Source: Streptomyces griseoviridis
Lineage (GTDB): Bacteria; Actinomycetota; Actinomycetes; Streptomycetales; Streptomycetaceae
DNA length: 64,000 nt
Reading direction: 5' to 3'
Assembly (NCBI RefSeq): GCF_005222485.1
Contig: NZ_CP029078.1
Location: 7,751,501-7,815,500 of the forward strand
The notes below the pieces were generated by a model, which worked only from the letters and a program-made list of their open reading frames with translations, was not told where the DNA came from and did not search any database. The translations under genes and the position numbers were made by a program. Position 1 is the stretch's first letter, and each line of letters starts with the position of its first letter. Below, piece after piece: positions 1 to 64,000 of the stretch.

Positions 1-1
1 C

Positions 2-1108
2 CTCGTCCGGCGGCTGCTGGCCCACCCCCGGGTCTCCAAGGACGCCCACCGGCACTGGCCCGCCTTCCTCGACGGCGACCTCCCCGCCGACTGGCCGCTG
101 CGGGTGTGGGTCGACATCCGCACCGTCCAGACCGCCTACGGGGACGACCACCACCGGCTGCGCCGCCCGCTGGTCCCCGCCTTCGCCGCCCGCCGGGTAC
201 GCGGACTGGCGCCGTGGATCGAGGAGACCACCGGCACGCTGCTCGACGGCCTCGCGGCGGCGGCGGCCACCGCCCCCGACGGGGTCGTCGACCTGCGCGC
301 GGGCTTCGCCACCCGGCTGCCGTGGCTGACGGTCTGCGCGCTGGTCGGCCTCCCGCGGGAGTTGCACGACGGCTTCCAGGCGGTCACCGACACGGTGTTC
401 ACCACCGATCTCACCGCCGAACAGGCCGCCGCCGTCACGGCCGGCGCCGGCAAACTCCTCGCGGACCTGCTCGCCCGCAAGACCGAGCACCCCGCCGACG
501 ACGTCGCCTGCACCCTGATCGACGCCCACCGCGCGGGCCTGCTCAGCGAACGCGAACTCGCCGACAGCGTCTGGATGATGATCGGCGCCGGATACGGCAC
601 CACGGCGAACCTCCTCGACCACGCCGTCGTCAACCTGCTCACCCACACCGGCCAGTTGGACCTGGTGCTGTCGGGGCGGGCGGGCTGGGACCAGGTCGTG
701 GAGGAGACGCTGCGCCACCAGGCGCCGGTGGCCAACTTCATGATGCGGTTCCCCACCGAGGACCTGCACGACGAGCCGACCGGGCTGACGTTCGCCCGCG
801 GCGACGCCCTCGTCATCAACTACGCGGCGGCCGGGCGCGATCCCGGGGTGCACGGACCGGACGCCGACGTCTTCGACATCACCCGCGCCACCGCCCGCGA
901 GCACCTGGCGTTCAGCCCAGGACCCAACCACTGCCTGGGCGCCGAACTCGCCCGCCTCGAAGGGCGCATCGCGCTGTCCGCGCTGTTCGCCCGCTTCCCG
1001 CACCTCGAACTCGCCGTCGAAGCAGACCAGTTGACACCGCTGCCCTCCCTCATCTTCAACGGGCACCGGGAGATCCCCGTACGGCTCGAAGGAAACCCCC
1101 ACAGGTGA
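2..1108 (+). CDS. Cytochrome P450, 5' end outside window
   Basis: The reading frame is open from base 2, so the gene begins upstream of the window. About 368 residues are visible of a family that usually has about 400. An I-helix-like oxygen-binding stretch (MIGAGYGTT) and the haem-ligand loop FSPGPNHCLG with its cysteine are both present, followed by the usual AELARLEGRIAL helix. It is therefore a class I bacterial P450 that needs a ferredoxin partner. Its stop codon overlaps the GTG start of the NRPS by four bases (GTGA), so the two are translationally coupled. It probably oxidises the NRPS product or a PCP-bound amino acid. The substrate cannot be told from sequence. Confidence 0.95.
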   Translation, partial: LVRRLLAHPRVSKDAHRHWPAFLDGDLPADWPLRVWVDIRTVQTAYGDDHHRLRRPLVPAFAARRVRGLAPWIEETTGTLLDGLAAAAATAPDGVVDLRAGFATRLPWLTVCALVGLPRELHDGFQAVTDTVFTTDLTAEQAAAVTAGAGKLLADLLARKTEHPADDVACTLIDAHRAGLLSERELADSVWMMIGAGYGTTANLLDHAVVNLLTHTGQLDLVLSGRAGWDQVVEETLRHQAPVANFMMRFPTEDLHDEPTGLTFARGDALVINYAAAGRDPGVHGPDADVFDITRATAREHLAFSPGPNHCLGAELARLEGRIALSALFARFPHLELAVEADQLTPLPSLIFNGHREIPVRLEGNPHR

Positions 1109-4100
1109 ACATGAACCAGCACGCGTCCTACCCGTTGACGGCGTACCAGCGGGACGTGTGGTCCGTCGGTTCCCGGGCGCCGGGGTCGCCGCAGTTCAAC
1201 TGCGTGCTCCACGAACGGCTGCCGGGCGGGATCGACCGCGACCGGCTCGCCGACAGCGTGGAGCGGGCGCTGCACCGCCACGAAACGGTCCGGCTGCGGT
1301 TCGCCGACCGCGCGGGCGTGCCCTTCCAGCGGCTGACCGCGGAACGCGTCCCGGTCACCGTGCTCGACCTGTCGCGCACGTCCGAGCCCGCCGCGGCCTG
1401 CGCCGCGTGGATGCGCGACTCGCTGGCCCGCGCCCTGCCGCTCACCGGCGGCTGCCTCGTCGAGGCCACCGTCCTGCTGGAGAGCCGGGACGTCACGCAT
1501 CTGCACCTCAAGGCGCACCACATCGTCGCCGACGGCTGGACCCTCGACCGGCTGAGCCACGAGATCCTCCAGGACTGTGCCCGCGACCCGCGCACCATCG
1601 CCCCCGCTGACATCCCCGAGGCGCCCTCCTACCTCGCGCTGGTCGAGGAGGACGCCGCCTACCGCGCCGGTCCGGACGGCGACCGCGACCGCGCCTTCTT
1701 CCGCGCGTACCTCGACGACCTCACTCCGGCCCTCTTCCCCCGCCCGGCGGACGCCCGTTGGACCGCGGACCGCGCGACGGACGCCCCGGTGGCCGACGGT
1801 GGTTCCCGGAACCGGGCCCGGCACTCCTTCGTGATCGACGGCGACCTCGTCGGCCGGGTCCGCGCGGCGGGCTTCTGGCCGTTCACCTACGTCGCGGCGA
1901 TGCTCGGCACGTATCTGACACGGCTGCACCGGAGTGAGGAGGTCGTCCTCGGCGTCCCCTTCCTCAACCGGTCGGCGGCACGCAACGGTGACGTCCTCGG
2001 CCAGTTCGCCAACACCCTGCCGTTGCGGGTCGCGGCACCCGGCGGGCGCGGCGTCCGGGACCTGCTCACCGAGATCCAGCGCGCGACCGGCGTCCTGCGC
2101 CGCCACGAGCGGCTGGCGCTCGGTGACATCCTCCGCGAGGTACCCGCCCCGGCCGCGGGCCCGCGCCAACTCTTCGACGTCACACTCTCCTACGCCAACT
2201 GGACCAGGCGGCAAGGTGGTTCGGACCTCGTGCGGCGGCCCGTCCTGCTGGCACCCGCGCACGACCAGGACGCGCTCGGCGTCCTGGTCAACGCCTTCGA
2301 CGACACGGACGACCTCCGCGTCGACCTCGACTGGGCCCAGGACGCCTTCGACGGCGACCTGACCGTCACCGCCCTGGCCGGTCATCTCACGGTCCTCCTG
2401 GAACACGGCCTCGACCTGCTGGACCGGCCGCTGTCCGAGGTGCCCCTGCTGACCCCGGCCGAACACCGCGACCTCACCGCCGGGCGCGCCCTCGGCCGGC
2501 AGGCGTCGTTCCCCGAACAGGCCACCCTGCACGGCCTGTTCGAGGAGCGGGCCGTCCGCACCCCGGACCGGACCGCGGTCGTCGCGCCGTCCGGGGAGAC
2601 GCTGACCTACGCCGCACTCGACGAGCGCGCCAACCAGGTAGCGCGGGCGCTGCGCGCGGACGGCGTGGGGCCGGACGACCGGGTCGCGGTGCTGATGGAA
2701 CGCGGGCCCCGGTTGCTGGTCGCGCTGCTCGGCATCCTCAAGTCCGGCGGCGCCTACGTCCCGGTGGACCCCGGGTACCCGGCCGAGCGGGTGGAGCTGC
2801 TGCTGTCCGACAGCCGCGCCAAGGTCGTGATCGTCGACGACGACGCGCCCGCCCACCCCCGCGGTGGCGCCCGCGTGCGGCCCGTCGGCTCCCTGCTGAC
2901 CGGCAGCGCGGACCCGGTCGAGCCGCTGGCCACCTCCGGTGACCTGGCCTACGTCATCTACACCTCAGGGTCGACCGGGCGCCCCAAGGGCGTCATGGTC
3001 GAGCACCGCAGCGTGGTCAACCGGCTCGCCTGGATGCAGCACCGCTACCCGCTCGGCGCACACGACGTCCTCCTCCAGAAGACGCCGGTGTCCTTCGACG
3101 TGTCGGTGTGGGAGCTGTTCTGGTGGGCCGTCGAGGGCGCGGCCGTGGCCCTGCTGCCGCCCGGCGGGCACCGGGACCCGCGCGAGGTGGTGCGGGCGAT
3201 CCGCGAACACCGGGTCACCGCCGTGCACTTCGTCCCCTCGATGCTCGGCCCGTTCCTCGATCTCCTTGAGGAGTCCGCCTCCGCCCGTGCCTCCGTCCGC
3301 ACTCTGCGGCACGTCTTCACGAGCGGCGAGGTACTGCCCGCCGCCCGGGTCGCCCAGTTCCAGCGGCTCGCGGACCGATCCCGCGAAGAGAGCCAACTCC
3401 CGTACCGAGCTGAGCTGGTGAACCTGTACGGTCCGACCGAGGCCACCGTCGACGTGTCGTTCCACGAATGCCGCGACCGCCTCGACGCCCCCGCGCACGG
3501 CATCGCCCGGGTGCCCATCGGCCGGCCGATCGACAACACCAGGCTCTATGTGCTGGGCCCCGACGACCACCCGCAACCCGTCGGAGTCGTGGGCGAGTTG
3601 GCAATCGGCGGAGTCGGAGTCGCCCGAGGCTATCTCGACCGCCCGGAGCTGACCGCCGAGAGGTTCGGCGACGACCCCTTCGTGCCCGGCGGGCGCCTCT
3701 ACCGCAGCGGCGACCTCGCCCGGTGGCGTACGGACGGCACCCTGGAGTTCCGCGGCCGGATCGACGACCAGGTCAAGATCCGTGGGCTGCGCGTCGAACC
3801 CGACGAGGTCGCCGCCGCCCTGCGCGCCGCACCAGGCGTCCTGGACGCCGTCGTGGTCGGTCGCACCGAGCCCGACCGGGGCACCGTCCTGGCCGGCTAC
3901 TACATCGCCGCGGCCCCCCTCGACACCCGGTCGCTGCGCGAACGGCTCGGGCGGACCCTGCCCGCGTTCATGGTCCCGGCCTCCCTCACCCGGATCGACG
4001 CCATCCCGCTGACCCCCGGCGGCAAGGCCGACGCCCTGGCACTGCCCCCGCCCGGCGCACCGGCCGCCCCCGTCGACGGGCAGCCGCGCACCCGCGCCGA

Positions 4101-7100
4101 GACCGTCCTCGCCGAGATCTGGGCCGAGGTCCTCGGCCACCCGGCCGTGGGGATCCACGACGACTACTTCGCCCTCGGCGGCGACTCCATCCTGATGCTC
4201 AGAGTGCGCGCCGAGGCCGAGGCCCGCGGCCTGCGCTTCTCGCTCACCGACCTGCTGAACCACCCGACGGTGGCCGCCCTCGCCGCCCGCGCCGACGCGT
4301 GCGAGACGGGCGGGACCGGGACCGCCCCGGCGCCCTTCGCCCTGGTGACCGACGTCGACCGGGCCCGGGTGCGGGACGCCGAGGACGCCTTCCCGCTGAC
4401 CAGGCTCCCCCTCGGCCTGCTCTACCACAGCCGCAGACACGAGACCTCGGCCACGTACCGGGACGTCTTCCGCTACACCCTCGACATGCCCTGGCAGGAG
4501 GCGAAGTTCCGGCGCTCCTTCGACCGGCTGACGGCCCGTCACCCGGCGCTGCGCTCCGCCTTCGACCTGGCGGGCGCCGAGCCCCTCCAGGTCGTCGCGG
4601 CCCAGGTGCGCGGCGGCCTGGAGATCGTCGATCTGCGCCCCCTCGACAGCGCGGCGGCCGAGACCGAGGTCCGCGCCCACATCGAACAACGACGCCTGCA
4701 CCCCTACGTGTTCGAGCGGGCGCCGCTCTACCTGCTCCGCGCCCATGTGCGGTCCGACGCCGTCGACCTGGTGCTCAGCTTCCACCACGCGCTCCTCGAC
4801 GGCGGCAGCGTCGCCACCCTGCTCAGGGAGCTGCTCCAGGACTACGCGCACGGCCTCGGCCTCGGCATCGGCCCGGTCGACGACACCGCGCCGCCCTCAC
4901 CCGCCGCCCATGTCCCGCTGGAGCGCGCCGCGTTGGGATCGGCCGAGGCCCGGCAGCACTGGCGGCGGAAGCTGGCCGGCAGCGAGCCGCCGCCGGTCGA
5001 GGCGTTCACCCCGCACCTGCCGGCCACCGGCCACCGGCCGGCCTCGCGCCGGATCGACCTCGACGGTGATCTCCTCGCGCGCACACGGCACTTCGCCGCA
5101 CGACACGCCCTGCCGCTCAAGTCGGTGCTCCTCGCCGCGCACGGCCTCACCCTCGCCATGCTGGCCGGCACCCATGAGGTGACCACCGGCCTGATCACGC
5201 ACGGCCGCCCCGAACTCGCCGGTGCCGAGCGCACCGCCGGACTGTTCCTGAACACCGTCCCCGTCCGTCTGGACACCGCGCGCGACAGCTGGCTCGAGGT
5301 GGCACGGGAGAGCTTTCGCCAGGAACGGGAGAGCCACCCCCACCGCCGCTACCCGCTGAGCGCGATGCGGGAGGACCACGGCGGACCCGTCGTCGACACC
5401 GCCTTCAACTACGTCCACTTCCACCAGCTCGCGCCGGTCCTCGGCCTGCCGGGGCTGCGGCTGACGCGCTTCGACAGCTGGGAGGAGAACGACCTGCGGC
5501 TCATGGTGAACGCCGTCACCGAACCCGACGGCACCGGCATGTGGCTGCGCGTCGACTGCGACGGCACCACGTTCGCCGCCGAACAGGGCGACCTGTTCGC
5601 CGCCGGATTCCTCGGCATCCTGGACCGCATGGTCCAACAGCCCCACGAGCGACCGGACTTCGCCTTCCTCGCCCCCCGCCCGGCCATCGCGTCCCCGGTG
5701 GCGGGGACGACGGTCGTGGCGCTCATCGCCGACCGGGCCCGACGCACCCCGGACGCGACCGCCCTGGTCAAGGGCGACGAACGGTGGAGCTACGCCCGGC
5801 TGTTCGAGACCGCCGAGAACGTCGCCGGGCGACTGCACGCGCTCGGCGCCCCGGAGAACGCCCGGATCGGGATCGCCATGGACCGCTCCCCGCTGACCAT
5901 CGCGGTGCTCCTCGGTGTCCTGCGGGCGGGCTGCGCGGTCGTCCCCATGGACGTCGGCTATCCGGCCGCCCGGCTGGCCTCGATGGTCGAACAGGCCCGG
6001 CCCTTCCGCGTCGTGGCCTCGGCCCGCCACGCGCGACTCGCCGGTGACCCGGAGCTGCTGCTGCCCGCCGAGACGGTGGCCGCACCGGCGCCCGCCTGCC
6101 CCGCGGACAGCGGACCCGACCCCGAGAGCACCGCGTACGTCCTGTTCACCTCGGGCTCCACCGGGGCACCCAAGGGCGTCGCCATGCCGCACCGCACCCT
6201 CGCGGCGCTGGCCCACTGGCAGGCCGGGGCGGCCAGCGCCGTCCCGGGCGGAGTGACCCTCCAGCACGCGCCGTTGAGCTTCGACATCTCCTTCCAGGAG
6301 ATCTTCTGCACGCTCTCCTCCGGCGGCACCCTCTGCCTCGCCGACGACACCGAACGGCGCGACCCGCCCGCGCTGCTGCGCCTGCTGGAGCGCGAACGCG
6401 TCGAACAGGTCTACCTTCCCCCGGTCGCCCTCCAGCAACTGGCCGAGGCGGCAATCACGTTGGGCATCACGCCACGCACCCTGCGCTCGGTGATCAGCTG
6501 TGGTGAGCAACTGCGCGTCACCCCCGAGATCCGCGCGCTATGCGCCGCGCTGCCGGGCGTCGTGCTGGAGAACCAGTACGGCCCCACCGAGACCCACGTC
6601 GTCACCGCGTTCACCATGACGGGCGACCCGGCGGCCTTCCCCGCGCTGCCGCCGATCGGCCGCCCCATCGACGGGGCCGAGGTGCACGTCCTGGACGACC
6701 GGATGCGTCCGGTGCCGGTCGGCGCGCGCGGGCACCTCCACATCGGCGGCGGCTGCCTGGCCGACGGCTACGAGGGGCGCCCCGACCTGACCGAGGAGCG
6801 CTTCCTGCCGCACCCGTTCGCGGACGGGGACCGCAGGCTCTACCGCACCGGCGACCTCGCCATGGTGCTCCCCGGCGGCGACATCGTCTTCCTCGGACGC
6901 GACGACGCCCAGGTCAAGGTCCGCGGCTTCCGGGTGGAACCGGCGGAGGTGGAACTGGCCCTCACCGGCCTCGCGGACCGCTCGACCGGGCTGCGGGACG
7001 CCGCCGTCGTGGCCCGGCGCGGCCCGGACGGCGAGACCTGCCTCGCCGCGTTCCTGCTCGGCGAGGGCGACGAAGCGGACCTGGCCGCCGTCAAGGAGCG

Positions 7101-8355
7101 GCTGCGCGCCACCCTGCCCGACCACATGGTCCCCACGCACCTCCAATGGGTCACCCAGTGGCCGCTGACGCCCAGCGGCAAACGCGACGACGCCGCACTG
7201 CGCGAGGCTCCACTGACCGCCCCGCCCCGCACCCCCGACACCGGGCCGCGCGACGCCTACGAGCGGACCCTGACCGAGATGCTCGCGGACGTGCTGTCCC
7301 TGGAGCGGGTGGGCGTGCACGACAGCCTCTTCGACCTCGGCGGCACCTCCCTCAGCGCGATGCGCCTCGTGGTCCGCATCGAACAGCGCTACCAAGTCCG
7401 CATCCCGCTGGCCGAGTTCATCGCCACCCCCACCCCCGCGGGACTCGCCGCCCGGCTGCGCGACGGCGGGGCGGTCGCCGCCTGGGACCCGCTGGTGCCG
7501 ATCCGTCCCGAGGGCAGCCGTCCGCCGCTGTTCATGGTCCACCCGATGGGCGGCAACGTCCTGTGCTACGTCGGTCTCTCCCGCCATCTCCCGCGAGAGC
7601 AGCCGCTGTTCGCGCTCCAGGCCGCCGGAGCCGACCCCGGCACCACTCCGCTGCACAGCGTGGAAGCCCTCGCGGCCGGCTACCTCACCGCGCTGCGCAG
7701 GGTGCGGCCGCACGGCCCGTACACCGTCGGCGGCTGGTCCTTCGGCGGGTTCGTCGCCTTCGAGATGGCCAGGCGGCTGCGGGCGGCGGGCGAGCACGTC
7801 ACCCTGCTGGTGGTGGACACCACCGCCCTCGACCAGGGACCGCGACCCCCGCAGGACGACGACGGCCCGCTGGAATGGTTCTTCCACGAACTGCTCTGGA
7901 CCCGGGACGGCGCCAACCCGCCCGAACCTCTCCTGCCCGCCGAACTGATCTCCACGGAAGCGAAGTTCGCCCACATGGCGCGGATCGCGAGCGAGCGGGG
8001 CGTCCTGCCGGCCGGCAGCTCCGCCGCCGTCGTCCGCCGCCTCTTCGGCGTCTACCGCGCCAACTGGCAGGCCACACTGGCCTATCGGCCTCCGTACGAG
8101 GAGCAGGACCTCACATTGCTCCGGGCCGCCGAGCCGCTGCCCGCCGTGCTGTCCGCCCTGCACGGCGCCGCCCGCACCCGCCACCAGGACCCGTGCAACG
8201 GCTGGACCGCAATGACCAGCGGCCGGATCCAGATCCTCGGCGTGCCCGGCGACCACCTGACGATCATGGAGGAACCGCAGGTCGCCCAGCTGGCCGGGAC
8301 GCTCGCCGAACTGTGCGCCACCGCCGACCTCGCCCGCACCGCCCAGGAGAGCTGA
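1105..8355 (+). CDS. Two-module NRPS, C-A-PCP-C-A-PCP-TE
   Basis: A 2416-residue non-ribosomal peptide synthetase. Visible landmarks in order: condensation 1 with HHIVADG at 138-144; adenylation 1 with YTSGSTG near 619 and the A10 lysine near 974; PCP1 with phosphopantetheine serine S1028 (LGGDS); condensation 2 with HHALLDG at 1227-1233; adenylation 2 with FTSGSTG near 1680 and A10 lysine near 2026; PCP2 with S2082 (LGGTS); type I thioesterase with GWSFGG, nucleophile S2212, and a late histidine (GDH) near 2384. Aligned by eye to the GrsA pocket, A1 reads DVWHFSLVDK, the known serine code of EntF. A2 reads DIQYICQVVK, which I cannot assign. The N-terminal C domain implies an upstream acyl or peptidyl donor. 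The GTG start overlaps the P450 stop; an ATG at 1111 is the alternative. No epimerisation domain or MbtH gene is seen. Confidence 0.97.
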   Translation: MNMNQHASYPLTAYQRDVWSVGSRAPGSPQFNCVLHERLPGGIDRDRLADSVERALHRHETVRLRFADRAGVPFQRLTAERVPVTVLDLSRTSEPAAACAAWMRDSLARALPLTGGCLVEATVLLESRDVTHLHLKAHHIVADGWTLDRLSHEILQDCARDPRTIAPADIPEAPSYLALVEEDAAYRAGPDGDRDRAFFRAYLDDLTPALFPRPADARWTADRATDAPVADGGSRNRARHSFVIDGDLVGRVRAAGFWPFTYVAAMLGTYLTRLHRSEEVVLGVPFLNRSAARNGDVLGQFANTLPLRVAAPGGRGVRDLLTEIQRATGVLRRHERLALGDILREVPAPAAGPRQLFDVTLSYANWTRRQGGSDLVRRPVLLAPAHDQDALGVLVNAFDDTDDLRVDLDWAQDAFDGDLTVTALAGHLTVLLEHGLDLLDRPLSEVPLLTPAEHRDLTAGRALGRQASFPEQATLHGLFEERAVRTPDRTAVVAPSGETLTYAALDERANQVARALRADGVGPDDRVAVLMERGPRLLVALLGILKSGGAYVPVDPGYPAERVELLLSDSRAKVVIVDDDAPAHPRGGARVRPVGSLLTGSADPVEPLATSGDLAYVIYTSGSTGRPKGVMVEHRSVVNRLAWMQHRYPLGAHDVLLQKTPVSFDVSVWELFWWAVEGAAVALLPPGGHRDPREVVRAIREHRVTAVHFVPSMLGPFLDLLEESASARASVRTLRHVFTSGEVLPAARVAQFQRLADRSREESQLPYRAELVNLYGPTEATVDVSFHECRDRLDAPAHGIARVPIGRPIDNTRLYVLGPDDHPQPVGVVGELAIGGVGVARGYLDRPELTAERFGDDPFVPGGRLYRSGDLARWRTDGTLEFRGRIDDQVKIRGLRVEPDEVAAALRAAPGVLDAVVVGRTEPDRGTVLAGYYIAAAPLDTRSLRERLGRTLPAFMVPASLTRIDAIPLTPGGKADALALPPPGAPAAPVDGQPRTRAETVLAEIWAEVLGHPAVGIHDDYFALGGDSILMLRVRAEAEARGLRFSLTDLLNHPTVAALAARADACETGGTGTAPAPFALVTDVDRARVRDAEDAFPLTRLPLGLLYHSRRHETSATYRDVFRYTLDMPWQEAKFRRSFDRLTARHPALRSAFDLAGAEPLQVVAAQVRGGLEIVDLRPLDSAAAETEVRAHIEQRRLHPYVFERAPLYLLRAHVRSDAVDLVLSFHHALLDGGSVATLLRELLQDYAHGLGLGIGPVDDTAPPSPAAHVPLERAALGSAEARQHWRRKLAGSEPPPVEAFTPHLPATGHRPASRRIDLDGDLLARTRHFAARHALPLKSVLLAAHGLTLAMLAGTHEVTTGLITHGRPELAGAERTAGLFLNTVPVRLDTARDSWLEVARESFRQERESHPHRRYPLSAMREDHGGPVVDTAFNYVHFHQLAPVLGLPGLRLTRFDSWEENDLRLMVNAVTEPDGTGMWLRVDCDGTTFAAEQGDLFAAGFLGILDRMVQQPHERPDFAFLAPRPAIASPVAGTTVVALIADRARRTPDATALVKGDERWSYARLFETAENVAGRLHALGAPENARIGIAMDRSPLTIAVLLGVLRAGCAVVPMDVGYPAARLASMVEQARPFRVVASARHARLAGDPELLLPAETVAAPAPACPADSGPDPESTAYVLFTSGSTGAPKGVAMPHRTLAALAHWQAGAASAVPGGVTLQHAPLSFDISFQEIFCTLSSGGTLCLADDTERRDPPALLRLLERERVEQVYLPPVALQQLAEAAITLGITPRTLRSVISCGEQLRVTPEIRALCAALPGVVLENQYGPTETHVVTAFTMTGDPAAFPALPPIGRPIDGAEVHVLDDRMRPVPVGARGHLHIGGGCLADGYEGRPDLTEERFLPHPFADGDRRLYRTGDLAMVLPGGDIVFLGRDDAQVKVRGFRVEPAEVELALTGLADRSTGLRDAAVVARRGPDGETCLAAFLLGEGDEADLAAVKERLRATLPDHMVPTHLQWVTQWPLTPSGKRDDAALREAPLTAPPRTPDTGPRDAYERTLTEMLADVLSLERVGVHDSLFDLGGTSLSAMRLVVRIEQRYQVRIPLAEFIATPTPAGLAARLRDGGAVAAWDPLVPIRPEGSRPPLFMVHPMGGNVLCYVGLSRHLPREQPLFALQAAGADPGTTPLHSVEALAAGYLTALRRVRPHGPYTVGGWSFGGFVAFEMARRLRAAGEHVTLLVVDTTALDQGPRPPQDDDGPLEWFFHELLWTRDGANPPEPLLPAELISTEAKFAHMARIASERGVLPAGSSAAVVRRLFGVYRANWQATLAYRPPYEEQDLTLLRAAEPLPAVLSALHGAARTRHQDPCNGWTAMTSGRIQILGVPGDHLTIMEEPQVAQLAGTLAELCATADLARTAQES

Positions 8356-8359
8356 CGTC

Positions 8360-10987
8360 ATGCCAACCGATGTTCCCCGCAAGGCCCTTGTCATCGGCGC
8401 CGGTATCGGCGGGCTGACCTGCGCGGTCGCGCTCCGGCGCCAAGGCATCGACGTCGAGGTGTACGAACGCGCCACCGAACTGCGCACCGCCGGCTCCGGT
8501 CTCTCGGTCATGAGCAACGCCGTCATCGCACTCGCCGGTCTGGGCATCGACCTCGGCCTCGGCAAACGCGGCCAGGCCGTCGAGTCGTTCAGGATCCTGG
8601 ACCGGCGCGGCCGGCGCATCAGGGACCTGCCGTTCGCGGAGGCGTGCGCGCGGGCCGGCGCGCCCAGTTTCTGCCTGAGCCGCTCCGACCTCCAGGAAGC
8701 CCTGCTGGTGGAGGCGGCGGACTGTCCGATCCGGCTCGGAGCCACGGCCGTCGGCTTCGAGACCGGCGACGCGGGCGTTACCGTCCGCTTCAGGGACGGG
8801 AGTTCGGCGCGCGGGGACGTCCTGATCGGCGCCGACGGCTTCCACTCGGCCGTGCGACGCGCTCTCGTCGGACCCGAACAGGCCCAAGGCAGCGGCTATC
8901 TGATCCAGCTCGGCATCGTCCCCTTCCGCCACCCGCTGCTCACCACCGGCGCCGTGCGCCACTACTGGGGCGCGGGGCAGCGGTTCGGCCTCATCGACAT
9001 CGGCCACGGCCGCTGCTACTGGTGGGCGGCCACGACCACCGCACCCGCCACGACCACTGCACCCGCCACCACCCCAGGAACCGCCACCGCCCGAGGACCC
9101 GCCGACGCCGCCGACCCCGCCCGCGTCAAGGAGACCCTCCTACAGGCCTACGCGGACTGGGCGCGGGAGGTGCCCGCGGTGATCGAGGCCACGCCACCGG
9201 CCGACATCCTCACCGTGCCCTCGCACGACCGGGCCTTCCTGGAACGCTGGGGCGAAGGCCCCGTCACCCTCCTCGGCGACGCCGCCCACCCCATGCTGAC
9301 CACCCTCGCCCAGGGCGCGGGCACGGCCATCGAGGACGCCGTCGTTCTGGCCCGCGCCCTGGCCGGGCCCGCCGCGGCCGACGACCCGGCGGGCGCCCTG
9401 CGCCGCTACGAGGACCTGCGCCGCGACCGCACCAGGGCGATGGTGGCCGAGTCCCGCAGGATGAGCGACCTCACCCAGGGCGACAGCCCCCGCCGGCGGC
9501 TGCTGCGCGAGGGCTACCTCCGGTTGGTGCCCCGCTCCGTCCTCACCCGCCGGACCGCCGAGGCCCTCACCTTCCCGGCCGCCCACGCCGCCGAACCCGC
9601 CCGCGTGCGCCGCGAGTTGAGCCCGCTGGAGCGGCTGTACTGGATCGCCGACCGCACCTCGCCCCTCAACGTCGTCGCCCGCGTCCGCGTCCGCGCCGAC
9701 GGAGCGTCCCTGCCGCTCTCCCTGCACCGCCGCGCCCTGGACGTCCTCCAGCTCCGGCACCCGCTGCTGCGCGTCGCGATCACCGACGACGGCACCGGAG
9801 CCCACCCCGCCTTCACCCCGCTCGACGGCACGCAGATCCCGCTCCGGCACGTCTCCCGCAACCCGCTCGACGCCGACGGCGACACCCGGTGGCAGCGCGA
9901 GATCGACGACCGCGAGCTGGCGGAGAGCGTCGACTGGCGGGCCGGGCCGCTGCTGCGCGCGCTGGTGGTCACCTCGGTGGGCGAGGGAGGCGAGGGCGGT
10001 GAGGGCGGTGAGGGCGGTGAGGACACCGTGCACGACCTGGTGCTGACGGCGGCGCACACCGTCGCCGACGGCAAGACCTGCCTGTCCCTGCTGCGGGAGT
10101 GGATCGAGATCGTCGCGCTCCTCGACACCGGCGCCGCCCCCGACGTCACGTCGCGGCGGGCGCTGCCCGCGACCGACGACCTGCTGCCGCGCCGCCACCG
10201 GGGCGCCGCCGGTGTCGCGGGGTTCGACGCGCTGATGCGGCGCGAACAGCGGGCGTCGGCCCGGCGGCCTGCCCGGCGGATCGCCGCCGACCGGCAGGTC
10301 CCGTTCGGGCAGCGGCGCACCCGCGTGGTCCACCGGACGCTCGACGCCGCGCAGTTGGAGTCGCTGGTGCGGGCGGCCGGGCGGCACGGCGCCTCGGTGC
10401 ACGGCGCGCTGGCCGCCGCGCTGGTGACGGCGGTCGCCCGGGACGCGGGAACCACGTCGGGCGCGGACTTCTCGATCGGCTCGCCCGTCGACTTCCGCGA
10501 CGACCTCAGGCCGCCCGTCGCCCTCGACGAGGTCGGCACCTATGTGGCCACCGTCCCCACCCGGGTCCGGTACGAGCCGGGCGGGTCGCTGTGGCCGATG
10601 GCCCGGGAGATCAGCCGGGACCTGGTGCGCCGCCGGGCCCGCCAGGACCACCTGGCGACGATCAGTCTGCCGCGCCGGACGGGCCCCGGGTCGCTGGCCG
10701 ACAGCGCGTCCTTCATGCGGTTCATGGACGAGAAGGGCCCGGTCAACCTATGCCTATCCAACGTCGGTCGCTACCCGTTCCCCGACCGGGTGGGCCGGCT
10801 GCGGGTCGACGGCGCCCAGTTCCTCACCGGTGTCTCGGTGATGGGCGCGCTCGTGGCGGCCGTCACCACCTGCCACGGGCGGCTCGCCTGGAACTTCAGC
10901 CACATCGACGGGCTGATCCCGGCGGCCCGCGCACGGCGTGTCGCGGACGACGCCGTGCGCACGCTGCTGGCGGCCCTCGCCGAGTGA
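8360..10987 (+). CDS. FAD monooxygenase fused to PapA/condensation-like acyltransferase
   Basis: An 875-residue protein starting four bases after the NRPS stop. Residues 1 to about 400 are a PHBH-type flavoprotein monooxygenase: dinucleotide motif VIGAGIGGL near 11, DG motif (VLIGADGFHSAVR), and the second FAD motif GDAAHPMLTTLAQG. From about residue 420 (LSPLERLYWIADRTSP) to the end it is a condensation/PapA-type acyltransferase with catalytic HTVADG at 566-571 and a late NVGRYPFPD segment. A short Gly-Glu repeat (EGGEGG) sits at about 540-553, and a Thr/Ala/Pro stretch at about 225-250. The two halves would hydroxylate and acylate, or esterify, the NRPS product. No frame break is visible at the junction, so I read it as a true fusion. 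Confidence 0.88.
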   Translation: MPTDVPRKALVIGAGIGGLTCAVALRRQGIDVEVYERATELRTAGSGLSVMSNAVIALAGLGIDLGLGKRGQAVESFRILDRRGRRIRDLPFAEACARAGAPSFCLSRSDLQEALLVEAADCPIRLGATAVGFETGDAGVTVRFRDGSSARGDVLIGADGFHSAVRRALVGPEQAQGSGYLIQLGIVPFRHPLLTTGAVRHYWGAGQRFGLIDIGHGRCYWWAATTTAPATTTAPATTPGTATARGPADAADPARVKETLLQAYADWAREVPAVIEATPPADILTVPSHDRAFLERWGEGPVTLLGDAAHPMLTTLAQGAGTAIEDAVVLARALAGPAAADDPAGALRRYEDLRRDRTRAMVAESRRMSDLTQGDSPRRRLLREGYLRLVPRSVLTRRTAEALTFPAAHAAEPARVRRELSPLERLYWIADRTSPLNVVARVRVRADGASLPLSLHRRALDVLQLRHPLLRVAITDDGTGAHPAFTPLDGTQIPLRHVSRNPLDADGDTRWQREIDDRELAESVDWRAGPLLRALVVTSVGEGGEGGEGGEGGEDTVHDLVLTAAHTVADGKTCLSLLREWIEIVALLDTGAAPDVTSRRALPATDDLLPRRHRGAAGVAGFDALMRREQRASARRPARRIAADRQVPFGQRRTRVVHRTLDAAQLESLVRAAGRHGASVHGALAAALVTAVARDAGTTSGADFSIGSPVDFRDDLRPPVALDEVGTYVATVPTRVRYEPGGSLWPMAREISRDLVRRRARQDHLATISLPRRTGPGSLADSASFMRFMDEKGPVNLCLSNVGRYPFPDRVGRLRVDGAQFLTGVSVMGALVAAVTTCHGRLAWNFSHIDGLIPAARARRVADDAVRTLLAALAE

Positions 10988-10994
10988 CCCGCCG

Positions 10995-11228
10995 TCAGGC
11001 CGGCGCTTCCAGGTTGTCGCGCATCAGCCGGGCGATGTCGGCGAGGGTGTCCGCCCGGGTGAGGTCGTCGACGGCGATCGCGCACCCGGGGTCCTTCTCC
11101 AGCACGAGCGACAGCTCCACGAGGAACAGGGAGTCCAGGCCGAGGGAGGCGGGGGTGGCCTCGGGGGAGAGCAGTTCGGGCCGCACCTGGAAGCGGTCGG
11201 TCAGCAGCTCGGTCAGGACGTCGTACAT
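10995..11228 (-). CDS. Acyl carrier protein
   Basis: A 77-residue discrete carrier protein. The phosphopantetheine site is LGLDSL with serine 33, followed by the hydrophobic FLVEL helix normal for ACPs. The ATG start lies inside the end of the KAS III gene (16-base overlap), so the pair is co-translated. The gene is convergent with the NRPS operon, with only seven bases between stops. It probably carries the acyl chain made or elongated by the adjacent KAS III, and may hand it to NRPS condensation domain 1 or to the PapA-like domain. That link is inference from position. Confidence 0.9.
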   Translation of the reverse strand: MYDVLTELLTDRFQVRPELLSPEATPASLGLDSLFLVELSLVLEKDPGCAIAVDDLTRADTLADIARLMRDNLEAPA

Positions 11229-12256
11229 GGCATCTCTCCGGAAGGGGGTCGGTGCGGGTGGGGGAGACGGGGCCACACCAGGGTGGTGGCGCCCCAGGTC
11301 AGTCCGCCGCCGAAGGCGGTGAGCAGGACGCGGTGGCCGGGGCGCAGGTCGCCTCGGCGCCACGCCTGGTCGAGCAGGAGCGGGATCGACGCGGCCGAGG
11401 TGTTGCCGACCTGTTCGATCCGGGCCAGCACGCGGTCCTCCGCGACACCGAGCCGCCGCGCCAGCATCGCGGTGATCCGCGCGTTCGCCTGGTGCGGGAC
11501 GACCCGGTCCACGTCCCGCGGGCTCCACCCCGCGCTGTCCAGCGCGGTGCGGGAGACCTCGTCCAGGTGGAGCAGAGCCCGCAGGAACACCTCCTGCCCC
11601 ACCAGTCGCAGATACGGGTCCGCGGGGACGTCGCCCGCCGCCGCACGTTCCTCGGAGCCGCCGCCGCGCACGGTGATCAGGTCCCGGCCGCCGCCGTCGC
11701 TGCCCAGCAGGCAGGGGCCGAGGGCCCCGGGTTCCTCCCGGTGCCCTCGGCGCAGGACGACGGCGCCCGCGCCGTCGCCGAAGAGCATGCGCGTCGGGTC
11801 GTCGGGGGCGACGCCGAGGGAGAGGGTGTCGGCGCCGATCACCAGGACGCCGTCCGCCGTGCCCGCGGCGATCAGTCCCTGCGCGACCGCGAGCCCATGG
11901 ACGAACCCGGCGCAGACGGCCTGGACGTCCAGGGCGGCCGCGCCGGACAGCCCCAGCCGGGTGGCGACGTGCGGGGCGGTGCCCGGACAGGGCCGGTCGG
12001 GCGAGCTGGTGGCGACGACCACGGCGGAGACGGCGGTCGCCGACCGGTCGAGTGCCTCGCGGCCCGCCGCGACCGCGAGGTCCCCGGTGCTGGTGCCGGG
12101 GTCCACGACGTGCCGGGCGCGGATGCCGCACCGCTGGAACATCCACTCGGGCGACCGGCCCAGAGGCTCGGCCAGCTCCTCGTTGGCCACCCGGCGGGGC
12201 GGCAGCCATGACCCGAGTCCGGCCAGGACGGACGCCGGGACCCCTTGACTCCCCAC
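11213..12256 (-). CDS. 3-oxoacyl-ACP synthase III (KAS III, FabH-like)
   Basis: 347 residues, the normal FabH length. The catalytic triad is visible: Cys115 (VQAVCAGF), His255 (VVPHQAN) and Asn285 (VGNTSAAS). The GTG start at 12256 is preferred because GAGG lies eight bases upstream and it gives a normal FabH N-terminus; the longer frame adds only an Arg-rich tail. FabH enzymes start acyl chains by condensing an acyl-CoA with malonyl-ACP. Related enzymes in secondary metabolism also act as acyltransferases. Its overlap with an ACP gene and closeness to an NRPS suggest starter-unit supply rather than housekeeping fatty acid synthesis. Confidence 0.92.
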   Translation of the reverse strand: MGSQGVPASVLAGLGSWLPPRRVANEELAEPLGRSPEWMFQRCGIRARHVVDPGTSTGDLAVAAGREALDRSATAVSAVVVATSSPDRPCPGTAPHVATRLGLSGAAALDVQAVCAGFVHGLAVAQGLIAAGTADGVLVIGADTLSLGVAPDDPTRMLFGDGAGAVVLRRGHREEPGALGPCLLGSDGGGRDLITVRGGGSEERAAAGDVPADPYLRLVGQEVFLRALLHLDEVSRTALDSAGWSPRDVDRVVPHQANARITAMLARRLGVAEDRVLARIEQVGNTSAASIPLLLDQAWRRGDLRPGHRVLLTAFGGGLTWGATTLVWPRLPHPHRPPSGEMPCTTS

Positions 12257-12365
12257 TTCTGCACCCTCGGTCTCGGAGCGGCGACGCCACGGGCGTGATC
12301 GTCCCGCGCGGCCCAAGTGGTACCACGCCGGGCGGCGCCGCTCCGGGAGACGTGCCGGACACCCC

Positions 12366-12794
12366 CTAGGAGGTGACGTCCGCCCGTGCCCCCGCCGCGA
12401 TCAGGAGCCCGGCCGCCTCGGTGTGGCCGCCCTTCCGCGCCCATTCGAGGGGGCTGTGGCCGGTGCCGTCGTCCTCGCGCAGGTCAGGGTCGGCGCCGTG
12501 GGCGAGGAGCAGCCGCACCACGTCCGTACGGCCCCAGGCGGCGGCCGCGCACAGGGCCGTCCCCTCGGTCTGGGCGCGGCTCTCGACGTCCGGGTCGGCG
12601 CCCGCGGCCAGCAGGCGGGCGACGGTCTCCGGGGTGCCGTCGAGCGCGGCGGCGTACAGCGGGGTTCCGCCGTCCCGGTCGGCGCCGTTCGGGTCGGCGC
12701 CCGCCCGCAGCAGCGCGCTCACCGCGCCGACGTCCCCGGAACCGGCCGCGCCGACCAGCCTCCGCGCCAGTCTCTTCCGTTCACGCCTGTTCAT
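12366..12794 (-). CDS. Small ankyrin-repeat protein
   Basis: 142 residues with about three to four ankyrin repeats. The diagnostic helix pairs are visible as GGTPLYAAALDG, ALCAAAAWGRTDVVRLLLAHGADP and SPLEWARKGGHTEAAGLLIAAGA segments. The start is basic (MNRRERKRLARRL) and there is no signal peptide or membrane segment, so the protein is cytoplasmic. Ankyrin repeats mediate protein-protein contacts and the partner is unknown. The gene diverges from the hydrolase-TetR operon at 12966, so its promoter region lies beside the palindromic operators there. Confidence 0.85.
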   Translation of the reverse strand: MNRRERKRLARRLVGAAGSGDVGAVSALLRAGADPNGADRDGGTPLYAAALDGTPETVARLLAAGADPDVESRAQTEGTALCAAAAWGRTDVVRLLLAHGADPDLREDDGTGHSPLEWARKGGHTEAAGLLIAAGARADVTS

Positions 12795-12886
12795 GGCGGC
12801 AGGGTCCCAGCCCCGGGCGCGGGTGCGCCGGCTCCGGGCGGGCGTCGACCGGCGCGGGCGTGGCGTCGACCGGCGCGGACGAAGCG

Positions 12887-12934
12887 TTGACTCTTTCGGC
12901 TAATCGAGTTAGCTTTTGGCTAAGGAAGTTAGCC
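12887..12934 (+). promoter_or_regulatory. Promoter with two tandem palindromic operators (TetR target)
   Basis: A -35 TTGACT (12887-12892) and a -10 TAGCTT (12910-12915) are separated by 17 bases. Two perfect palindromes overlap and follow the -10: GCTAA-N5-TTAGC (12899-12913) and GGCTAA-N5-TTAGCC (12918-12934). Their centres are 20 bp apart, two helical turns. They lie just upstream of the hydrolase-TetR operon, so autorepression by the TetR protein at 13795 is the natural reading. The sequence is direct evidence; the regulator assignment is inference. Confidence 0.75.
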
Positions 12935-12965
12935 GCACTGATCCGCAACCTCTCCGGGAGCTGTC

Positions 12966-13802
12966 ATGACCGAGTACCTCGCCGTCGACGGCGGCACGAT
13001 CGCGTACGAGGTGACGGGCTCGGGCCCGCTGATCGTCCTCGCGCACGGCATGGGCGACAGCCGGGACGCCTACCGCGCGGTGATCCCGCGGCTGGTCGCG
13101 GCGGGCCACCGGGTCGCCGCCGTCGACCTGCGCGGCTGCGGCGAGTCCAGCGTCGACTGGCCGGCCTGGAACCGCACCGCGCTCGCGGGCGACCTGCTCG
13201 CCGTGATCCGCCACCTCGGCGGCCCGGCCGTCCTCGTCGGCCACTCCGTCTCGGGCGGCGCCGCCACCATCGCCGCCGCGCGGGAACCGTCCCTGATCAC
13301 CGGGGTCGTCGAGCTGGCGCCGTTCACCCGGAAGCAGTCGGTCCGCCTCGGTGACCTGCGGGTGAAGCGCTACCGGCAGGGCATGCTGCGGCTGCTCGGC
13401 ACCGGCCTCCTCGGCAGCGTCCCGATGTGGCGCTCCTACCTCGACGTGGCCTACCCCGGCGTGAAGCCCGCCGACTGGACCGAGCGGCTCGGGCGCGTCG
13501 ACGCCCTGCTGCGCGAGCCGGGCCGGATGAAGGCCGTCCAGAACATGGGCCGCCAGGCCCCCACCGACGCGGGCGCCCAACTGGGCAACGTCCGCTGCCC
13601 CGTCCTGGTCGTGATGGGCACCCTCGACCCCGACTGGGCCGACCCGCGGGCCGAGGGAACCGCGATCGTCGACGCGCTGCCGGCCGGACTCGGCCGCCTG
13701 GAGATGATCGAGGGCGCCGGACACTACCCGCACGACCAGTTCCCCGACCGGGTCGTCGAGTTGACGCTCGACTTCCTGCGCTCGGACGCCGCCCGTGCCT
13801 AG
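12966..13802 (+). CDS. Alpha/beta hydrolase
   Basis: 278 residues, cytoplasmic. It has the oxyanion HG motif (LAHGMGDSRDAYR), a nucleophile elbow GHSVSGG and a final His region (IEGAGHYPHDQFP), the order expected for the alpha/beta hydrolase fold. The substrate is unknown: it could be an esterase, lactonase or haloperoxidase-like enzyme. The ATG follows CGGGAG. It is the first gene of an operon with a TetR regulator that overlaps its last eight bases, so the enzyme probably acts on, or is induced by, the regulator's ligand. Confidence 0.9.
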   Translation: MTEYLAVDGGTIAYEVTGSGPLIVLAHGMGDSRDAYRAVIPRLVAAGHRVAAVDLRGCGESSVDWPAWNRTALAGDLLAVIRHLGGPAVLVGHSVSGGAATIAAAREPSLITGVVELAPFTRKQSVRLGDLRVKRYRQGMLRLLGTGLLGSVPMWRSYLDVAYPGVKPADWTERLGRVDALLREPGRMKAVQNMGRQAPTDAGAQLGNVRCPVLVVMGTLDPDWADPRAEGTAIVDALPAGLGRLEMIEGAGHYPHDQFPDRVVELTLDFLRSDAARA

Positions 13803-14379
13803 GGCGGGCCTCGACCCGGCCGCCGTCGTCGCGGCCGGCGCCGCCCTCGCCGACGAGGTCGGGATCGCGCACCTGACCATGGGATCGCTGGCCGAACGGC
13901 TGGGCGTGCGCACCCCGTCCCTGTACAAGCACGTCGGCGGCCAGGACGACCTCACCCGGCGGATCGCCGTCCTGGCGCTGACCGAGGCGGCCGACGCCGT
14001 CGGGCTCGCCGTCCAGGGGTACGCGGGCCGCGACGCCCTCGCCGCCGCGGCCCGCGCCTTCCGCGGCTTCGTCCTCGACCACCCCGGCCGGTACGCGGCG
14101 ACGGTCGGCATGGAGTCGTCGGGCCCCGACGACCCGCTGGCCGCCGCTGGGAAGCGGCTGCTCAGCGCGTTCCTGGCGGTCCTGCGCGGCTACGACCTCC
14201 CCGACGCGGACGTCGACCACGCCCTGCGCACGCTGCGCAGCCTCTGCCACGGCTTCGCCACCTTGCAGTCGGCGGGCGGCTTCCAGTGGAGCGCCGACAT
14301 CGACGAGAGCTTCGAGTGGCTGATCGCCTTCGCGGACCGGGGGCTGCGGGCCGCGGGGCGCGGGACGGCCGCGCGCTGA
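13795..14379 (+). CDS. TetR-family transcriptional regulator
   Basis: 194 residues. The N-terminal helix-turn-helix is clear (LTMGSLAERLGVRTPSLYKHVG, residues about 26-47), and the C-terminal half resembles the WHG-type ligand-binding domain of this family. The GTG start overlaps the upstream hydrolase gene by eight bases. It probably represses its own operon through the two GGCTAA-type palindromes at 12899-12934. The ligand is unknown. Confidence 0.93.
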   Translation: MPRAGLDPAAVVAAGAALADEVGIAHLTMGSLAERLGVRTPSLYKHVGGQDDLTRRIAVLALTEAADAVGLAVQGYAGRDALAAAARAFRGFVLDHPGRYAATVGMESSGPDDPLAAAGKRLLSAFLAVLRGYDLPDADVDHALRTLRSLCHGFATLQSAGGFQWSADIDESFEWLIAFADRGLRAAGRGTAAR

Positions 14380-14497
14380 CGCGGGCGCCCGGACGGCCGA
14401 GGCGGTTTTACGCCAAGTCGCGCCGCTGTTAAGGGAGTCGGCGATACGGTCGGCTCCCGGCCCCTCACCCGGAGGTGCCGGTGCGAGGGGGTGGGCT

Positions 14498-14869
14498 GTG
14501 GCGGAGATTTCCCGGCGGGCCGTGCTCGGCGCCGCGGGCACGGGCGCGGCGGCGGTTCTCACCGCGACGGGGGTCGCACCGCCGGCCGCCGCCGTCGGCA
14601 CACGCGACGACATCCGACAGACGACGACTCGGGGGGCAGACACAACCATGGCCGTCACCACGGAGGAGAAGAAGTACCAGGCGTACGTGACCAACGAGGA
14701 CAGCGAATGGGCGGCGCACGCCGTCTTCGACGCCTACTCCGACCCCGGTGACATGTGGGCCTTCGTGGACGCGGCCCTGCTCCGCCTGCGAGGCAGGTAC
14801 CCGAGCATCACCTTCACCGGGCACGTCGAGCGCTTCGACGAGGTCATCACCGACATCGCGCATCCCTGA
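14498..14869 (+). CDS. Small secreted protein with Tat-like signal
   Basis: 123 residues. The GTG start follows a GAGGGGG element about six bases upstream. The N-terminus (SRRAVLGAAGTGAAAVL, then an Ala-rich cleavage zone near residue 33) looks like a twin-arginine signal peptide. The mature part of about 90 residues is acidic and aromatic (YVTNEDSEW, DPGDMWAFVDAALLRLRGRYP) and matches no family I recognise. An internal ATG at 14648 (MAVTTEEKKYQ) could start a cytoplasmic form without the signal. It stands alone and is followed by a strong hairpin. Confidence 0.7.
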   Translation: MAEISRRAVLGAAGTGAAAVLTATGVAPPAAAVGTRDDIRQTTTRGADTTMAVTTEEKKYQAYVTNEDSEWAAHAVFDAYSDPGDMWAFVDAALLRLRGRYPSITFTGHVERFDEVITDIAHP

Positions 14870-14890
14870 GCGCGACCGGCCGGGCCGTCG

Positions 14891-14926
14891 CGGGGTCCTC
14901 GGGGCGGCGGCCCGCCCGGGACCCCG
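14891..14926. terminator. Bidirectional hairpin between convergent genes
   Basis: A 15-pair GC-rich stem (CGGGGTCC, CGGG and CGG pairing with CCG, CCCG and GGACCCCG), with two single-base bulges and a four-base loop. It sits between the secreted-protein gene and the convergent dehydrogenase gene and could serve both. Confidence 0.65.
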
Positions 14927-14940
14927 TGCCCGGCTCGCCG

Positions 14941-15879
14941 TCAGCCGTAGACGGCCACGAGCCGCACGATGACCTCGCCGCGTTCGAGACGGCCGATGCC
15001 GTCGGCGATGTCGTCGAAGCCGATCGGGGTGGTGCGGGACGTGACCTTGCCCTCGGCCACCAGGTCGAGGACGGCCCGGCAGTCCTCGGCGGTGCCCGCC
15101 TGGGAGCCGATCAGGGAGACCTGGTTGAGGGTGAGCGTCTGGAGGTTGATCGTGCCCTCGCTCACCCCGAGCCCCACCTGCACCACCCGGCCGTCGCGCC
15201 GTACCGCCTCCACGGCGGCGGCCGTCGTGGTGCCGAAACCGGCGAAGTCCACGATCACGTCGAGGCCCAGCTCCGCGAACGCGCCGATTTCCGTGGCCAC
15301 GCCCGCCACGCCCAGCTCGCGGGCGAAGGCGTGCACCTTCTCGTTCTTCTCCGCGACATGGACCTCCGCGCCGACCGCGAGCGCCACCTGCGCGCCCAGC
15401 GACCCGAGGCCGCCGAGGCCGATCACGCCGACCTTCGTGCCGGCGGTCACCCCGCCCTGCACGATCATCGCGTGGTACGAGGTGAGCCCCGCGTCCGTCG
15501 CCGCGGCGGCCTGGTCCCAGGCGATGCCGTCGGGCAGCGGGATCACCAGGTCCTCCCGTACCGCGACCCGCGGCTGGAAACCGCCGTTCGACGAGGTCCC
15601 CGGGCCCTCGATGGCCGCCGGGACGGCGACCCGGTCGCCGACCGCGAAACGGGTGGAGCCGGGCCCGGTGGCCGCGACGACGCCCGCGATCTCGTGTCCC
15701 AGGGTGATCGGGCGGAACGGCAGGAGCGAGGTGAGGGTGCCGTCCAGGAAGCCGACGTCACTGTGGCAGAGGCCGGCGGCCCGCACCGCGATGACGATCT
15801 CGCCGGGCCCCGCCTCGGGCTCCGGGACCTCGTTGCGGGTCAGCGGCTTGCCGACCTCGGTGAACTGCCATGCCTTCAT
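14941..15879 (-). CDS. Zinc-type alcohol dehydrogenase / quinone reductase-like (MDR)
   Basis: 312 residues of the medium-chain dehydrogenase family. It has an N-terminal GroES-like catalytic domain (GLCHSDVGFLDG, TLGHEIAGVVAATG) and a Rossmann NAD(P) domain with GLGGLGSLGAQVAL. The catalytic-zinc Cys and His-Glu are present. The structural-zinc four-Cys lobe is not visible, and the protein is about 30 residues shorter than classical ADHs, so only one zinc is expected. ATG at 15879 has GAAGGA about 10 bases upstream. It diverges from a TetR gene whose upstream region holds a palindrome, so it is the likely target of that regulator. Confidence 0.93.
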   Translation of the reverse strand: MKAWQFTEVGKPLTRNEVPEPEAGPGEIVIAVRAAGLCHSDVGFLDGTLTSLLPFRPITLGHEIAGVVAATGPGSTRFAVGDRVAVPAAIEGPGTSSNGGFQPRVAVREDLVIPLPDGIAWDQAAAATDAGLTSYHAMIVQGGVTAGTKVGVIGLGGLGSLGAQVALAVGAEVHVAEKNEKVHAFARELGVAGVATEIGAFAELGLDVIVDFAGFGTTTAAAVEAVRRDGRVVQVGLGVSEGTINLQTLTLNQVSLIGSQAGTAEDCRAVLDLVAEGKVTSRTTPIGFDDIADGIGRLERGEVIVRLVAVYG

Positions 15880-16034
15880 CGCGTTCCGTCCTTCTGTACG
15901 GCCGCCCCCATGTCCGGCGGGCGCTGCCCGCGAGGACTGTTCGATTTCCCCGTAGCCGCTCGGCCGACGGACACTGTCGGCCTGCTGTGCCGCGCCGGCC
16001 GCGGGGTCGGCGCACAGAATAATGGTACTCGGTT

Positions 16035-16048
16035 CCGAAAATATTCGG
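16035..16048. promoter_or_regulatory. Candidate TetR operator
   Basis: The palindrome CCGAA-AATA-TTCGG lies three bases before the AAGGAGG ribosome binding site (16051-16057) of the TetR gene at 16068, in the 188-base divergent region with the dehydrogenase gene. Its AT-rich core stands out from the surrounding GC-rich sequence. Binding by that TetR protein is inference. Confidence 0.5.
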
Positions 16049-16067
16049 CCAAGGAGGATCGGCCCGT

Positions 16068-16679
16068 ATGAGCGAAGCCGGACGGGGGCGCGGACGGCCG
16101 CCCGTGTCGTCGCGTGAGGAGGTCGAGGCGGTGGCCGTCGACCTGTTCCTCGCACACGGGTACGCCGCGACCGGCATCTCCGCGATCACGGCGGCGGCCG
16201 GCGTCAGCAGGTCGACCTTCTTCCGCTACTTCCCGTCGAAGTCGGGCGTCATCTGGTCCGCGTTCGACGATCACACGGCACGGCTGCGCGGGCTGCTGGC
16301 CCGCGCGGAGGCGGACCGACCGGTGATGACGGTGGTCAGGACCTGCGTGGTGGAGGCGCTGCGCGCGTCGGTCGACGACCGGCGGATCTGGATGAAGCGT
16401 TTCGTCATCCTCGACGAGTCGCCCGAGCTGCGCGCGGAGGAGTCGGCGCAGTGGATCAGCTGGGCCGAGGCGGTCGCGGAGTACGTCGCGGACCGCCTGG
16501 GTGAGGACAGCGCGGGGCTGAGGCCCGCGAGCATCGGCGGCGCCGTCCAGGCCGCCTTCCTCGCCGCCCTGCGGAGCTGGAAGACCGCCACGGCCCCGGC
16601 GCCCGAACTCCTCCGCGAGCTGGACCGGGACCTGGTGCCGCTCTGCGACGTCCTCCAGGGGTGGATCGACCAGGAGTGA
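16068..16679 (+). CDS. TetR-family transcriptional regulator
   Basis: 203 residues. A basic N-terminal arm (RGRGRPPVSSREEV) is followed by a clear helix-turn-helix (ISAITAAAGVSRSTFFRYFPSK, residues about 35-56). The C-terminal domain resembles the MftR/AcrR group. A canonical AAGGAGG RBS lies 10 bases before the ATG. It diverges from the MDR dehydrogenase at 14941 and probably represses both genes through the CCGAA-N4-TTCGG site. Confidence 0.93.
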   Translation: MSEAGRGRGRPPVSSREEVEAVAVDLFLAHGYAATGISAITAAAGVSRSTFFRYFPSKSGVIWSAFDDHTARLRGLLARAEADRPVMTVVRTCVVEALRASVDDRRIWMKRFVILDESPELRAEESAQWISWAEAVAEYVADRLGEDSAGLRPASIGGAVQAAFLAALRSWKTATAPAPELLRELDRDLVPLCDVLQGWIDQE

Positions 16680-16730
16680 GCGGTGAGCAGACGAGCCGGG
16701 GGCGGGCGGGAGCGGGGGCGGGAACGCCGA

Positions 16731-16764
16731 ACGGCCGGGCGGGCCACTGGGGCCGCCCGGCCGT
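16731..16764 (+). terminator. Terminator hairpin of the TetR gene
   Basis: A perfect 12-bp inverted repeat, ACGGCCGGGCGG and its complement, with a 10-base loop, 52 bases after the TetR stop. There is no U-tract, as is usual in Streptomyces terminators. Confidence 0.75.
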
Positions 16765-16840
16765 CGGTCTGGTCGAACAGGTTGAACAGATTGAACAGGT
16801 CGGACAGGCCGAGACCGGCTTCCGACCGGACCGGCTGCCG

Positions 16841-16860
16841 ACCTGACCGGATCAGATTCG

Positions 16861-16872
<12 letters not shown>
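16841..16872 (-). terminator. Terminator hairpin downstream of katG
   Basis: A perfect 13-bp inverted repeat (ACCTGACCGGATC and its complement) with a six-base loop, 64 bases past the katG stop on the minus strand. Its right arm merges into the GTCCGGTCAG tandem repeats. Confidence 0.7.
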
Positions 16873-19599
<2,727 letters not shown>

Positions 19600-19600
<1 letters not shown>

Positions 19601-19637
19601 GGCGACCAACCTACCCTCATAAACACGAAGAGTTCAA
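19600..19637 (-). promoter_or_regulatory. furA-katG promoter, probably leaderless
   Basis: Read on the minus strand, a -35 TTGAAC (19632-19637) and a -10 TAGGTT (19608-19613) are separated by 18 bases. The predicted start is about seven bases further, at the A of the furA ATG. The AT-rich flank around the -35 is where FurA would be expected to bind. All of this comes from sequence reading only. Confidence 0.55.
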
Positions 19638-19764
19638 GAAAACGAACGAGCCAAGACTTGGCTGAGATGTATGGGGTGATCTGTCCCGTTACGGGTCGTC
19701 CAGGGGGCGCCCGTCGGATGCCCATCGGGTGCCCTGGAGAAGGCGCCGGCCCCGCGGACGACGA

Positions 19765-19808
19765 ACGGCCGGCGGGGCGCGGAACGGGTCCGCCGCCCTG
19801 CCGGCCGT
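19765..19808 (-). terminator. Hairpin terminator of the LAXTG protein gene
   Basis: ACGGCCGGC pairs with GCCGGCCGT, and the stem continues inward past one mismatch (GGGCG with CGCCC). It lies 23 bases past the stop of the minus-strand surface-protein gene. Confidence 0.65.
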
Positions 19809-19830
19809 CGGGCCGAGAGGTGGTGCCTGA

Positions 19831-21129
19831 CTATGAGCGGGACGCGCGGCGGCGGGCCAGCAGCACCGTACCGGCGCCGAGTCCGACCACCGCGACCGCC
19901 GCGCCCGCGAGCGGCAGGGCGCTCCCCGCGCCGGTGCTCGCCAGGTCGCCCGTGCTGGTCGTGGACGCGTCGGAGCCGCCCGTGGTGGTGGCGGAACCAC
20001 CCGTCGTGGAGCCGGTGGAGCCGGTGGAGCCCGTGGCACCGGTGGAGCCCGTGGAGCCGGTGGTGGTGGAGCCGGAACCGCCGGTGGTCGGGGAGGCGCC
20101 GGGCGACGGGGTCGCGGAACCGCCGGAGCCCGCGCCCGCGCCGGTCACGTCGAGCGAGATGGCGGCCTTGTCGTTGGCGGTCACCTTGTCGAACGGACGG
20201 GAGGCGCCCGCGAGGTTCACGGACCCTTCGGCGCCGGCCACCTTCTTGTCGATCCGCACCTTGAAGGTGTACGTCTCGCCGCCGTCCTCGTCGACCCACG
20301 ACTGCGTGGTGCCGCACGAGTAGCGGCCCGCCGCCTCCTTGTCGCAGTAGCCGTTGCCCTTGGTGACCGTCGTGCCCTGGGGCAGGTCGATCAGCACCTC
20401 GGTCGCGGACTGGCCGATCGGGCGCAGCACCCAGCCGGGACCCGCGTTGGTGAACTTGACCTTCAGGTCGACGACATCGCCGACCGCGCCCTTCACCTGG
20501 GCGCCGGAGACCTGGAAGTCGGCGGTGTTGTCGGCCTTCACGGCGAGGTCGGCGACATCGAAGTCACCGTGACCGCCGGAGGTGGCCGGGGTGGCGTCCG
20601 GCTTCTCGACGAGCTTGAGGGCGGGGTCGGTGCCGCGCACCGGCTCCGCGCCGCTGTCGCCAGGGCCCGCGGGCTCGGTCGCCACGGACACCTGGAGCTG
20701 GTCCCACAGGGCGTGCTTCTCGGCCTTGAGCGTCCAGGTCCGCTCGGGCGCGTAGACGGTGCCCGGCTTGATGGTCTGGTCGAACTCGCAGACCACCTCG
20801 GAGTGGGTGGGCGACTCGTCGTACGAGGGGATCTCGTAGCGCAGGCAGTTGGAGGGCACCTCGGTGTGGCTCAGCCCGCGCGTCACCTCGTACGACAGGT
20901 ACACCTTGTCGAGGGCCGCGCTGCCCGCGTTGGTGAAGGTGGCCGGTACCTCGAAGGTGCTGCCCGGCCGCACCCCTTCGAACGGTCCGAGCTTGCCGAG
21001 CACGAGACCGGGTGCGGAGTCGTCGTCGGCGGCGACGGCGGGGGCGGCACCCAGCGCCATCAGCGCGACGACGCCGACCGCGCCGGCGGTCTGGCGGAGC
21101 GTGCGGCGGCCGGAAGGGGTCTTGGGCAT
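19831..21129 (-). CDS. Sortase-anchored cell-surface protein (LAXTG)
   Basis: 432 residues. An N-terminal Sec signal peptide ends near residue 33 (ALGAAPAVAA). Two beta-rich segments of the kind seen in DUF11-like surface proteins follow (GSTFEVPATFTNAGSAALDK, VDLKVKFTNAGPGW). A Gly/Ser/Thr-only linker covers about residues 335-390. The tail carries LASTG, a hydrophobic segment and RRRASRS. LAXTG is the class E sortase signal of Streptomyces. The protein is expected to be covalently attached to peptidoglycan with its Ser/Thr linker spanning the wall. Ligand or role is unknown, and no sortase gene is in the window. Confidence 0.88.
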   Translation of the reverse strand: MPKTPSGRRTLRQTAGAVGVVALMALGAAPAVAADDDSAPGLVLGKLGPFEGVRPGSTFEVPATFTNAGSAALDKVYLSYEVTRGLSHTEVPSNCLRYEIPSYDESPTHSEVVCEFDQTIKPGTVYAPERTWTLKAEKHALWDQLQVSVATEPAGPGDSGAEPVRGTDPALKLVEKPDATPATSGGHGDFDVADLAVKADNTADFQVSGAQVKGAVGDVVDLKVKFTNAGPGWVLRPIGQSATEVLIDLPQGTTVTKGNGYCDKEAAGRYSCGTTQSWVDEDGGETYTFKVRIDKKVAGAEGSVNLAGASRPFDKVTANDKAAISLDVTGAGAGSGGSATPSPGASPTTGGSGSTTTGSTGSTGATGSTGSTGSTTGGSATTTGGSDASTTSTGDLASTGAGSALPLAGAAVAVVGLGAGTVLLARRRASRS

Positions 21130-21400
21130 GTGGGGGTCCTCGGTGAAACATCGACAACAGGCGGGCGAACTGCGGGAGAACGACGCTCCCGGAAGTCAGA
21201 CGACGACCACGTCCGATCGGTTGTACTCAGGAGCGGCCTCGTTCGGATTTCCTCGGTCATCGGGCCCGCCACCCGGCCCCCACCGGGCTTGCCACCGGGA
21301 CAACTGCCGCCGTCGTGGACGGCACACCGTGCCGAAACCCGGCCGTGATAGAAGCGATCATGACCAACTCTCGCTCGCACCACGCCGGAACGGACGTCCG

Positions 21401-22072
21401 ATGACCGCCGGCGTCGACACCCCCGACGGCCGCGGACGCACCGGCCTCGACCGCACGGGCCTCGACCTGACGGGCAACCCGCGCGTCAAGGTCAGGGACG
21501 TGACCCTGCTCTCCAGCCACTGGTACGTGGAACGCTCCACCACCTACGACCTCCAGCGCTCCGACGGCACCTGGAGCACCCAGCAGCGCGAGACGCACGA
21601 CCGCGGCAACGGCGCCACCATGCTGCTCTACGACGCCGATCGCGAAACCGTCCTGCTCACCCGGCAGTTCCGCTACCCCGTCTATGTCAACGGCCACCCC
21701 GACGGCATGCTCGTCGAGACACCGGGCGGACTCCTCGACGACGAGCACGAGCACCCCGAACTCGCCGTCCGCCGCGAGGTGGTGGAGGAGACCGGGCACA
21801 CCATCGGCGAGGTGCGGCACGTCTTCGACGTCTACATGAGCCCCGGTTCGGTCACCGAGCGGGTCAGCTTCTACGCCGCCGAGTACGGCGCGTCCACCCG
21901 CACCCACGAGGGTGGCGGACTCGACGAGGAGGGCGAGGACATCGAGATCGTCGAACTGCCCTTCCGCCGCGCCCTGGAGATGATCCGCACCGGCGAGATC
22001 GCCGACGCCAAGACCATCATGCTGCTCCAATGGGCGGCCCTGGAGGGGCCGTTCAGCGGCACGAGGCGCTGA
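21401..22072 (+). CDS. Nudix hydrolase, NudK/ADP-ribose pyrophosphatase type
   Basis: 223 residues with a full Nudix box (GGLLDDEHEHPELAVRREVV then EETGH), including the catalytic REVVEE glutamates. The DRETVLLTRQFRYPVYVNG lead-in and late ESVSFYAAEY-type strand resemble GDP-mannose or ADP-ribose pyrophosphatases. It would hydrolyse a nucleoside diphosphate sugar in the cytoplasm. ATG at 21401 is used because the longer frame upstream is Arg/Pro-rich noise. It is convergent with the Nudix-like gene at 22166, and a hairpin lies between them. Confidence 0.9.
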   Translation: MTAGVDTPDGRGRTGLDRTGLDLTGNPRVKVRDVTLLSSHWYVERSTTYDLQRSDGTWSTQQRETHDRGNGATMLLYDADRETVLLTRQFRYPVYVNGHPDGMLVETPGGLLDDEHEHPELAVRREVVEETGHTIGEVRHVFDVYMSPGSVTERVSFYAAEYGASTRTHEGGGLDEEGEDIEIVELPFRRALEMIRTGEIADAKTIMLLQWAALEGPFSGTRR

Positions 22073-22120
22073 ACGGCCTTTCCGAGGTCGTCACCCCACG
22101 CACCCGGCGGGACCCACGCC

Positions 22121-22149
22121 GGTCAAGGCCCAGGCCCGCGGGCCTGACC
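22121..22149. terminator. Hairpin between convergent Nudix genes
   Basis: GGTCA and GGCCC (one bulged A) pair with GGGCC and TGACC around an eight-base loop. The core CAGGCCCGCGGGCCTG at 22131-22146 is also a perfect 16-bp palindrome. It can stop both convergent genes. Confidence 0.65.
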
Positions 22150-22165
22150 GGCGGGCCGTGAACTC

Positions 22166-22702
22166 TCAGAGCACGCAGCCCACATGGGCCAGCGCCTGCT
22201 TGAGCAGCACACCGTGGCCGCCCGGCATCTCGCTCTCCACGGCGGGCGACAGCGCCTCCTGCGGGCTGAACCACACCAGGTCGAGGGCGTCCTGCCGGGG
22301 CCGGCAGTCACCGGTCACCGGCACCACGTAGGCGAGCGACACCGCGTGCTGACGCGGGTCGTGGTACGGCGTGACGCCCTGGGTCGGGAAGTACTCGGCG
22401 ACCGTGAAGGGTTGCAGCGCGGCCGGGATGCGGGGCAGCGCCACCGGACCGAGGTCCTTCTCCAGATGGCGCAGCAGCGCGTCCCTGACCCGCTCGTGGT
22501 GCAGCACCCGGCCCGAGACCAGGGTGCGGCTGACCGTGCCGTCCGGTCCGATCCTCAGCAGCAGGCCGACGCTGGTGACTTCACCACTGTCGTCGACACG
22601 TACGGGCACGGCCTCGACGTACAGGATCGGCATGCGGGCGCGTGCCATCTCCAGTTCGTCGGAGCTGAGCCAGCCGGGCGTCGTTTCGGTCATGTCAGAC
22701 AT
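22166..22702 (-). CDS. Nudix-fold protein of the DUF4916 type
   Basis: 178 residues. It begins WLSSDELEMARARMPILYVEAVPV and contains RIGPDGTVSRTLVSGRVLHHE, a pattern I recognise from a Streptomyces family annotated as Nudix-related DUF4916. A canonical Nudix box is not visible: where one would expect GX5EX7REUXEE there is GRVLHHERVRDALLRHLEKDLG. Catalysis is therefore doubtful or uses other residues. Cytoplasmic, no signal peptide. ATG at 22702 is preferred; a second ATG lies three codons in. Confidence 0.75.
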   Translation of the reverse strand: MSDMTETTPGWLSSDELEMARARMPILYVEAVPVRVDDSGEVTSVGLLLRIGPDGTVSRTLVSGRVLHHERVRDALLRHLEKDLGPVALPRIPAALQPFTVAEYFPTQGVTPYHDPRQHAVSLAYVVPVTGDCRPRQDALDLVWFSPQEALSPAVESEMPGGHGVLLKQALAHVGCVL

Positions 22703-22773
22703 TGCTTGATCATACTTTCAGGAGGGGCCGGGGAGGCGGTGGACCCCGCGAACGTCGACGGCCGCCGGGCGGG

Positions 22774-23586
22774 TCACGGTTTCACGGCCACCGCGCCGTA
22801 CTGCGGTACGACGGCGGGGGAGGCGTCGTCGGCACGCCACTGGGAGCACGACACCAGACCCGGCTCCAGGATGCGCAGGCCGTCGAGGAACGAGGCGATG
22901 TCGGCTCCGCTGCGGGCGGTGATCGGGGGAGTGGCGTTCTCGTTCCAGAACTTCATGGCGGGGATCTGGCCCTCGCCGCCGACCTCCGCGTCGAAGGTGG
23001 GGTGGGTGAGGACCAGGAAGCTGCCCGAGGGCATCACGTCCATGATCCGGCGGGCGACCTCGCGGGCCTCCCCGGTGTCCAGGACGAAGTTCAGGATGCC
23101 CAGCATCATCACGGCGACCGGCTGCCCGAAGTCCAGGGTGCGGCCCGCCTGTTCGAGGATGGCGTCGGGGTCGCGGACGTCCGCGTCGATGTAGTCGGTG
23201 GCGCCCTCGGCCGAGCCGGTCAGCAGGGTGCGGGCGTGCACGAGGACGATCGGGTCGTTGTCGACGTACACGATCCGCGCGTCCGGGGCCACCCGCTGGG
23301 CGATCTCGTGGGTGTTGTCGGCCGTCGGCAGGCCGGTGCCGATGTCGAGGAACTGGCGCACCCCGTGCTCCTCGGCCAGGAAGCGCACCGCCCGGCCGAG
23401 GAACCAGCGGTCGGCGCGGGCGATCTCCCGGATGACCGGGAACATCTCGGCGACCTGCTCGGCGACCTGCTGGTCGACCTCGTAGTTGTCCTTGCCGCCG
23501 ATCCAGTAGTTCCAGACGCGCGCGTTGTGCGCCACACCGGTGTTCAGCCGCGACGATCCACTGGACGCGGTGTGGCTCTCACTCAC
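22774..23586 (-). CDS. SAM-dependent methyltransferase, DUF574 type
   Basis: 270 residues. The N-terminus (NTGVAHNARVWNYWIGGKDNYEVD) and the glycine-rich SAM site (QFLDIGTGLPTADNTHEIA) mark the large actinomycete family Methyltransf_19/DUF574, which is abundant in Streptomyces and mostly without known substrates. The GTG start at 23586 has AAGGAG eight bases upstream; the longer frame lacks an RBS. It is a single gene, separated by about 100 bases from the lipoprotein gene behind it. Confidence 0.9.
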   Translation of the reverse strand: MSESHTASSGSSRLNTGVAHNARVWNYWIGGKDNYEVDQQVAEQVAEMFPVIREIARADRWFLGRAVRFLAEEHGVRQFLDIGTGLPTADNTHEIAQRVAPDARIVYVDNDPIVLVHARTLLTGSAEGATDYIDADVRDPDAILEQAGRTLDFGQPVAVMMLGILNFVLDTGEAREVARRIMDVMPSGSFLVLTHPTFDAEVGGEGQIPAMKFWNENATPPITARSGADIASFLDGLRILEPGLVSCSQWRADDASPAVVPQYGAVAVKP

Positions 23587-23690
23587 TGCTCTGCTCCTTC
23601 TCGCACGGCCTGGGCCCTTCGCCGCCATTGTGCATCCCGGTGATCAGGGTGTCCCGGGAATCGGCCGATCAGGTGTGCGGAGGGGTGACG

Positions 23691-24539
23691 TCAGTCGAAC
23701 TGTCCGGGGTTCGGGGCGGGTGTCTTGCCCGCGAGGACGTCCTTGAGGCGCTGGGTGCCCTGTTCGACGGCCTCCTTCACCGACTCCTGCTGGCCGCCGC
23801 CGAGGCCGCCCGCCGTCACGGTGATCGCGTCGTCCCCCACCCGCACGGCGGCGACGTCCAGGGTGAGCGTGGTCGGGGAGCCGTCGACGTTGCCCTGGAC
23901 GGTGACCCGCAGCCCCTGCCGCGCGTCACCCTCGTTCGGCACCGACTCCTCGGTGACCCGCACCGCCCGCTTGCCGCCCTTGCCGGTCGCGGTGAACGAC
24001 GCGCACTTGGCGGGCAGCGTGCGCATCCAGGTCAGCGCGGCGTCGAGGCGGGCCGGGTCGTAGGCGGCGACCTGGTAGAACAGCCGCGAGTCGCCGTCCT
24101 GGAAGCCGGTGACCGCGGACGGCCCGGACGGCTTGCCCAGCAGCGCGTCGCCGTACAGGGAGTCGAGCAGCTTCTGGCAGTCGGCCGCGTCGGTCTTCGC
24201 GGTCAGGAAGCCGGCCACGTCGACCTTGCCGACGAGCAGGCTCTCCCGCCATCTCCCGGCGCTCTTGACCTGCGTCCAGTCGTCCTCGATGTCACCTTCG
24301 GTGATCAGCGCGGTCCGCGCGCCCGCCGTGGTCAGCCGGTTCGACGGCGAGGCCGTGGGGGAGGCGGAGGGCGAGTCGGCGGCGACCGGTGAGGCGGCCG
24401 CCCCGGTGGCGTCCACGGCGTCGGAGGACCCGGAGGCACGGGAGGCGCCGCCGTCCGAACAGGCCGCGGTGGTCAGCAGCGCGCCCGCGGCCACGGCGGT
24501 CGCGAGCACACGGGCGGGACGGGACGGGCGACGGGCCAT
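23691..24539 (-). CDS. Putative lipoprotein
   Basis: 282 residues with a lipoprotein signal: basic start MARRPSRPAR, hydrophobic core, and a lipobox ending in TAAC near residue 27. A Ser/Pro/Ala-rich linker follows (about residues 45-68), then a soluble domain of about 210 residues with no recognised catalytic motif. Its pattern (two-halved, with AADCQKLLDSLYG and LPAKCASFTATG cysteine segments) resembles other uncharacterised Streptomyces lipoproteins. It would be anchored to the outer face of the cytoplasmic membrane. Confidence 0.85.
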   Translation of the reverse strand: MARRPSRPARVLATAVAAGALLTTAACSDGGASRASGSSDAVDATGAAASPVAADSPSASPTASPSNRLTTAGARTALITEGDIEDDWTQVKSAGRWRESLLVGKVDVAGFLTAKTDAADCQKLLDSLYGDALLGKPSGPSAVTGFQDGDSRLFYQVAAYDPARLDAALTWMRTLPAKCASFTATGKGGKRAVRVTEESVPNEGDARQGLRVTVQGNVDGSPTTLTLDVAAVRVGDDAITVTAGGLGGGQQESVKEAVEQGTQRLKDVLAGKTPAPNPGQFD

Positions 24540-24712
24540 CGCGGATGCCTCCTCGGGACAGGGCGTGTCCTCAGCGCACCACCGGGAGGGGGGCGCCACC
24601 AGCGCACGGAGCCGTCCGGGTGAGGGGAGGGGGGCGAGGGGAGGGGCGACGGGAGGAGAGGGGCGAGGGGAGGGGTGGTGAGGCGGTCACCGCGCGCCCG
24701 CGACGCGAGGCG

Positions 24713-25231
24713 TCACGGCGGGCTCGCGCCGTCGTCGGGCCGGGAGTGGTGCGGGAGGTGCGGGTGGTGGGGGTGGTGAGGGTGCTGCGGGTGGTGGGGG
24801 AGATGAGGGCGGGGCGGGAGGTGGGGGCGGTGCGGGGGATGCTCAGGGTCCTCACGGTGTGCCCGGTCCTCACGGTGCGCCCGGTCCTCCTGGTGTGCCC
24901 GGTCCTCACGGTGCGCCCGGTCCTCCTGGTGTGCCCGGTCCTCACGGTGCGGCCGGTCCTCCTGGTGTGCCTGTTCGGCTCGTGCCTCGCGCTCCGCGCG
25001 GCCCGTCTCCAGGACCCGCACCCGGCGTCCGCCGCAGCGGGGGCAGACCGCGTCGGTGAGCGGTGAGCGCACGGAACGGCCCGCCTCGTCGACGTACTCC
25101 TGGGTGGCGCCGCCCGTCGGGGCCAGCGGGTCGGTGAAGAACAGCAGCCGGAACGTGGCCTCCCAGCTGTGCCCGCAGCTCCCGCAGACGAACGTGAAGG
25201 TCTCCGGCACCTCGTGGGGCTGCTCCGTCAT
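24713..25231 (-). CDS. Zinc-ribbon protein with repetitive His-rich tail
   Basis: 172 residues. The N-terminal 75 residues are a compact zinc ribbon with two CxxC knuckles ([10 protein letters not shown] and VCPRCGGRR). From about residue 83 the protein becomes low-complexity: about seven hexapeptide units of the form AH(Q/R)EDR, then a His-Pro tail ([17 protein letters not shown]). The tail could bind Ni, Zn or Cu, or be neutral slippage product. ATG at 25231 follows GGAGGT. Function unknown. Confidence 0.75.
24847..24972. repeat. Seven tandem 18-bp units inside the zinc-ribbon gene
   Basis: Seven copies of an 18-bp unit (GGTCCTCACGGTGTGCCC and close variants) lie head to tail. The period is a multiple of three, so copy-number changes would keep the reading frame; it encodes the AHxEDR units on the minus strand. 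Copies alternate between CAC and CCT at the fourth position pair, which points to expansion of a two-unit block. Confidence 0.9.
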
Positions 25232-25377
25232 GGGACCGACCTCCTGCTGGCGCGCGCCGACCCGGGCCCCCAGCGCACAACGGCGCACCCGGTTCGGCAA
25301 CTCGAACGCCCCGCCCGGCATGCCCGCCGCCGCTCCCGCCACGACACTGGCCAGCAAGCCGACCCGAAGGAGTGACC

Positions 25378-25845
25378 ATGCTGCCCGGATTCTTCACCAG
25401 GGCGGTCCAGTCGCTGCTCGCCCGCGAGGGCCGCTCCCTGCATGCCAAGGCGGCGGGCGCGACGACCGCCGCCCTGGTGGTGGTGCTGTTCCTCGGCGCC
25501 TGGGCGGTCGTCACCGTCGAACGGGGTGCCGCGCGCGCCAACCTGGAGACGTATCCGCAGGGCCTGTGGTGGTCGATCGAGACCGCGACGACCGTCGGAT
25601 ACGGCGACTTCTACCCCGTCACCCTCGGGGGCCGGCTGATCGGCACGGTCGTCATGATCATCGGGATCACCACGTACGGCATGGTCACCGCGGCCCTCGC
25701 CACCTGGTTCGTCGGCCGCGAACAGCGCAGACGGCACCGGATGTACGACGGGGCACGGGAGTTGGGTGAGGAGACGGCCCGCGCGCTGCACGAGCGGTTC
25801 GACCGGCTGGAGCGGATGATGGCGGGCAAGGGCGAGCGGGACTGA
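25378..25845 (+). CDS. Two-TM potassium channel
   Basis: 155 residues with the KcsA-like plan: TM1 about 27-46, pore helix WWSIETAT, selectivity filter TVGYGD at 72-77, TM2 about 85-110, and a charged cytoplasmic helix (ARALHERFDRLERMM). The extracellular turret is short. It should form a tetrameric K+ channel in the cytoplasmic membrane. ATG at 25378 is preferred over GTG 25372 because GAAGGAG sits just before it. No regulatory RCK domain is attached. Confidence 0.93.
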   Translation: MLPGFFTRAVQSLLAREGRSLHAKAAGATTAALVVVLFLGAWAVVTVERGAARANLETYPQGLWWSIETATTVGYGDFYPVTLGGRLIGTVVMIIGITTYGMVTAALATWFVGREQRRRHRMYDGARELGEETARALHERFDRLERMMAGKGERD

Positions 25846-25855
25846 GGGGCCCAGG

Positions 25856-25891
25856 GGCCCAACAGGTCCTGATCGGTGTCCTGTTCGGGCC
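25856..25891 (+). terminator. Hairpin terminator of the K+ channel gene
   Basis: GGCCC plus AACAGG pairs with CCTGTT plus GGGCC (one bulged base) around a 13-base loop, 11 bases after the channel stop. Confidence 0.65.
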
Positions 25892-25941
25892 GGGCCCCGT
25901 CCTCGACGTCGTCACCCCGCGCCGTCTGCCGCCCGTCTGCC

Positions 25942-25980
25942 GACGCCATCCGATGGCGCCATCCTCCGATGGATGGCGTC
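25942..25980 (-). terminator. Nested palindrome, likely terminator of the Dps-like gene
   Basis: GACGCCATCC (25942-25951) pairs perfectly with GGATGGCGTC (25971-25980). The loop itself contains the perfect palindrome GATGGCGCCATC (25952-25963). It lies 28 bases past the stop of the minus-strand Dps-like gene. Confidence 0.6.
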
Positions 25981-26007
25981 CTTGACGGGGCGTCAGTTCG
26001 CGCGGCG

Positions 26008-26490
26008 TCAGCTCTCGTTCGGCCAGTCCTCCGCCGCGAACATCCAGCGCTGCTTCTCCAGTTCGGCGGTGAGGGAGATCAGCAGGTCCTGGGAGACCGG
26101 GTCGGGCCGGTCGGTCGCGGCGATCCGGGCGCGCAGCCGTCCGATGGCCGCCTCCAGCGTCTCCACCATCAGCCGCACCACGTCGGAGTCACGCAGCCAG
26201 CCGTCCTTCGGGCTCGGCAGCGTGAACGCGGCGGCGATCGTCTCGGGACGGCCGTCCGGCGTCACCCCGAGCGCGGCGGCGCGCTCCGCGACCGTGTCGG
26301 CGTAGGCGCGGGCGGTGTCCACCACCTCGTCCAGTTGCAGATGGACGGAGCGGAACCGCGGTCCGACGATGTTCCAGTGGGCCTGCTTGGCGATCAGCGA
26401 GAGCCCGAGCAGATCCACGAGGGTGCCCTGGAGGGCCTCCCCTGTGATGTCGCGGTCCGGGTCGGGCAGGGTGCTCTTCACCACGGTCAT
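26008..26490 (-). CDS. Dps-like ferritin / DNA-protection protein
   Basis: 160 residues, normal Dps size. The ferroxidase signature is visible: AKQAHWNIVGPRF (His/Trp helix), then HLQLDEVVDTARAYADTVAERAAALG with the Asp/Glu ligands on the next helix. Dps proteins form 12-subunit cages that oxidise Fe(II) with H2O2 and protect DNA. ATG at 26490 follows GGAGA. The long upstream extension of the frame is Arg/Pro-rich and not used. No basic DNA-binding tail is seen, so the role may be iron storage and detoxification. Confidence 0.9.
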   Translation of the reverse strand: MTVVKSTLPDPDRDITGEALQGTLVDLLGLSLIAKQAHWNIVGPRFRSVHLQLDEVVDTARAYADTVAERAAALGVTPDGRPETIAAAFTLPSPKDGWLRDSDVVRLMVETLEAAIGRLRARIAATDRPDPVSQDLLISLTAELEKQRWMFAAEDWPNES

Positions 26491-26688
26491 ACGGGTGTCT
26501 CTCCTTCGGTGACAGGGCCCTTCGGCCATCGGGGCCCTCGCCGGCCGGGACCCTGGACGACCAGGGCCTTCGGCGGCGGGGGCTCTCCGAGCGCGGGTGC
26601 CCGGCGCGGACCGGCGCAAACACCCTCCCGGACGCGCCGAGGGCGCGCGGATCTTCCCAGCGGCCCGATGCGCGGTCTATAGTCCAAA

Positions 26689-26749
26689 ACTAGCGGTGCT
26701 AATTTATTCGGAGGTGTCCCGAACGCTTCGCGGGCGTCGCTCGAAGCGT
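26689..26749 (+). promoter_or_regulatory. Candidate operator and 5'-UTR hairpin before the thiolase gene
   Basis: An imperfect palindrome ACTAGC-GGT-GCTAAT lies at 26689-26703 in an AT-rich pocket. It is followed by a perfect ACGCTTCG / CGAAGCGT stem (26723-26730 and 26742-26749) that can be extended by CCCG/CGGG past one bulged A. The hairpin is 15 bases before the AGGAG ribosome site, so it may affect translation or mRNA stability, or bind a regulator. Confidence 0.45.
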
Positions 26750-26776
26750 CGGGCACGGTCGGTCAGGAGTCCTGTC

Positions 26777-27964
26777 GTGCGTCCCGTCCACTTCGCGGCA
26801 GCGCGCCGCACCCCCATCGGCAAGCTCCGCGGCTCCCTGTCCACCGTGCGCCCCGACGACCTCGCGGCCGGCGTGATCCGCGGCCTGGTCGCCGACCTGC
26901 CCGGCCTCGACCCGGCCAGGATCGACGACGTCTACTGGGGCGCCGCCAACCAGGCGGGCGAGGACAACCGCAACGTCGCCCGGATGGCCGCCCTCCTCGC
27001 CGGCCTGCCCGAGACCGTGCCGGGCGCCACCGTCAACCGGCTCTGCGCCTCCGGCCTCGAAGCCGTCACCCTCGCCGCCCGCACCGTCGCCGCGGGCGAG
27101 GCCGACATCGTCCTCGCGGGCGGCTCCGAGTCGATGAGCCGCGCCCCCTTCGTGCTGCCCCGCCCCGACGAGGCGCTCCCGCACCGGATGGAGACCGCCG
27201 ACACCCGCCTCGGCTGGCGGCTGGTCAACCCCGCGATGAAGGACCTGCACGGACTGCTCCCGATGGGCGGGACCGCCGAGGAGGTCGCCGAACGGTACGG
27301 CGTCACCCGCGAACGCCAGGACGAGTTCGCGCTGCGCAGCCACCGACGCGCCGCCGAGGCCCGCGAGAACGGCCACTTCGACGACGAACTCCTGCCCGTG
27401 GAACGCCCGGACGGTGTGGTCGTCGACACCGACGAATGCGTCCGCGAGGACACCTCGTACGAGAAGCTCGCCCGCCTCAAGCCGGTCTTCCGCGCCGGCG
27501 GCACGGTCACCGCGGGCAACGCCTCCCCGATGAACGACGGCGCCGCGGGACTCGTCCTGGTCAGCGAAGAGGCCCTGAACGAGCTGGGGTTGGAGTCGCT
27601 CGGCCGGTACGTGGCCGGCGCCTCGGCGGGCGTGCACCCCGACGTGATGGGCATCGGGCCGGTGCCCGCCACCCGCAAGGCGCTGGCCCGCGTGGGGTGG
27701 AGCGTCCAGGACGTCCAAGAGGCCGAGTTCAACGAGGCGTTCGCCGCCCAGGCTCTCGCCTGCGTCGACCAACTCGGCGTCGATCCCGACCTGGTCAACC
27801 CGAGCGGCGGCGCGATCGCCCTCGGCCACCCCCTGGGCTGTTCGGGCGCCCGCATCCTGACCACCCTCCTGCACCGCATGCGCCGCACGGGCGCGGACCG
27901 CGGCCTCGCCACGATGTGCGTGGGCGTGGGGCAGGGGAGCGCGGTGCTGGTGGAACGCCACTAG
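26777..27964 (+). CDS. Acetyl-CoA acetyltransferase / 3-ketoacyl-CoA thiolase
   Basis: 395 residues, normal thiolase length. The nucleophilic cysteine lies in [11 protein letters not shown]. The catalytic His is in [16 protein letters not shown] and the second Cys in MCVGVGQG; the NEAFAAQ motif is present too. It catalyses reversible Claisen condensation or thiolysis in fatty-acid or aromatic (beta-ketoadipyl-CoA) breakdown. The GTG start at 26777 has AGGAG seven bases upstream. It is a single gene with no beta-oxidation partner nearby, so the exact substrate is open. Confidence 0.95.
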
Positions 27965-28008
27965 GGTCTGTTGTCGGGATCAAGCGGCGCCGGGGTCGGG
28001 CGATCGGT

Positions 28009-28078
28009 CGTCCCACCGTCGCGTCGTCCCACCGTCCCACCGTCCCACCGTCCCGTCGTCCCGTCGTCCCGCTGTCCC
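28009..28078. repeat. CCCACCGTC tandem tract
   Basis: Short direct repeats (CCCACCGTC, then CCCGTCGTC) run through the 334-base gap between the thiolase and the TauE-like gene. No gene is seen in this gap. Confidence 0.8.
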
Positions 28079-28118
28079 TTTGGATCGGGCGGGGGCCGGG
28101 GTCCTACGCGGGCCGTGT

Positions 28119-28213
28119 GGCGCTCGGAGTGAGGGCCGGCCGTACCGTGCTCGGGATGAGGGCCGTGCGGTGCTCGGGGTGAAGGGCGTGTGGTGCTCGG
28201 GGTGAGGGGCGGT
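28119..28213. repeat. Degenerate 23-bp repeats
   Basis: About four copies of GTGCTCGGGGTGAGGGC plus a variable spacer, with a period near 23 bp, fill the rest of the gap before the TauE-like gene. They may be iterons or slippage products. No open frame or hairpin of note. Confidence 0.65.
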
Positions 28214-28298
28214 CGCCGGGGCGGGACCCGGGCCCGGTGGTCATCTGCCGAGACGCTCCTTACGCGTCCGGTTGTATGGACATAGCATCGGTCTCCGC

Positions 28299-29072
28299 AT
28301 GAACACGATGACCCTCTGGCACCTCACCGGCTGGGAGTTCGCGGCGCTCGCCTGCGCCGCGCTCCTCGTCGGCTTCTCCAAGACCGCCGTGAGCGGCGCC
28401 AACACGGTGAGCCTCGCCATCTTCGCGGCGATCCTGCCCGCCCGCGCCTCCACCGGCGTGCTGCTGCCGATCCTGATCGCGGGCGACGTCGTCGCCGTCC
28501 TCACCTACCGGCGGCACGCCCACTGGCCCACCCTGTGGCGGCTGTTCCCGGCCGTCGCCGCCGGCGTGCTGGCCGGCACGGTGTTCCTGATCTGGGCCGA
28601 CGACGGCATGGTCCGCACCTCGATCGGCGCGATCCTGCTGCTCATGGCCGGGGTCACGGTGTGGCGCCGCCGCCGGGCCGCGGCCGACGAGGGGCCCGAC
28701 TCGGTCGCCACCCGCTCCGGCCGCCTCAAGGCCCGTTCCTACGGCGTGCTCGGCGGCTTCACCACCATGGTCGCCAACGCGGGCGGCCCGGTGATGTCGC
28801 TGTATCTGCTCTCCGCGGGCTTCCGCAAACTCGGCTTCCTGGGCACCTCGGCGTTCTTCTTCCTGATCGTCAACGTCACCAAGGTGCCCTTCAGCGCGGG
28901 GCTCGGCCTGATCGACGGCACCTCGCTGCTGCTCGACGCCGCGCTCGTGCTGTTCGTCGTCCCCGGCGCCCTGCTGGGCAAGTGGGCGGTTGACCGCATC
29001 AACCAGCGGCTGTTCGAACAGCTCGTGATCGCGGCGACCGTCGTGGGCGGCCTGCAACTCCTGCTGCGCTGA
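28299..29072 (+). CDS. TauE/SafE family membrane permease
   Basis: 257 residues with about eight hydrophobic segments and the paired-repeat layout of the TauE/SafE family: LLVGFSKTAVSGANTVSLAI in the first half and LGGFTTMVANAGGPVMSLYL in the second, each with the typical GF-SK/TG-N signature. Members export sulfite, sulfonates or small anions. The substrate here is unknown, as there is no sulfur gene nearby. ATG at 28299 is used; ATG 28308 is possible. Confidence 0.9.
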   Translation: MNTMTLWHLTGWEFAALACAALLVGFSKTAVSGANTVSLAIFAAILPARASTGVLLPILIAGDVVAVLTYRRHAHWPTLWRLFPAVAAGVLAGTVFLIWADDGMVRTSIGAILLLMAGVTVWRRRRAAADEGPDSVATRSGRLKARSYGVLGGFTTMVANAGGPVMSLYLLSAGFRKLGFLGTSAFFFLIVNVTKVPFSAGLGLIDGTSLLLDAALVLFVVPGALLGKWAVDRINQRLFEQLVIAATVVGGLQLLLR

Positions 29073-29093
29073 CCCGAGTCCGGGCCCGGTCGG

Positions 29094-30560
29094 TCACGGC
29101 GCGATGCCGACGCCGTCCACCCGGCTCCAGACGCGCTCCTCGGCCGCCGTCATGGCGGGCCAGTGCAGACCGCCGGTCCTGGGCCGCACCCGCGCGGCGA
29201 ACGGCGCGGGCCGGTACCCCGGGTCGTAGAAGCAGCCGGTGCCGTACTCCCGGTCGAAGGCCGGGCAGGACGCCGCCACCGCGCGGGCCGTCGGCTTGCG
29301 CCCGGTGCGCACCCACGCGTCCAGCGCGGCGAGCGAGTTCGCGTACTCGGCGTCGCTCAGCGCGCTGTGCTCGGCCTCCGTGGTGAACGTCTGCACCAGA
29401 TGCCGGTCCCGGCCCGCGCCGCGCAGCGTGGCCCGGTAGGCCGACTCGAACTCCACCAGCGCCGTCGGATCGTCCACCGCGTGCATCGTCAGCACCGGTA
29501 CCGTCACCCCGCCGGTCAGATCACTGTCGTACGACAGGTCGCGCACGGCCGTCGGGTCGGCGGCGAAACGCTCCACGCCCGCGTTGAGCGCGGTGTCGTC
29601 GTGCGAGCCGGTGTAGCGCACCCCCAGGTTGGAGAACGGGTTCCGGTCGCCGAGCCGGTTGTGCACGATGTCCCGGAACGTGAACGTCGCGTACGCCAGA
29701 TGCGACTCGAGGGTGCGCTCGGGCAGCCGCGTGACGGCCAGGATGTCGTCGAGGTTGCGCTGCTGGCCGACGGTCCGCTCGGCGGGCGGCGAGGCGTACC
29801 CGGTGCACTCCTGGAGCCGGGCGCGCAGCCCCGCGTGCGTCAGCGTCGAACCGGCCCGCAGCCCCTGCCACAGCGGGTACGACGGCTCCGTGGGCCGCGG
29901 ATGGTTCTGACAGTAGTACTGGTAGACGACGCGTAGATCGACGCGCGCGTCGTACCCCCGGGAGCCGCCCGCCAGCAACCCGCTGGTCAGCAGTACACCG
30001 TCGTAGGGCCCCGACCGGCCACCGCGCCCGCCGGCCCCGCCGCGGGCGCCGTACGTCTCCGCGATCTTCGCCGCGACGTTCCCGCCCCAGGACTGCCCGT
30101 GCAGATAGGTCCGCCGCGGCTGCCCGAACTCCGTCACGAACAGGCGCCGCAGGTTCTCGGTGTCCTCGGCGGCCATCCGGGTGCCGTAACCGCCCCGCCG
30201 GTACGACGAACCCGCCCACGCGTACCCCTCGTCCACCATCACCGACCACCGCCCGAGGTCGTCCGCGCTGCGCGCCGGATCGGAGCCTTCGCCCAGGTCG
30301 GGCCCGCCGTGCGCGTGCACGACGAGGGAACCGTTCCAGTCGTCGGGGACGGCGATCGTGTACGCGGCGCCGTGCGCGCCCAGGCCGCTGTAGCAAGTGG
30401 CCTTCGCCGCCAGCCGTTCCGGACAGGCGGCGGGCTGCGCGGTGGCCGCGCGGGCGGGCGGGGCGCCGGTCAGCAGGGCGGCGACCGTGGCGGTCAGGGC
30501 GACCGACAGTCCGGCACGGCGACGCCGTCGGCCCCGCGGGTGGATGCGCGAGCGGTCCAA
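29094..30560 (-). CDS. Secreted alpha/beta hydrolase
   Basis: 488 residues with an Arg-rich N-region and signal peptide (RRRRRAGLSVALTATVAALL, cleavage near ARAA). The nucleophile elbow is GQSWGG. The late segments VPVLTMHAVDDPTALVEFE (acid) and TEAEHSALSD (His) complete the triad. Cysteine pairs (CPERLAAKATC, CQNHP-CTGY, CPAFDREYGTGC) suit an extracellular enzyme. It may be an esterase or peptidase-like hydrolase of the tannase/prolyl-peptidase side of the fold. The substrate cannot be told. It is convergent with the TauE gene, 21 bases apart. Confidence 0.85.
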   Translation of the reverse strand: MDRSRIHPRGRRRRRAGLSVALTATVAALLTGAPPARAATAQPAACPERLAAKATCYSGLGAHGAAYTIAVPDDWNGSLVVHAHGGPDLGEGSDPARSADDLGRWSVMVDEGYAWAGSSYRRGGYGTRMAAEDTENLRRLFVTEFGQPRRTYLHGQSWGGNVAAKIAETYGARGGAGGRGGRSGPYDGVLLTSGLLAGGSRGYDARVDLRVVYQYYCQNHPRPTEPSYPLWQGLRAGSTLTHAGLRARLQECTGYASPPAERTVGQQRNLDDILAVTRLPERTLESHLAYATFTFRDIVHNRLGDRNPFSNLGVRYTGSHDDTALNAGVERFAADPTAVRDLSYDSDLTGGVTVPVLTMHAVDDPTALVEFESAYRATLRGAGRDRHLVQTFTTEAEHSALSDAEYANSLAALDAWVRTGRKPTARAVAASCPAFDREYGTGCFYDPGYRPAPFAARVRPRTGGLHWPAMTAAEERVWSRVDGVGIAP

Positions 30561-30683
30561 GAGCTGCTCCTCGTCCTCGGCGGCGCTCCGTCGCGCCGTC
30601 CGGCGGCGATGTTAGGGAGGAGCCCGGAGCGGTGACCATGGCCGGGACGTTCTGTTCATAGTGTTCTCCCAGGTGAGGGGTGG

Positions 30684-30713
30684 GAGGCCAGAGGCCAGAG
30701 GCCAGAGGCCAGT
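30684..30713. repeat. Four tandem 7-bp units (AGGCCAG)
   Basis: GAGGCCA is repeated four times in the 224-base divergent region between the secreted hydrolase and cobK. No clear regulatory palindrome is seen beside it. Confidence 0.8.
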
Positions 30714-30784
30714 GCTGATGGGTGTGAGGTGAGAGTGACGCCCTCGCCGTGCTCCGCCCGGCGGTCACCTCGTACGCTCGCCTC

Positions 30785-31531
30785 ATGTCCCCGCACGTCC
30801 TGATCCTCGGCGGTACCACCGAGGCCCGTGAACTGGCCGCCGCCCTCGTGGCCCGTGGCGGTGTGCGGGTCACGTCCTCGCTGGCCGGGCGGGTGAGCAG
30901 GCCCGGCGCGCTCGCCGGGGACGTGCGGATCGGCGGTTTCGGCGGGGCCGAGGGGCTGGCCGACTGGCTGCGCGAGCACCGCGTGGACGCCCTCGTCGAC
31001 GCCACCCACCCCTTCGCCGGGACGATCACGGCCAACGCTGCTCGGGCCGCCGAGGCGACGGGCGTCCCCTCGCTGGTGCTGCGCCGCCCCGGCTGGACGT
31101 CCGTCCCGGGCGACCGCTGGCATCCGGTGCCGTCCCTGTCGGCCGCCGCCGATGTCCTTCCGGGACTCGGCCGCCGGGTGCTGCTCACCACCGGACGCCT
31201 CGGCCTCTCCGCCTTCGCGCGTCTCACCGGGGTGCACTTCGTCGTACGCTCCGTGGAGGCGCCCGAGCCGCCGATGCCCCCGCACACCGAAGTCCTGCTC
31301 GCCAAGGGCCCGTTCACCGTCGACGGAGAGACGGCGCTGCTGCGGGAGCACCGGATCGACGTCCTGGTGACCAAGGACAGCGGGGGAGCGGCGACCGCGC
31401 CCAAACTCACGGCGGCCCGCCGACTCGCCCTGCCCGTCGTCCTCGTGACCCGCCCCGCGACCCCTCCCGGCGTGCGGGTCGTCCCGGATGTCGCGGGCGC
31501 CCTCGACCTGCTTGGTCTCAGCGGGAGTTGA
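30785..31531 (+). CDS. cobK: Precorrin-6A reductase CobK/CbiJ
   Basis: 248 residues, normal CobK length. It begins with HVLILGGTTEARELAAAL, the NAD(P)H-binding signature of this family, and includes DATHPFAGTITANAARAAE and VTKDSGG, both typical of CobK. It reduces the macrocycle of precorrin-6A to precorrin-6B (or the cobalt form) in vitamin B12 synthesis. ATG at 30785 fits the family start. It overlaps the end of the convergent zinc-ribbon gene by 14 bases. cobF lies 3 kb away on the other strand; other cob genes are not in the window. No cobalamin riboswitch was recognised upstream. Confidence 0.93.
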   Translation: MSPHVLILGGTTEARELAAALVARGGVRVTSSLAGRVSRPGALAGDVRIGGFGGAEGLADWLREHRVDALVDATHPFAGTITANAARAAEATGVPSLVLRRPGWTSVPGDRWHPVPSLSAAADVLPGLGRRVLLTTGRLGLSAFARLTGVHFVVRSVEAPEPPMPPHTEVLLAKGPFTVDGETALLREHRIDVLVTKDSGGAATAPKLTAARRLALPVVLVTRPATPPGVRVVPDVAGALDLLGLSGS

Positions 31532-32000
31532 CCACCGAGGCGCGCATCCGGTCGATCACGCGCAGCACTTCGGCACGGTTGCGGGCCGCCTTCATCCAGG
31601 CGGGCAGCCGCCCCACGGACGTCATCTTCGGACCGTGCGTGTACCAGGGGTCACGCTCGCGCAGGCCGGCCGCCACGAACCGCCGCAGCAGATCGAGGTG
31701 TTCGAGGTTGTACGCCCAGATCGTGCCGTGCCTGGTCCGCGCCGACAGCCACAGCACGGTCACCGGAACGGGTTCGCTCGGCGCGCGGTTCAGCCCGCAG
31801 GACCGGCAGACCAGCCGGAAGCCCGGCGGGCGTCCGCCGTGGCCGTCGAGGTCGCCGTGACCGTGGCCGTCGTGCGGGGCGGGCTGGCGCGTGCGGTGCG
31901 CGACGCGTGCGCAGCGCGGGCAGCGGACCAACTGCGAGCCGGCGAAGTGGTGCGCGGTGAGCCCCGGATCGTGGAAGCGGCGAACGGGCGAGGCGGACAT
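31518..32000 (-). CDS. Zinc-ribbon protein, function unknown
   Basis: 160 residues. Two CxxC pairs (VRCPRCARV and VCRSCGLNR) enclose a His/Gly/Asp stretch (HDGHGHGDLDGHGG) that may add metal ligands. The rest (LWLSARTRHGTIWAYNLEHLDLLRRFVAAGLRE, then KMTSVGRLPAWMKAARNR) is conserved in many bacterial TFIIB-type zinc-ribbon proteins of unknown role. Cytoplasmic. ATG at 32000 is used because the longer frame has no RBS. The tail overlaps the end of cobK. Confidence 0.78.
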   Translation of the reverse strand: MSASPVRRFHDPGLTAHHFAGSQLVRCPRCARVAHRTRQPAPHDGHGHGDLDGHGGRPPGFRLVCRSCGLNRAPSEPVPVTVLWLSARTRHGTIWAYNLEHLDLLRRFVAAGLRERDPWYTHGPKMTSVGRLPAWMKAARNRAEVLRVIDRMRASVVNSR

Positions 32001-32087
32001 GCGGGCAGTATCGCGCGGGCCCGCTCCCGCCCACACCTCGTTTTCCCTGCCTGCGGCATTCACGTGGCATCCAGGCGGCACCCACGC

Positions 32088-32105
32088 GGCCTCCTTGCGG
32101 AGGCC
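32088..32105 (-). terminator. Short hairpin downstream of the efflux gene
   Basis: GGCCTCC-TTGC-GGAGGCC is a perfect seven-bp stem with a four-base loop, 95 bases past the stop of the minus-strand MFS gene. Confidence 0.45.
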
Positions 32106-32199
32106 ATCAAGGTGTACGCGGTCCTGGACGCGTCCCTCGCCGCCACAACCCCGCCGTTGCTACTGCCTCTGCCGCCTCGGTCGCCCCGAGCCCGTCCCC

Positions 32200-34272
32200 T
32201 CAGCTCGCGGTCAGTTCCGCCGTCCGCTGGGGCAGTCCCGTCGACAGGTCCTCGATCATCAGGCGGCGGGCGATCGAGTCCACCGCCGCGCGCAACTCCG
32301 CTCCGCTGGGGCGGCCCAGGTCCTCCTGGACGCGGTCCTTCAGCCAACTGCCCCACGCCCGGGTGATGACGGCGGCCTCGCGGGCGCCCGCCTCCGTGTG
32401 CGAGAGGAGAGAGCCGGTGCGGGTGAGATAGCCCTCCTGGACCATCCGGTCGAACACCGGGAACAGCACCTCGGGCGGCAGATGCCGACGCGCGGCTATC
32501 AGTCCGAGGCTGGCGTGCCCGACCAGCCTGGTGTGCAGCTCGACCTGCATCACGGCCCACGCCCCCGCGACATCAAGCCGGGTGTCGGACTCCACGATGA
32601 TCCGGCGCGCGGTCTCCAGGTCGGTGCGCCCGATGATCTTGCCGACGGACGCTTCGAGCAGGCGCTGCGAGTTCGCGCCGTGCGGCGAGGCGAACCCCTC
32701 GCCCATGTCGGTCGAACCCATCCGCGCGCTGTCCCGCAACTGCACCTGCTTGAGGAACAGGGCGACCACGAAACCGACCGCCGCGACCGGGACCGTCCAC
32801 AGGAACACCGTCTGGATCGTCTCCGCGTAGGCGTGGACGATCGGTGCCCGGGTCGCGGCCGGGAGCCGGTGCAGGCCCTCGGGACTGCTCGCCGCCTTGG
32901 TGATCACGGCCGGCGGTACGGCGCTGGTCGTCCGTACGGCCGCCGCGATGCCGTCCTTGAGGTTCGGCGCCAGGGAGTTGGCGTAGATCGTGCCGAACAC
33001 GGCGGTGCCGAACGAACTGCCCAGCGTCCGGAAGAAGGTGACGCCCGAGGTCGCGGTGCCGAGGTCGGCGTAGTCGACGGTGTTCTGCACGGCGATCGTC
33101 AGCACCTGCATGGACAGGCCGATCCCGGTGCCGAGCACGAACATGTACAGCGACTCGAGCCACACCCCGCTGGACGGCCCCATCAGGGACATCAGATACA
33201 GGCCCGCGCCCATCACCAGCGACCCCGCGATCGGGAACCACCGGTACTTGCCGGTCCTGCTGACCACGGTGCCGCTGAACACCGACGCGATAAGCAGCCC
33301 GATCACCATCGGCAGCGTCCGCACACCTGAGACGGTGGCGGAGTCGCCGTCGACGTACTGGAGATAGGTCGGCAGATACGTCATCGCGCCGAGCATCGCG
33401 AAGCCCACGACGAAGCTGAGGACCGAGCAGACCCCGAACACCGGGTTGGAGAACAGCCGCATGGGCAGCATCGGTTCGCGGGCCCGGGTCTCCACCCAGC
33501 AGAACAGGCCGAGCGCCACCGCGCCGCCGACGAAGAGGCCGATGATGACGCCCGAGCCCCACGCGTACTCGTTGCCGCCGAGGCTCGTCGCGAGGATCAG
33601 CGCGCTCGCGCCGACCGCGACCAGCGCGATGCCCAGGTAGTCGATGACCGGCCGGGACGCCGACTTCACCACCGGGATGGTCCGGGCGGCGGCCAGCACC
33701 ACGACGATCGCGATCGGCACGTTGACGTAGAACGCCCAGCGCCAGGTCAGATGGTCCGTGAACAGCCCGCCGAGCAGCGGCCCGATGACCGTCGCCACCC
33801 CGAACACCGCGCCGATCGCGCCCTGGTACTTGCCGCGTTCGCGCAGCGGGATGACGTCGGCGATCAGTGCCATGGCCGTCACCATCAGCCCGCCCGCGCC
33901 GATGCCCTGCATGCCCCGCCAGGCGATCAGGTACGACATGTTGGTGGCCAGACCGCACAGGAACGAGCCCGTGATGAAGACGATCGCCGAGACCTGGAAG
34001 ACCACCTTGCGGCCGAACAGGTCGCCGAACTTCCCCACCAGGACCGTCGCCACGGTCTCCGCGAGCAGGTACGAGGTGACCACCCACGACATGTGGTCGG
34101 CGCCGCCGAGGTCCGACACGATCGTCGGCAGGGCGGTGCCGACGATCGTCTGGTCGAGGGCGGCCAGCAGCATGCCCAGCATGATCGTCACGAAGATGAT
34201 GTTGCGGCGCCGTGAGTCCAGCACGGGTGGTTGCGAGGCGGCGGGCGGTGCGGTCTCCTCGGTCACAGTCAC
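32200..34272 (-). CDS. DHA2-family (14-TM) drug efflux pump with extra C-terminal domain
   Basis: 690 residues. The first 510 are an MFS transporter of the EmrB/QacA (DHA2) group: [20 protein letters not shown] in TM1, motif A-like [13 protein letters not shown], and motif C-like [18 protein letters not shown]. The family is usually 450-530 residues. The last 180 residues (from [20 protein letters not shown]) are soluble and look like a MarR/winged-helix-type fold ([32 protein letters not shown]). I cannot tell whether this tail binds DNA, ligand or protein. It would export cationic drugs or a metabolite by proton antiport. Confidence 0.93.
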
Positions 34273-34338
34273 CTGGTCACGATCACACCGCCGGTCCTGG
34301 GCCGCATGCCGTACCGGTCCGCTCGGGTGGCGGGCCGC

Positions 34339-35112
34339 TCAGCCCCGCTCGGGGTTGCGGCGCAGCAGATACGTGTCCATGATCCAGCCCTTGCGCTCAC
34401 GGGCCTCGGCCCGTATTCGCTCGATCCGCGGACCGGCCTCGGCGAGCGGCCCGGAGACGAGGATCTCGTCCGGCGTGCCGATGTAGGCGCCCCAGTAGAT
34501 GTCGATGTCCTGGTCCGCGTACCGCCGGAACGCCTGGTGCGCGTCGAGCATCACCACCACGTCGTCGACGCCCTCGGGCAGCCCCTCGGCGAGCCGCCGC
34601 CCGGTGGTGATCTGCACCGGGCCCGCCACCCGGTTCAGGCCGGTACGGTGGCGGGCGACGAGCGCCGAGACACTGCTGATGCCCGGCACCACGTCGTAGG
34701 TGAAGGCGACGGCGCCGCGCGCGAGGATCTCGTCGAGGATGCCGAGCGTGCTGTCGTACAGCGCGGGGTCGCCCCAGACGAGGAAGGCACCGCTCTCCTC
34801 CTCGCCCAGCTCCTCGGAGATCAGCCGCTCGTAGATGTCCGCGCGCGCACTGCGCCAGTCCCCGACGGCCGGCGAGTACGCGGACCCGCCCGCGGCCCGG
34901 TCACGCTCCGGGTCACGGGCCTCGACGACCCGGTACGAGCCGGGCTCCACATGCGCGTCGAGCATGTCCCGGCGCGCGCGCACCAGGTCGGCCTTCACCT
35001 CGCCCTTGTCCAGGACGAAGAACACGTCCGTGCCGCGCAGCGCCCGCACCGCCTGGAGCGTCAGCTGCTCGGGGTCGCCCGCGCCGATACCGATGACATG
35101 AATCTTTCGCAC
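34339..35112 (-). CDS. cobF: Precorrin-6A synthase (deacetylating) CobF
   Basis: 257 residues, normal CobF length. It starts RKIHVIGIGAGDPEQLTLQA, the SAM-dependent tetrapyrrole methylase signature, and contains WGDPALYDSTLGILDE and TYDVVPGISSVSALVARH, the typical CobF segments. It methylates C-1 of precorrin-5 and releases acetate in aerobic B12 synthesis, one step before CobK, whose gene is also in this window. GTG at 35112 gives the family start; GTG 35130 is possible. No strong RBS is visible. Confidence 0.93.
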   Translation of the reverse strand: MRKIHVIGIGAGDPEQLTLQAVRALRGTDVFFVLDKGEVKADLVRARRDMLDAHVEPGSYRVVEARDPERDRAAGGSAYSPAVGDWRSARADIYERLISEELGEEESGAFLVWGDPALYDSTLGILDEILARGAVAFTYDVVPGISSVSALVARHRTGLNRVAGPVQITTGRRLAEGLPEGVDDVVVMLDAHQAFRRYADQDIDIYWGAYIGTPDEILVSGPLAEAGPRIERIRAEARERKGWIMDTYLLRRNPERG

Positions 35113-35296
35113 GCGCCGAGTCTGCCGCACGCCACTGACAACGGGGGCACCGAGGGTGCCGGGTGAGTGGGCAGGGCGGGAGTTCGTGGGGCGGGAGGAC
35201 GGGCGAGTGCGTGCGGGGGAGGTGGGTGAGTGCGGGGGAGGCGGTGGTGCGGAGGCGCCCTTCACCCTGCCGTCTCCGCGCGTGCAGGCGGGCCTG

Positions 35297-35815
35297 TCAT
35301 CCCCGCAGTCTGGGTGCCCGCGCCGCCGCGTCGACGACGTCTCCGGTCGCCTCCACGTGGTCGGCCAGCGCCCTGGCCCACCGCGTCACGCCGCCCAGAT
35401 CCATCCCGTGGGGCCTGGCCCGCCCGGAATCCCGAGCCCATTCCTCGACGCCCCCGGCGCCGCGCCGCAGCAGCCGGACCCCGCCGGTGAGGTTGCCGCG
35501 CGCGGCGTGGGTGAGCCCGACGGCGACCTGGGCGAGCGCCCGCCACAGCGCCCGCTCCTCCGCGGGTCCCGACTTCCAGGCGTCCTCGAACACCTCATGC
35601 GCGTGGAACGGCTTCCCCGCGTCCAACAGCGCCTGCGCCTCCACGACGGTCTGTTCCGGCGCCCGCACGATCCCCTCGGGCTGCCGGGCCACCCCCGCCG
35701 TGCCGTACGGCAGCGGCCGCCCGAGGCCGTCCCGGGGCCGCGCGTTCCGCGCCCGCCCGTCGCCGTCCCGGTCCCGCCCGTCACTACCGTCCCCGACGCC
35801 GCTCGTACCGCTCAT
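35297..35815 (-). CDS. DUF309 protein
   Basis: 172 residues. The DUF309 signature is visible (AQALLDAGKPFHAHEVFEDAW, then ALWRALAQVAVGLTHAARGN), a small all-helical family of unknown function. The first 45 residues are Gly/Asp/Arg-rich and probably disordered. ATG at 35815 is used. It lies just upstream of the tRNA on the other strand and 184 bases behind cobF. Confidence 0.88.
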   Translation of the reverse strand: MSGTSGVGDGSDGRDRDGDGRARNARPRDGLGRPLPYGTAGVARQPEGIVRAPEQTVVEAQALLDAGKPFHAHEVFEDAWKSGPAEERALWRALAQVAVGLTHAARGNLTGGVRLLRRGAGGVEEWARDSGRARPHGMDLGGVTRWARALADHVEATGDVVDAAARAPRLRG

Positions 35816-35915
35816 ACAGCCGATTGTGCCGTGCGGGGACCGTCTTCGGCGTGGCCTCGGACGTGGGGTAAAGTACTGTCCGCACGATCACGCGGTCGCA
35901 CCGCGTGCGAGACAC

Positions 35916-35989
<74 letters not shown>

Positions 35990-36007
35990 CTGGAGACAGT
36001 CGCAGGT

Positions 36008-36043
36008 GAGGGGCGGTTTCGGAGTAATCCGAGACCGCCCCTC
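36008..36043 (+). terminator. tRNA terminator hairpin
   Basis: A 16-pair stem, GAGGGGCGGTTTCGGA with TCCGAGACCGCCCCTC (one G-U pair), closed by a GTAA tetraloop, 18 bases after the tRNA. Confidence 0.9.
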
Positions 36044-36122
36044 GGCCGTTCCTGGGGACCGGCACCCCTGACCGCACGCCGAACGTCCCGGCTGACGGGG
36101 CCGCCGGGGCGCCGGCGCAGGA

Positions 36123-36476
36123 TCAGCCGGTGGCGGAGCTGCGGGCGGTAGCCGTCGCGGCGTCCGGGTAGAGGGCGAAGACCTGGTCCAGGCCGACGAT
36201 GCCCAGGATGCGGGCGGTGTTGGCGGGAACCGCGGCCAGGGCTATCTGACCGCCGTGTTCGACGGCCACGCTCCGGGCCGACAGCAACGCGCTGATCCCG
36301 CTGGAGTCGCAGAAGTCCAGACCGGCCAGGTCCAGGACCAACACCTGCCCCGCGGCAACGGTCAGGCCGTCCACGGCCTCGCGCAGTTCGGGCGCTGTGT
36401 GGTGGTCGAGGTCACCGGTGATCTCCAGTACGGGACCGGTGCCGGCGTCTCGGGCGGTGATCGTGAGTGCTCTCAT
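36123..36476 (-). CDS. STAS-domain anti-sigma factor antagonist
   Basis: 117 residues covering one STAS domain: ITGDLDHHTAPELREAV, then LVLDLAGLDFCDSSGISALL with the phosphorylatable serine (DSSG) of SpoIIAA/RsbV-type proteins. When dephosphorylated, such proteins bind anti-sigma kinases and free a sigma factor. Its ATG overlaps the stop of the upstream phosphatase gene by four bases (ATGA), so the phosphatase made from the same mRNA probably acts on it. No anti-sigma kinase or sigma gene is in the window. Confidence 0.93.
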   Translation of the reverse strand: MRALTITARDAGTGPVLEITGDLDHHTAPELREAVDGLTVAAGQVLVLDLAGLDFCDSSGISALLSARSVAVEHGGQIALAAVPANTARILGIVGLDQVFALYPDAATATARSSATG

Positions 36477-37762
36477 GTCAGATCTTCGCTCCCGGGGGTG
36501 GGAAGGGGCGCGGGCACGCCGAGGGCGAGCAGCGCGGTGTCGTCGTCGAGGCCGTCGCCGAAGGAGGCGAGCAGTTCGCTCAGGGCGGTGATCAGTGCCT
36601 TGGGGCCCGTCGGCGGGTGGGCGGCGATGAAGGCGCGCAGGGCGTCCTCCCCGTAGAGCTCGCGCCCGGTTCCGGTGCGCGCCTCGGTCAGGCCGTCGGT
36701 GTACAGGAGCAGGGTGTCGCCGGGCAGCAGGTCGGCGCGGGCGGCGGTGAACGGGGCCTGGGGCAGGACGCCGACGAGCAGCCCGCCCGGGGTGGGGAGG
36801 TAGTCGGCGCTGCCGTCCGCACGCTTGATCAGTGCGGAGGGATGGCCACCGGAAGCCAGGTGCAGCCCGACGTGGCCGTCGTCGGCCGGTTCGAGAACAC
36901 CGAATATGGCGGTGCAGTACCGGCCCTCGCCGCTGGCGTACCGCTCGTGCAGCACCGTGTTCAACGTGGTCAGCGCGGTGACGGGGTCGGCGTCGTGCAG
37001 GGCGGCGGCACGCAGGGTGTAGCGGGCCAGCGAGGTGACCGCGGCGGCCTGGGGGCCCTTGCCGCACACGTCACCGAGGAAGAACGCCCACCGGCCGCCG
37101 TCCAGGGGGAACAGGTCGTAGAAGTCTCCGCCCAGCAGATCAGGGGAGGCCGTGTGGTAGTAGGAGCCGGCCTCCAGGCCAGGTACCGCGGGCAGCTCGG
37201 TGGGCAGCAGGCTCTGCTGGAGGGCGGCGAGAGCTTCCTGGAGCCGGGCGCGGTCGGCCTCGGACCGCCTGCGTGCTTCCTCCGCCGCCTTGCGGCCGCG
37301 CAGCAGCTCCGCCTCGTAGGCGCGGCGGTCGCGGGCGTCGAAGACGGTGGTGCGAATCAGCAGGGGCTCACCGTTCTCGCTGGTCTTCACCTTCGAGGTG
37401 ACGAGCACCGGCATCCGCTGCTTGCCTGCGGCCTTGATGTCCAGGGCGATGCCGCTGATCTCCCCCTTCATCTGCAACAGCGGCGCGAAGTGCGTCTCGT
37501 GGTAGAGCTTGCCGCCCACGGTGAGCAGGTCGGTGAACCGCATCCGCCCCACCACCCGGGAACGGTCCAGGCCCAGCCATCCCAGCAGCGTGGCGTTGAT
37601 CTTCGCGATGGTGCCGTCCATCAGCGTCGACAGATACCCGCACGGCGCCTGCTCGTACAGCTCCTCGGTACTGTCCTCCAACAGCGAGGTGAACACCGCG
37701 TCCGTGGCGGCTACGTCCTGCTCCTCACCCGGCTCCGGCCCCTGGTCGGTGCGGCACATCAT
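36473..37762 (-). CDS. rsbP: RsbP-like PAS-PP2C phosphatase
   Basis: 429 residues. A PAS-like sensor domain covers about residues 25-150 (APCGYLSTLMDGTIAKINATLL, then MRFTDLLTVGGKLYHETHF). A coiled-coil linker follows at about 150-185 (RRRSEADRARLQEALAALQQ), then a SpoIIE-type PP2C phosphatase domain (LGGDFYDLFPLDGGRWAFFLGD and GDTLLLYTDGLTEAR, with metal-binding Asp residues). This is the layout of Bacillus RsbP, which dephosphorylates the STAS protein under energy stress. It sits between an rsbQ-like gene (overlapping start) and the STAS gene (overlapping stop). ATG 37762 is used; GTG 37765 is equally placed. Confidence 0.9.
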   Translation of the reverse strand: MMCRTDQGPEPGEEQDVAATDAVFTSLLEDSTEELYEQAPCGYLSTLMDGTIAKINATLLGWLGLDRSRVVGRMRFTDLLTVGGKLYHETHFAPLLQMKGEISGIALDIKAAGKQRMPVLVTSKVKTSENGEPLLIRTTVFDARDRRAYEAELLRGRKAAEEARRRSEADRARLQEALAALQQSLLPTELPAVPGLEAGSYYHTASPDLLGGDFYDLFPLDGGRWAFFLGDVCGKGPQAAAVTSLARYTLRAAALHDADPVTALTTLNTVLHERYASGEGRYCTAIFGVLEPADDGHVGLHLASGGHPSALIKRADGSADYLPTPGGLLVGVLPQAPFTAARADLLPGDTLLLYTDGLTEARTGTGRELYGEDALRAFIAAHPPTGPKALITALSELLASFGDGLDDDTALLALGVPAPLPTPGSEDLT

Positions 37763-38562
37763 CACGCCTGCCGTAGGAAGTCGGTGATCGCCCTCGCGGT
37801 GGCCTGTGGCGCGCTCAGCTGCGGGCAGTGCCCTGTCGCCTCCAAGGTCACCAGCCGACTGCCGGGAACCGTGTCGCGGACGTAGGCGCCGACCTCCGGG
37901 GGAGCGATCACGTCCTGCCGGCACTCCAGGATCAGCGTCGGCACCGCGACCGTCTTCAGGTCCTGGCGGCTGTCGGACAGGAACGTCGTGCGGGCGAAGA
38001 CACCGGCCATGTGCGGGTCGGTCGCGCAGAACGAGGCGGTCAGCTCCTGGCCGAGTTCCGGCCGGTCCGCGTTCCCCATGATCACGGGGGCCATCGCCGC
38101 CGACCAGCCCAGGTAGTTGGACTCCAGCGACTCCAGCAGCTCGTCGATGTCCTCGGCGCTGAACCCGCCCCGGTAACCGTCGTCGTCGATGTAGCAGGGC
38201 GAGGGAGCGACCATCACCAGCCGGGACAGACGCTGCGGGGCCTTCGCCGCCGCGAGTACCCCGACCATCGCGCTGACCGAGTGCCCCACGAACGTCACGT
38301 CCCGCAGGTCCAGTTCCTCGCAGACCTCCAGTACGTCCTGCGCGTAGCCCTCCAGGGAGCTGTAACGCCGCTCGTCCCAGGCGGACGGGTCCGCCCGGCC
38401 CGAGCCCACGTAGTCGAGGAGCACCACCCGGTAGCTCTCGGCCAGCGTGGGAGCCACCAGGCGCCACATGTTCTGATCGCAGCCGAACCCGTGCGCCAGC
38501 AGGAGCACCGGCCCGTCCACACGGCCGGTGACGGTGACGTTGTTCCTGCGACGTATATCCAT
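37762..38562 (-). CDS. rsbQ: RsbQ-like alpha/beta hydrolase, activator of RsbP
   Basis: 266 residues, close to the Bacillus subtilis RsbQ length. It has the RsbQ hallmark segments HGFGCDQNMWR, LLDYVGSGRADPSAWDERRY, VGHSVSAM, MVAPSPCYIDDDGYRGGF and FCATDPHMAGVFARTTFLSD. The catalytic triad is Ser95, Asp217 and His245. RsbQ is needed for RsbP to work, probably by processing or delivering a small hydrophobic ligand to its PAS domain. The fold is shared with the plant KAI2/D14 receptors. The stop overlaps the rsbP start. ATG at 38562 has a GGTGGG element very close. Confidence 0.93.
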   Translation of the reverse strand: MDIRRRNNVTVTGRVDGPVLLLAHGFGCDQNMWRLVAPTLAESYRVVLLDYVGSGRADPSAWDERRYSSLEGYAQDVLEVCEELDLRDVTFVGHSVSAMVGVLAAAKAPQRLSRLVMVAPSPCYIDDDGYRGGFSAEDIDELLESLESNYLGWSAAMAPVIMGNADRPELGQELTASFCATDPHMAGVFARTTFLSDSRQDLKTVAVPTLILECRQDVIAPPEVGAYVRDTVPGSRLVTLEATGHCPQLSAPQATARAITDFLRQA

Positions 38563-39060
38563 ACCCACCAGCTTCGCATCTCCCGACGCGGGGGCCTGAC
38601 GCCGGGATTCCCGGTGCCGTGGGCGGGGAGCGGGTGTCACGGGCGGGGAGCGGGTGTCGCGGGCTGTGGTCGCGTCCGTCCCGTGGGGCGAAGGCCTCGG
38701 GGGCGTCGGCGTCGGCGTTGGCGTCGGCGTCGGCGTCGGGCTCGGTCGCGCGCGTGCGGGAAGTAGTCGGCTCATGCGGCGATGTCAGGTCAGGACGAGT
38801 CCCGACGGAGCCGGGTGGCCGCGGCGTGGAGGTCGAAGTGTGGGTGGGGTGCGGAGTCCGACGCCCGGAACCAGGAGGGCCCAGGGTGCGCCGGTCCGTC
38901 CGCAGGGCATGCCGGTGTCATGCCTGTCACGGGCACCCCGTGTCGTCGGCTGACGGGGCCGGCCGGCGGTCGTGTTCAAGCTCTTCGAGGGAGCAGTTCA
39001 CGCTGTCCCCGACGGGCGGGAGGGCCGCGGTGCGGCAGCCGTAGCGGCTGGGCCGGACCG
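38563..39060. other. Gene-free gap upstream of rsbQ
   Basis: No credible gene. It holds the promoter region of the rsbQ operon, a duplicated GGGCGGGGAGCGGGTGTC (about 38621-38656) and a hexamer repeat tract. Frames open here are Arg/Pro-rich noise. Confidence 0.6.
38700..38744. repeat. Hexamer tract (GGCGTC)n
   Basis: About seven consecutive copies of GGCGTC/GGCGTT in the leader region of the rsbQ operon, in line with a simple sequence repeat. Confidence 0.85.
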
Positions 39061-40551
39061 TCACGGAAGGTCGAAGGGGGTGGGGGAGTGGCCTTCCCAG
39101 ATCTGGCGGGATGCCTGTTCGGGGTAGGGGAGAGTCTTCGACTCGGTGTCCAGGACGCGGGTGAGGTGACCGTCGGGCCGGTGGGCGGGCCACCCCGCGT
39201 CGCCGGTGGTGACGAAGCGGACCCATGCCTCCTGGAGTTCGCGGGAGAGCGCGACGGCCTCGGGAGTCGGCTCTTCGCCGATGAGCTGGACACCGGCGGG
39301 GCTGTCCAGCGTGCCGAACGCCAGGGGCACGTCGAGGCTGTGGCAGGCGCCCAGGATGCCGTCGAGGGCCGGGGCGGCCCAACACAGTTCGAACAGGTAC
39401 GAGGTGCCACCGGCTGCGGCGTTCGCCTCGGCCAGTCTCTGTGACGGCATGCGGAATAGGGCGTCGGAGTACACCGTCTCCACCAACTCCTCCGGGCCTG
39501 CCTGCGGGAACGCGGCACGGTAGGCCCGCGCGCCGTCCGGTCGCGGGGCGTGCCGGTTCAGGGCCGCGTGGGCGTCCTCCTCGGTGAAGGTGCCGTACCG
39601 TCCGCTCACGACGCTGAAGTACCGGAACTCGTCCCGGGTGTGGCCGACGAGCAGTTCGGTCCCGCTCGCGCGCGCTTCGGCCGGCGCGGGCCCGGGTGTT
39701 TCCGGGAGGACCTCGCCGTCGACGACGGGGCACAGCGCGGTGCCGGTGTCCGCGAGGCGTCCCCAGCTCTCCCGGTGCGCGGGGAGGCCGGCGTTGAAGG
39801 CGGTCAGCTCGGCGGCCAGGTGCCACGGGTCGAGGTCGCGCAGGGCCTCGGCGGTGGGGGCCGCCGCGCCGAGCCGGTCCGCGAACGCGGCGGTGACCTC
39901 CCGTGCCAGCGCGGGGGTGCTGCGCAGCCCCGGCACCGAATGGGCGATGGCCCGCCGGAACAGGCCGCGCGCGAACTTCATCGACAGCAGGGCGGCGACC
40001 GAGCCCGCCCCGGCCGACTGCCCGCCCACGGTGACCCGGCCGGGGTCGCCTCCGAAGCCGGCGATGTTGCGCTGCACCCACTCGAGCGCCGCGATCTGGT
40101 CGAGGAATCCGCGGTTGGGCGGCACGTCGTCGAGGAACGCGAATCCCTCCGCGCCCACGCGGCAGTTGAGGGTCACCACGACGACTCCCGCCTTCGCCAG
40201 AGCAGCCGGGTCGTACATCGGGTCGCTCGACGCCGCCGAGAGGTAGCCGCCCACGGGGATCCACACCAGCACCGGCAGTCCCGCCGCGCCCGGATCCGGA
40301 GTGCCGACGTTGAGCGTCAGCCAGTCGGTGCCCTGCGGGCGCACGTCGATCGGCAGGGACAGCGGCACCAGGGGGCCGAACTCGACCGCCTGCCTCGTCC
40401 CGTCCCAGCGGTGCGGCGGCGCGGGCGCGGCGAAGCGGAGCGCTCCGACCGGGGGCTGGGCGTAGGGGATGCCGCGGAACACCGCGTGCCCCTGCCGCCG
40501 GCGCCCCTGCACGACGCCTTCCGCGGTCCGTACCTTCGGCTGTCCCGACAT
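39061..40551 (-). CDS. Type B carboxylesterase
   Basis: 496 residues, normal for the family. Visible: N-terminal AVFRGIPYAQPPVGALRF, oxyanion segment PVLVWIPVGGYLSAASSD (the usual HGG is replaced by VGG), VVVTLNCRVGAEGF, and the nucleophile GGQSAGAGSV. The lower-case Gly-Gly change at the oxyanion hole is atypical. No signal peptide, so cytoplasmic. ATG at 40551 has GAAGGG six bases upstream. It diverges from a TetR-hydrolase operon and is likely controlled by that TetR. Confidence 0.92.
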   Translation of the reverse strand: MSGQPKVRTAEGVVQGRRRQGHAVFRGIPYAQPPVGALRFAAPAPPHRWDGTRQAVEFGPLVPLSLPIDVRPQGTDWLTLNVGTPDPGAAGLPVLVWIPVGGYLSAASSDPMYDPAALAKAGVVVVTLNCRVGAEGFAFLDDVPPNRGFLDQIAALEWVQRNIAGFGGDPGRVTVGGQSAGAGSVAALLSMKFARGLFRRAIAHSVPGLRSTPALAREVTAAFADRLGAAAPTAEALRDLDPWHLAAELTAFNAGLPAHRESWGRLADTGTALCPVVDGEVLPETPGPAPAEARASGTELLVGHTRDEFRYFSVVSGRYGTFTEEDAHAALNRHAPRPDGARAYRAAFPQAGPEELVETVYSDALFRMPSQRLAEANAAAGGTSYLFELCWAAPALDGILGACHSLDVPLAFGTLDSPAGVQLIGEEPTPEAVALSRELQEAWVRFVTTGDAGWPAHRPDGHLTRVLDTESKTLPYPEQASRQIWEGHSPTPFDLP

Positions 40552-40614
40552 GACGTGCCCTTCCGTCGCGTGGACTCCATGGTTCTGGGTCAGGCGTATT
40601 ATGTCGACTGTATT

Positions 40615-40625
40615 GGAACGGTTCC
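40615..40625. promoter_or_regulatory. Candidate TetR operator in the divergent region
   Basis: A perfect palindrome GGAAC-G-GTTCC lies between the divergent carboxylesterase and TetR genes, five bases before the TetR AGGAGGGAGG ribosome site. The flank to the left (TATTATGTCGACTGTATT) is unusually AT-rich and suits promoter elements. Confidence 0.45.
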
Positions 40626-40648
40626 CGGTCAGGAGGGAGGGGCCGGCG

Positions 40649-41266
40649 ATGCCCAAACAGGTGGATCACCGCGGGCGCCGCGAAGCGATCGCCCGCGCGC
40701 TGTGGCGGGTGGTGGAGCGGCGCGGCGTCACCCAGCTGACGATGCGCGTGGTGGCGCGGGAGGCGGGTATGTCACTCGGGCAGTTGCAGCACTACTTCGC
40801 GTCCCGGACCGCCATGCTCTCGTTCGCCATGGATTTCGCGTCCGAGCAGACCTCGGCGCGCGTACACCAGGGGCTCGAAAAGCTCGGTGACCGTCCGCAC
40901 CCCCGTGACGTGCTGCGACTGACGCTCGCGGAGATGCTCCCCCTGCACGCCGACGCCCGCGCGACAAGCCGGATGAGCGCCGCCTACGTCCTGGAGGCGC
41001 TGCACGACCGGGCCGTGCACGAGCAGGCGCGCCGCGGCCTCGTCCAAGGGCGGTCCCTTGTCGAGCAGTTGGTCCGCCAGGCGATCGCCGACGGGCACAT
41101 CGACTCCGGCCGCGACCCGGCGACCGAGACCAACCTGCTCCTCGCCCTCACCGGCTTCACCTCCCTGATCGAACTCGACGTGATCGAGCCCGAGGACGCG
41201 CTCGCCGCGATCGACGTGCATCTGGACCGGCTGTTCAGCGTTCCTCAGCTTCGGAAGGGCGAGTAA
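40649..41266 (+). CDS. TetR-family transcriptional regulator
   Basis: 205 residues. The helix-turn-helix is LTMRVVAREAGMSLGQLQHYFASR, residues about 30-53, and the C-terminal part resembles the BetI-type TetR_C group. AGGAGGGAGG lies upstream of the ATG. Its stop (TAA) shares one base with the ATG of the next gene (TAATG), so the two are coupled. It probably controls that hydrolase and the divergent carboxylesterase. Confidence 0.93.
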   Translation: MPKQVDHRGRREAIARALWRVVERRGVTQLTMRVVAREAGMSLGQLQHYFASRTAMLSFAMDFASEQTSARVHQGLEKLGDRPHPRDVLRLTLAEMLPLHADARATSRMSAAYVLEALHDRAVHEQARRGLVQGRSLVEQLVRQAIADGHIDSGRDPATETNLLLALTGFTSLIELDVIEPEDALAAIDVHLDRLFSVPQLRKGE

Positions 41267-42117
41267 TGGCCGTGCACGTGACCGTGTGGGACGACCGCGA
41301 GAAGGCGGCGGGCAGCGGGGCCCGGACGGCTTCGACGGTCCCGGTGACCACGGTGGCCGCCGCCCCGGCGCTGTTCGTCCACAACATCTTCACCTGGGGC
41401 AGCGACTCCACGTACGGGTTCGCCGCGCAGCGCCCCCTCGCCGACAGCCGGCAACTCCTCCTGATGGACCGCCAGGGCTACGGCGACAGTCCCGACATCG
41501 CGCGCAGTGACGTCGACGTCGATGCCGAGGACGTTGTGGAGGTCCTCGGCAACGAGGCGCTCGCCGTGGGGCCTGGCGGCGCTCATCTCGTGGGGCACGG
41601 GAACGGCGCCGTCGCCGCGCTCATCGCCGCCGCGCGCCGGCCCGACCTCGTCCGTTCCCTCGCCCTCATCCAGCCCTCCGCCTTCTCTGCCGCGGCGCAC
41701 CATCCCGTCGTCGCCGGCCTCCTCGACCGGGTGCGCGACGGTGCCCCGGGCATCCCGGAGGACGTCACGCCGGAGCAGTATCTCCGGGCGTCCACCGAAG
41801 GGCTGGGGATGGACATGCCCGAGCCCACGCCCCGCCGGCTCCGTGCCGTCGCCACATCCATGAGGGAGCGTCCCATCTGGGAGGCGGACATCCCGCTGGA
41901 GGCGATCCGGGGCGCCGCCCTGCCGGTCCTGGTGATCTGCGGGACCTGGGAGCACGCGCCGACCGCGTACCGCGAGCACGTGGGGCTGCCCCTCACCGCC
42001 GTGGCCGAGTCCCTCACCGGCTCGCTCGCCGGCCAGCTGCTGCGGGTCCCCGGGTACTACCCGCACACCCAGGAACCCGCCCTCGTCAACGCGGCCTTGC
42101 GGGAGTTCTGGGACTGA
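41266..42117 (+). CDS. Alpha/beta hydrolase
   Basis: 283 residues. LFVHNIFTWGSDSTYGFAAQ precedes the first helix. The nucleophile position reads VGHGNGAV, where the usual serine (GxSxG) is replaced by glycine or asparagine, so normal serine-hydrolase activity is questionable. LPVLVICGTWEHAPTAYREH and VPGYYPHTQEPA are the expected acid and His regions, but the terminal GxGH is also altered (GYYPH). It may be a non-catalytic or altered-mechanism member, or a ligand-binding one. It is translationally coupled to the TetR gene. Confidence 0.85.
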   Translation: MAVHVTVWDDREKAAGSGARTASTVPVTTVAAAPALFVHNIFTWGSDSTYGFAAQRPLADSRQLLLMDRQGYGDSPDIARSDVDVDAEDVVEVLGNEALAVGPGGAHLVGHGNGAVAALIAAARRPDLVRSLALIQPSAFSAAAHHPVVAGLLDRVRDGAPGIPEDVTPEQYLRASTEGLGMDMPEPTPRRLRAVATSMRERPIWEADIPLEAIRGAALPVLVICGTWEHAPTAYREHVGLPLTAVAESLTGSLAGQLLRVPGYYPHTQEPALVNAALREFWD

Positions 42118-42178
42118 GCCGGTCTCCGCGTGGGCCGCCCGGTCCGCACGGCCACCCCCGGGCCGGCGCCCGTGCGAC

Positions 42179-42292
42179 GTGAGGACGTCACCGGGGATCG
42201 TGTCGGATGAGCTGTGGGACCGCATGGAGCCGCTGCTGCCGCGGCGTGAGCGTCCCGCTGCGTGGCCGACTCCTCCCACGTCGGGGCGCTGA
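42179..42292 (+). pseudogene. N-terminal remnant of an IS5-type transposase
   Basis: 37 codons reading PGIVSDELWDRMEPLLPRRE closely match the start of actinomycete IS5-family (IS1647-like) transposases. After ERP the frame loses similarity and stops. The rest of the element is missing. It marks a decayed insertion at the left edge of the RiPP locus. Confidence 0.75.
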
Positions 42293-42557
42293 GGGGGAGC
42301 CGCGCGGGCCCCCGGCGGTCGACCGGGACCGGGGGTGATCCGCGCGGATCCGTCGACATATGAGCAGCCATGTTGTTCCGTTGCTGCTCGTCATCGAAGC
42401 GCTGCGAGTATTTCGGGCATTAGGACATAAACGCCGACCACGATCCATGCTCCAGGATCGAAGGAATCCCATTCCTGCGCAGAACACCGCGAATCCGCCT
42501 GTGCAGGCCGCGATCGATGGTGCCGTACTCGCGGTCAAGTCACCAAGCCCTTTTTGA
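42293..42557. other. Lower-GC stretch without recognisable gene
   Basis: This piece, especially 42355-42557, is visibly less GC-rich than its surroundings (for example GGGCATTAGGACATAAACG). No convincing gene is seen on either strand. It is probably imported or decayed mobile DNA. Confidence 0.5.
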
Positions 42558-42701
42558 GTGTGGTGTGGTTCTGGGTCTTACCGAGGCCGCTTTGATCTCC
42601 GGTTCGTTGTCGCCTGGCAGGTTGCCCTCGCCGTAGACGGTGGTCTGGCGTTGGGCGCGTGGTTGCCGACGGCGGCCCGCCACCGTGACGGGATCACGCA
42701 C
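42558..42701 (+). pseudogene. Possible IS3-type transposase fragment
   Basis: The frame reads GRFDLRFVVAWQVALAVDGG, then LALGAW and RHRDGITHAPG. This resembles, by eye, the DDE-domain stretch of IS3 OrfB proteins (VGWQVA, LALDAL, GLTHHS). The similarity is short and degenerate, so this is only a suggestion. It overlaps the ferredoxin 3' end on the other strand. Confidence 0.3.
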
Positions 42702-43023
42702 GCCCCAGGAGCACCCGCACCCCAAGTCCACCCGCACCCCAAGTCCCACCCGCACCCCCAATCACACCCCCACCCCCGATCACACCCCCCACCCCCTCCT
42801 CAGGGAAGACGCTCCGCCCCGTTCCCCGGTCGGTGATCGTGATGGCCTCCATCGGGCACGTGAACGCGGCGTCCAGTACGCGGTCTTCCGGGGTGACCGT
42901 GGGGGTGGTCGGTTGTGATCTGCCGGTGTTGTTCAGTGTGAAGCGGCCTGGGGCGGTGCTCGCGCACACGCCTGAGCCGATGCAGCGACGGGTGTCGACC
43001 TCGACCGTCCAGTCGTCCGCCAT
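42694..43023 (-). CDS. [3Fe-4S] ferredoxin, with repetitive C-terminal extension
   Basis: 109 residues. The first 70 are a Streptomyces P450 ferredoxin: RRCIGSGVCASTAPG (C-x5-C) and FTCPMEAITI with the third cysteine, enough for a 3Fe-4S cluster. Such ferredoxins are usually 63-70 residues. Here about 35 Gly/Val-rich residues follow (GGVIGGGG repeats), encoded by a run of CACCCCC-type direct repeats. The normal stop appears to have been lost. It is the likely electron donor for the P450 at 46789. Confidence 0.88.
   Translation of the reverse strand: MADDWTVEVDTRRCIGSGVCASTAPGRFTLNNTGRSQPTTPTVTPEDRVLDAAFTCPMEAITITDRGTGRSVFPEEGVGGVIGGGGVIGGAGGTWGAGGLGVRVLLGRA
42706..42800. repeat. CACCC-type direct repeats in the ferredoxin 3' end
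   Basis: Imperfect units such as CCGCACCCCAAGTCCA and CACACCCCC follow each other. Read on the minus strand they encode the Gly-rich ferredoxin tail. Confidence 0.75.
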
Positions 43024-43553
43024 GTGCTTTCCCTTCGTCCACGCGCGCTGTGCCCCCCTTGCTCCCCTCCCCGCGGAATTCTCTTTCCAGAGGCATATGC
43101 AATTTCCGGCGACCGTGCCGGTGCAATGGTGAGAATGGTGACTGTGCGGCGCTGAGAGGGGTGTCGCCTCAAATTACCCGGCCCTTTTTTCGGGTGAAAG
43201 GCCGTCGCAATCAGCCATCTTCGACCCGGGCTGGAACCGGCTCCGTGGCCGGGACCGGTCCGCCGTTCGGCACCTCGTATGGATCGTGGCCGCCGCGTCG
43301 GCGCATGTTCTTTCTCCGCTTCTCAGTGCGCGGAGGTCGAGCCCGCGGGCGGGGCGGGGGCCGGCGGGTGGCGTCGGTGCTCGACATGATCCGCCGCGGT
43401 GTCGAGGAGCGCGTTCGGGACGATGTGCCGCTGTCCTGATACCCGCTGCTTTTCCCGCTCCGTTGTTGGCCTCGCCGGTTTCTCCCCTGACGATTCTCCT
43501 GCCGGTGAACCCGACCGAGCACGGTAGGGCCGGTGAGGTGAAAGGAATCCTCC
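43024..43553. other. 530-base leader region before the RiPP precursor
   Basis: No recognised gene. It lies between the divergent ferredoxin and peptide genes, so it should hold both promoters. It contains an AT-richer patch at 43080-43200 with a T6 run (43183-43190). Open frames here have no RBS and biased composition. Confidence 0.55.
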
Positions 43554-43640
43554 ATGAACGAGGAAATCGAGCAGCTCACGGACGAAGACCTTCCCGAGCT
43601 CGCGCTGATGGTCGACATTCCCTCGCGCGACGAGTCCTGA
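43554..43640 (+). CDS. Candidate RiPP precursor peptide (28 residues)
   Basis: ATG with AAAGGA six bases upstream opens a 28-codon frame followed by TGA. The N-terminal half is acidic and leader-like (MNEEIEQLTDEDLPEL). The C-terminal half is ALMVDIPSRDES. It has no Cys or Thr after residue 9 and two serines (24 and 28), two late aspartates, one Pro and one Arg. The next genes encode HExxH and YcaO peptide-modifying enzymes. Size, acidity, RBS and position all fit a RiPP precursor. It does not match FxSxx, bottromycin or thiopeptide precursors as I know them. It is far shorter than annotation cut-offs, so easily missed. Confidence 0.75.
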   Translation: MNEEIEQLTDEDLPELALMVDIPSRDES

Positions 43641-43722
43641 CGGCACCCCCGCACATCGCACCTGCGCGGCGGGCCTTCCCGGGCCCGCCGCACGTCGCTG
43701 CCGAGAACCCGGAAGAGGGTGC

Positions 43723-44694
43723 ATGCGCGTCGAACCGGATGCCCAGGAGGCCGTCCACGAGCGGACCCAGGTGCTGCGGCGCCTGCGGCGCGTACTGGAA
43801 CGGGCGGAGCTGACGCCGCCCGAGCCCGACACGCTGCGCCATCCGGCGGCGGCCGAGGTCGCCCACCTCGCCCAACACGCCCTGCGGTCAGGCCCCTTGG
43901 CACCGGAGCGGCAGAGCCGTCTGGCCGCACGCCTCGGACAGGTGCCGCCCGCCGCCTTCGGCCCCGCCGACCCGCAGGACCATCTGAACCGGAGCGTGAC
44001 CCGGGCGCTGCGCGCCATCCCGGAGCGCAAGGGCGCCGACGGGCAGCCGGTCACCGCCGTCCTCACCGTGTGGGACGAGCGCGAGCGCGCGGCGTTGACG
44101 TCGGCCCTCGGCCTGCTCGGCCGGGTCTGGCCCGAAGCCGCCGCCGAGGTGCGGGAGACGGTCACCGAGATCGCGCTGCTCGACGGCGAGGCCATCGACG
44201 GGTTCACCGACTTCACCGTCCACGGTGCCGTCCTGGTGCACCGGGCCCGGCTGACGGACAGTGCCGCCGGGCTCCCGGGTCCCGTGCGGTTCGCCGAGGC
44301 CCTGGTGCACGAGGGCACCCACACCCGGTGCAACGCCGCCGCCCTGACCGCCCCCTTCCTGACCCCCGACGACGCCCCCGGCGACGCCCACAGCGACCAG
44401 CCGCGGGACGCCGACGGCACCGGCCGCGTCCGGGAGTTGCTCGTCGAGACCCCGCTGCGGGCCGACCCCCGGCCGCTGACCGGCCTGTTCCAGCAGACCG
44501 TGGTGCTGGCCCGCAGCGTGGAGCTCTACCGGCGGCTCACCGGTCTCGGCCCCGCGGTCGACTCGCGGCGCGCCACCCTCCTGCGCGGAGCCCACCAGGC
44601 CGTGGACACCCTGGGCACGCACACCGGCCGGCTCACGGACCACGGGAAAGAGCTGCTCGCGGAGTGCGACGGGCTCATCGGAGCGGCCGCGTGA
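43723..44694 (+). CDS. HExxH putative peptide beta-hydroxylase (RiPP maturation)
   Basis: 323 residues. The motif H196-E-G-T-H200 in RFAEALVHEGTHTR matches the HExxH peptide-modification family (TIGR04267 type), some members of which are iron/2-oxoglutarate-dependent beta-hydroxylases of Asp, His or other residues in RiPPs. FTVHGAVLVHRARL before it and LVETPLRADPRPLTGLFQQ after it are the usual flanking segments. The start ATG is 82 bases after the peptide gene. Its stop overlaps the YcaO start (GTGA). Substrate inferred: an Asp or Ser in the neighbouring peptide. Confidence 0.85.
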   Translation: MRVEPDAQEAVHERTQVLRRLRRVLERAELTPPEPDTLRHPAAAEVAHLAQHALRSGPLAPERQSRLAARLGQVPPAAFGPADPQDHLNRSVTRALRAIPERKGADGQPVTAVLTVWDERERAALTSALGLLGRVWPEAAAEVRETVTEIALLDGEAIDGFTDFTVHGAVLVHRARLTDSAAGLPGPVRFAEALVHEGTHTRCNAAALTAPFLTPDDAPGDAHSDQPRDADGTGRVRELLVETPLRADPRPLTGLFQQTVVLARSVELYRRLTGLGPAVDSRRATLLRGAHQAVDTLGTHTGRLTDHGKELLAECDGLIGAAA

Positions 44695-45983
44695 CGCCCT
44701 GGACACCCCAGGTGTTCGCGCCCTACCCGGGCCGGCCCGACCTGCTGTTCGCGCGGGTGGCGGCCCGCTCCGCCGCGTTCGACGGCACCAGCGCCGCCGG
44801 GGGAGCGCCGGTCCTCGTCGGCAGCGCCGCGGGCCACGACCGCGACCAGGTCGCCGTCGGCGCGCGCGGTGAGCTGCTGGAGCGGCTCGGCAACGTGATG
44901 GCGGGGCGCGCGGCCGAAGCAGCCGCCGAACTGGTCGGCACCCGCGCGGAACTGCGCCGCACCGGGACACCCGTCCTCGAACCGCACCCGGGCGCCGACA
45001 CCCGACGGCTCTGGGTGCGCGGCCGGACCGCGGGCGGCGCCGAGGTGTGCGTCCCGGCGGGCGCTGCCTTCCTCCAGCACCGGCCCCCGGCCGGCTGCGA
45101 CGCCGCCAGGACGGCGGGCTCCACCGGCATCGCGGCCCACCCCGACCGGCGGGCAGCGGTACGCCACGCGGCATGGGAAGTACTCGAACGCGACCTCGTA
45201 CGGCGCAGCTGGTACGGGCTCACGGACCGGCCACCGCACCTGATCCCGTTCGACGCCCCGCCGGTGCTCGCCGCCCACCTCGACGACAGCGCGCTCACCA
45301 CGACGGCCTTCGCCCTCCCCGCCCCGCCCGCCACGGCCTGCGTCGTGGTGTGCCTGCACCGGCCTGACGGCACCGGCCAGGCGTTCGGGGCCCGCTGCGG
45401 ACCGGCGGACACGCTCGCGGCGCTCACCGAGAAAGCCGCCTACGAGGCGCTCATGGTCCGGTGGAGCATCCGCACCCCGGTGGCCCGCACGACCTGGGCG
45501 CGCTGGCACGGGACGACGCCACCGACGACCGCCGTCCAGCACGCGCTGTGGGCCTTCCACCGCCAGGACAGCCTGGCGCTGTGGAACGTGGGTCCGTTCT
45601 CCGCCGCCGCCCCACCCACGTACGCCTCGACGTCGGAGCCGCCCGCGTACGCCTCGACGTCAGATCCGTTCGCGTACGGCGGGACATCCGACCCGCGCGC
45701 GCCCGGCGCGAAACCGAACCCGCGCGCGCCCGGCGCGAAACCGAACCCGCGCGCGCCCGGCGCGCCATCGGCGCCGTCCCCGCCATCACCCCCGCCCCCG
45801 CCCCGCCCCGCGCCGGACCCGCTCGACGTGCTCGCCGTTCACACCGGTCAGGACGTCGTCCTGATCGACAGCACCTCGGCCGCCGCCCGCGACGCCGGGG
45901 TCGAGGTGGTCCGCGTGCTCGCCCCCGGCACCCGCCCGCTGCCGTCCGGGACCGGACCCGGGCACCCCCACCCCTTCGGCTAG
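44691..45983 (+). CDS. YcaO-domain peptide-modifying enzyme
   Basis: 430 residues. The first ATP-site segment is VGARGELLERLGN (57-69). The second is STGIAAHPDRRAAVRHAAWEV then LERDL (about 144-169). The C-terminus ends GHPHPFG, as in many YcaOs. These proteins activate backbone amides with ATP to give azolines, thioamides or amidines. No E1-like partner, TfuA or dehydrogenase is seen, so it acts alone or with the HExxH protein. A low-complexity insert of nine-residue repeats (PRAPGAKPN and YASTSDPF-type) separates the core from the last 60 residues, about positions 305-375. GTG at 44691 overlaps the upstream stop. Confidence 0.9.
   Translation: MTPWTPQVFAPYPGRPDLLFARVAARSAAFDGTSAAGGAPVLVGSAAGHDRDQVAVGARGELLERLGNVMAGRAAEAAAELVGTRAELRRTGTPVLEPHPGADTRRLWVRGRTAGGAEVCVPAGAAFLQHRPPAGCDAARTAGSTGIAAHPDRRAAVRHAAWEVLERDLVRRSWYGLTDRPPHLIPFDAPPVLAAHLDDSALTTTAFALPAPPATACVVVCLHRPDGTGQAFGARCGPADTLAALTEKAAYEALMVRWSIRTPVARTTWARWHGTTPPTTAVQHALWAFHRQDSLALWNVGPFSAAAPPTYASTSEPPAYASTSDPFAYGGTSDPRAPGAKPNPRAPGAKPNPRAPGAPSAPSPPSPPPPPRPAPDPLDVLAVHTGQDVVLIDSTSAAARDAGVEVVRVLAPGTRPLPSGTGPGHPHPFG
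45619..45765 (+). repeat. 27-bp in-frame repeats within the YcaO gene
   Basis: Two sets of 27-bp units: three copies encoding YASTSEPPA-type nonapeptides, then two and a half copies encoding PRAPGAKPN. The last set is nearly identical at DNA level, so expansion is recent. Confidence 0.9.
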
Positions 45984-45990
45984 GAGCCCC

Positions 45991-46725
45991 ATGCCATCCG
46001 ACACCGCGCGGCCGAGCCCCGGCTACGCCGCCGACTTCGCCGACGACTACGACCGCTGGTTCGGCAAACCGGGGATCACCGGCGCGACCGTCGACGCGCT
46101 CGCCGCCCTCGCAGGTCACGGGCCGGTCCTCGAACTCGGCGTCGGCACCGGCCGCGTCGCCCTGCCGCTGCGGGCACGCGGTCTGGCGGTGCACGGCGTC
46201 GACGGGTCCGAGGCGATGGTGCGCAGGCTGCGGGCCAAGCCGGGCGGCGACGAGATCCCGGTGACCGTCGGCGACTTCGCCGAGGTGCCCGTCGACGGCA
46301 GCTTCAGCCTGGTCTACCTGGCCGGCGGCACCTTCGCGGAACTGCCCGACCAGGCGGCCCAGGTCCGCTGCTTCGGCAACGCGGCGGCGCGGCTGGCACC
46401 GGGCGGCCTGTTCGTGCTCGACGCCCATGTGCCCGAGGCGCTGGCGGCGGCCGGACCCGAGATCGTCGCCGAGGGCGAGGACCTCCTGGTGCTGTGCCAC
46501 CGCAGGCTCGACACCGCGGCGCAGCGCTACCACTCGCACTACGTCGTCCACGAGGGCGGAGCCACCCGGCACCTGCGCGTCGCGTTCCGCTACGCGGGAC
46601 ACGGGGAGCTGGACCTGATGGCCGCTCAGGCGGGCCTGCGTCTCAAGGAGCGCTGGGGCGGCTGGACCGGGGCGCCCTTCACGGGCGACAGCGCCTACCA
46701 CGTCTCCGTCTACGAACGCCCCTGA
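45991..46725 (+). CDS. Class I SAM-dependent methyltransferase
   Basis: 244 residues. The SAM motif is VLELGVGTGRVALPLRARGL, followed by the acidic strand end VHGVDGSEAM and motif DFAEVPVDGSFSLVYLAGGTF. An RBS (AGGAG) sits between the YcaO stop and this ATG, seven bases apart. In a RiPP locus it would methylate the peptide (N-terminus, carboxylate or side chain) or the attached sugar. The target is not predictable here. Confidence 0.92.
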   Translation: MPSDTARPSPGYAADFADDYDRWFGKPGITGATVDALAALAGHGPVLELGVGTGRVALPLRARGLAVHGVDGSEAMVRRLRAKPGGDEIPVTVGDFAEVPVDGSFSLVYLAGGTFAELPDQAAQVRCFGNAAARLAPGGLFVLDAHVPEALAAAGPEIVAEGEDLLVLCHRRLDTAAQRYHSHYVVHEGGATRHLRVAFRYAGHGELDLMAAQAGLRLKERWGGWTGAPFTGDSAYHVSVYERP

Positions 46726-46788
46726 CCCACCACCCGACCAGCGCGCCGACCAGGACGGCCACCCCTTGACGCGTCGACGGAGGCCCCG

Positions 46789-47976
46789 ATGAACCAGCCG
46801 GAACAGCTCAGGGAGTTCCCCTTCCCGCACCGGGACGGCCTCGACCCCCTGCCCGAGTTCGCCGAACTGCGCCACAGCGCCCCGGTCGTCCGGGTCCGGA
46901 TGCCGAGCGGGGACACCGCGTGGCTGGTCACCCGGCACGCGGACGTGCGCCGGGTGCTGGCCGACCCGTGCTTCAGCCGGGCACGGGCGACCCGGGGCTC
47001 GGGACCGCGGTACGCCCGCACGACCACGTTGCCCGACTCGATCCTCGCCGCCGACCCGCCCGACCACTCCCGGCTGCGCCGGCTGGTCGCGCCCGCCCTC
47101 GGCGGACGCCGGGCCGAGACGATGCGCGGCGCCATCGCGCTGCTGGCCGACGAACTGCTGACGGACCTGGAACGACGGCCCACGCCCGCCGACGCCGTCG
47201 CGGGCTTCACCCGGCCGCTGCCGCTGACCGTGATCTGCGACCTGCTGGGGACGCCCCGCGTCGACGGCGACCGGCTCGACGCGTGGAACGACGCGCTGCG
47301 CAGCCTCACCGCGATGCCGGACGCCGAGGTCACGGCGGCGGTCGACGACATGACCGGCTACCTGGCCCGGCTCGTCGCCGCCAAACGCGCCCACCCGGGC
47401 GACGACCTGCTCAGCGCGCTCATCGCCGCCCGGGACGCGGGCGACCGGCTGAGCCAGGACGAGCTGATCTCGTTCTGCGTCGTCCTGCTCGCCGGCGGCT
47501 ACGGCACCACCGCCGACCGCCTCGCCGGCTTGATCCACCTGCTGCTCGACCAGCCGGACCGCTACGACCTGCTGGTCCGTGAACCGCGCCGGATCCCCGA
47601 CGCCGTCGAGGAACTCCTGCGGTACGCGCAGGTCACCGTCGGGGCGAACCTGCGGGTGACCACCGGGACCGTGACGCTGAGCGGGGTGGAGATCGCGGAG
47701 GGCGAGGCGGTGATCGCGCTCACCTCGTCCGCCAACCACGACGAGGACGTCCATCCCGCACCCGACCTGCTCGACCTGACCCGGGCCGCCCCCGCCCACC
47801 TGGCCTTCGGGCACGGCGCCCACTTCTGCGTCGGGGCGCAACTCGCCCGGGTGCAGCTCCAGGAGGCGCTCGCGGCTCTGGCGCGGCGCCTCCCGACCCT
47901 GTGCGCGGCGGGCAGCCCGGAGTGGAAGCGCGGCCAGATCACCCGGTCCCCGCGGACCCTGCCGGTGCGCTGGTGA
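46789..47976 (+). CDS. Cytochrome P450 of the RiPP locus
   Basis: 395 residues, complete. Landmarks: N-terminal HRDGLDPLPEFAELR, I-helix LLAGGYGTTADRL, the ExxR motif EELLRYAQ, and the haem loop AFGHGAHFCVGAQLAR with its cysteine. This is the usual CYP105/107-like soluble form. GGAGG lies before the ATG. The ferredoxin at 42694 is the likely redox partner. It may hydroxylate or cross-link the peptide. Confidence 0.96.
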   Translation: MNQPEQLREFPFPHRDGLDPLPEFAELRHSAPVVRVRMPSGDTAWLVTRHADVRRVLADPCFSRARATRGSGPRYARTTTLPDSILAADPPDHSRLRRLVAPALGGRRAETMRGAIALLADELLTDLERRPTPADAVAGFTRPLPLTVICDLLGTPRVDGDRLDAWNDALRSLTAMPDAEVTAAVDDMTGYLARLVAAKRAHPGDDLLSALIAARDAGDRLSQDELISFCVVLLAGGYGTTADRLAGLIHLLLDQPDRYDLLVREPRRIPDAVEELLRYAQVTVGANLRVTTGTVTLSGVEIAEGEAVIALTSSANHDEDVHPAPDLLDLTRAAPAHLAFGHGAHFCVGAQLARVQLQEALAALARRLPTLCAAGSPEWKRGQITRSPRTLPVRW

Positions 47977-48026
47977 GCCGGGCGGCGGGCGCCAGGACGG
48001 CTCGCACCCGGCTCCAGGAGAACCCC

Positions 48027-48173
48027 GTGCCCCCACCGGGCCCGGTCCACCGGACCCCGGGCCGCGGCCGGCGCCCACGACCGGCCGCGTCAGCACCGGC
48101 CGACCGCGGGCGGCGCCCCCGACCGGCCGCGCCCACACCGGCCGACCGGATCGACGAGAGCGGAGAGCGGTAA
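48027..48173 (+). CDS. Possible small Pro/Arg-rich peptide
   Basis: A GTG with AGGAG six bases upstream opens 48 codons that end two bases before the glycosyltransferase ATG. An overlapping GTG at 47973 (GTGA with the P450 stop) would give 66 codons. The product is Pro/Arg/Ala-rich with an internal repeat (RRPRPAA twice), ending DRIDESGER. It may be a second peptide, a coupling ORF or chance. The reading frame fills the P450-glycosyltransferase gap exactly, which is the main reason to list it. Confidence 0.3.
   Translation: MPPPGPVHRTPGRGRRPRPAASAPADRGRRPRPAAPTPADRIDESGER
48071..48148. repeat. Two direct copies of about 36 bp, period 42
   Basis: GCGCCCACGACCGGCCGCG at 48071 recurs with few changes at 48113, each followed by CACCGGCCGACCG. 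This gives the repeated part of the small ORF. Confidence 0.8.
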
Positions 48174-48175
48174 CC

Positions 48176-49384
48176 ATGCGCATCGCGTACCTGCACGGCG
48201 GCAGCATCCCCTCCTTCTTCGCCAACGGCGTCCACGTCATGCGCATGTGCGACGCGTTCACCGGTGCCGGGCACGACGTCACCCTGTACTCCCTGCCCGG
48301 CACCTACACCGACCAGGACCCGTACACCTACTACGGCGTCAGGCACCGCTTCCCGATCCGGCTGGTCCCCGCCCCCGACTACACCCCGGACGGCTACCGC
48401 AGGCGCGGCGAGGACATCAGAGACCTGCTGACCGGTGACGCCGTCCCCGACCTCCTCTACGCCAGGGACCCGCACACCCTGGCCGTCACCGCCGACCTGG
48501 CCCCGTTCGTGTACGAGGTCCACCAACTGCGCAGGGATCTGCCCGACGGTGCGGAGAGGGCCCTGCTCAGCCATCCGCGGCTGGCGCGGATCGTGGTCGT
48601 CACCCACGCGCTCGCCCACGACCTCCGGGCGGCGTACCCGGACCTGGGCACGCTGCCGATCGAGGTCGCCCCCGACTGCGCCGACCCGCCGGACGCCGCC
48701 ACCATGGCCGGACCGCCCCCGCTGCCCGGACGCCCCGACGCGCCGACGATCGGCTACGTCGGGCACCTCTACGACGGGCGCGGCATCGACCTGATCATCG
48801 AGCTCGCCGGGCTGCTGCCCGGCTTCGACTTCCATCTGGTCGGCGGCACCACCGAGGACCGGGCCCGCTGGGAGGAGTCCTGCCCGCACCCCAACCTGTA
48901 CTTCCACGGGCACCGGCCGCCCTCCGAACTCCACCGGTACTTCCCGCTGTTCGACGTCGTCCTCGCCCCGCACCAGCCGAAGGTCTACACCTGGGGCAGG
49001 CTCGACGAGATCGGCCGCTGGACCTCCCCGATGAAGCTGTTCGAGTACATGGCGCACGGCCGCGCCATCGTCGCCTCCGACCTCCCGGTCCTGCGCGAGG
49101 TGCTCCAGGACCGCGTCAACTGCCTGCTGCGCCCGTCCGACGCGCCGCACGCGTGGGCCGACGCCCTCACCGCGCTGATCGCCGATCCGCGGCTGCGCGC
49201 CTCGCTCGGCGAGGAGGCCAGGCGGCAGTTCCTCGCGCGCTACACCTGGCGCCACCGCGCCGACCAGGTCCTCGCCGGCCTCGTACCGCTGGGCACAGGC
49301 GAACTCGGGGCGCCCGCCACCGGGGGCGCCGCCCTCTCGTCCGCCGGCCGCCACGCGGCGGACACCGCGGCCGTCAACGACTGA
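48176..49384 (+). CDS. GT4-like glycosyltransferase
   Basis: 402 residues of the GT-B fold. The N-terminal domain begins RIAYLHGGSIPSFFANGVHV, and the C-terminal nucleotide-sugar domain has TIGYVGHLYDGRGIDLIIEL. The donor-site region is SPMKLFEYMAHGRAIVASDLP, with the EX7E-type Glu of retaining family GT4. It would transfer a sugar from an NDP donor. In this locus the acceptor may be a hydroxyl installed by the HExxH enzyme or P450. It is followed 26 bases later by an epimerase that could supply the donor. Confidence 0.92.
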   Translation: MRIAYLHGGSIPSFFANGVHVMRMCDAFTGAGHDVTLYSLPGTYTDQDPYTYYGVRHRFPIRLVPAPDYTPDGYRRRGEDIRDLLTGDAVPDLLYARDPHTLAVTADLAPFVYEVHQLRRDLPDGAERALLSHPRLARIVVVTHALAHDLRAAYPDLGTLPIEVAPDCADPPDAATMAGPPPLPGRPDAPTIGYVGHLYDGRGIDLIIELAGLLPGFDFHLVGGTTEDRARWEESCPHPNLYFHGHRPPSELHRYFPLFDVVLAPHQPKVYTWGRLDEIGRWTSPMKLFEYMAHGRAIVASDLPVLREVLQDRVNCLLRPSDAPHAWADALTALIADPRLRASLGEEARRQFLARYTWRHRADQVLAGLVPLGTGELGAPATGGAALSSAGRHAADTAAVND

Positions 49385-49410
49385 TCCGATCCACGCGTCC
49401 AGGGGGTTCC

Positions 49411-50391
49411 GTGCGCCACGGCAGCGATCAGCGGCAGGCACCGAGCAGAGTCGTCGTCACCGGGGCCGCGGGCTTCATCGGCTCGCACCTCGTCGAGGCA
49501 CTCCTCGCCGACGGGAACACCGTCGTCGGCGTGGACCGCCGCGCTCCCCACACCGACCCGGCGGCGGCGCTCCATCTGGAACGTGCCCTCACACACCCCC
49601 GCTTCTCCCTGGTCACCGCCGACCTGCGGACCTGCCCGCTCGCCGTCCTGTTCCGGCACTCCCGCGCGGTCTTCCACCTCGCCGCGCTGCCCGGGGTGCG
49701 CGGCTCGTGGGGCGAGCGGTTCGGCGAGTACGCGTCGAGCAACGTCTTCGCCACCGAACGCGTGGTGTCGGCCTGCGAGGAAGCCCGCGTTCCGCGCCTC
49801 GTCTACGCCTCCTCCTCCAGCGTCTACGGCAGCGGCGCGGGCGCCACCCAAGAGACGACCGCACCGCACCCCGAATCCCCCTACGCGGTCAGCAAACTCG
49901 CCGGGGAGCAGCTCTGCCTGGCCCACGCGGGCCAGGCCGGCGCCACGCTCACCGCGGTGGTGCTGCGGCTGTTCACCGTCTACGGTCCCCGCCAACGCCC
50001 CGACATGCTCATCGGCCGGGCCCTGGCGGCGGCCCTCGGCGGCCCTGAACTGACGCTGTACGGGGACGGCGGCCACTCCCGCGACTTCACCTTCGTCGGC
50101 GACGTCGTCCGCGCCGCCGTCGCCGCCGCGACCCGCCCCGCCGGCACGAGCGTCATCAACGTCGGGGCCGGCGTCAGCACCAGCGTGGCGGAGGTGCTGT
50201 CCACCGTCGAGGAGCTGACCGGCCACCCGGTGCCCGTCGTCCGCCTGCCCGCCCAGGCCGGCGACGTGGACGCCACGCTCGCCGACCGGTCGCGCGCGGC
50301 GGAGCTGCTGGGCTGGGCGCCGCGCACCACCCTCCGCCAGGGCGTCTCCCGGCAGCTCGCCCACCTCACCGCCGACGCGCTGCGCACCTGA
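49411..50391 (+). CDS. NAD-dependent nucleotide-sugar epimerase/dehydratase
   Basis: 326 residues of the extended SDR family. The NAD motif is VVVTGAAGFIGSHLVEAL, and the catalytic YxxxK is YAVSKLAGE, preceded by SSSSVYG. VVLRLFTVYGPRQRPDML is the usual substrate-binding region of GalE/WbpP-like epimerases. GTG at 49411 follows GGGGG. It probably makes an NDP-sugar (epimer) for the glycosyltransferase. It is the last co-directional gene of the RiPP locus. Confidence 0.93.
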   Translation: MRHGSDQRQAPSRVVVTGAAGFIGSHLVEALLADGNTVVGVDRRAPHTDPAAALHLERALTHPRFSLVTADLRTCPLAVLFRHSRAVFHLAALPGVRGSWGERFGEYASSNVFATERVVSACEEARVPRLVYASSSSVYGSGAGATQETTAPHPESPYAVSKLAGEQLCLAHAGQAGATLTAVVLRLFTVYGPRQRPDMLIGRALAAALGGPELTLYGDGGHSRDFTFVGDVVRAAVAAATRPAGTSVINVGAGVSTSVAEVLSTVEELTGHPVPVVRLPAQAGDVDATLADRSRAAELLGWAPRTTLRQGVSRQLAHLTADALRT

Positions 50392-50412
50392 CCTCGCGCC
50401 CGCCCGGCGCCG

Positions 50413-50955
50413 TCAGGCGGAAGGGCGCGGGGCCGACGGCGGCGGAGGCGGCGGCAGCGGCGGGGCCGGCCGGCGCAGCGTCTTCGGCAGGACGAACCAG
50501 AGGCCGGTGAAGAGGAGCAGCGTCAGCGCGGTCACGACGCAGGCCGCGGTCCTGCCGAGGACCACGTCGATGATCAGCAGGACGGCCCCGTTCAACGCGA
50601 GGGCCAGGAAGAACAGGCCCATTTCGGCGAGCCGGGTGGAGAGTTCGACGATGCGGGTCTTGGCGCCCCGGTGGAAGAGGGCCCGGTGCAGGGCGACCGG
50701 GGTCGCGAGGACCGCCGAGGAGACGACCGTCAGGAGCAACGTGACGACGTAGGTGAGGCGTTCGAAGCGGTCGAGGGACGGGAACCGGGCGGTGAACGCC
50801 ACCCCGAGCAGGAACGCGAAGACGATCTGCACACCGGTCTGCACGACCCGCAGCTCCTGCAGAAGCTCGACCAGGTTCCGGTCGGCCCGCTGCGCCGGTG
50901 TCTCCTGACCGGGGAAGAACTCGAGGCGGCCCAGGGGGTCGGGCGTATGCGACAT
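50413..50955 (-). CDS. DUF6328-type membrane protein
   Basis: 180 residues. The start PDPLGRLEFFPGQETPAQRADRN and ELLQELRVVQTGVQIVFAFL are typical of a small actinomycete family (DUF6328). Four transmembrane helices are predicted in about residues 40-160, and the tail is Pro-rich (APPLPPPPPPSAP). Function unknown. An in-frame ATG at 50964 is an alternative start. It is convergent with the epimerase and not part of the RiPP locus. Confidence 0.85.
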   Translation of the reverse strand: MSHTPDPLGRLEFFPGQETPAQRADRNLVELLQELRVVQTGVQIVFAFLLGVAFTARFPSLDRFERLTYVVTLLLTVVSSAVLATPVALHRALFHRGAKTRIVELSTRLAEMGLFFLALALNGAVLLIIDVVLGRTAACVVTALTLLLFTGLWFVLPKTLRRPAPPLPPPPPPSAPRPSA

Positions 50956-51192
50956 GACGCCCATTGTGCTCGCGGGCGGCCGCGCCGACCCCCGCGACGT
51001 CCCGGACGGCGCGGGGGCACCGGAATCCCACACTCCCGGGGCGTCATGGACGACCCGCGTCCCCGCCTCTCGATCGGGTGAAGGAGGAGACCGGACGGCC
51101 GACCGGCGGAGGGCGGTCGTGAGGGGGCGCCGGTTGGGTGGTCGGTGGGCGTGCCCGCGGTGGTGCGGGTGCCGACACGGAGAGGGGGTGTG

Positions 51193-51978
51193 ATGGGCGG
51201 ACAGCGCATCGACACCCGGCTGCTGGAACAACTCACCGAGCGGTCACAGGACCTGAACAGCGACGCGTTGCGGATCACCGGCCGCGCCCTGGCCGACTTC
51301 GGCGAGGCGAACGAGCCCGACGCCCGGTGGTGGCGGCGCGGCGGCGTGCCGGCCGGGGCGCTCGGCGCGGCGGCGCTGTTCGGCTCGGGCCGGGCCGTGG
51401 CCGCGACGTCGAAGAACGACATCATGGCGCTCCAGACCGCCGCGTCGCTGGAGAACCTGGCGGTGAGCGTCTACCGGACGGCCGCGGGGCTGGCGTTCAT
51501 CAAGGACGGCAACAGGACGGTGCTGGCCTTCCTCACCAAGACCATGCGGCAGCACGAGGAGCACGCCAAGGCGTTCAACGCGGCGGCCACCCAGGGCGGC
51601 GGCACGGCGCAGACCGGCACCGACCCGAAGTACGCGGCCGTCGTCAAGCAGACCCTGCCGACGCTCAAGGGCTCGGCGGACGTGGTGAGGCTGGCGATCT
51701 CCCTCGAGGACGTGGCCGCGCAGACCTACACCAAGAACGTCGGCCAGGTCGGCGACGCCCGGCTGCGCCGGCTGTTCGGCTCGGTGGCGCCCGTCGAGGC
51801 GCAGCACCGGGCGACGCTGCTCGCGGTGCAGGCGCTCCTGAAGGCCGGTGACGAGAGCCTCGTCGCGATCCCGACGGACGTCGCCGGACTCCCGGCCGAC
51901 GTGGGCGGTGTCGGCTTCCCCGACGCGTTCTACCCCACCGGCAAGGCCTCCCCGATCACCGAAGGAGCCGTCACGTGA
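51193..51978 (+). CDS. Exported ferritin-like protein, first of a pair
   Basis: 261 residues. A hydrophobic Ala/Gly segment with a basic lead (RWWRRGGVPAGALGAAALF, about residues 46-64) suggests Sec/Tat export with a long N-region. The mature part has two helical segments with ferritin-like ligands (SLENLAVSVYRTAAG, MRQHEEHAKAFN, then SLEDVAAQTYTKN and VAPVEAQHRATLL). The ExxH pattern occurs in each half. It resembles the ferritin-like, DUF4439/dessication-related type. Its stop overlaps the GTG of the next gene (GTGA). Confidence 0.82.
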   Translation: MGGQRIDTRLLEQLTERSQDLNSDALRITGRALADFGEANEPDARWWRRGGVPAGALGAAALFGSGRAVAATSKNDIMALQTAASLENLAVSVYRTAAGLAFIKDGNRTVLAFLTKTMRQHEEHAKAFNAAATQGGGTAQTGTDPKYAAVVKQTLPTLKGSADVVRLAISLEDVAAQTYTKNVGQVGDARLRRLFGSVAPVEAQHRATLLAVQALLKAGDESLVAIPTDVAGLPADVGGVGFPDAFYPTGKASPITEGAVT

Positions 51979-52784
51979 GTACCGCGCGCGGCGGCCGTGA
52001 ACTGCCCGTCAGCGAGGAGCAGTTGACCCGGCTCACCCGGGAGACGGACGAGGCGCACCGGGCGACCCTGCCGGTGATGCGGCGGAGCGCGGCCGGGCTG
52101 GCCGAGCGGCTCAGGGACGAGGAGCGTGAGAGAGCCGCCCGCCCCGGCCGTCGCACGTTCCTGCTGGGCGCCACGGGCGTGGGCGCGGCGTTCGCGCTCG
52201 CGGCCTGCTCGGGCGGTGGGAACTCCGCCTCGGCGCCCGCGGGCATCGACGTGGCCGGCGATGTCGCGAGCAAGGCCGGCTACTCCGGTGACCTGCGGCT
52301 TGTCGCGCTGTCGGTGGCGCTGGAGAACCAGGCCGTGGGCGCCTACAAGGCGACGCTGGCCGCCGCGAAGGCGGGCAGGCTCGGCACCGTGCCCCCGGCG
52401 GTGTCGACGTTCGTGTCGACGGCGATGGCCCAGCACGCCGATCACGCCGAGACCTGGAACAGCGTGCTGACCGGCGCGGGCAAGCCGGCCGTCACCGATG
52501 TGCCGCTGTCGAACCAGAAGGAGGTGGCGGCGGCGCTCGGCAGGGCGACCAGCGTGAGCGACGCCGCCGAGCTGGCGCTCACGCTGGAGGACCAGGCCGC
52601 GCAGACGTACCTGTACGCGATGTCCCACGTGCGGAGCGCGTCCGGGATCGAGACGGCGGCCACCGTCGCGCCCGTCGAGGCGATGCACGCGGCGATCCTG
52701 CGCTTCGTCCTCGGGCGGTACCCGGTGCCGGACGCGTTCCTGCCGGTCGGCAAGGCCGCGAAGCCCAGCCTGCTGACGGTGTGA
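51975..52784 (+). CDS. Tat-exported ferritin-like lipoprotein, second of a pair
   Basis: 269 residues. The signal is RRTFLLGATGVGAAFALAAC, about residues 59-78: a twin-arginine motif followed by a lipobox ending in Cys. The first 58 residues form a charged N-region. The mature domain repeats the motif set of its neighbour (ALENQAVGAYKATL, MAQHADHAETWN, LEDQAAQTYLYAM, VAPVEAMHAAILR), so the two are tandem paralogues. It would be membrane-anchored outside the cell and could bind iron. Translationally coupled to the first gene. Confidence 0.85.
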   Translation: MSTARGGRELPVSEEQLTRLTRETDEAHRATLPVMRRSAAGLAERLRDEERERAARPGRRTFLLGATGVGAAFALAACSGGGNSASAPAGIDVAGDVASKAGYSGDLRLVALSVALENQAVGAYKATLAAAKAGRLGTVPPAVSTFVSTAMAQHADHAETWNSVLTGAGKPAVTDVPLSNQKEVAAALGRATSVSDAAELALTLEDQAAQTYLYAMSHVRSASGIETAATVAPVEAMHAAILRFVLGRYPVPDAFLPVGKAAKPSLLTV

Positions 52785-52797
52785 CGGGCCGGCCCGT

Positions 52798-52827
52798 CCG
52801 CTCCCCGCACCGGCCGCCGGGGAGCGG
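52798..52827. terminator. Hairpin between convergent genes
   Basis: A perfect 10-bp stem (CCGCTCCCCG and complement) with a 10-base loop, 13 bases past the stop of the ferritin-like gene and 61 bases from the ROK gene end. Confidence 0.75.
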
Positions 52828-52888
52828 CGGGGCCCGCCGTCAGCGCCGGTCCTCGGCGCGCGCCGTCGTCCCGTGCGGGACGGGCCCC

Positions 52889-53875
52889 TCACACTCCGGT
52901 GGGCCGGCCCGTGGTCGCGGTCTCTGCCGCGAGCAGGGCCGCGCCCAGCGCGCCCGCCCGGTCGCCCAGCAGCGCCCTGGTGATCACCGGGCGGCGGTGG
53001 AAGGTCAGACCGTCGGTCACCCGCCGGTTCAGCGGGTCGAGGAGCAGGTCACCGGCGGACGACAGGCCGCCGCCGATCACGACGGTGTGCGGGGCGAGGA
53101 CGGCGGCCAGCCAGCAGACCGCCGCCGCCAGGGCGTCCACCGCCTCCCGCCACACCGCGACGGCGACCGGGTCACCGGCGGCGACCAGCGCCGCGACCTC
53201 CTTCGCGCCGTCGGCGGGCCGCCCTGACGCGCGCCGGTAGCGGCGTGCGACGGCCGCGGCCGACGCGACGGCCTCCAGGCAGCCGGTCAGACCGCAGACG
53301 CAGGGCTCGTCGGAGGCGACCCGGACGTGCCCGATCTCGCCCGCGGCCCCGCCCGCCGCGTACGGGCGGCCGTCGAGGAGCAGCGCGGCGGCGATCCCGG
53401 TGCCCAGCGGCAGGAAGACGACGGTGTCGCGGACCCCGGCGGCGGCGCCGAGACGGCTCTCCGCGAGGCCGCCGGCCCGTACGTCGTGGCCGAAGGCGAC
53501 GGGCAGCCCGGTGCGGCGGGCGAACAGGTCGGCGAAGGGCACGTCGCGCCATCCGAGGTTCTCCGAGTGGACGGCCGTGCCGTGCCGTTCGTCCACGGTG
53601 CCGGGCACGACGAGACCCGCCGCCGCCAGGGGCGCGGGGCCGCGCACGCCGAGTTCCTCGGTGAGCCGCCCGGCCAGTTCGACGACGCGCTCGGCGACGC
53701 CGGGTCCCGGCCTCGGGGTGGGCCGGTGGGCCTCGGCGAGGACGGTGCCGGTGGCGTCGGTGAGGACGGCCTTGGTGAAGGTGCCGCCGACGTCGACGCC
53801 GACCACGGGCCCGGCGGGGACCGGGGCCGAGCCGGTGGCCGTGGCGGACGTCGACGCTCTCTCCGAGGTGGACAC
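52889..53875 (-). CDS. ROK-family sugar kinase
   Basis: 328 residues. The ATP phosphate loop is VVGVDVGGTFTKAVL (about 24-38). The catalytic region GHDVRAGGLAESRLGAA is followed by the ROK zinc cluster CVCGLTGCLEAV. There is no helix-turn-helix, so it is a kinase and not a ROK repressor. GTG at 53875 has GGGAG just upstream. It is the last gene of the iolD-GntR-ROK series and could phosphorylate the sugar or cyclitol product taken up by the divergent ABC transporter. It may stand in for the damaged iolC. Confidence 0.9.
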   Translation of the reverse strand: MSTSERASTSATATGSAPVPAGPVVGVDVGGTFTKAVLTDATGTVLAEAHRPTPRPGPGVAERVVELAGRLTEELGVRGPAPLAAAGLVVPGTVDERHGTAVHSENLGWRDVPFADLFARRTGLPVAFGHDVRAGGLAESRLGAAAGVRDTVVFLPLGTGIAAALLLDGRPYAAGGAAGEIGHVRVASDEPCVCGLTGCLEAVASAAAVARRYRRASGRPADGAKEVAALVAAGDPVAVAVWREAVDALAAAVCWLAAVLAPHTVVIGGGLSSAGDLLLDPLNRRVTDGLTFHRRPVITRALLGDRAGALGAALLAAETATTGRPTGV

Positions 53876-53955
53876 AGGACTCCCACGGTGCGCGTTGATG
53901 CAATATCCGACCGGTTATCGCGCACATTTAAGCATGCAGGGGGTGGTGGCGAGGC

Positions 53956-54741
53956 TCAGGGGCGGACCAGCAGCCGGAAGTCGAACGCGTACCGGGACGC
54001 CCGGTAGACATGGGTGCCGAACTCGACCGCGCGGCCGGTGTCGTCGTAGGCCGTGCGCTCCATGGTGAGCAGCGCCGCGCCCGGCCGCTCGTCGAGGCGC
54101 GCGGCCTCCTCGGGGGCGGCGGAGCGGGCGCCCACCGTCTGGCGGGCGCTGTGCAGGGTGATGCCGGCCGTGCGCATCATGCGGTAGAGGCCGGTCGCCT
54201 CCAGACGCGCGGTGTCCAGGTCGAGCAGGGTGGCGGGCAGGTAGTTGCACAGGTACGCCATCGGCTGGCCGTGCGTGCTGCGCAGCCGTTCCAGGGCGAC
54301 GACCTCGGCGCCCTCCGCGATGCCGAGCGCGGCGGCCACCTCGGAGCGGGCCGCCTCGCGTTCGTTGCGCACCACCCGCGTGGTCGGGCCCTGGCCCGCC
54401 GCCTCCAGGTCGTCGTAGAGGCTGCTGAGTTCGAGCGGGCGCTTGACCTGGCTGTGCACGACCTGGGTGCCGACGCCCCTGCGGCGCACCAGCAGGCCCT
54501 TGTCGACCAGCGACTGGATGGCCTGCCTGACGGTGGGCCTGGACAGTCCGAGCCGGGTCGACAGGTCTATCTCGTTGCCGAGCAGGTTGCCGGGGGCGAG
54601 GACGCCGTGCTCGATCGCCGACTCCAGCTGCTGGGCGAGCTGGTAGTAGAGCGGCACGGGACTGCCCCGGTCCAGGGCGAAGTCCACGGAGTCGAGCGCG
54701 GGTGCGGACGCGGACCTGGTGGTGCCGCCGGTCTTCGCCAT
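53956..54741 (-). CDS. GntR-family regulator (HutC/UTRA type)
   Basis: 261 residues. The N-terminal winged helix is LYYQLAQQLESAIEHGVLAPGN, then LSTRLGLSRPTVRQAIQSL (about 32-78). The C-terminal UTRA ligand domain is marked by RPLELSSLYDDLEAAGQ and ALERLRSTHGQPMAYLCNYLP. It probably senses an inositol or sugar intermediate and binds the inverted repeat at 57298-57363 between iolD and the transporter. It lies 55 bases downstream of iolD. Confidence 0.93.
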   Translation of the reverse strand: MAKTGGTTRSASAPALDSVDFALDRGSPVPLYYQLAQQLESAIEHGVLAPGNLLGNEIDLSTRLGLSRPTVRQAIQSLVDKGLLVRRRGVGTQVVHSQVKRPLELSSLYDDLEAAGQGPTTRVVRNEREAARSEVAAALGIAEGAEVVALERLRSTHGQPMAYLCNYLPATLLDLDTARLEATGLYRMMRTAGITLHSARQTVGARSAAPEEAARLDERPGAALLTMERTAYDDTGRAVEFGTHVYRASRYAFDFRLLVRP

Positions 54742-54796
54742 GGGGCGGGTCTCCCTCGGAAGCGGGGTCAGGAGCGGCTGGGGGAACCGGGCCGGG

Positions 54797-56671
54797 TCAC
54801 AGGTGCCTGCGCCGCGCGGCGACCTGCCGTTCGTACTCCTCGCGGGCGCGCACGGCGGCCTCGCGGGACGCGGTCGCGGCGACCGGCACGTCCCACCACG
54901 CCTCGGCCGGGGGCGCGGTCGCGGTGGCGGTGTCGGTCTCGACGTACACGCAGGTCGGGCGGTCGGAGGCGCGGGCCGCGGCGAGGGCGTCGCGCAGCTC
55001 GCGGACCGTCGTGGCACGCAGCACGTCCATGCCGAGGCTGCCCGCGTTGGCCGCGAGGTCGACGGGCAGCGGGTCGCCGCTGAAGGTGCCGTCGGCGGCC
55101 CGGTAGCGGTACGCGGTGCCGAACCGTTCACCGCCGACGGACTCGGAGAGGCCGCCGATGGAGGCGTACCCGTGGTTCTGGATGAGCAGCAGGTTGACCG
55201 GCAGCCCCTCCTGGACGGCCGTGACGATCTCGGTCGGCATCATCAGATAGGTGCCGTCGCCGACCAGCGCCCAGACCGGGGTGTCCGGGGTCGCCTGCTG
55301 GACGCCGATCGCCGCCGGGATCTCGTAGCCCATGCAGGAGTAGCCGTACTCCAGGTGGTACTGGCGGCGACCGCGCGCCCGCCACAGCTTGTGCAGGTCG
55401 CCGGGGAGCGAGCCGGCCGCGTTGATCACCACGTCGTCGTCGCCGACCACCGCGTCCAGGGCGCCGAGGACCTGGGTCTGGGTGGGCACGGCGTCGTCGT
55501 CGCCCCGGTAGGCGGCCGCCACGACCCGCTCCCAGCGCTCCTTGCCCGCCCGGTACTCCGCCTCGTACCCGGCGTCGACCCGGTGCCCGGCGAGGGCCTC
55601 GGTGAGCGCGTCGAGGCCGGTGCGGGCGTCCGCGACCAGGCTCGACGCGGCCAGCTTGTGCGCGTCGAAGGCGGCGATGTTGAGGTTGACGAACCGGACG
55701 TCCGGGTTCTGGAAGAGGGTGTTCGAGGCGGTCGTGAAGTCCGTGTAGCGGGTGCCGACGCCGATCACCAGGTCCGCGGCGCGCGCGAGGTCGTCGCAGA
55801 CCGCGGTGCCGGTGTGGCCGATGCCGCCGAGGTCGGCGGGGTGGTCGTGGCGCAGCGAGCCCTTGCCCGCCTGGGTGGAGGCGACCGGGATGCCGGTGGA
55901 GTCGACCAGCGCCCGCAGCGCGTCCTCCGCCCCGCTGTGGTGCACCCCGCCGCCCGCGACGATCAGCGGGCGCGCGGCCCGCTCGATCGCCCGTGCCGCC
56001 GCGGCCAGTTCGGCCGGGTCGGGCGCCGGGCGCCGCACCCGCCAGATCCGCTCGGCGAAGAACTCCTCGGGCCAGTCGTACGCCTCGGCCTGCACGTCCT
56101 GGGGGAGGGCGAGGGTGACCGCGCCGGTCTCGACCGGGTCGGCGAGCACCCGCATGGCGTGCAGCGCCGCCGGGATGAGCGCCTCGGGGCGGGTGACGCG
56201 GTCGAACCAGCGGGAGACCGGGCGCAGGGTGTCGTTGACCGTGAGGTCCGCCTCGACCGGGTGTTCGAGCTGCTGGAGCAGCGGGTCGGCGGCCCGGGTG
56301 GCGAAGGAGTCGCCCGGCAGCAGCAGCACCGGCAGCCGGTTGACGGTGGCCAGCGCGGCGCCGGTGACCAGGTTCGTGGCGCCCGGTCCGATGGACGTCG
56401 TCACCGCCATCGCGGAGAGCCGGTCGAGCTGGCGGGCGTAGCCGACCGCCGCGTGCACCATCGCCTGTTCGTTGCGGCCCTGGTGGTAGGGCATCGCGTC
56501 CTCGCCGGCCTCCAGGAGGGCCTGGCCGAGCCCGGCGACGTTGCCGTGGCCGAAGATGCCCCAGGTGCCGGCGATCAGCCGCTGCCTGACGCCGTCGCGC
56601 TCGGTGTACTGGACGGACAGGAAACGCACCAGGGCCTGAGCGACGGTCAGGCGGCGGGTGGGGCTGCTCAT
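54797..56671 (-). CDS. iolD: IolD, 3D-(3,5/4)-trihydroxycyclohexane-1,2-dione hydrolase
   Basis: 624 residues, normal for IolD. It is a thiamine-diphosphate enzyme of the acetolactate synthase fold. MSSPTRRLTVAQALVRFLSV and GTWGIFGHGNVAGLGQALLE are IolD-specific. NEQAMVHAAVGYARQ holds the ThDP-activating Glu. The ThDP-binding GDGTYLMMPTEIVTAVQEG and a following Asn-His segment (IQNHGYAS) are present. It opens the cyclohexane ring in myo-inositol breakdown. GGAGAA lies before the ATG. The upstream gene start on the same strand is a broken iolC. Confidence 0.95.
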   Translation of the reverse strand: MSSPTRRLTVAQALVRFLSVQYTERDGVRQRLIAGTWGIFGHGNVAGLGQALLEAGEDAMPYHQGRNEQAMVHAAVGYARQLDRLSAMAVTTSIGPGATNLVTGAALATVNRLPVLLLPGDSFATRAADPLLQQLEHPVEADLTVNDTLRPVSRWFDRVTRPEALIPAALHAMRVLADPVETGAVTLALPQDVQAEAYDWPEEFFAERIWRVRRPAPDPAELAAAARAIERAARPLIVAGGGVHHSGAEDALRALVDSTGIPVASTQAGKGSLRHDHPADLGGIGHTGTAVCDDLARAADLVIGVGTRYTDFTTASNTLFQNPDVRFVNLNIAAFDAHKLAASSLVADARTGLDALTEALAGHRVDAGYEAEYRAGKERWERVVAAAYRGDDDAVPTQTQVLGALDAVVGDDDVVINAAGSLPGDLHKLWRARGRRQYHLEYGYSCMGYEIPAAIGVQQATPDTPVWALVGDGTYLMMPTEIVTAVQEGLPVNLLLIQNHGYASIGGLSESVGGERFGTAYRYRAADGTFSGDPLPVDLAANAGSLGMDVLRATTVRELRDALAAARASDRPTCVYVETDTATATAPPAEAWWDVPVAATASREAAVRAREEYERQVAARRRHL

Positions 56672-56831
56672 CAGGACTTCTCCGGTGCCGTGGGGAGGGG
56701 GAAGCGGGCGTCGACCGGCTGGTCGGGACGGGTGCCGCGGGTCCGGGCGTGATCCGGGTGGCCGCGGACCGGCCGGGCCCGCTGTGGCCCGGGGCCGGTC
56801 GCACGGCGCGGGGGCTTCTGGTTCCTCGGGG

Positions 56832-57215
56832 TCATGCGAGCCCCACCGCCCGGGGGTGCGCGGTGCTCGACAGCACCGTAGGTTTTCGGTCAAGTCCTGG
56901 CCGGGCGCCGTGCTGCGTCCGGGCGGGTGGTGTCGGCCCCGATGGGCGCGAGCGGGACGGGAGGCGGAGGTGAAGAGGGAAGTCGTCCGGTGTGCGGGCC
57001 GTGGGCGTGGCCGTCCGCGCCGTGGTGGCGGTCCGCGCGGTGAGAGCCGTCGGGATTGGCCGGAAATCGCCCGCCGTCACCTTCGACGCAGAACCGCCTT
57101 GGAATTCGCCGAAGGTCTCCACCTGGGCCAGTGGTGCGCGAGACTGCAAGGCGTAAAGATCGACTCCGACGCGTCCCATGGTGATCAGGTCGTAGGGCTG
57201 GGCTGACTCGGCCAT
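56832..57215 (-). pseudogene. iolC: Truncated and decayed iolC (5-dehydro-2-deoxygluconokinase) start
   Basis: The first 45 codons read MAESAQPYDLITMGRVGVDL, then YALQ, APLAQVETFGEFQGGSASKV. This is the N-terminus of IolC kinases (PfkB family). From there the frame goes into Ala/Thr/Arg-rich sequence (TARTATTARTATPTART) with no PfkB motif and stops at 127 codons, when a real IolC has about 320-330. Other frames do not resume the similarity, so this is a deletion rather than a simple frameshift. It may still be expressed as a short peptide from the operon promoter. Confidence 0.75.
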
Positions 57216-57297
57216 GCGCGACGCTCCTAGAGCTGTGCCGGGAGGGCGGAATCCCAGGGGGCCGCCGCATCCCAGGTGTAGACCTCGGGGAGTGAGC

Positions 57298-57363
57298 CTG
57301 TCAATACTTTGTACTTACATTCGGACCTGTAAGTGAAATGATGTCTTAACAAAGTATTGACAG
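57298..57363. promoter_or_regulatory. Divergent iol/transporter promoter with nested inverted repeats
   Basis: A perfect 15-bp inverted repeat, CTGTCAATACTTTGT (57298-57312) and its complement (57349-57363), encloses a second one, ACTTACA-N8-TGTAAGT (57313-57334). Each outer arm carries a consensus -35 TTGACA pointing away from the centre, one toward the iolC/iolD side and one toward the transporter. TTTGAT, 17 bases after the right-hand TTGACA, is a possible -10. A regulator bound here, most likely the GntR protein, would control both operons together. Confidence 0.75.
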
Positions 57364-57514
57364 CGGGCGCGTCAGGGGATTTGATCCCGTCCCAGCGCAA
57401 CAGCCGCGTTCGCGGCGACGGTCCGGACCTGAACACCAGACTCCGGGCCGGGAACCTCACGGTTGGCCGAGGTTCTCCCCGTCTCCCCCCGTCGCACAGT
57501 GAGGTGCAGGACAG

Positions 57515-58534
57515 ATGGAACGCTCTTCTCGCTTTCGCTCCCGCCGTATCGCCCCGGTGATCGCCGTGGCCGCGGCAGCGGCCCTGACGCTCGCGGGCTG
57601 CTCCAGCAGCTCCGGCGGCAAGAAGTCCGAGGAAGGCGCTTCCAACGCTTCCGCGGGCAAGGCCAGTACGCCCCGCATGACCGTCGCCCTGGTCACCCAC
57701 CAGGCGCCGGGCGACACCTTCTGGGACATCGTCCGCAAGGGCGCCGAGGCGGCCGCGGCCAAGGACAACATCAAGCTCGTCTACTCCGCCGACCCGAGCG
57801 CGGGCAACCAGGCCAACCTGGTGCAGAACGCGATCGACCAGAAGGTCGACGGCATCGCCATCACCCTCGCCAAGCCCGACGCCATGAAGGCCGTCGTGGC
57901 CAAGGCGACGGCGGCGAAGATACCGGTGGTCGGCCTCAACTCCGGTCTGAGCGACTGGAAGAAGCTCGGCCTGCTGGAGTTCTTCGGCCAGGACGAGACG
58001 GTGACGGGTGAGGCGCTCGGCAAGCGGCTGAACGAGGAGGGCTCCAAGCGGGCCGTCTGCGTCGTCCAGGAGCAGGGCAACGTCGGTCTGACCCAGCGCT
58101 GCGACGGCGTCAAGAAGACCTTCTCCGGCAAGCTGGACACGCTGTACGTCAACGGCACCGACATGCCGTCCGTGCAGTCGACCATCACCGCCAAGCTCAA
58201 GCAGGACAAGGCCATCGACTACGTCGTCGCGCTCGGCGCCCCGTTCGCGCTGACCTCGGTGCAGTCGGTGTCGGACGCCGGCAGCAAGGCGAAGATCGCG
58301 ACCTTCGACCTCAACAGCCAGCTGACCGGCGCCATCAGCAAGGGCACCATCCAGTTCGCCGTCGACCAGCAGCCCTACCTCCAGGGCTACCTGGCCGTCG
58401 ACTCGCTGTGGCTCTACAAGAACAACGGCAACTACAGCGGCGGTGGCGAGGCTCCCGTGCTGACCGGTCCCGCCTTCGTGGACAAGTCGAACGTGGAGAG
58501 CGTCGCCAAGTTCGCCGCGAAGGGCACCAGGTGA
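57515..58534 (+). CDS. Sugar/cyclitol ABC transporter, substrate-binding lipoprotein
   Basis: 339 residues of the periplasmic-binding-protein type I group (ribose/inositol class). Signal and lipobox: IAVAAAAALTLAGCSSS, Cys near residue 29. MTVALVTHQAPGDTFWDIVRKG is the typical start of the sugar-binding domain, followed by DQKVDGIAITLAKPDAMKAV and VVGLNSGL. It captures the substrate outside the cell for the permease and ATPase that follow. The stop overlaps the permease start. Inositol is the likely ligand from context, not from the pocket. Confidence 0.93.
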   Translation: MERSSRFRSRRIAPVIAVAAAAALTLAGCSSSSGGKKSEEGASNASAGKASTPRMTVALVTHQAPGDTFWDIVRKGAEAAAAKDNIKLVYSADPSAGNQANLVQNAIDQKVDGIAITLAKPDAMKAVVAKATAAKIPVVGLNSGLSDWKKLGLLEFFGQDETVTGEALGKRLNEEGSKRAVCVVQEQGNVGLTQRCDGVKKTFSGKLDTLYVNGTDMPSVQSTITAKLKQDKAIDYVVALGAPFALTSVQSVSDAGSKAKIATFDLNSQLTGAISKGTIQFAVDQQPYLQGYLAVDSLWLYKNNGNYSGGGEAPVLTGPAFVDKSNVESVAKFAAKGTR

Positions 58535-59610
58535 TGACCATGACCCAGCAGGCTGAGCCGGCGGTGACCCGACCGCCGGCTCCCGGCCCCCGGGCCACCG
58601 ACGGCCGCACCGCCCAACGCCCCCTGGTGCTCAGGCTGTTGGCCCGCCCCGAGGTCGGGGTCTTCCTCGGCGCCGTCGCCGTGTTCGTGTTCTTCCTGAT
58701 CGCCGCCCCCGCGGTCAGGCAGGGCAGTTCGATGGCGACGGTGCTCTACCAGTCGTCCACCATCGGCATCATGGCGCTGCCGGTCGCGCTGCTGATGATC
58801 GGCGGCGAGTTCGACCTCTCCTCCGGTGTCGCCGTGGTCAGTTCGGCGCTCACCGCGAGCATGCTCAGCTACCAGCTCAGCATGAACATCTGGGTCGGCG
58901 TGGTCGTCGCCCTGCTGGTGTCCCTCGCGATCGGCGCGTTCAACGGCTGGATGGTGGTCAGGACAGGACTGCCCAGCTTCCTGGTCACCCTGGGCACCTT
59001 CCTGATCCTCCAGGGCGTCAACCTCGCCGTCACCAAGATGATCACCGGCAACGTGGCGACCGACGACATCAGCAACATGGACGGCTTCGACCAGGCCCGC
59101 GCCCTCTTCGCGTCGTCGTTCGACATCGGCGGCGTCCAGGTGAAGATCACCGTCTTCTACTGGCTGGTCTTCGCCGCGCTCGCGACCTGGATCCTGCTGC
59201 GCACCAAGTACGGCAACTGGATCTTCGCCGTCGGCGGCAACAAGGACTCCGCGCGGGCCGTCGGCGTCCCGGTGAAGTTCACCAAGATCACTCTGTTCAT
59301 GGGCGTCGGCCTCGGCGCCTGGTTCATCGGCATGCACCAGCTGTTCTCCTTCAACACCGTGCAGTCGGGGGAGGGCGTCGGCCAGGAGCTGATCTACATC
59401 GCGGCGGCGGTCATCGGCGGCTGCCTGCTCACCGGCGGCTACGGCTCCGCGATCGGCCCGGTCTTCGGCGCCTTCATGTTCGGCATGGTCAACCAGGGCA
59501 TCGTGTACGCCGGTTGGAACCCCGACTGGTTCAAGGCCTTCCTCGGCGTGATGCTGCTCGGCGCCGTGCTCATCAACTTGTGGGTCAGCCGCACGGCGAC
59601 CCGGAGGTGA
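58534..59610 (+). CDS. Sugar/cyclitol ABC transporter permease
   Basis: 358 residues with about nine to ten transmembrane helices. The carbohydrate-uptake-2 signature is visible: [19 protein letters not shown], then [22 protein letters not shown] and the late [19 protein letters not shown] (EAA-like loop). ATG at 58534 is used; GTG 58531 (GTGATG) is as good. It overlaps the binding-protein stop. Confidence 0.94.
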
Positions 59611-59618
59611 CCCACCCC

Positions 59619-60473
<855 letters not shown>

Positions 60474-60849
60474 CTCCCGGACGCCGCCACCCCGCGGGGC
60501 GCCACCCCCGCGCCGGCGTCGGCGTCTACGGATGACGCGCCGGCCTCCTCGCACAAGGACGCCTGAGACGCGGCCGGCCGGGCAGAGGTCCGCACCCGCG
60601 CCCTGCGCCCCCGCGGCGCCCGACGGCCCGGAGGGGAAGCGTGATCCCCTCCGGGCCGCGCGCCGGTCGCGGGCGGGGCTTGCCCGAGGCGTGTGTCTTT
60701 CCTGATAGTGGGTGGGGGCATGTGCGGACAATGGGGTGTACGGGGTGGGATGAGCCGCCGGCCGTCCGGTGGCGGCCGTTCGCACCTCCCGCGCTCGCTC
60801 CGGCCCCAGGGGCGGCGTACCGTCACCGGTGCAGTCGAGAGGAGCGCGG
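60474..60849. other. Gap after the transporter operon
   Basis: No gene seen in the 376 bases, only Pro/Arg-rich open frames. It holds the operon terminator (60624-60658) and then the upstream region of the GPP34 gene. Confidence 0.6.
60624..60658 (+). terminator. Terminator of the ABC transporter operon
   Basis: A perfect 14-bp stem, CGGCCCGGAGGGGA and complement, with a seven-base loop (AGCGTGA), about 150 bases past the ATPase stop. Confidence 0.8.
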
Positions 60850-61455
60850 ATGGGCACGGCACGCGACCTGATGATCGGCGTGATGGACCGGGCGCTCGGA
60901 CGGCCCGTGGCACAGGGCGAGCTGTCGCTCGTGCTGGCCGGGGCGGAACTGCTCGACCTGCTCGGCGCCGGGGCGGTGACCCTGGACGGCGAGAACCTGG
61001 TGCCCGGCGACCGCCCCGAGCCTTGCGGCGACCCGCTCCTCGACGGCGCCCTCGCCGCCCTCGTGCCTGACGAGCCCCATGAGACGGTCGACGACTGGCT
61101 GTGGCGCCGGGGGCGCGGACTTGCCGGTGAGTATCTGACCGCGTTCGAGGCCGAGGGCCTGGTGGCCAGGCCGCGCGGCTCCTGGCTGCGGCTGCGCGGC
61201 GACCGCCCGCTGCCCGTCGACTCCCCGGCCCGGCTGCGCGCCGCGCACCGCTGGGCCGCCGACGAACCCGTCCTGGCGACCCTCGCGACCTTCCTGCGAC
61301 TGCGCGACGACGTCCCCGACGACTGCCCGCCCCCCGAGGAGGCGGCCCGCACGGTCTTCGGCGCCGTGGTCGAGGCGCTGACCGAACTGGACGCCGTCCG
61401 CAGGCGCAGGGCCATCGAGAACGCGGCGTTCGCCAACGTCTGGCGGGGCGCCTGA
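60850..61455 (+). CDS. GPP34 (GOLPH3-like) family protein
   Basis: 201 residues. The pattern GELSLVLAGAELLDLLGAGAV, the central tryptophan segment DDWLWRRGRGLAGEYL and the C-terminal RRRRAIENAAFANVW match bacterial GPP34 proteins, relatives of eukaryotic GOLPH3 (a phosphoinositide-binding Golgi protein). These are common in Streptomyces with unknown role, maybe membrane-associated. GAGAGGAG precedes the ATG by six bases. It is convergent with the dehydrogenase at 61483. Confidence 0.88.
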   Translation: MGTARDLMIGVMDRALGRPVAQGELSLVLAGAELLDLLGAGAVTLDGENLVPGDRPEPCGDPLLDGALAALVPDEPHETVDDWLWRRGRGLAGEYLTAFEAEGLVARPRGSWLRLRGDRPLPVDSPARLRAAHRWAADEPVLATLATFLRLRDDVPDDCPPPEEAARTVFGAVVEALTELDAVRRRRAIENAAFANVWRGA

Positions 61456-61456
61456 C

Positions 61457-61479
61457 CCCGCCGGACGCCGGCCGGCGGG
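61457..61479. terminator. Short hairpin between convergent genes
   Basis: CCCGCCGG and CCGGCGGG enclose a seven-base loop in the 27-base gap between the GPP34 gene and the dehydrogenase. Confidence 0.55.
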
Positions 61480-61482
61480 ACG

Positions 61483-62490
61483 TCAGACCGCCGCCCGCAC
61501 CTCGGCGATCGTCACCGGGCGGTGCTCCTGGAGCGACAGCGTGCACGCGTCCGCGATCCAGCCCGCCTCCAAGGCGTCCTCGATCGTGCAGGGGGAGCGC
61601 CTGGTACCCGCGACGACCTCGGTGAACGCGGTGAGTTCGGCGCGGTAGGCGGCGGCGAACCGGTCCATGAAGAAGTCGTGCGGGGTGCCCGCCGGGAACG
61701 TCACGCCCGGCTCGACCGAGCGCAGCGGCAGCCTGTCCTCGAGACCCACCGCGATCGAGTCCTTGAAGCCGTGCACCTCCATGCGGACGTCGTGACCCCG
61801 GGCGTTGTGACGGGAGTTGGAGACCACCGCGATGGTGCCGTCGTCGAGGGTGAGGATCGCGCCCGTGGTGTCCGCGTCGCCCGCCTCCGCGATGTACTCG
61901 GCGCCCCGGTTGCCGCCGACCGCGTACACCTCCGTCACCTCGCGGCCGGTCACCCAGCGGATGATGTCGAAGTCGTGCACCGAACAGTCCCGGAAGATGC
62001 CCCCGGAGGCGGCGATGTACGCGGCGGGCGGCGGCGCCGGGTCGAGCGTCGTCGAGCGGACCGTGTGCAGCTCGCCCAGCTCACCCGCGCGCACGGCGGC
62101 CCGCGCGGCCACGAAACCGGCGTCGAAACGGCGGTTGTAGCCGATCTGGATCGGCACCCCGCTGTCCTTGACGGCCGCGAGGACCCGCACGCCCTCGCCC
62201 ATGGTCCGCGCGACGGGCTTCTCGCAGAAGACCGGGATGCCCGCCTCGACGGCGGCGACGATCAGCGCCGGGTGGGCGTCGGTCGCGGCGGCCACCACGA
62301 CGCCGTCCACGCCCGCCGCGAGCACCGCCTCGGGCGAGTCCGCGACCTCGCCGCCGAACCGCTCGGCGGCGGCCTTGGCGGCGTCCGCGAACGGGTCGGC
62401 GAGGACGAGCGAGTCGACGGCGTCGAGTCCGGAGAGGGTCTCGGCGTGGAAGGCGCCGATGCGGCCGAGGCCGAGGATTCCGATACGCAT
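61483..62490 (-). CDS. iolG: Gfo/Idh-type dehydrogenase, IolG-like inositol dehydrogenase
   Basis: 335 residues, family length. Rossmann motif IGILGLGRIGAFHAETL is followed by the EKP motif (PVFCEKPVARTMGEG) whose lysine is catalytic. The late motif GGIFRDCSVHDFDIIRWVTG supplies Asp and His of the active site and is typical of inositol 2-dehydrogenases. It oxidises myo-inositol to 2-keto-inositol with NAD+, upstream of IolD. It is probably translated from a transcript with the SDR and the dioxygenase behind it (56-base and 15-base gaps). Confidence 0.9.
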   Translation of the reverse strand: MRIGILGLGRIGAFHAETLSGLDAVDSLVLADPFADAAKAAAERFGGEVADSPEAVLAAGVDGVVVAAATDAHPALIVAAVEAGIPVFCEKPVARTMGEGVRVLAAVKDSGVPIQIGYNRRFDAGFVAARAAVRAGELGELHTVRSTTLDPAPPPAAYIAASGGIFRDCSVHDFDIIRWVTGREVTEVYAVGGNRGAEYIAEAGDADTTGAILTLDDGTIAVVSNSRHNARGHDVRMEVHGFKDSIAVGLEDRLPLRSVEPGVTFPAGTPHDFFMDRFAAAYRAELTAFTEVVAGTRRSPCTIEDALEAGWIADACTLSLQEHRPVTIAEVRAAV

Positions 62491-62546
62491 GGGGATGCTG
62501 CTCCTTCGGTGCGGGTCGTGCGGTCGTACGTGCGGGGGAGGAAGAG

Positions 62547-63323
62547 TCAGTCGAGGCCGCCGAGGACGTTCTGGTCCCAGTCGATCACCGATCCGGTGAC
62601 CACGCCCGAGCGGTCGGACAGCAGGAACACCACGAAGTCGGCGATCTCGTCGGGCTGCCCGAGCTTGCCCATCGGCAGCCGGGCCGCCGCCTCCTCGCGC
62701 CAGTCGTCGCCCGCGCCGTGGAACGCCTTCTGCGTCGCGTCCTCGCCCTCGGTCGCCGTCCAGCCGATGTTCAGGCCGTTGACGCGGACCCGGTCGAAGC
62801 GGTGGGCGTGCGCCGCGTTGCGGGTCAGGCCGATCAGACCGGCCTTCGCGGCGACGTACGGCGCGAGGAAGGACTGCCCGCCGTGCGCCGAGGACGTGAT
62901 GATGTTGACGACCGTGCCGGGCGCCTTGCGCGCGACCATGTCCGCGACCGCGGCCTGCATCGCGAAGAACGGCGCCCGCAGATTGATCGCGATGTGCTGG
63001 TCGAACAGGTCGGGCGTGGTGTCGAGCAGAGTGCCCCTGGTGGTGAGACCCGCCGAGTTGACCAGGCAGTCCACCCGCCCGTACGCGGCGATCACATCAC
63101 CCACCACGGTGCCCGCCTGCCCCGCGTCCGCGAGGTCGGCGCGCACGAACATCGCCTTGCCGCCCTCCCGGGTCAGCTCGGTCACCAGCTCCTCGCCCGG
63201 CGCCGGACGGCGGCCCGACACCGCGACCACCGCGCCCTCCCGGACCGCGGCCCGCGCGATGGCGGCCCCCACGCCCTGGCTGCCGCCGTTGACGAGGACG
63301 ACCTTGTCGTCGAGAAGTCCCAT
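62547..63323 (-). CDS. Short-chain dehydrogenase/reductase
   Basis: 258 residues of the classical SDR family. Cofactor motif VVLVNGGSQGVGAAIARAA is followed by NSAG (VDCLVNSAGL). The catalytic SxnK triad reads TSSAHGGQSFLAPYVAAKAGL: Ser, Tyr and Lys are all present. It probably oxidises or reduces a cyclitol or sugar-derived ketone. It lies between the dioxygenase (15 bases) and the IolG-like gene (56 bases) on the same strand. Confidence 0.94.
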   Translation of the reverse strand: MGLLDDKVVLVNGGSQGVGAAIARAAVREGAVVAVSGRRPAPGEELVTELTREGGKAMFVRADLADAGQAGTVVGDVIAAYGRVDCLVNSAGLTTRGTLLDTTPDLFDQHIAINLRAPFFAMQAAVADMVARKAPGTVVNIITSSAHGGQSFLAPYVAAKAGLIGLTRNAAHAHRFDRVRVNGLNIGWTATEGEDATQKAFHGAGDDWREEAAARLPMGKLGQPDEIADFVVFLLSDRSGVVTGSVIDWDQNVLGGLD

Positions 63324-63338
63324 GTCGTGCTGGTCCTT

Positions 63339-64000
63339 TCAGCTTTCGCGGCGCTCGGCGGCGGCCCGCAGGCCGCGCCGCAGCGTCTCGGGGGTCCACG
63401 ACTCGCGCAGCGCGCGCCGCACGATGTCCGCCTGGGACGGCGGCGCGAGGCCGTCGACCGGCGGGTCGCTGTCGAGGTTGGTGGGGAACGGGTACCCCTC
63501 CGCGCTCGCGGCGATCACGTTCTCCGCCCACCCCTGGCCTGCGCCCTCGGCGAGCCGGGCCCGCAGCACCGGGTAGACGGCGTTCACCACCGCCTCGCGG
63601 TCCACCGTCTCCATGGCCCGGCCGAACGCCGACGACACCTGGAGCAGGTTGGCCGTGCGCCGGACGTCCGCCGAGCGGTTGGTGCCCGCCGCGTGGAACA
63701 CCGCGGGGTTGAAGAACGCCGCGTCGCCCTTGGCGAGCGGGAGTTGGACGTACCGCTCCTCGAAGTACGCCTGGAACGCGGGCAGTCGCCACGCCAGATA
63801 GCCGGGCGCGAACTTCTGCGAGTGCGGAAGGTACATCGTCGGGCCGGACTCGACCGGCATGTCGCAGTGCGCCACCGCCCCCTGGAGGGTGAGCACAGGG
63901 GAGAGCCGGTGCACATGGGCCGGGTACGCGGCGGCGGCCTCGGCGGAGAGGAACCCGAGGTGGTAGTCGCGGTGCGGACTCTGCGCGGCGCCGCCCGGGT
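63339..64000 (-). CDS. Phytanoyl-CoA dioxygenase-like (PhyH) protein, N-terminus outside window
   Basis: The frame stays open to the window edge, so the start is upstream. About 220 residues are visible. The Fe(II) ligands of a 2-oxoglutarate oxygenase are seen: H-x-D in SPHRDYHLGFLS near the edge and the distal His in FFNPAVFHAAGTNRS. GPTMYLPHSQKFAPGYL lies between them. It matches the PhyH family of small-molecule hydroxylases. It is the first gene of the PhyH-SDR-IolG series; the substrate may be a catabolic intermediate but is not known. Confidence 0.9.
   Translation of the reverse strand, partial: PGGAAQSPHRDYHLGFLSAEAAAAYPAHVHRLSPVLTLQGAVAHCDMPVESGPTMYLPHSQKFAPGYLAWRLPAFQAYFEERYVQLPLAKGDAAFFNPAVFHAAGTNRSADVRRTANLLQVSSAFGRAMETVDREAVVNAVYPVLRARLAEGAGQGWAENVIAASAEGYPFPTNLDSDPPVDGLAPPSQADIVRRALRESWTPETLRRGLRAAAERRES

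Follow-up and report, generated by a model that had tools for sequence, protein, structure and literature searches.

Peptide beta-hydroxylases of the aKG-HExxH family, including ChlB HExxH (8s5f), SjiH (22ob), PflC/PosC and PesO, have in the literature searched a partner that is either an MNIO or a radical SAM domain. Relatives hydroxylate His, Asp, Phe, Gln or Pro according to the available portion of PMC13060819, and in the corresponding portion of PMC12452194 the HExxH proteins sit with MNIOs, YcaO appearing there only in a reference. HExxH and YcaO proteins are peptide-modifying enzymes that are rarely described together, and no YcaO-HExxH cluster was described in the literature searched.

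The locus reported here, from a 64-kb stretch of Streptomyces griseoviridis DNA (the whole of which is referred to as the window), encodes an HExxH protein that shares the motif, the TIGR04267 profile and the fold of these hydroxylases, whereas its partner is a YcaO protein, and across related loci it occurs solo or fused to YcaO. Sequence comparison and predicted structures suggest, with a probability of roughly 85%, that this is the biosynthetic cluster of a RiPP family for which no description was found, with a 28-residue peptide as the predicted precursor. The product is probably sugar-bearing and may be of an undescribed kind.

Gene content of the cluster and its surroundings

The acidic 28-residue precursor peptide (MNEEIEQLTDEDLPELALMVDIPSRDES) is encoded on the forward strand at 43554–43640, behind an AAGGA ribosome-binding site at 43542–43546, and was assigned from its conservation and its linkage to HExxH and YcaO genes. 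The conserved motif within it, DLPELALMVD (43587–43616), was delimited by motif search and column counts. On the same strand follow an aKG-HExxH peptide beta-hydroxylase family protein of 323 aa (43723–44694; TIGR04267, 59.5 bits, cut-off 40), a stand-alone YcaO of 430 aa (44691–45983; PF02624, 58.7 bits, cut-off 25.7), a class I SAM methyltransferase (45991–46725) that is N-methyltransferase-like by its nearest solved chains and a sub-cut-off match to daptide_MTase, a cytochrome P450 (46789–47976; PF00067, 80.8 bits, cut-off 22.8), a GT4-type glycosyltransferase (48176–49384; PF13524, PF13692 and PF00534, all over their cut-offs) and an NAD-dependent sugar epimerase (49411–50391; PF01370, 184.9 bits). 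The tiny acidic peptide gene with its ribosome-binding site and the six enzyme genes of the original prediction were all present, and the peptide-hydroxylase-type enzyme and the probable glycosylation that it proposed are supported. Its description of overlaps or short gaps held for the HExxH and YcaO genes, which overlap by 4 bases, but not for the 82 bases between peptide and HExxH genes or the 199 bases between P450 and glycosyltransferase genes. A hairpin in the peptide-HExxH interval reached z ≤ −2 against mononucleotide shuffles in 12 of 33 loci only (window, z −1.9), and no claim of a conserved attenuator is made.

The ferredoxin expected upstream on the opposite strand was located at 42694–43023 (PF13370, 38 bits, cut-off 24.5); a tandem repeat is reached by its C-terminal third. 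Matches to this protein were detected by tblastn in four loci, L002, L004, L007 and L010. In L004 the match is encoded upstream of the peptide, on the minus strand; in the other three it lies directly 3' of the P450 gene. The ferredoxin-like protein is a probable electron donor to the P450. The nearest solved chains to the epimerase were MoeE5 (4.7e-73) and an 'epimerase domain-containing protein' (6zl6, 8.3e-64), and the enzyme is probably of the UDP-uronate type.

Scans of the cluster genes and of neighbours (10 by Pfam, 5 by NCBIfam) brought up no family of the E1-like, TfuA or radical SAM kind, and no transporter lies inside the cluster; a sugar-type ABC transporter is located 7 kb downstream (57557–60473). 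Three alpha/beta hydrolases are encoded near the cluster, at 37.8, 39.1 and 41.3 kb. That at 37.8 kb also matched Hydrolase_4 ('serine aminopeptidase, S33') at 37 bits (cut-off 27), its match to Abhydrolase_6 being stronger. The absences noted in the original prediction for E1-like and radical SAM proteins and for an in-cluster transporter were confirmed by these scans, but that of a protease is less clean, given the neighbouring hydrolases.

Conservation of the precursor gene and the core enzymes

The prediction would fall if the peptide gene were missing or not conserved beside YcaO-HExxH pairs; this was checked from both the YcaO and the peptide side and the prediction withstood both. Exactly one copy of the motif was found in 32 of the 34 YcaO loci examined outside the window. 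When the search was anchored on the peptide, 11 of 295 genomes of the genus matched, its own included, against none with a reversed-pattern control, and all 11 sites (again including its own) lay directly upstream of HExxH and YcaO genes. An order-level sample added three genomes with the same linkage. The 28-residue peptide gene is real, a conserved precursor gene beside peptide-modifying enzymes, and the counts from both directions support the reading of a RiPP locus in which it encodes the predicted precursor.

Within the 64-kb window a 30-base degenerate pattern for the motif matched once, and it was not matched in 100 dinucleotide shuffles; the amino-acid motif was likewise absent from mononucleotide shuffles (five each of 35 sequences, the 34 loci and the window). 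Over the 11 motif codons of 33 sequences, mean pairwise differences were 1.96, 0.41 and 4.23 at first, second and third positions, the first two being partly conserved by selection of the rows, since these were picked by amino-acid pattern. A YcaO block used as yardstick gave 1.69, 1.46 and 5.13 (26 of the 33 loci).

The block LPE[LFY]ALM[VI]D[VIL]P is strongly conserved, its Asp invariant, and the ends of the peptide are variable. With start codons as chosen, Cys, Ser and Thr are all absent from 10 of 33 peptides, the inclusion of L018 among the ten depending on the choice of start. Ser directly follows the motif in 13 of the 33, and the peptide of the window has both Thr and Ser. The cofactor precursors PqqA and MftA are likewise short, and in them, too, the inner block is invariant while the ends vary; their enzymes are presumably unrelated to those of the cluster, and PQQ or mycofactocin genes do not appear in the set. 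An inner block so unusually invariant for a RiPP core would suit a small regulatory or chaperone peptide that is not a substrate, yet searches in both directions show the peptide strictly linked to two families of peptide-modifying enzymes, which makes that explanation very improbable.

HExxH was found in 30 and the methyltransferase in 31 of the 34 loci, and with the peptide and YcaO they form a near-constant core; the oxygenase (P450 or PhyH), the sugar genes and the sulfotransferases differ between loci. The HExxH and YcaO genes are fused in frame in L031 and L033. Two peptide loci have no HExxH gene; each of these genomes has one HExxH match elsewhere, with neither YcaO nor the peptide motif in ∼20 kb around it. 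A search anchored on the methyltransferase found relatives in 46 of 61 genomes, with YcaO within the short stretch fetched at 4 of 19 loci outside the window. In loci without a glycosyltransferase, neighbour families 11 and 13 matched nothing in Pfam or NCBIfam; the neighbour-family scan covered 13 representatives of recurrent families, a part of the locus proteins only. The residue after LPE was L in 11 and F in one of the P450 loci, and Y in five, L in three and F in two of the PhyH loci, but these rows are related by descent and no link to oxygenase type is claimed.

The HExxH and YcaO proteins and a possible order of reactions

The HExxH motif reads HEGTH (residues 196–200); across 113 sequences E197 and H200 are invariant and H196 is almost so. 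The predicted model gave whole-length fold matches to the solved oxygenases ChlB HExxH 8s5f and SjiH 22ob. Together with the TIGR04267 score over its cut-off, these data identify the product of 43723–44694 as a member of the aKG-HExxH peptide beta-hydroxylase family and a predicted hydroxylase.

The YcaO protein combines a PF02624 match over cut-off with the YcaO fold and the acidic motifs of the family: E61, E64, E163, E166 and E252, which we take to be the ATP-site motifs, are invariant in 119 sequences, and the ExxER motifs align with those of TruD and LynD. Its predicted model aligns to LynD and McbD up to the last residues, the C-terminus being PHPFG, and a low-complexity insert of ∼60–70 residues is present. 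Two YcaO matches were seen in the plasmid collection. The fold does not settle the reaction, which counts against reading the YcaO as chiefly a peptidase that uses ATP to trim the peptide while other enzymes supply the main chemistry, a reading that we regard as improbable.

An azoline, a thioamide or an amidine had been predicted as the product. An azoline on encoded Cys, Ser or Thr is unlikely as the general product, since all three residues are missing from 10 of 33 peptides; it was set aside as the family reaction, though it could still apply to members with Ser after the motif, that of the window included. The thioamide is also weakened: backbone thioamidation by YcaO would need sulfur from a partner encoded elsewhere, as TfuA was absent from the scanned window proteins and the 13 neighbour-family representatives, and in the part of PMC13174530 available the thioamide RiPPs characterised from bacteria have a YcaO paired with TfuA. 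We consider it unlikely. For an amidine, the leader would be removed and YcaO would link the amine exposed at the N-terminus with a backbone amide close by, as for streptamidine or bottromycin, with hydroxylation by HExxH a separate event. The 10 peptides with no encoded azoline residue are consistent with this, as are, in the accessible text of PMC8442711, streptamidine-family precursors that also have no Ser/Thr/Cys-rich regions and bottromycin YcaOs that act without a partner. However, AmiB, AmiE and FecBCDE-like genes were not seen among the scanned window proteins, a dedicated peptidase that would free the amine is not evident (one of the hydrolases nearby does match the S33-type model), and the methyltransferase resembles N-terminal methylators and would compete for the amine, so an amidine appears rather doubtful.

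The preferred, though tentative, reading sees in HExxH and YcaO a two-enzyme module. The invariant Asp, an ordinary residue, would first receive a beta-hydroxyl and then be cyclodehydrated, giving azolines with no need for Ser, Thr or Cys. LPE[LFY]ALM[VI]D[VIL]P would serve as recognition and core region together, flanked by variable ends that resemble a removable leader and follower. There is perhaps an even chance that HExxH, with iron and alpha-ketoglutarate, would first add the hydroxyl to this Asp. YcaO with ATP might then activate the adjoining backbone amide and close it onto the new hydroxyl as an oxazoline-type ring, a possible but less secure step. The methyltransferase could, with a likelihood near one half, N-methylate the peptide, probably at a freed amine. 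Rather likely, judged by enzyme family, is that the P450 and ferredoxin would oxidise the scaffold and the glycosyltransferase add a uronic-acid sugar whose nucleotide form comes from the epimerase. On the two-enzyme reading the fusions in two loci would be a bifunctional form, and lineages would decorate a fixed scaffold differently, with uronic sugars, with sulfate and through oxygenation by a P450 or PhyH enzyme.

With one short peptide and three near-constant enzymes the family is compact and testable, and its few core genes lend themselves to co-expression in E. coli. Its stand-alone YcaO would work on peptides that may be free of Cys, Ser and Thr. HExxH and YcaO are found side by side, fused or, in two genomes, separated, and the dependence of one partner on the other can therefore be tested directly. 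Identifying the reaction would add either a route to heterocycles by hydroxylation followed by cyclisation, or a new class of amidines or thioamides.

Comparison with described RiPP classes

The original prediction knew no named class with this gene set, and none was found in the literature searched, the supplement of PMC8442711 lying outside that search. The azoline-forming LynD and McbD share with this YcaO the fold, the ExxER motifs and alignment into the C-terminal tail, but here no E1-like domain is fused or adjacent and the substrate may have no Cys, Ser or Thr at all. For the linear azol(in)e class, no E1-like or ocin-ThiF partner was found among the scanned window proteins and the 13 neighbour-family representatives, and encoded Cys, Ser or Thr, judged for the family, are lacking in 10 of 33 peptides. 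The two YcaO proteins of bottromycin are not matched, because the whole genome gave one YcaO match.

The nearest RiPP relatives of the methyltransferase are the linaridin/daptide N-methyltransferases (YunM, CypM and the daptide enzyme). However, CcbJ, presumably not a RiPP enzyme, was its best solved relative (7.6e-36), ahead of YunM (5.2e-19) and the cypemycin N-terminal methyltransferase (2.9e-15), and the score against daptide_MTase was 67.5 bits, below the cut-off of 175.

Streptamidine-type clusters, in the portion of PMC8442711 available, have in common with this locus a stand-alone actinobacterial YcaO and a short precursor with no Ser/Thr/Cys-rich region, but their shared triplet is ALV, whereas here LPExALMVDxP is found, with HExxH and methyltransferase genes in addition; AmiB-like, dehydrogenase and FecBCDE-like genes were absent from the cluster and neighbour scans. 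Some of the mined YcaO-TfuA thioamide clusters in the available parts of PMC8120280 and PMC13174530 share P450, glycosyltransferase or PhyH-type tailoring, but here HExxH and an N-methyltransferase-like protein stand in place of TfuA. The cluster fully matches no named class and reads as a candidate new RiPP family.

Gene content and limits of the cluster

The window genome consists of one contig of 8.96 Mb. The gene set of the original prediction was recovered in full on the plus strand, comprising the 28-aa peptide gene (43554-43640) and genes for an aKG-HExxH peptide beta-hydroxylase-type protein (HExxH; TIGR04267), a stand-alone YcaO, a methyltransferase, a P450, a GT4 glycosyltransferase and an epimerase, and the ferredoxin-like protein lay on the minus strand as claimed. 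The HExxH and YcaO genes overlap by 4 bases. Upstream neighbours encode a TetR regulator and alpha/beta hydrolases, and downstream neighbours a DUF6328 protein and ferritin-like proteins. The cluster was taken as 42694-50391 because, on clustering against 34 outside loci, no flanking neighbour was recurrent except a carboxylesterase family at 39.1 kb, which also occurred in two other loci.

At its 3' end the ferredoxin gene contains tandem repeats with units of ∼18 and ∼35 bases (42697-42796), and the last third of its product is thus of low complexity. A possible IS4/5-type transposase start remnant lies upstream of the cluster at 42200-42289 (DUF4096, 19.9 bits, below the cut-off of 34.3). 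Between the peptide gene and the HExxH gene lies a GC-rich hairpin (43666-43691); weak against shuffles, it might set an excess of precursor. In the YcaO gene, 27-base tandem repeats (45615-45815) encode a Pro/Ala/Ser-rich insert, which was shorter or missing in most of 28 aligned relatives and longer in a 461-aa relative (P0001). The same genome encodes a second TIGR04267 protein (L062, 5069-6943; 148.8 bits), which adjoins a 1479-aa NB-ARC/TPR protein and represents another HExxH context.

Conservation of the peptide

A YcaO-alignment scan of GTDB species genomes yielded the 34 outside loci, from Streptomyces, Kitasatospora, Embleya, Nocardiopsis, Actinomadura, Actinoalloteichus and others. 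A motif-free first pass, which sought short ORFs for acidic peptides, preceded by a ribosome-binding site and lying 5' of HExxH or YcaO, found the same peptide at 32 of the 34 loci. A six-frame motif scan of whole loci matched exactly once in each of these 32 and once in the window; mononucleotide shuffles (five for each of the 35 sequences) gave no match. Both loci lacking the motif were from Actinoalloteichus and also lacked HExxH and the methyltransferase; in one, L029, the contig stops just after YcaO. In L025 and L026 the gene order was YcaO, peptide, HExxH.

From the peptide side, a 30-base degenerate pattern was run against 295 genomes of the window's genus and matched 11, its own included, once per genome; the reversed pattern gave no match in the same genomes. 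At all 11 sites the peptide sequence closely preceded HExxH and YcaO. Among 245 genomes sampled at order level there were six matches, three of them new, all in the window's genus, and each new site had HExxH and YcaO. The 64-kb window held one match, against none in 100 shuffles. The pattern undercounts, since the peptide of locus G052, with Gly for Ala, escaped it. Nor can the two sets count as wholly independent, since some genomes appear identical to those of loci in the other set (e.g. L060 and L021). Comparative support that the locus represents a real, unassigned RiPP family is strong.

The 33 peptides shared the block [ED]LP[ED][LFY][AGP]L[ML][VI]D[VILF][PG], in which the unvarying Leu, Pro, Leu and Asp were demanded by the search pattern; identical letters stood at these positions in the motif-free pass. 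Both ends varied in length and letters. With the chosen start codons, Cys, Ser and Thr were wholly absent from 10/33 peptides and absent from the motif through the C-terminal end in 19/33.

Core and accessory genes

HExxH and YcaO formed a single continuous protein in L031 (745 aa; YcaO domain recognised at residues 407-718) and L033 (735 aa), and each fusion carries the HExxH as well as the ExxER motifs. L032 and L011 carried peptide and YcaO without an adjoining intact HExxH, an apparent HExxH stub being left in L011. Each of these two genomes contained exactly one HExxH match (E up to 1e-10) at another site, and no YcaO match or peptide motif was found in ∼20 kb around it. Counting adjoining, fused and remote matches, every one of the 32 peptide-bearing outside loci therefore has an HExxH of that family somewhere in its genome. 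Judged by gene arrangement, HExxH and YcaO belong together.

Gene families were counted within the 34 loci, up to 10 kb per side. HExxH was present in 30 and the N-methyltransferase-like protein in 31, missing from L011 and L029, where the contigs end, and from L030. Glycosyltransferases occurred in 21, epimerase-family proteins in 18 (some just 31-33% identical to the window's), P450s in 12, PhyH oxygenases in 10, sulfotransferases in 12 and an ABC transporter family in four. Most loci could be sorted into three groups. One was of P450 type, with or without a glycosyltransferase; another was of PhyH type, in most cases accompanied by a second methyltransferase and by sulfotransferases. A third comprised six loci without a glycosyltransferase (L027, L028, L031, L033, L034 and L035), which carried two proteins matching no Pfam or NCBIfam model; their representatives measure 132 and 282 aa, and the longer one looks membrane-like on visual inspection. 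L018 and L019 fell outside all three groups. From these counts and groupings, the core looks fixed and the decoration modular. A DMFA2_C protein (N,N-dimethylformamidase beta-subunit-like) was encoded in seven loci (L010, 5455-6924, and six others).

Proposed route and described clusters

HExxH would hydroxylate the invariant Asp, and YcaO would close the adjacent amide onto the newly made hydroxyl. We infer these two steps from the invariance of the Asp, the roughly one third of peptides without encoded ring nucleophiles, the constant pairing and the natural fusion. Rival readings would have YcaO form an amidine or a thioamide, or act as a peptidase. After Asp hydroxylation and ring closure, N-methylation, further oxidation and glycosylation would follow.

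The titles, abstracts or selected passages returned by a literature search contained no description of a YcaO-HExxH cluster. Streptamidine, in the portion consulted of PMC8442711, illustrates that YcaO can act on precursors not rich in Ser, Thr or Cys, and its gene set there differs from that of the window; the survey of actinobacterial stand-alone YcaO proteins in that paper may list the peptide, without a name, in its supplement. Glycosyltransferase and P450 accessories are not novel in themselves, as mined YcaO-TfuA clusters often contain both (PMC8120280, selected text). Selected text of the decRiPPter paper places YcaO, a glycosyltransferase and a sulfotransferase beside another gene pair (PMC7794033). 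In the passages concerned, the Std (PMC13174530) and nitrilobacillin (PMC13060819) clusters have partners other than those of the window cluster.
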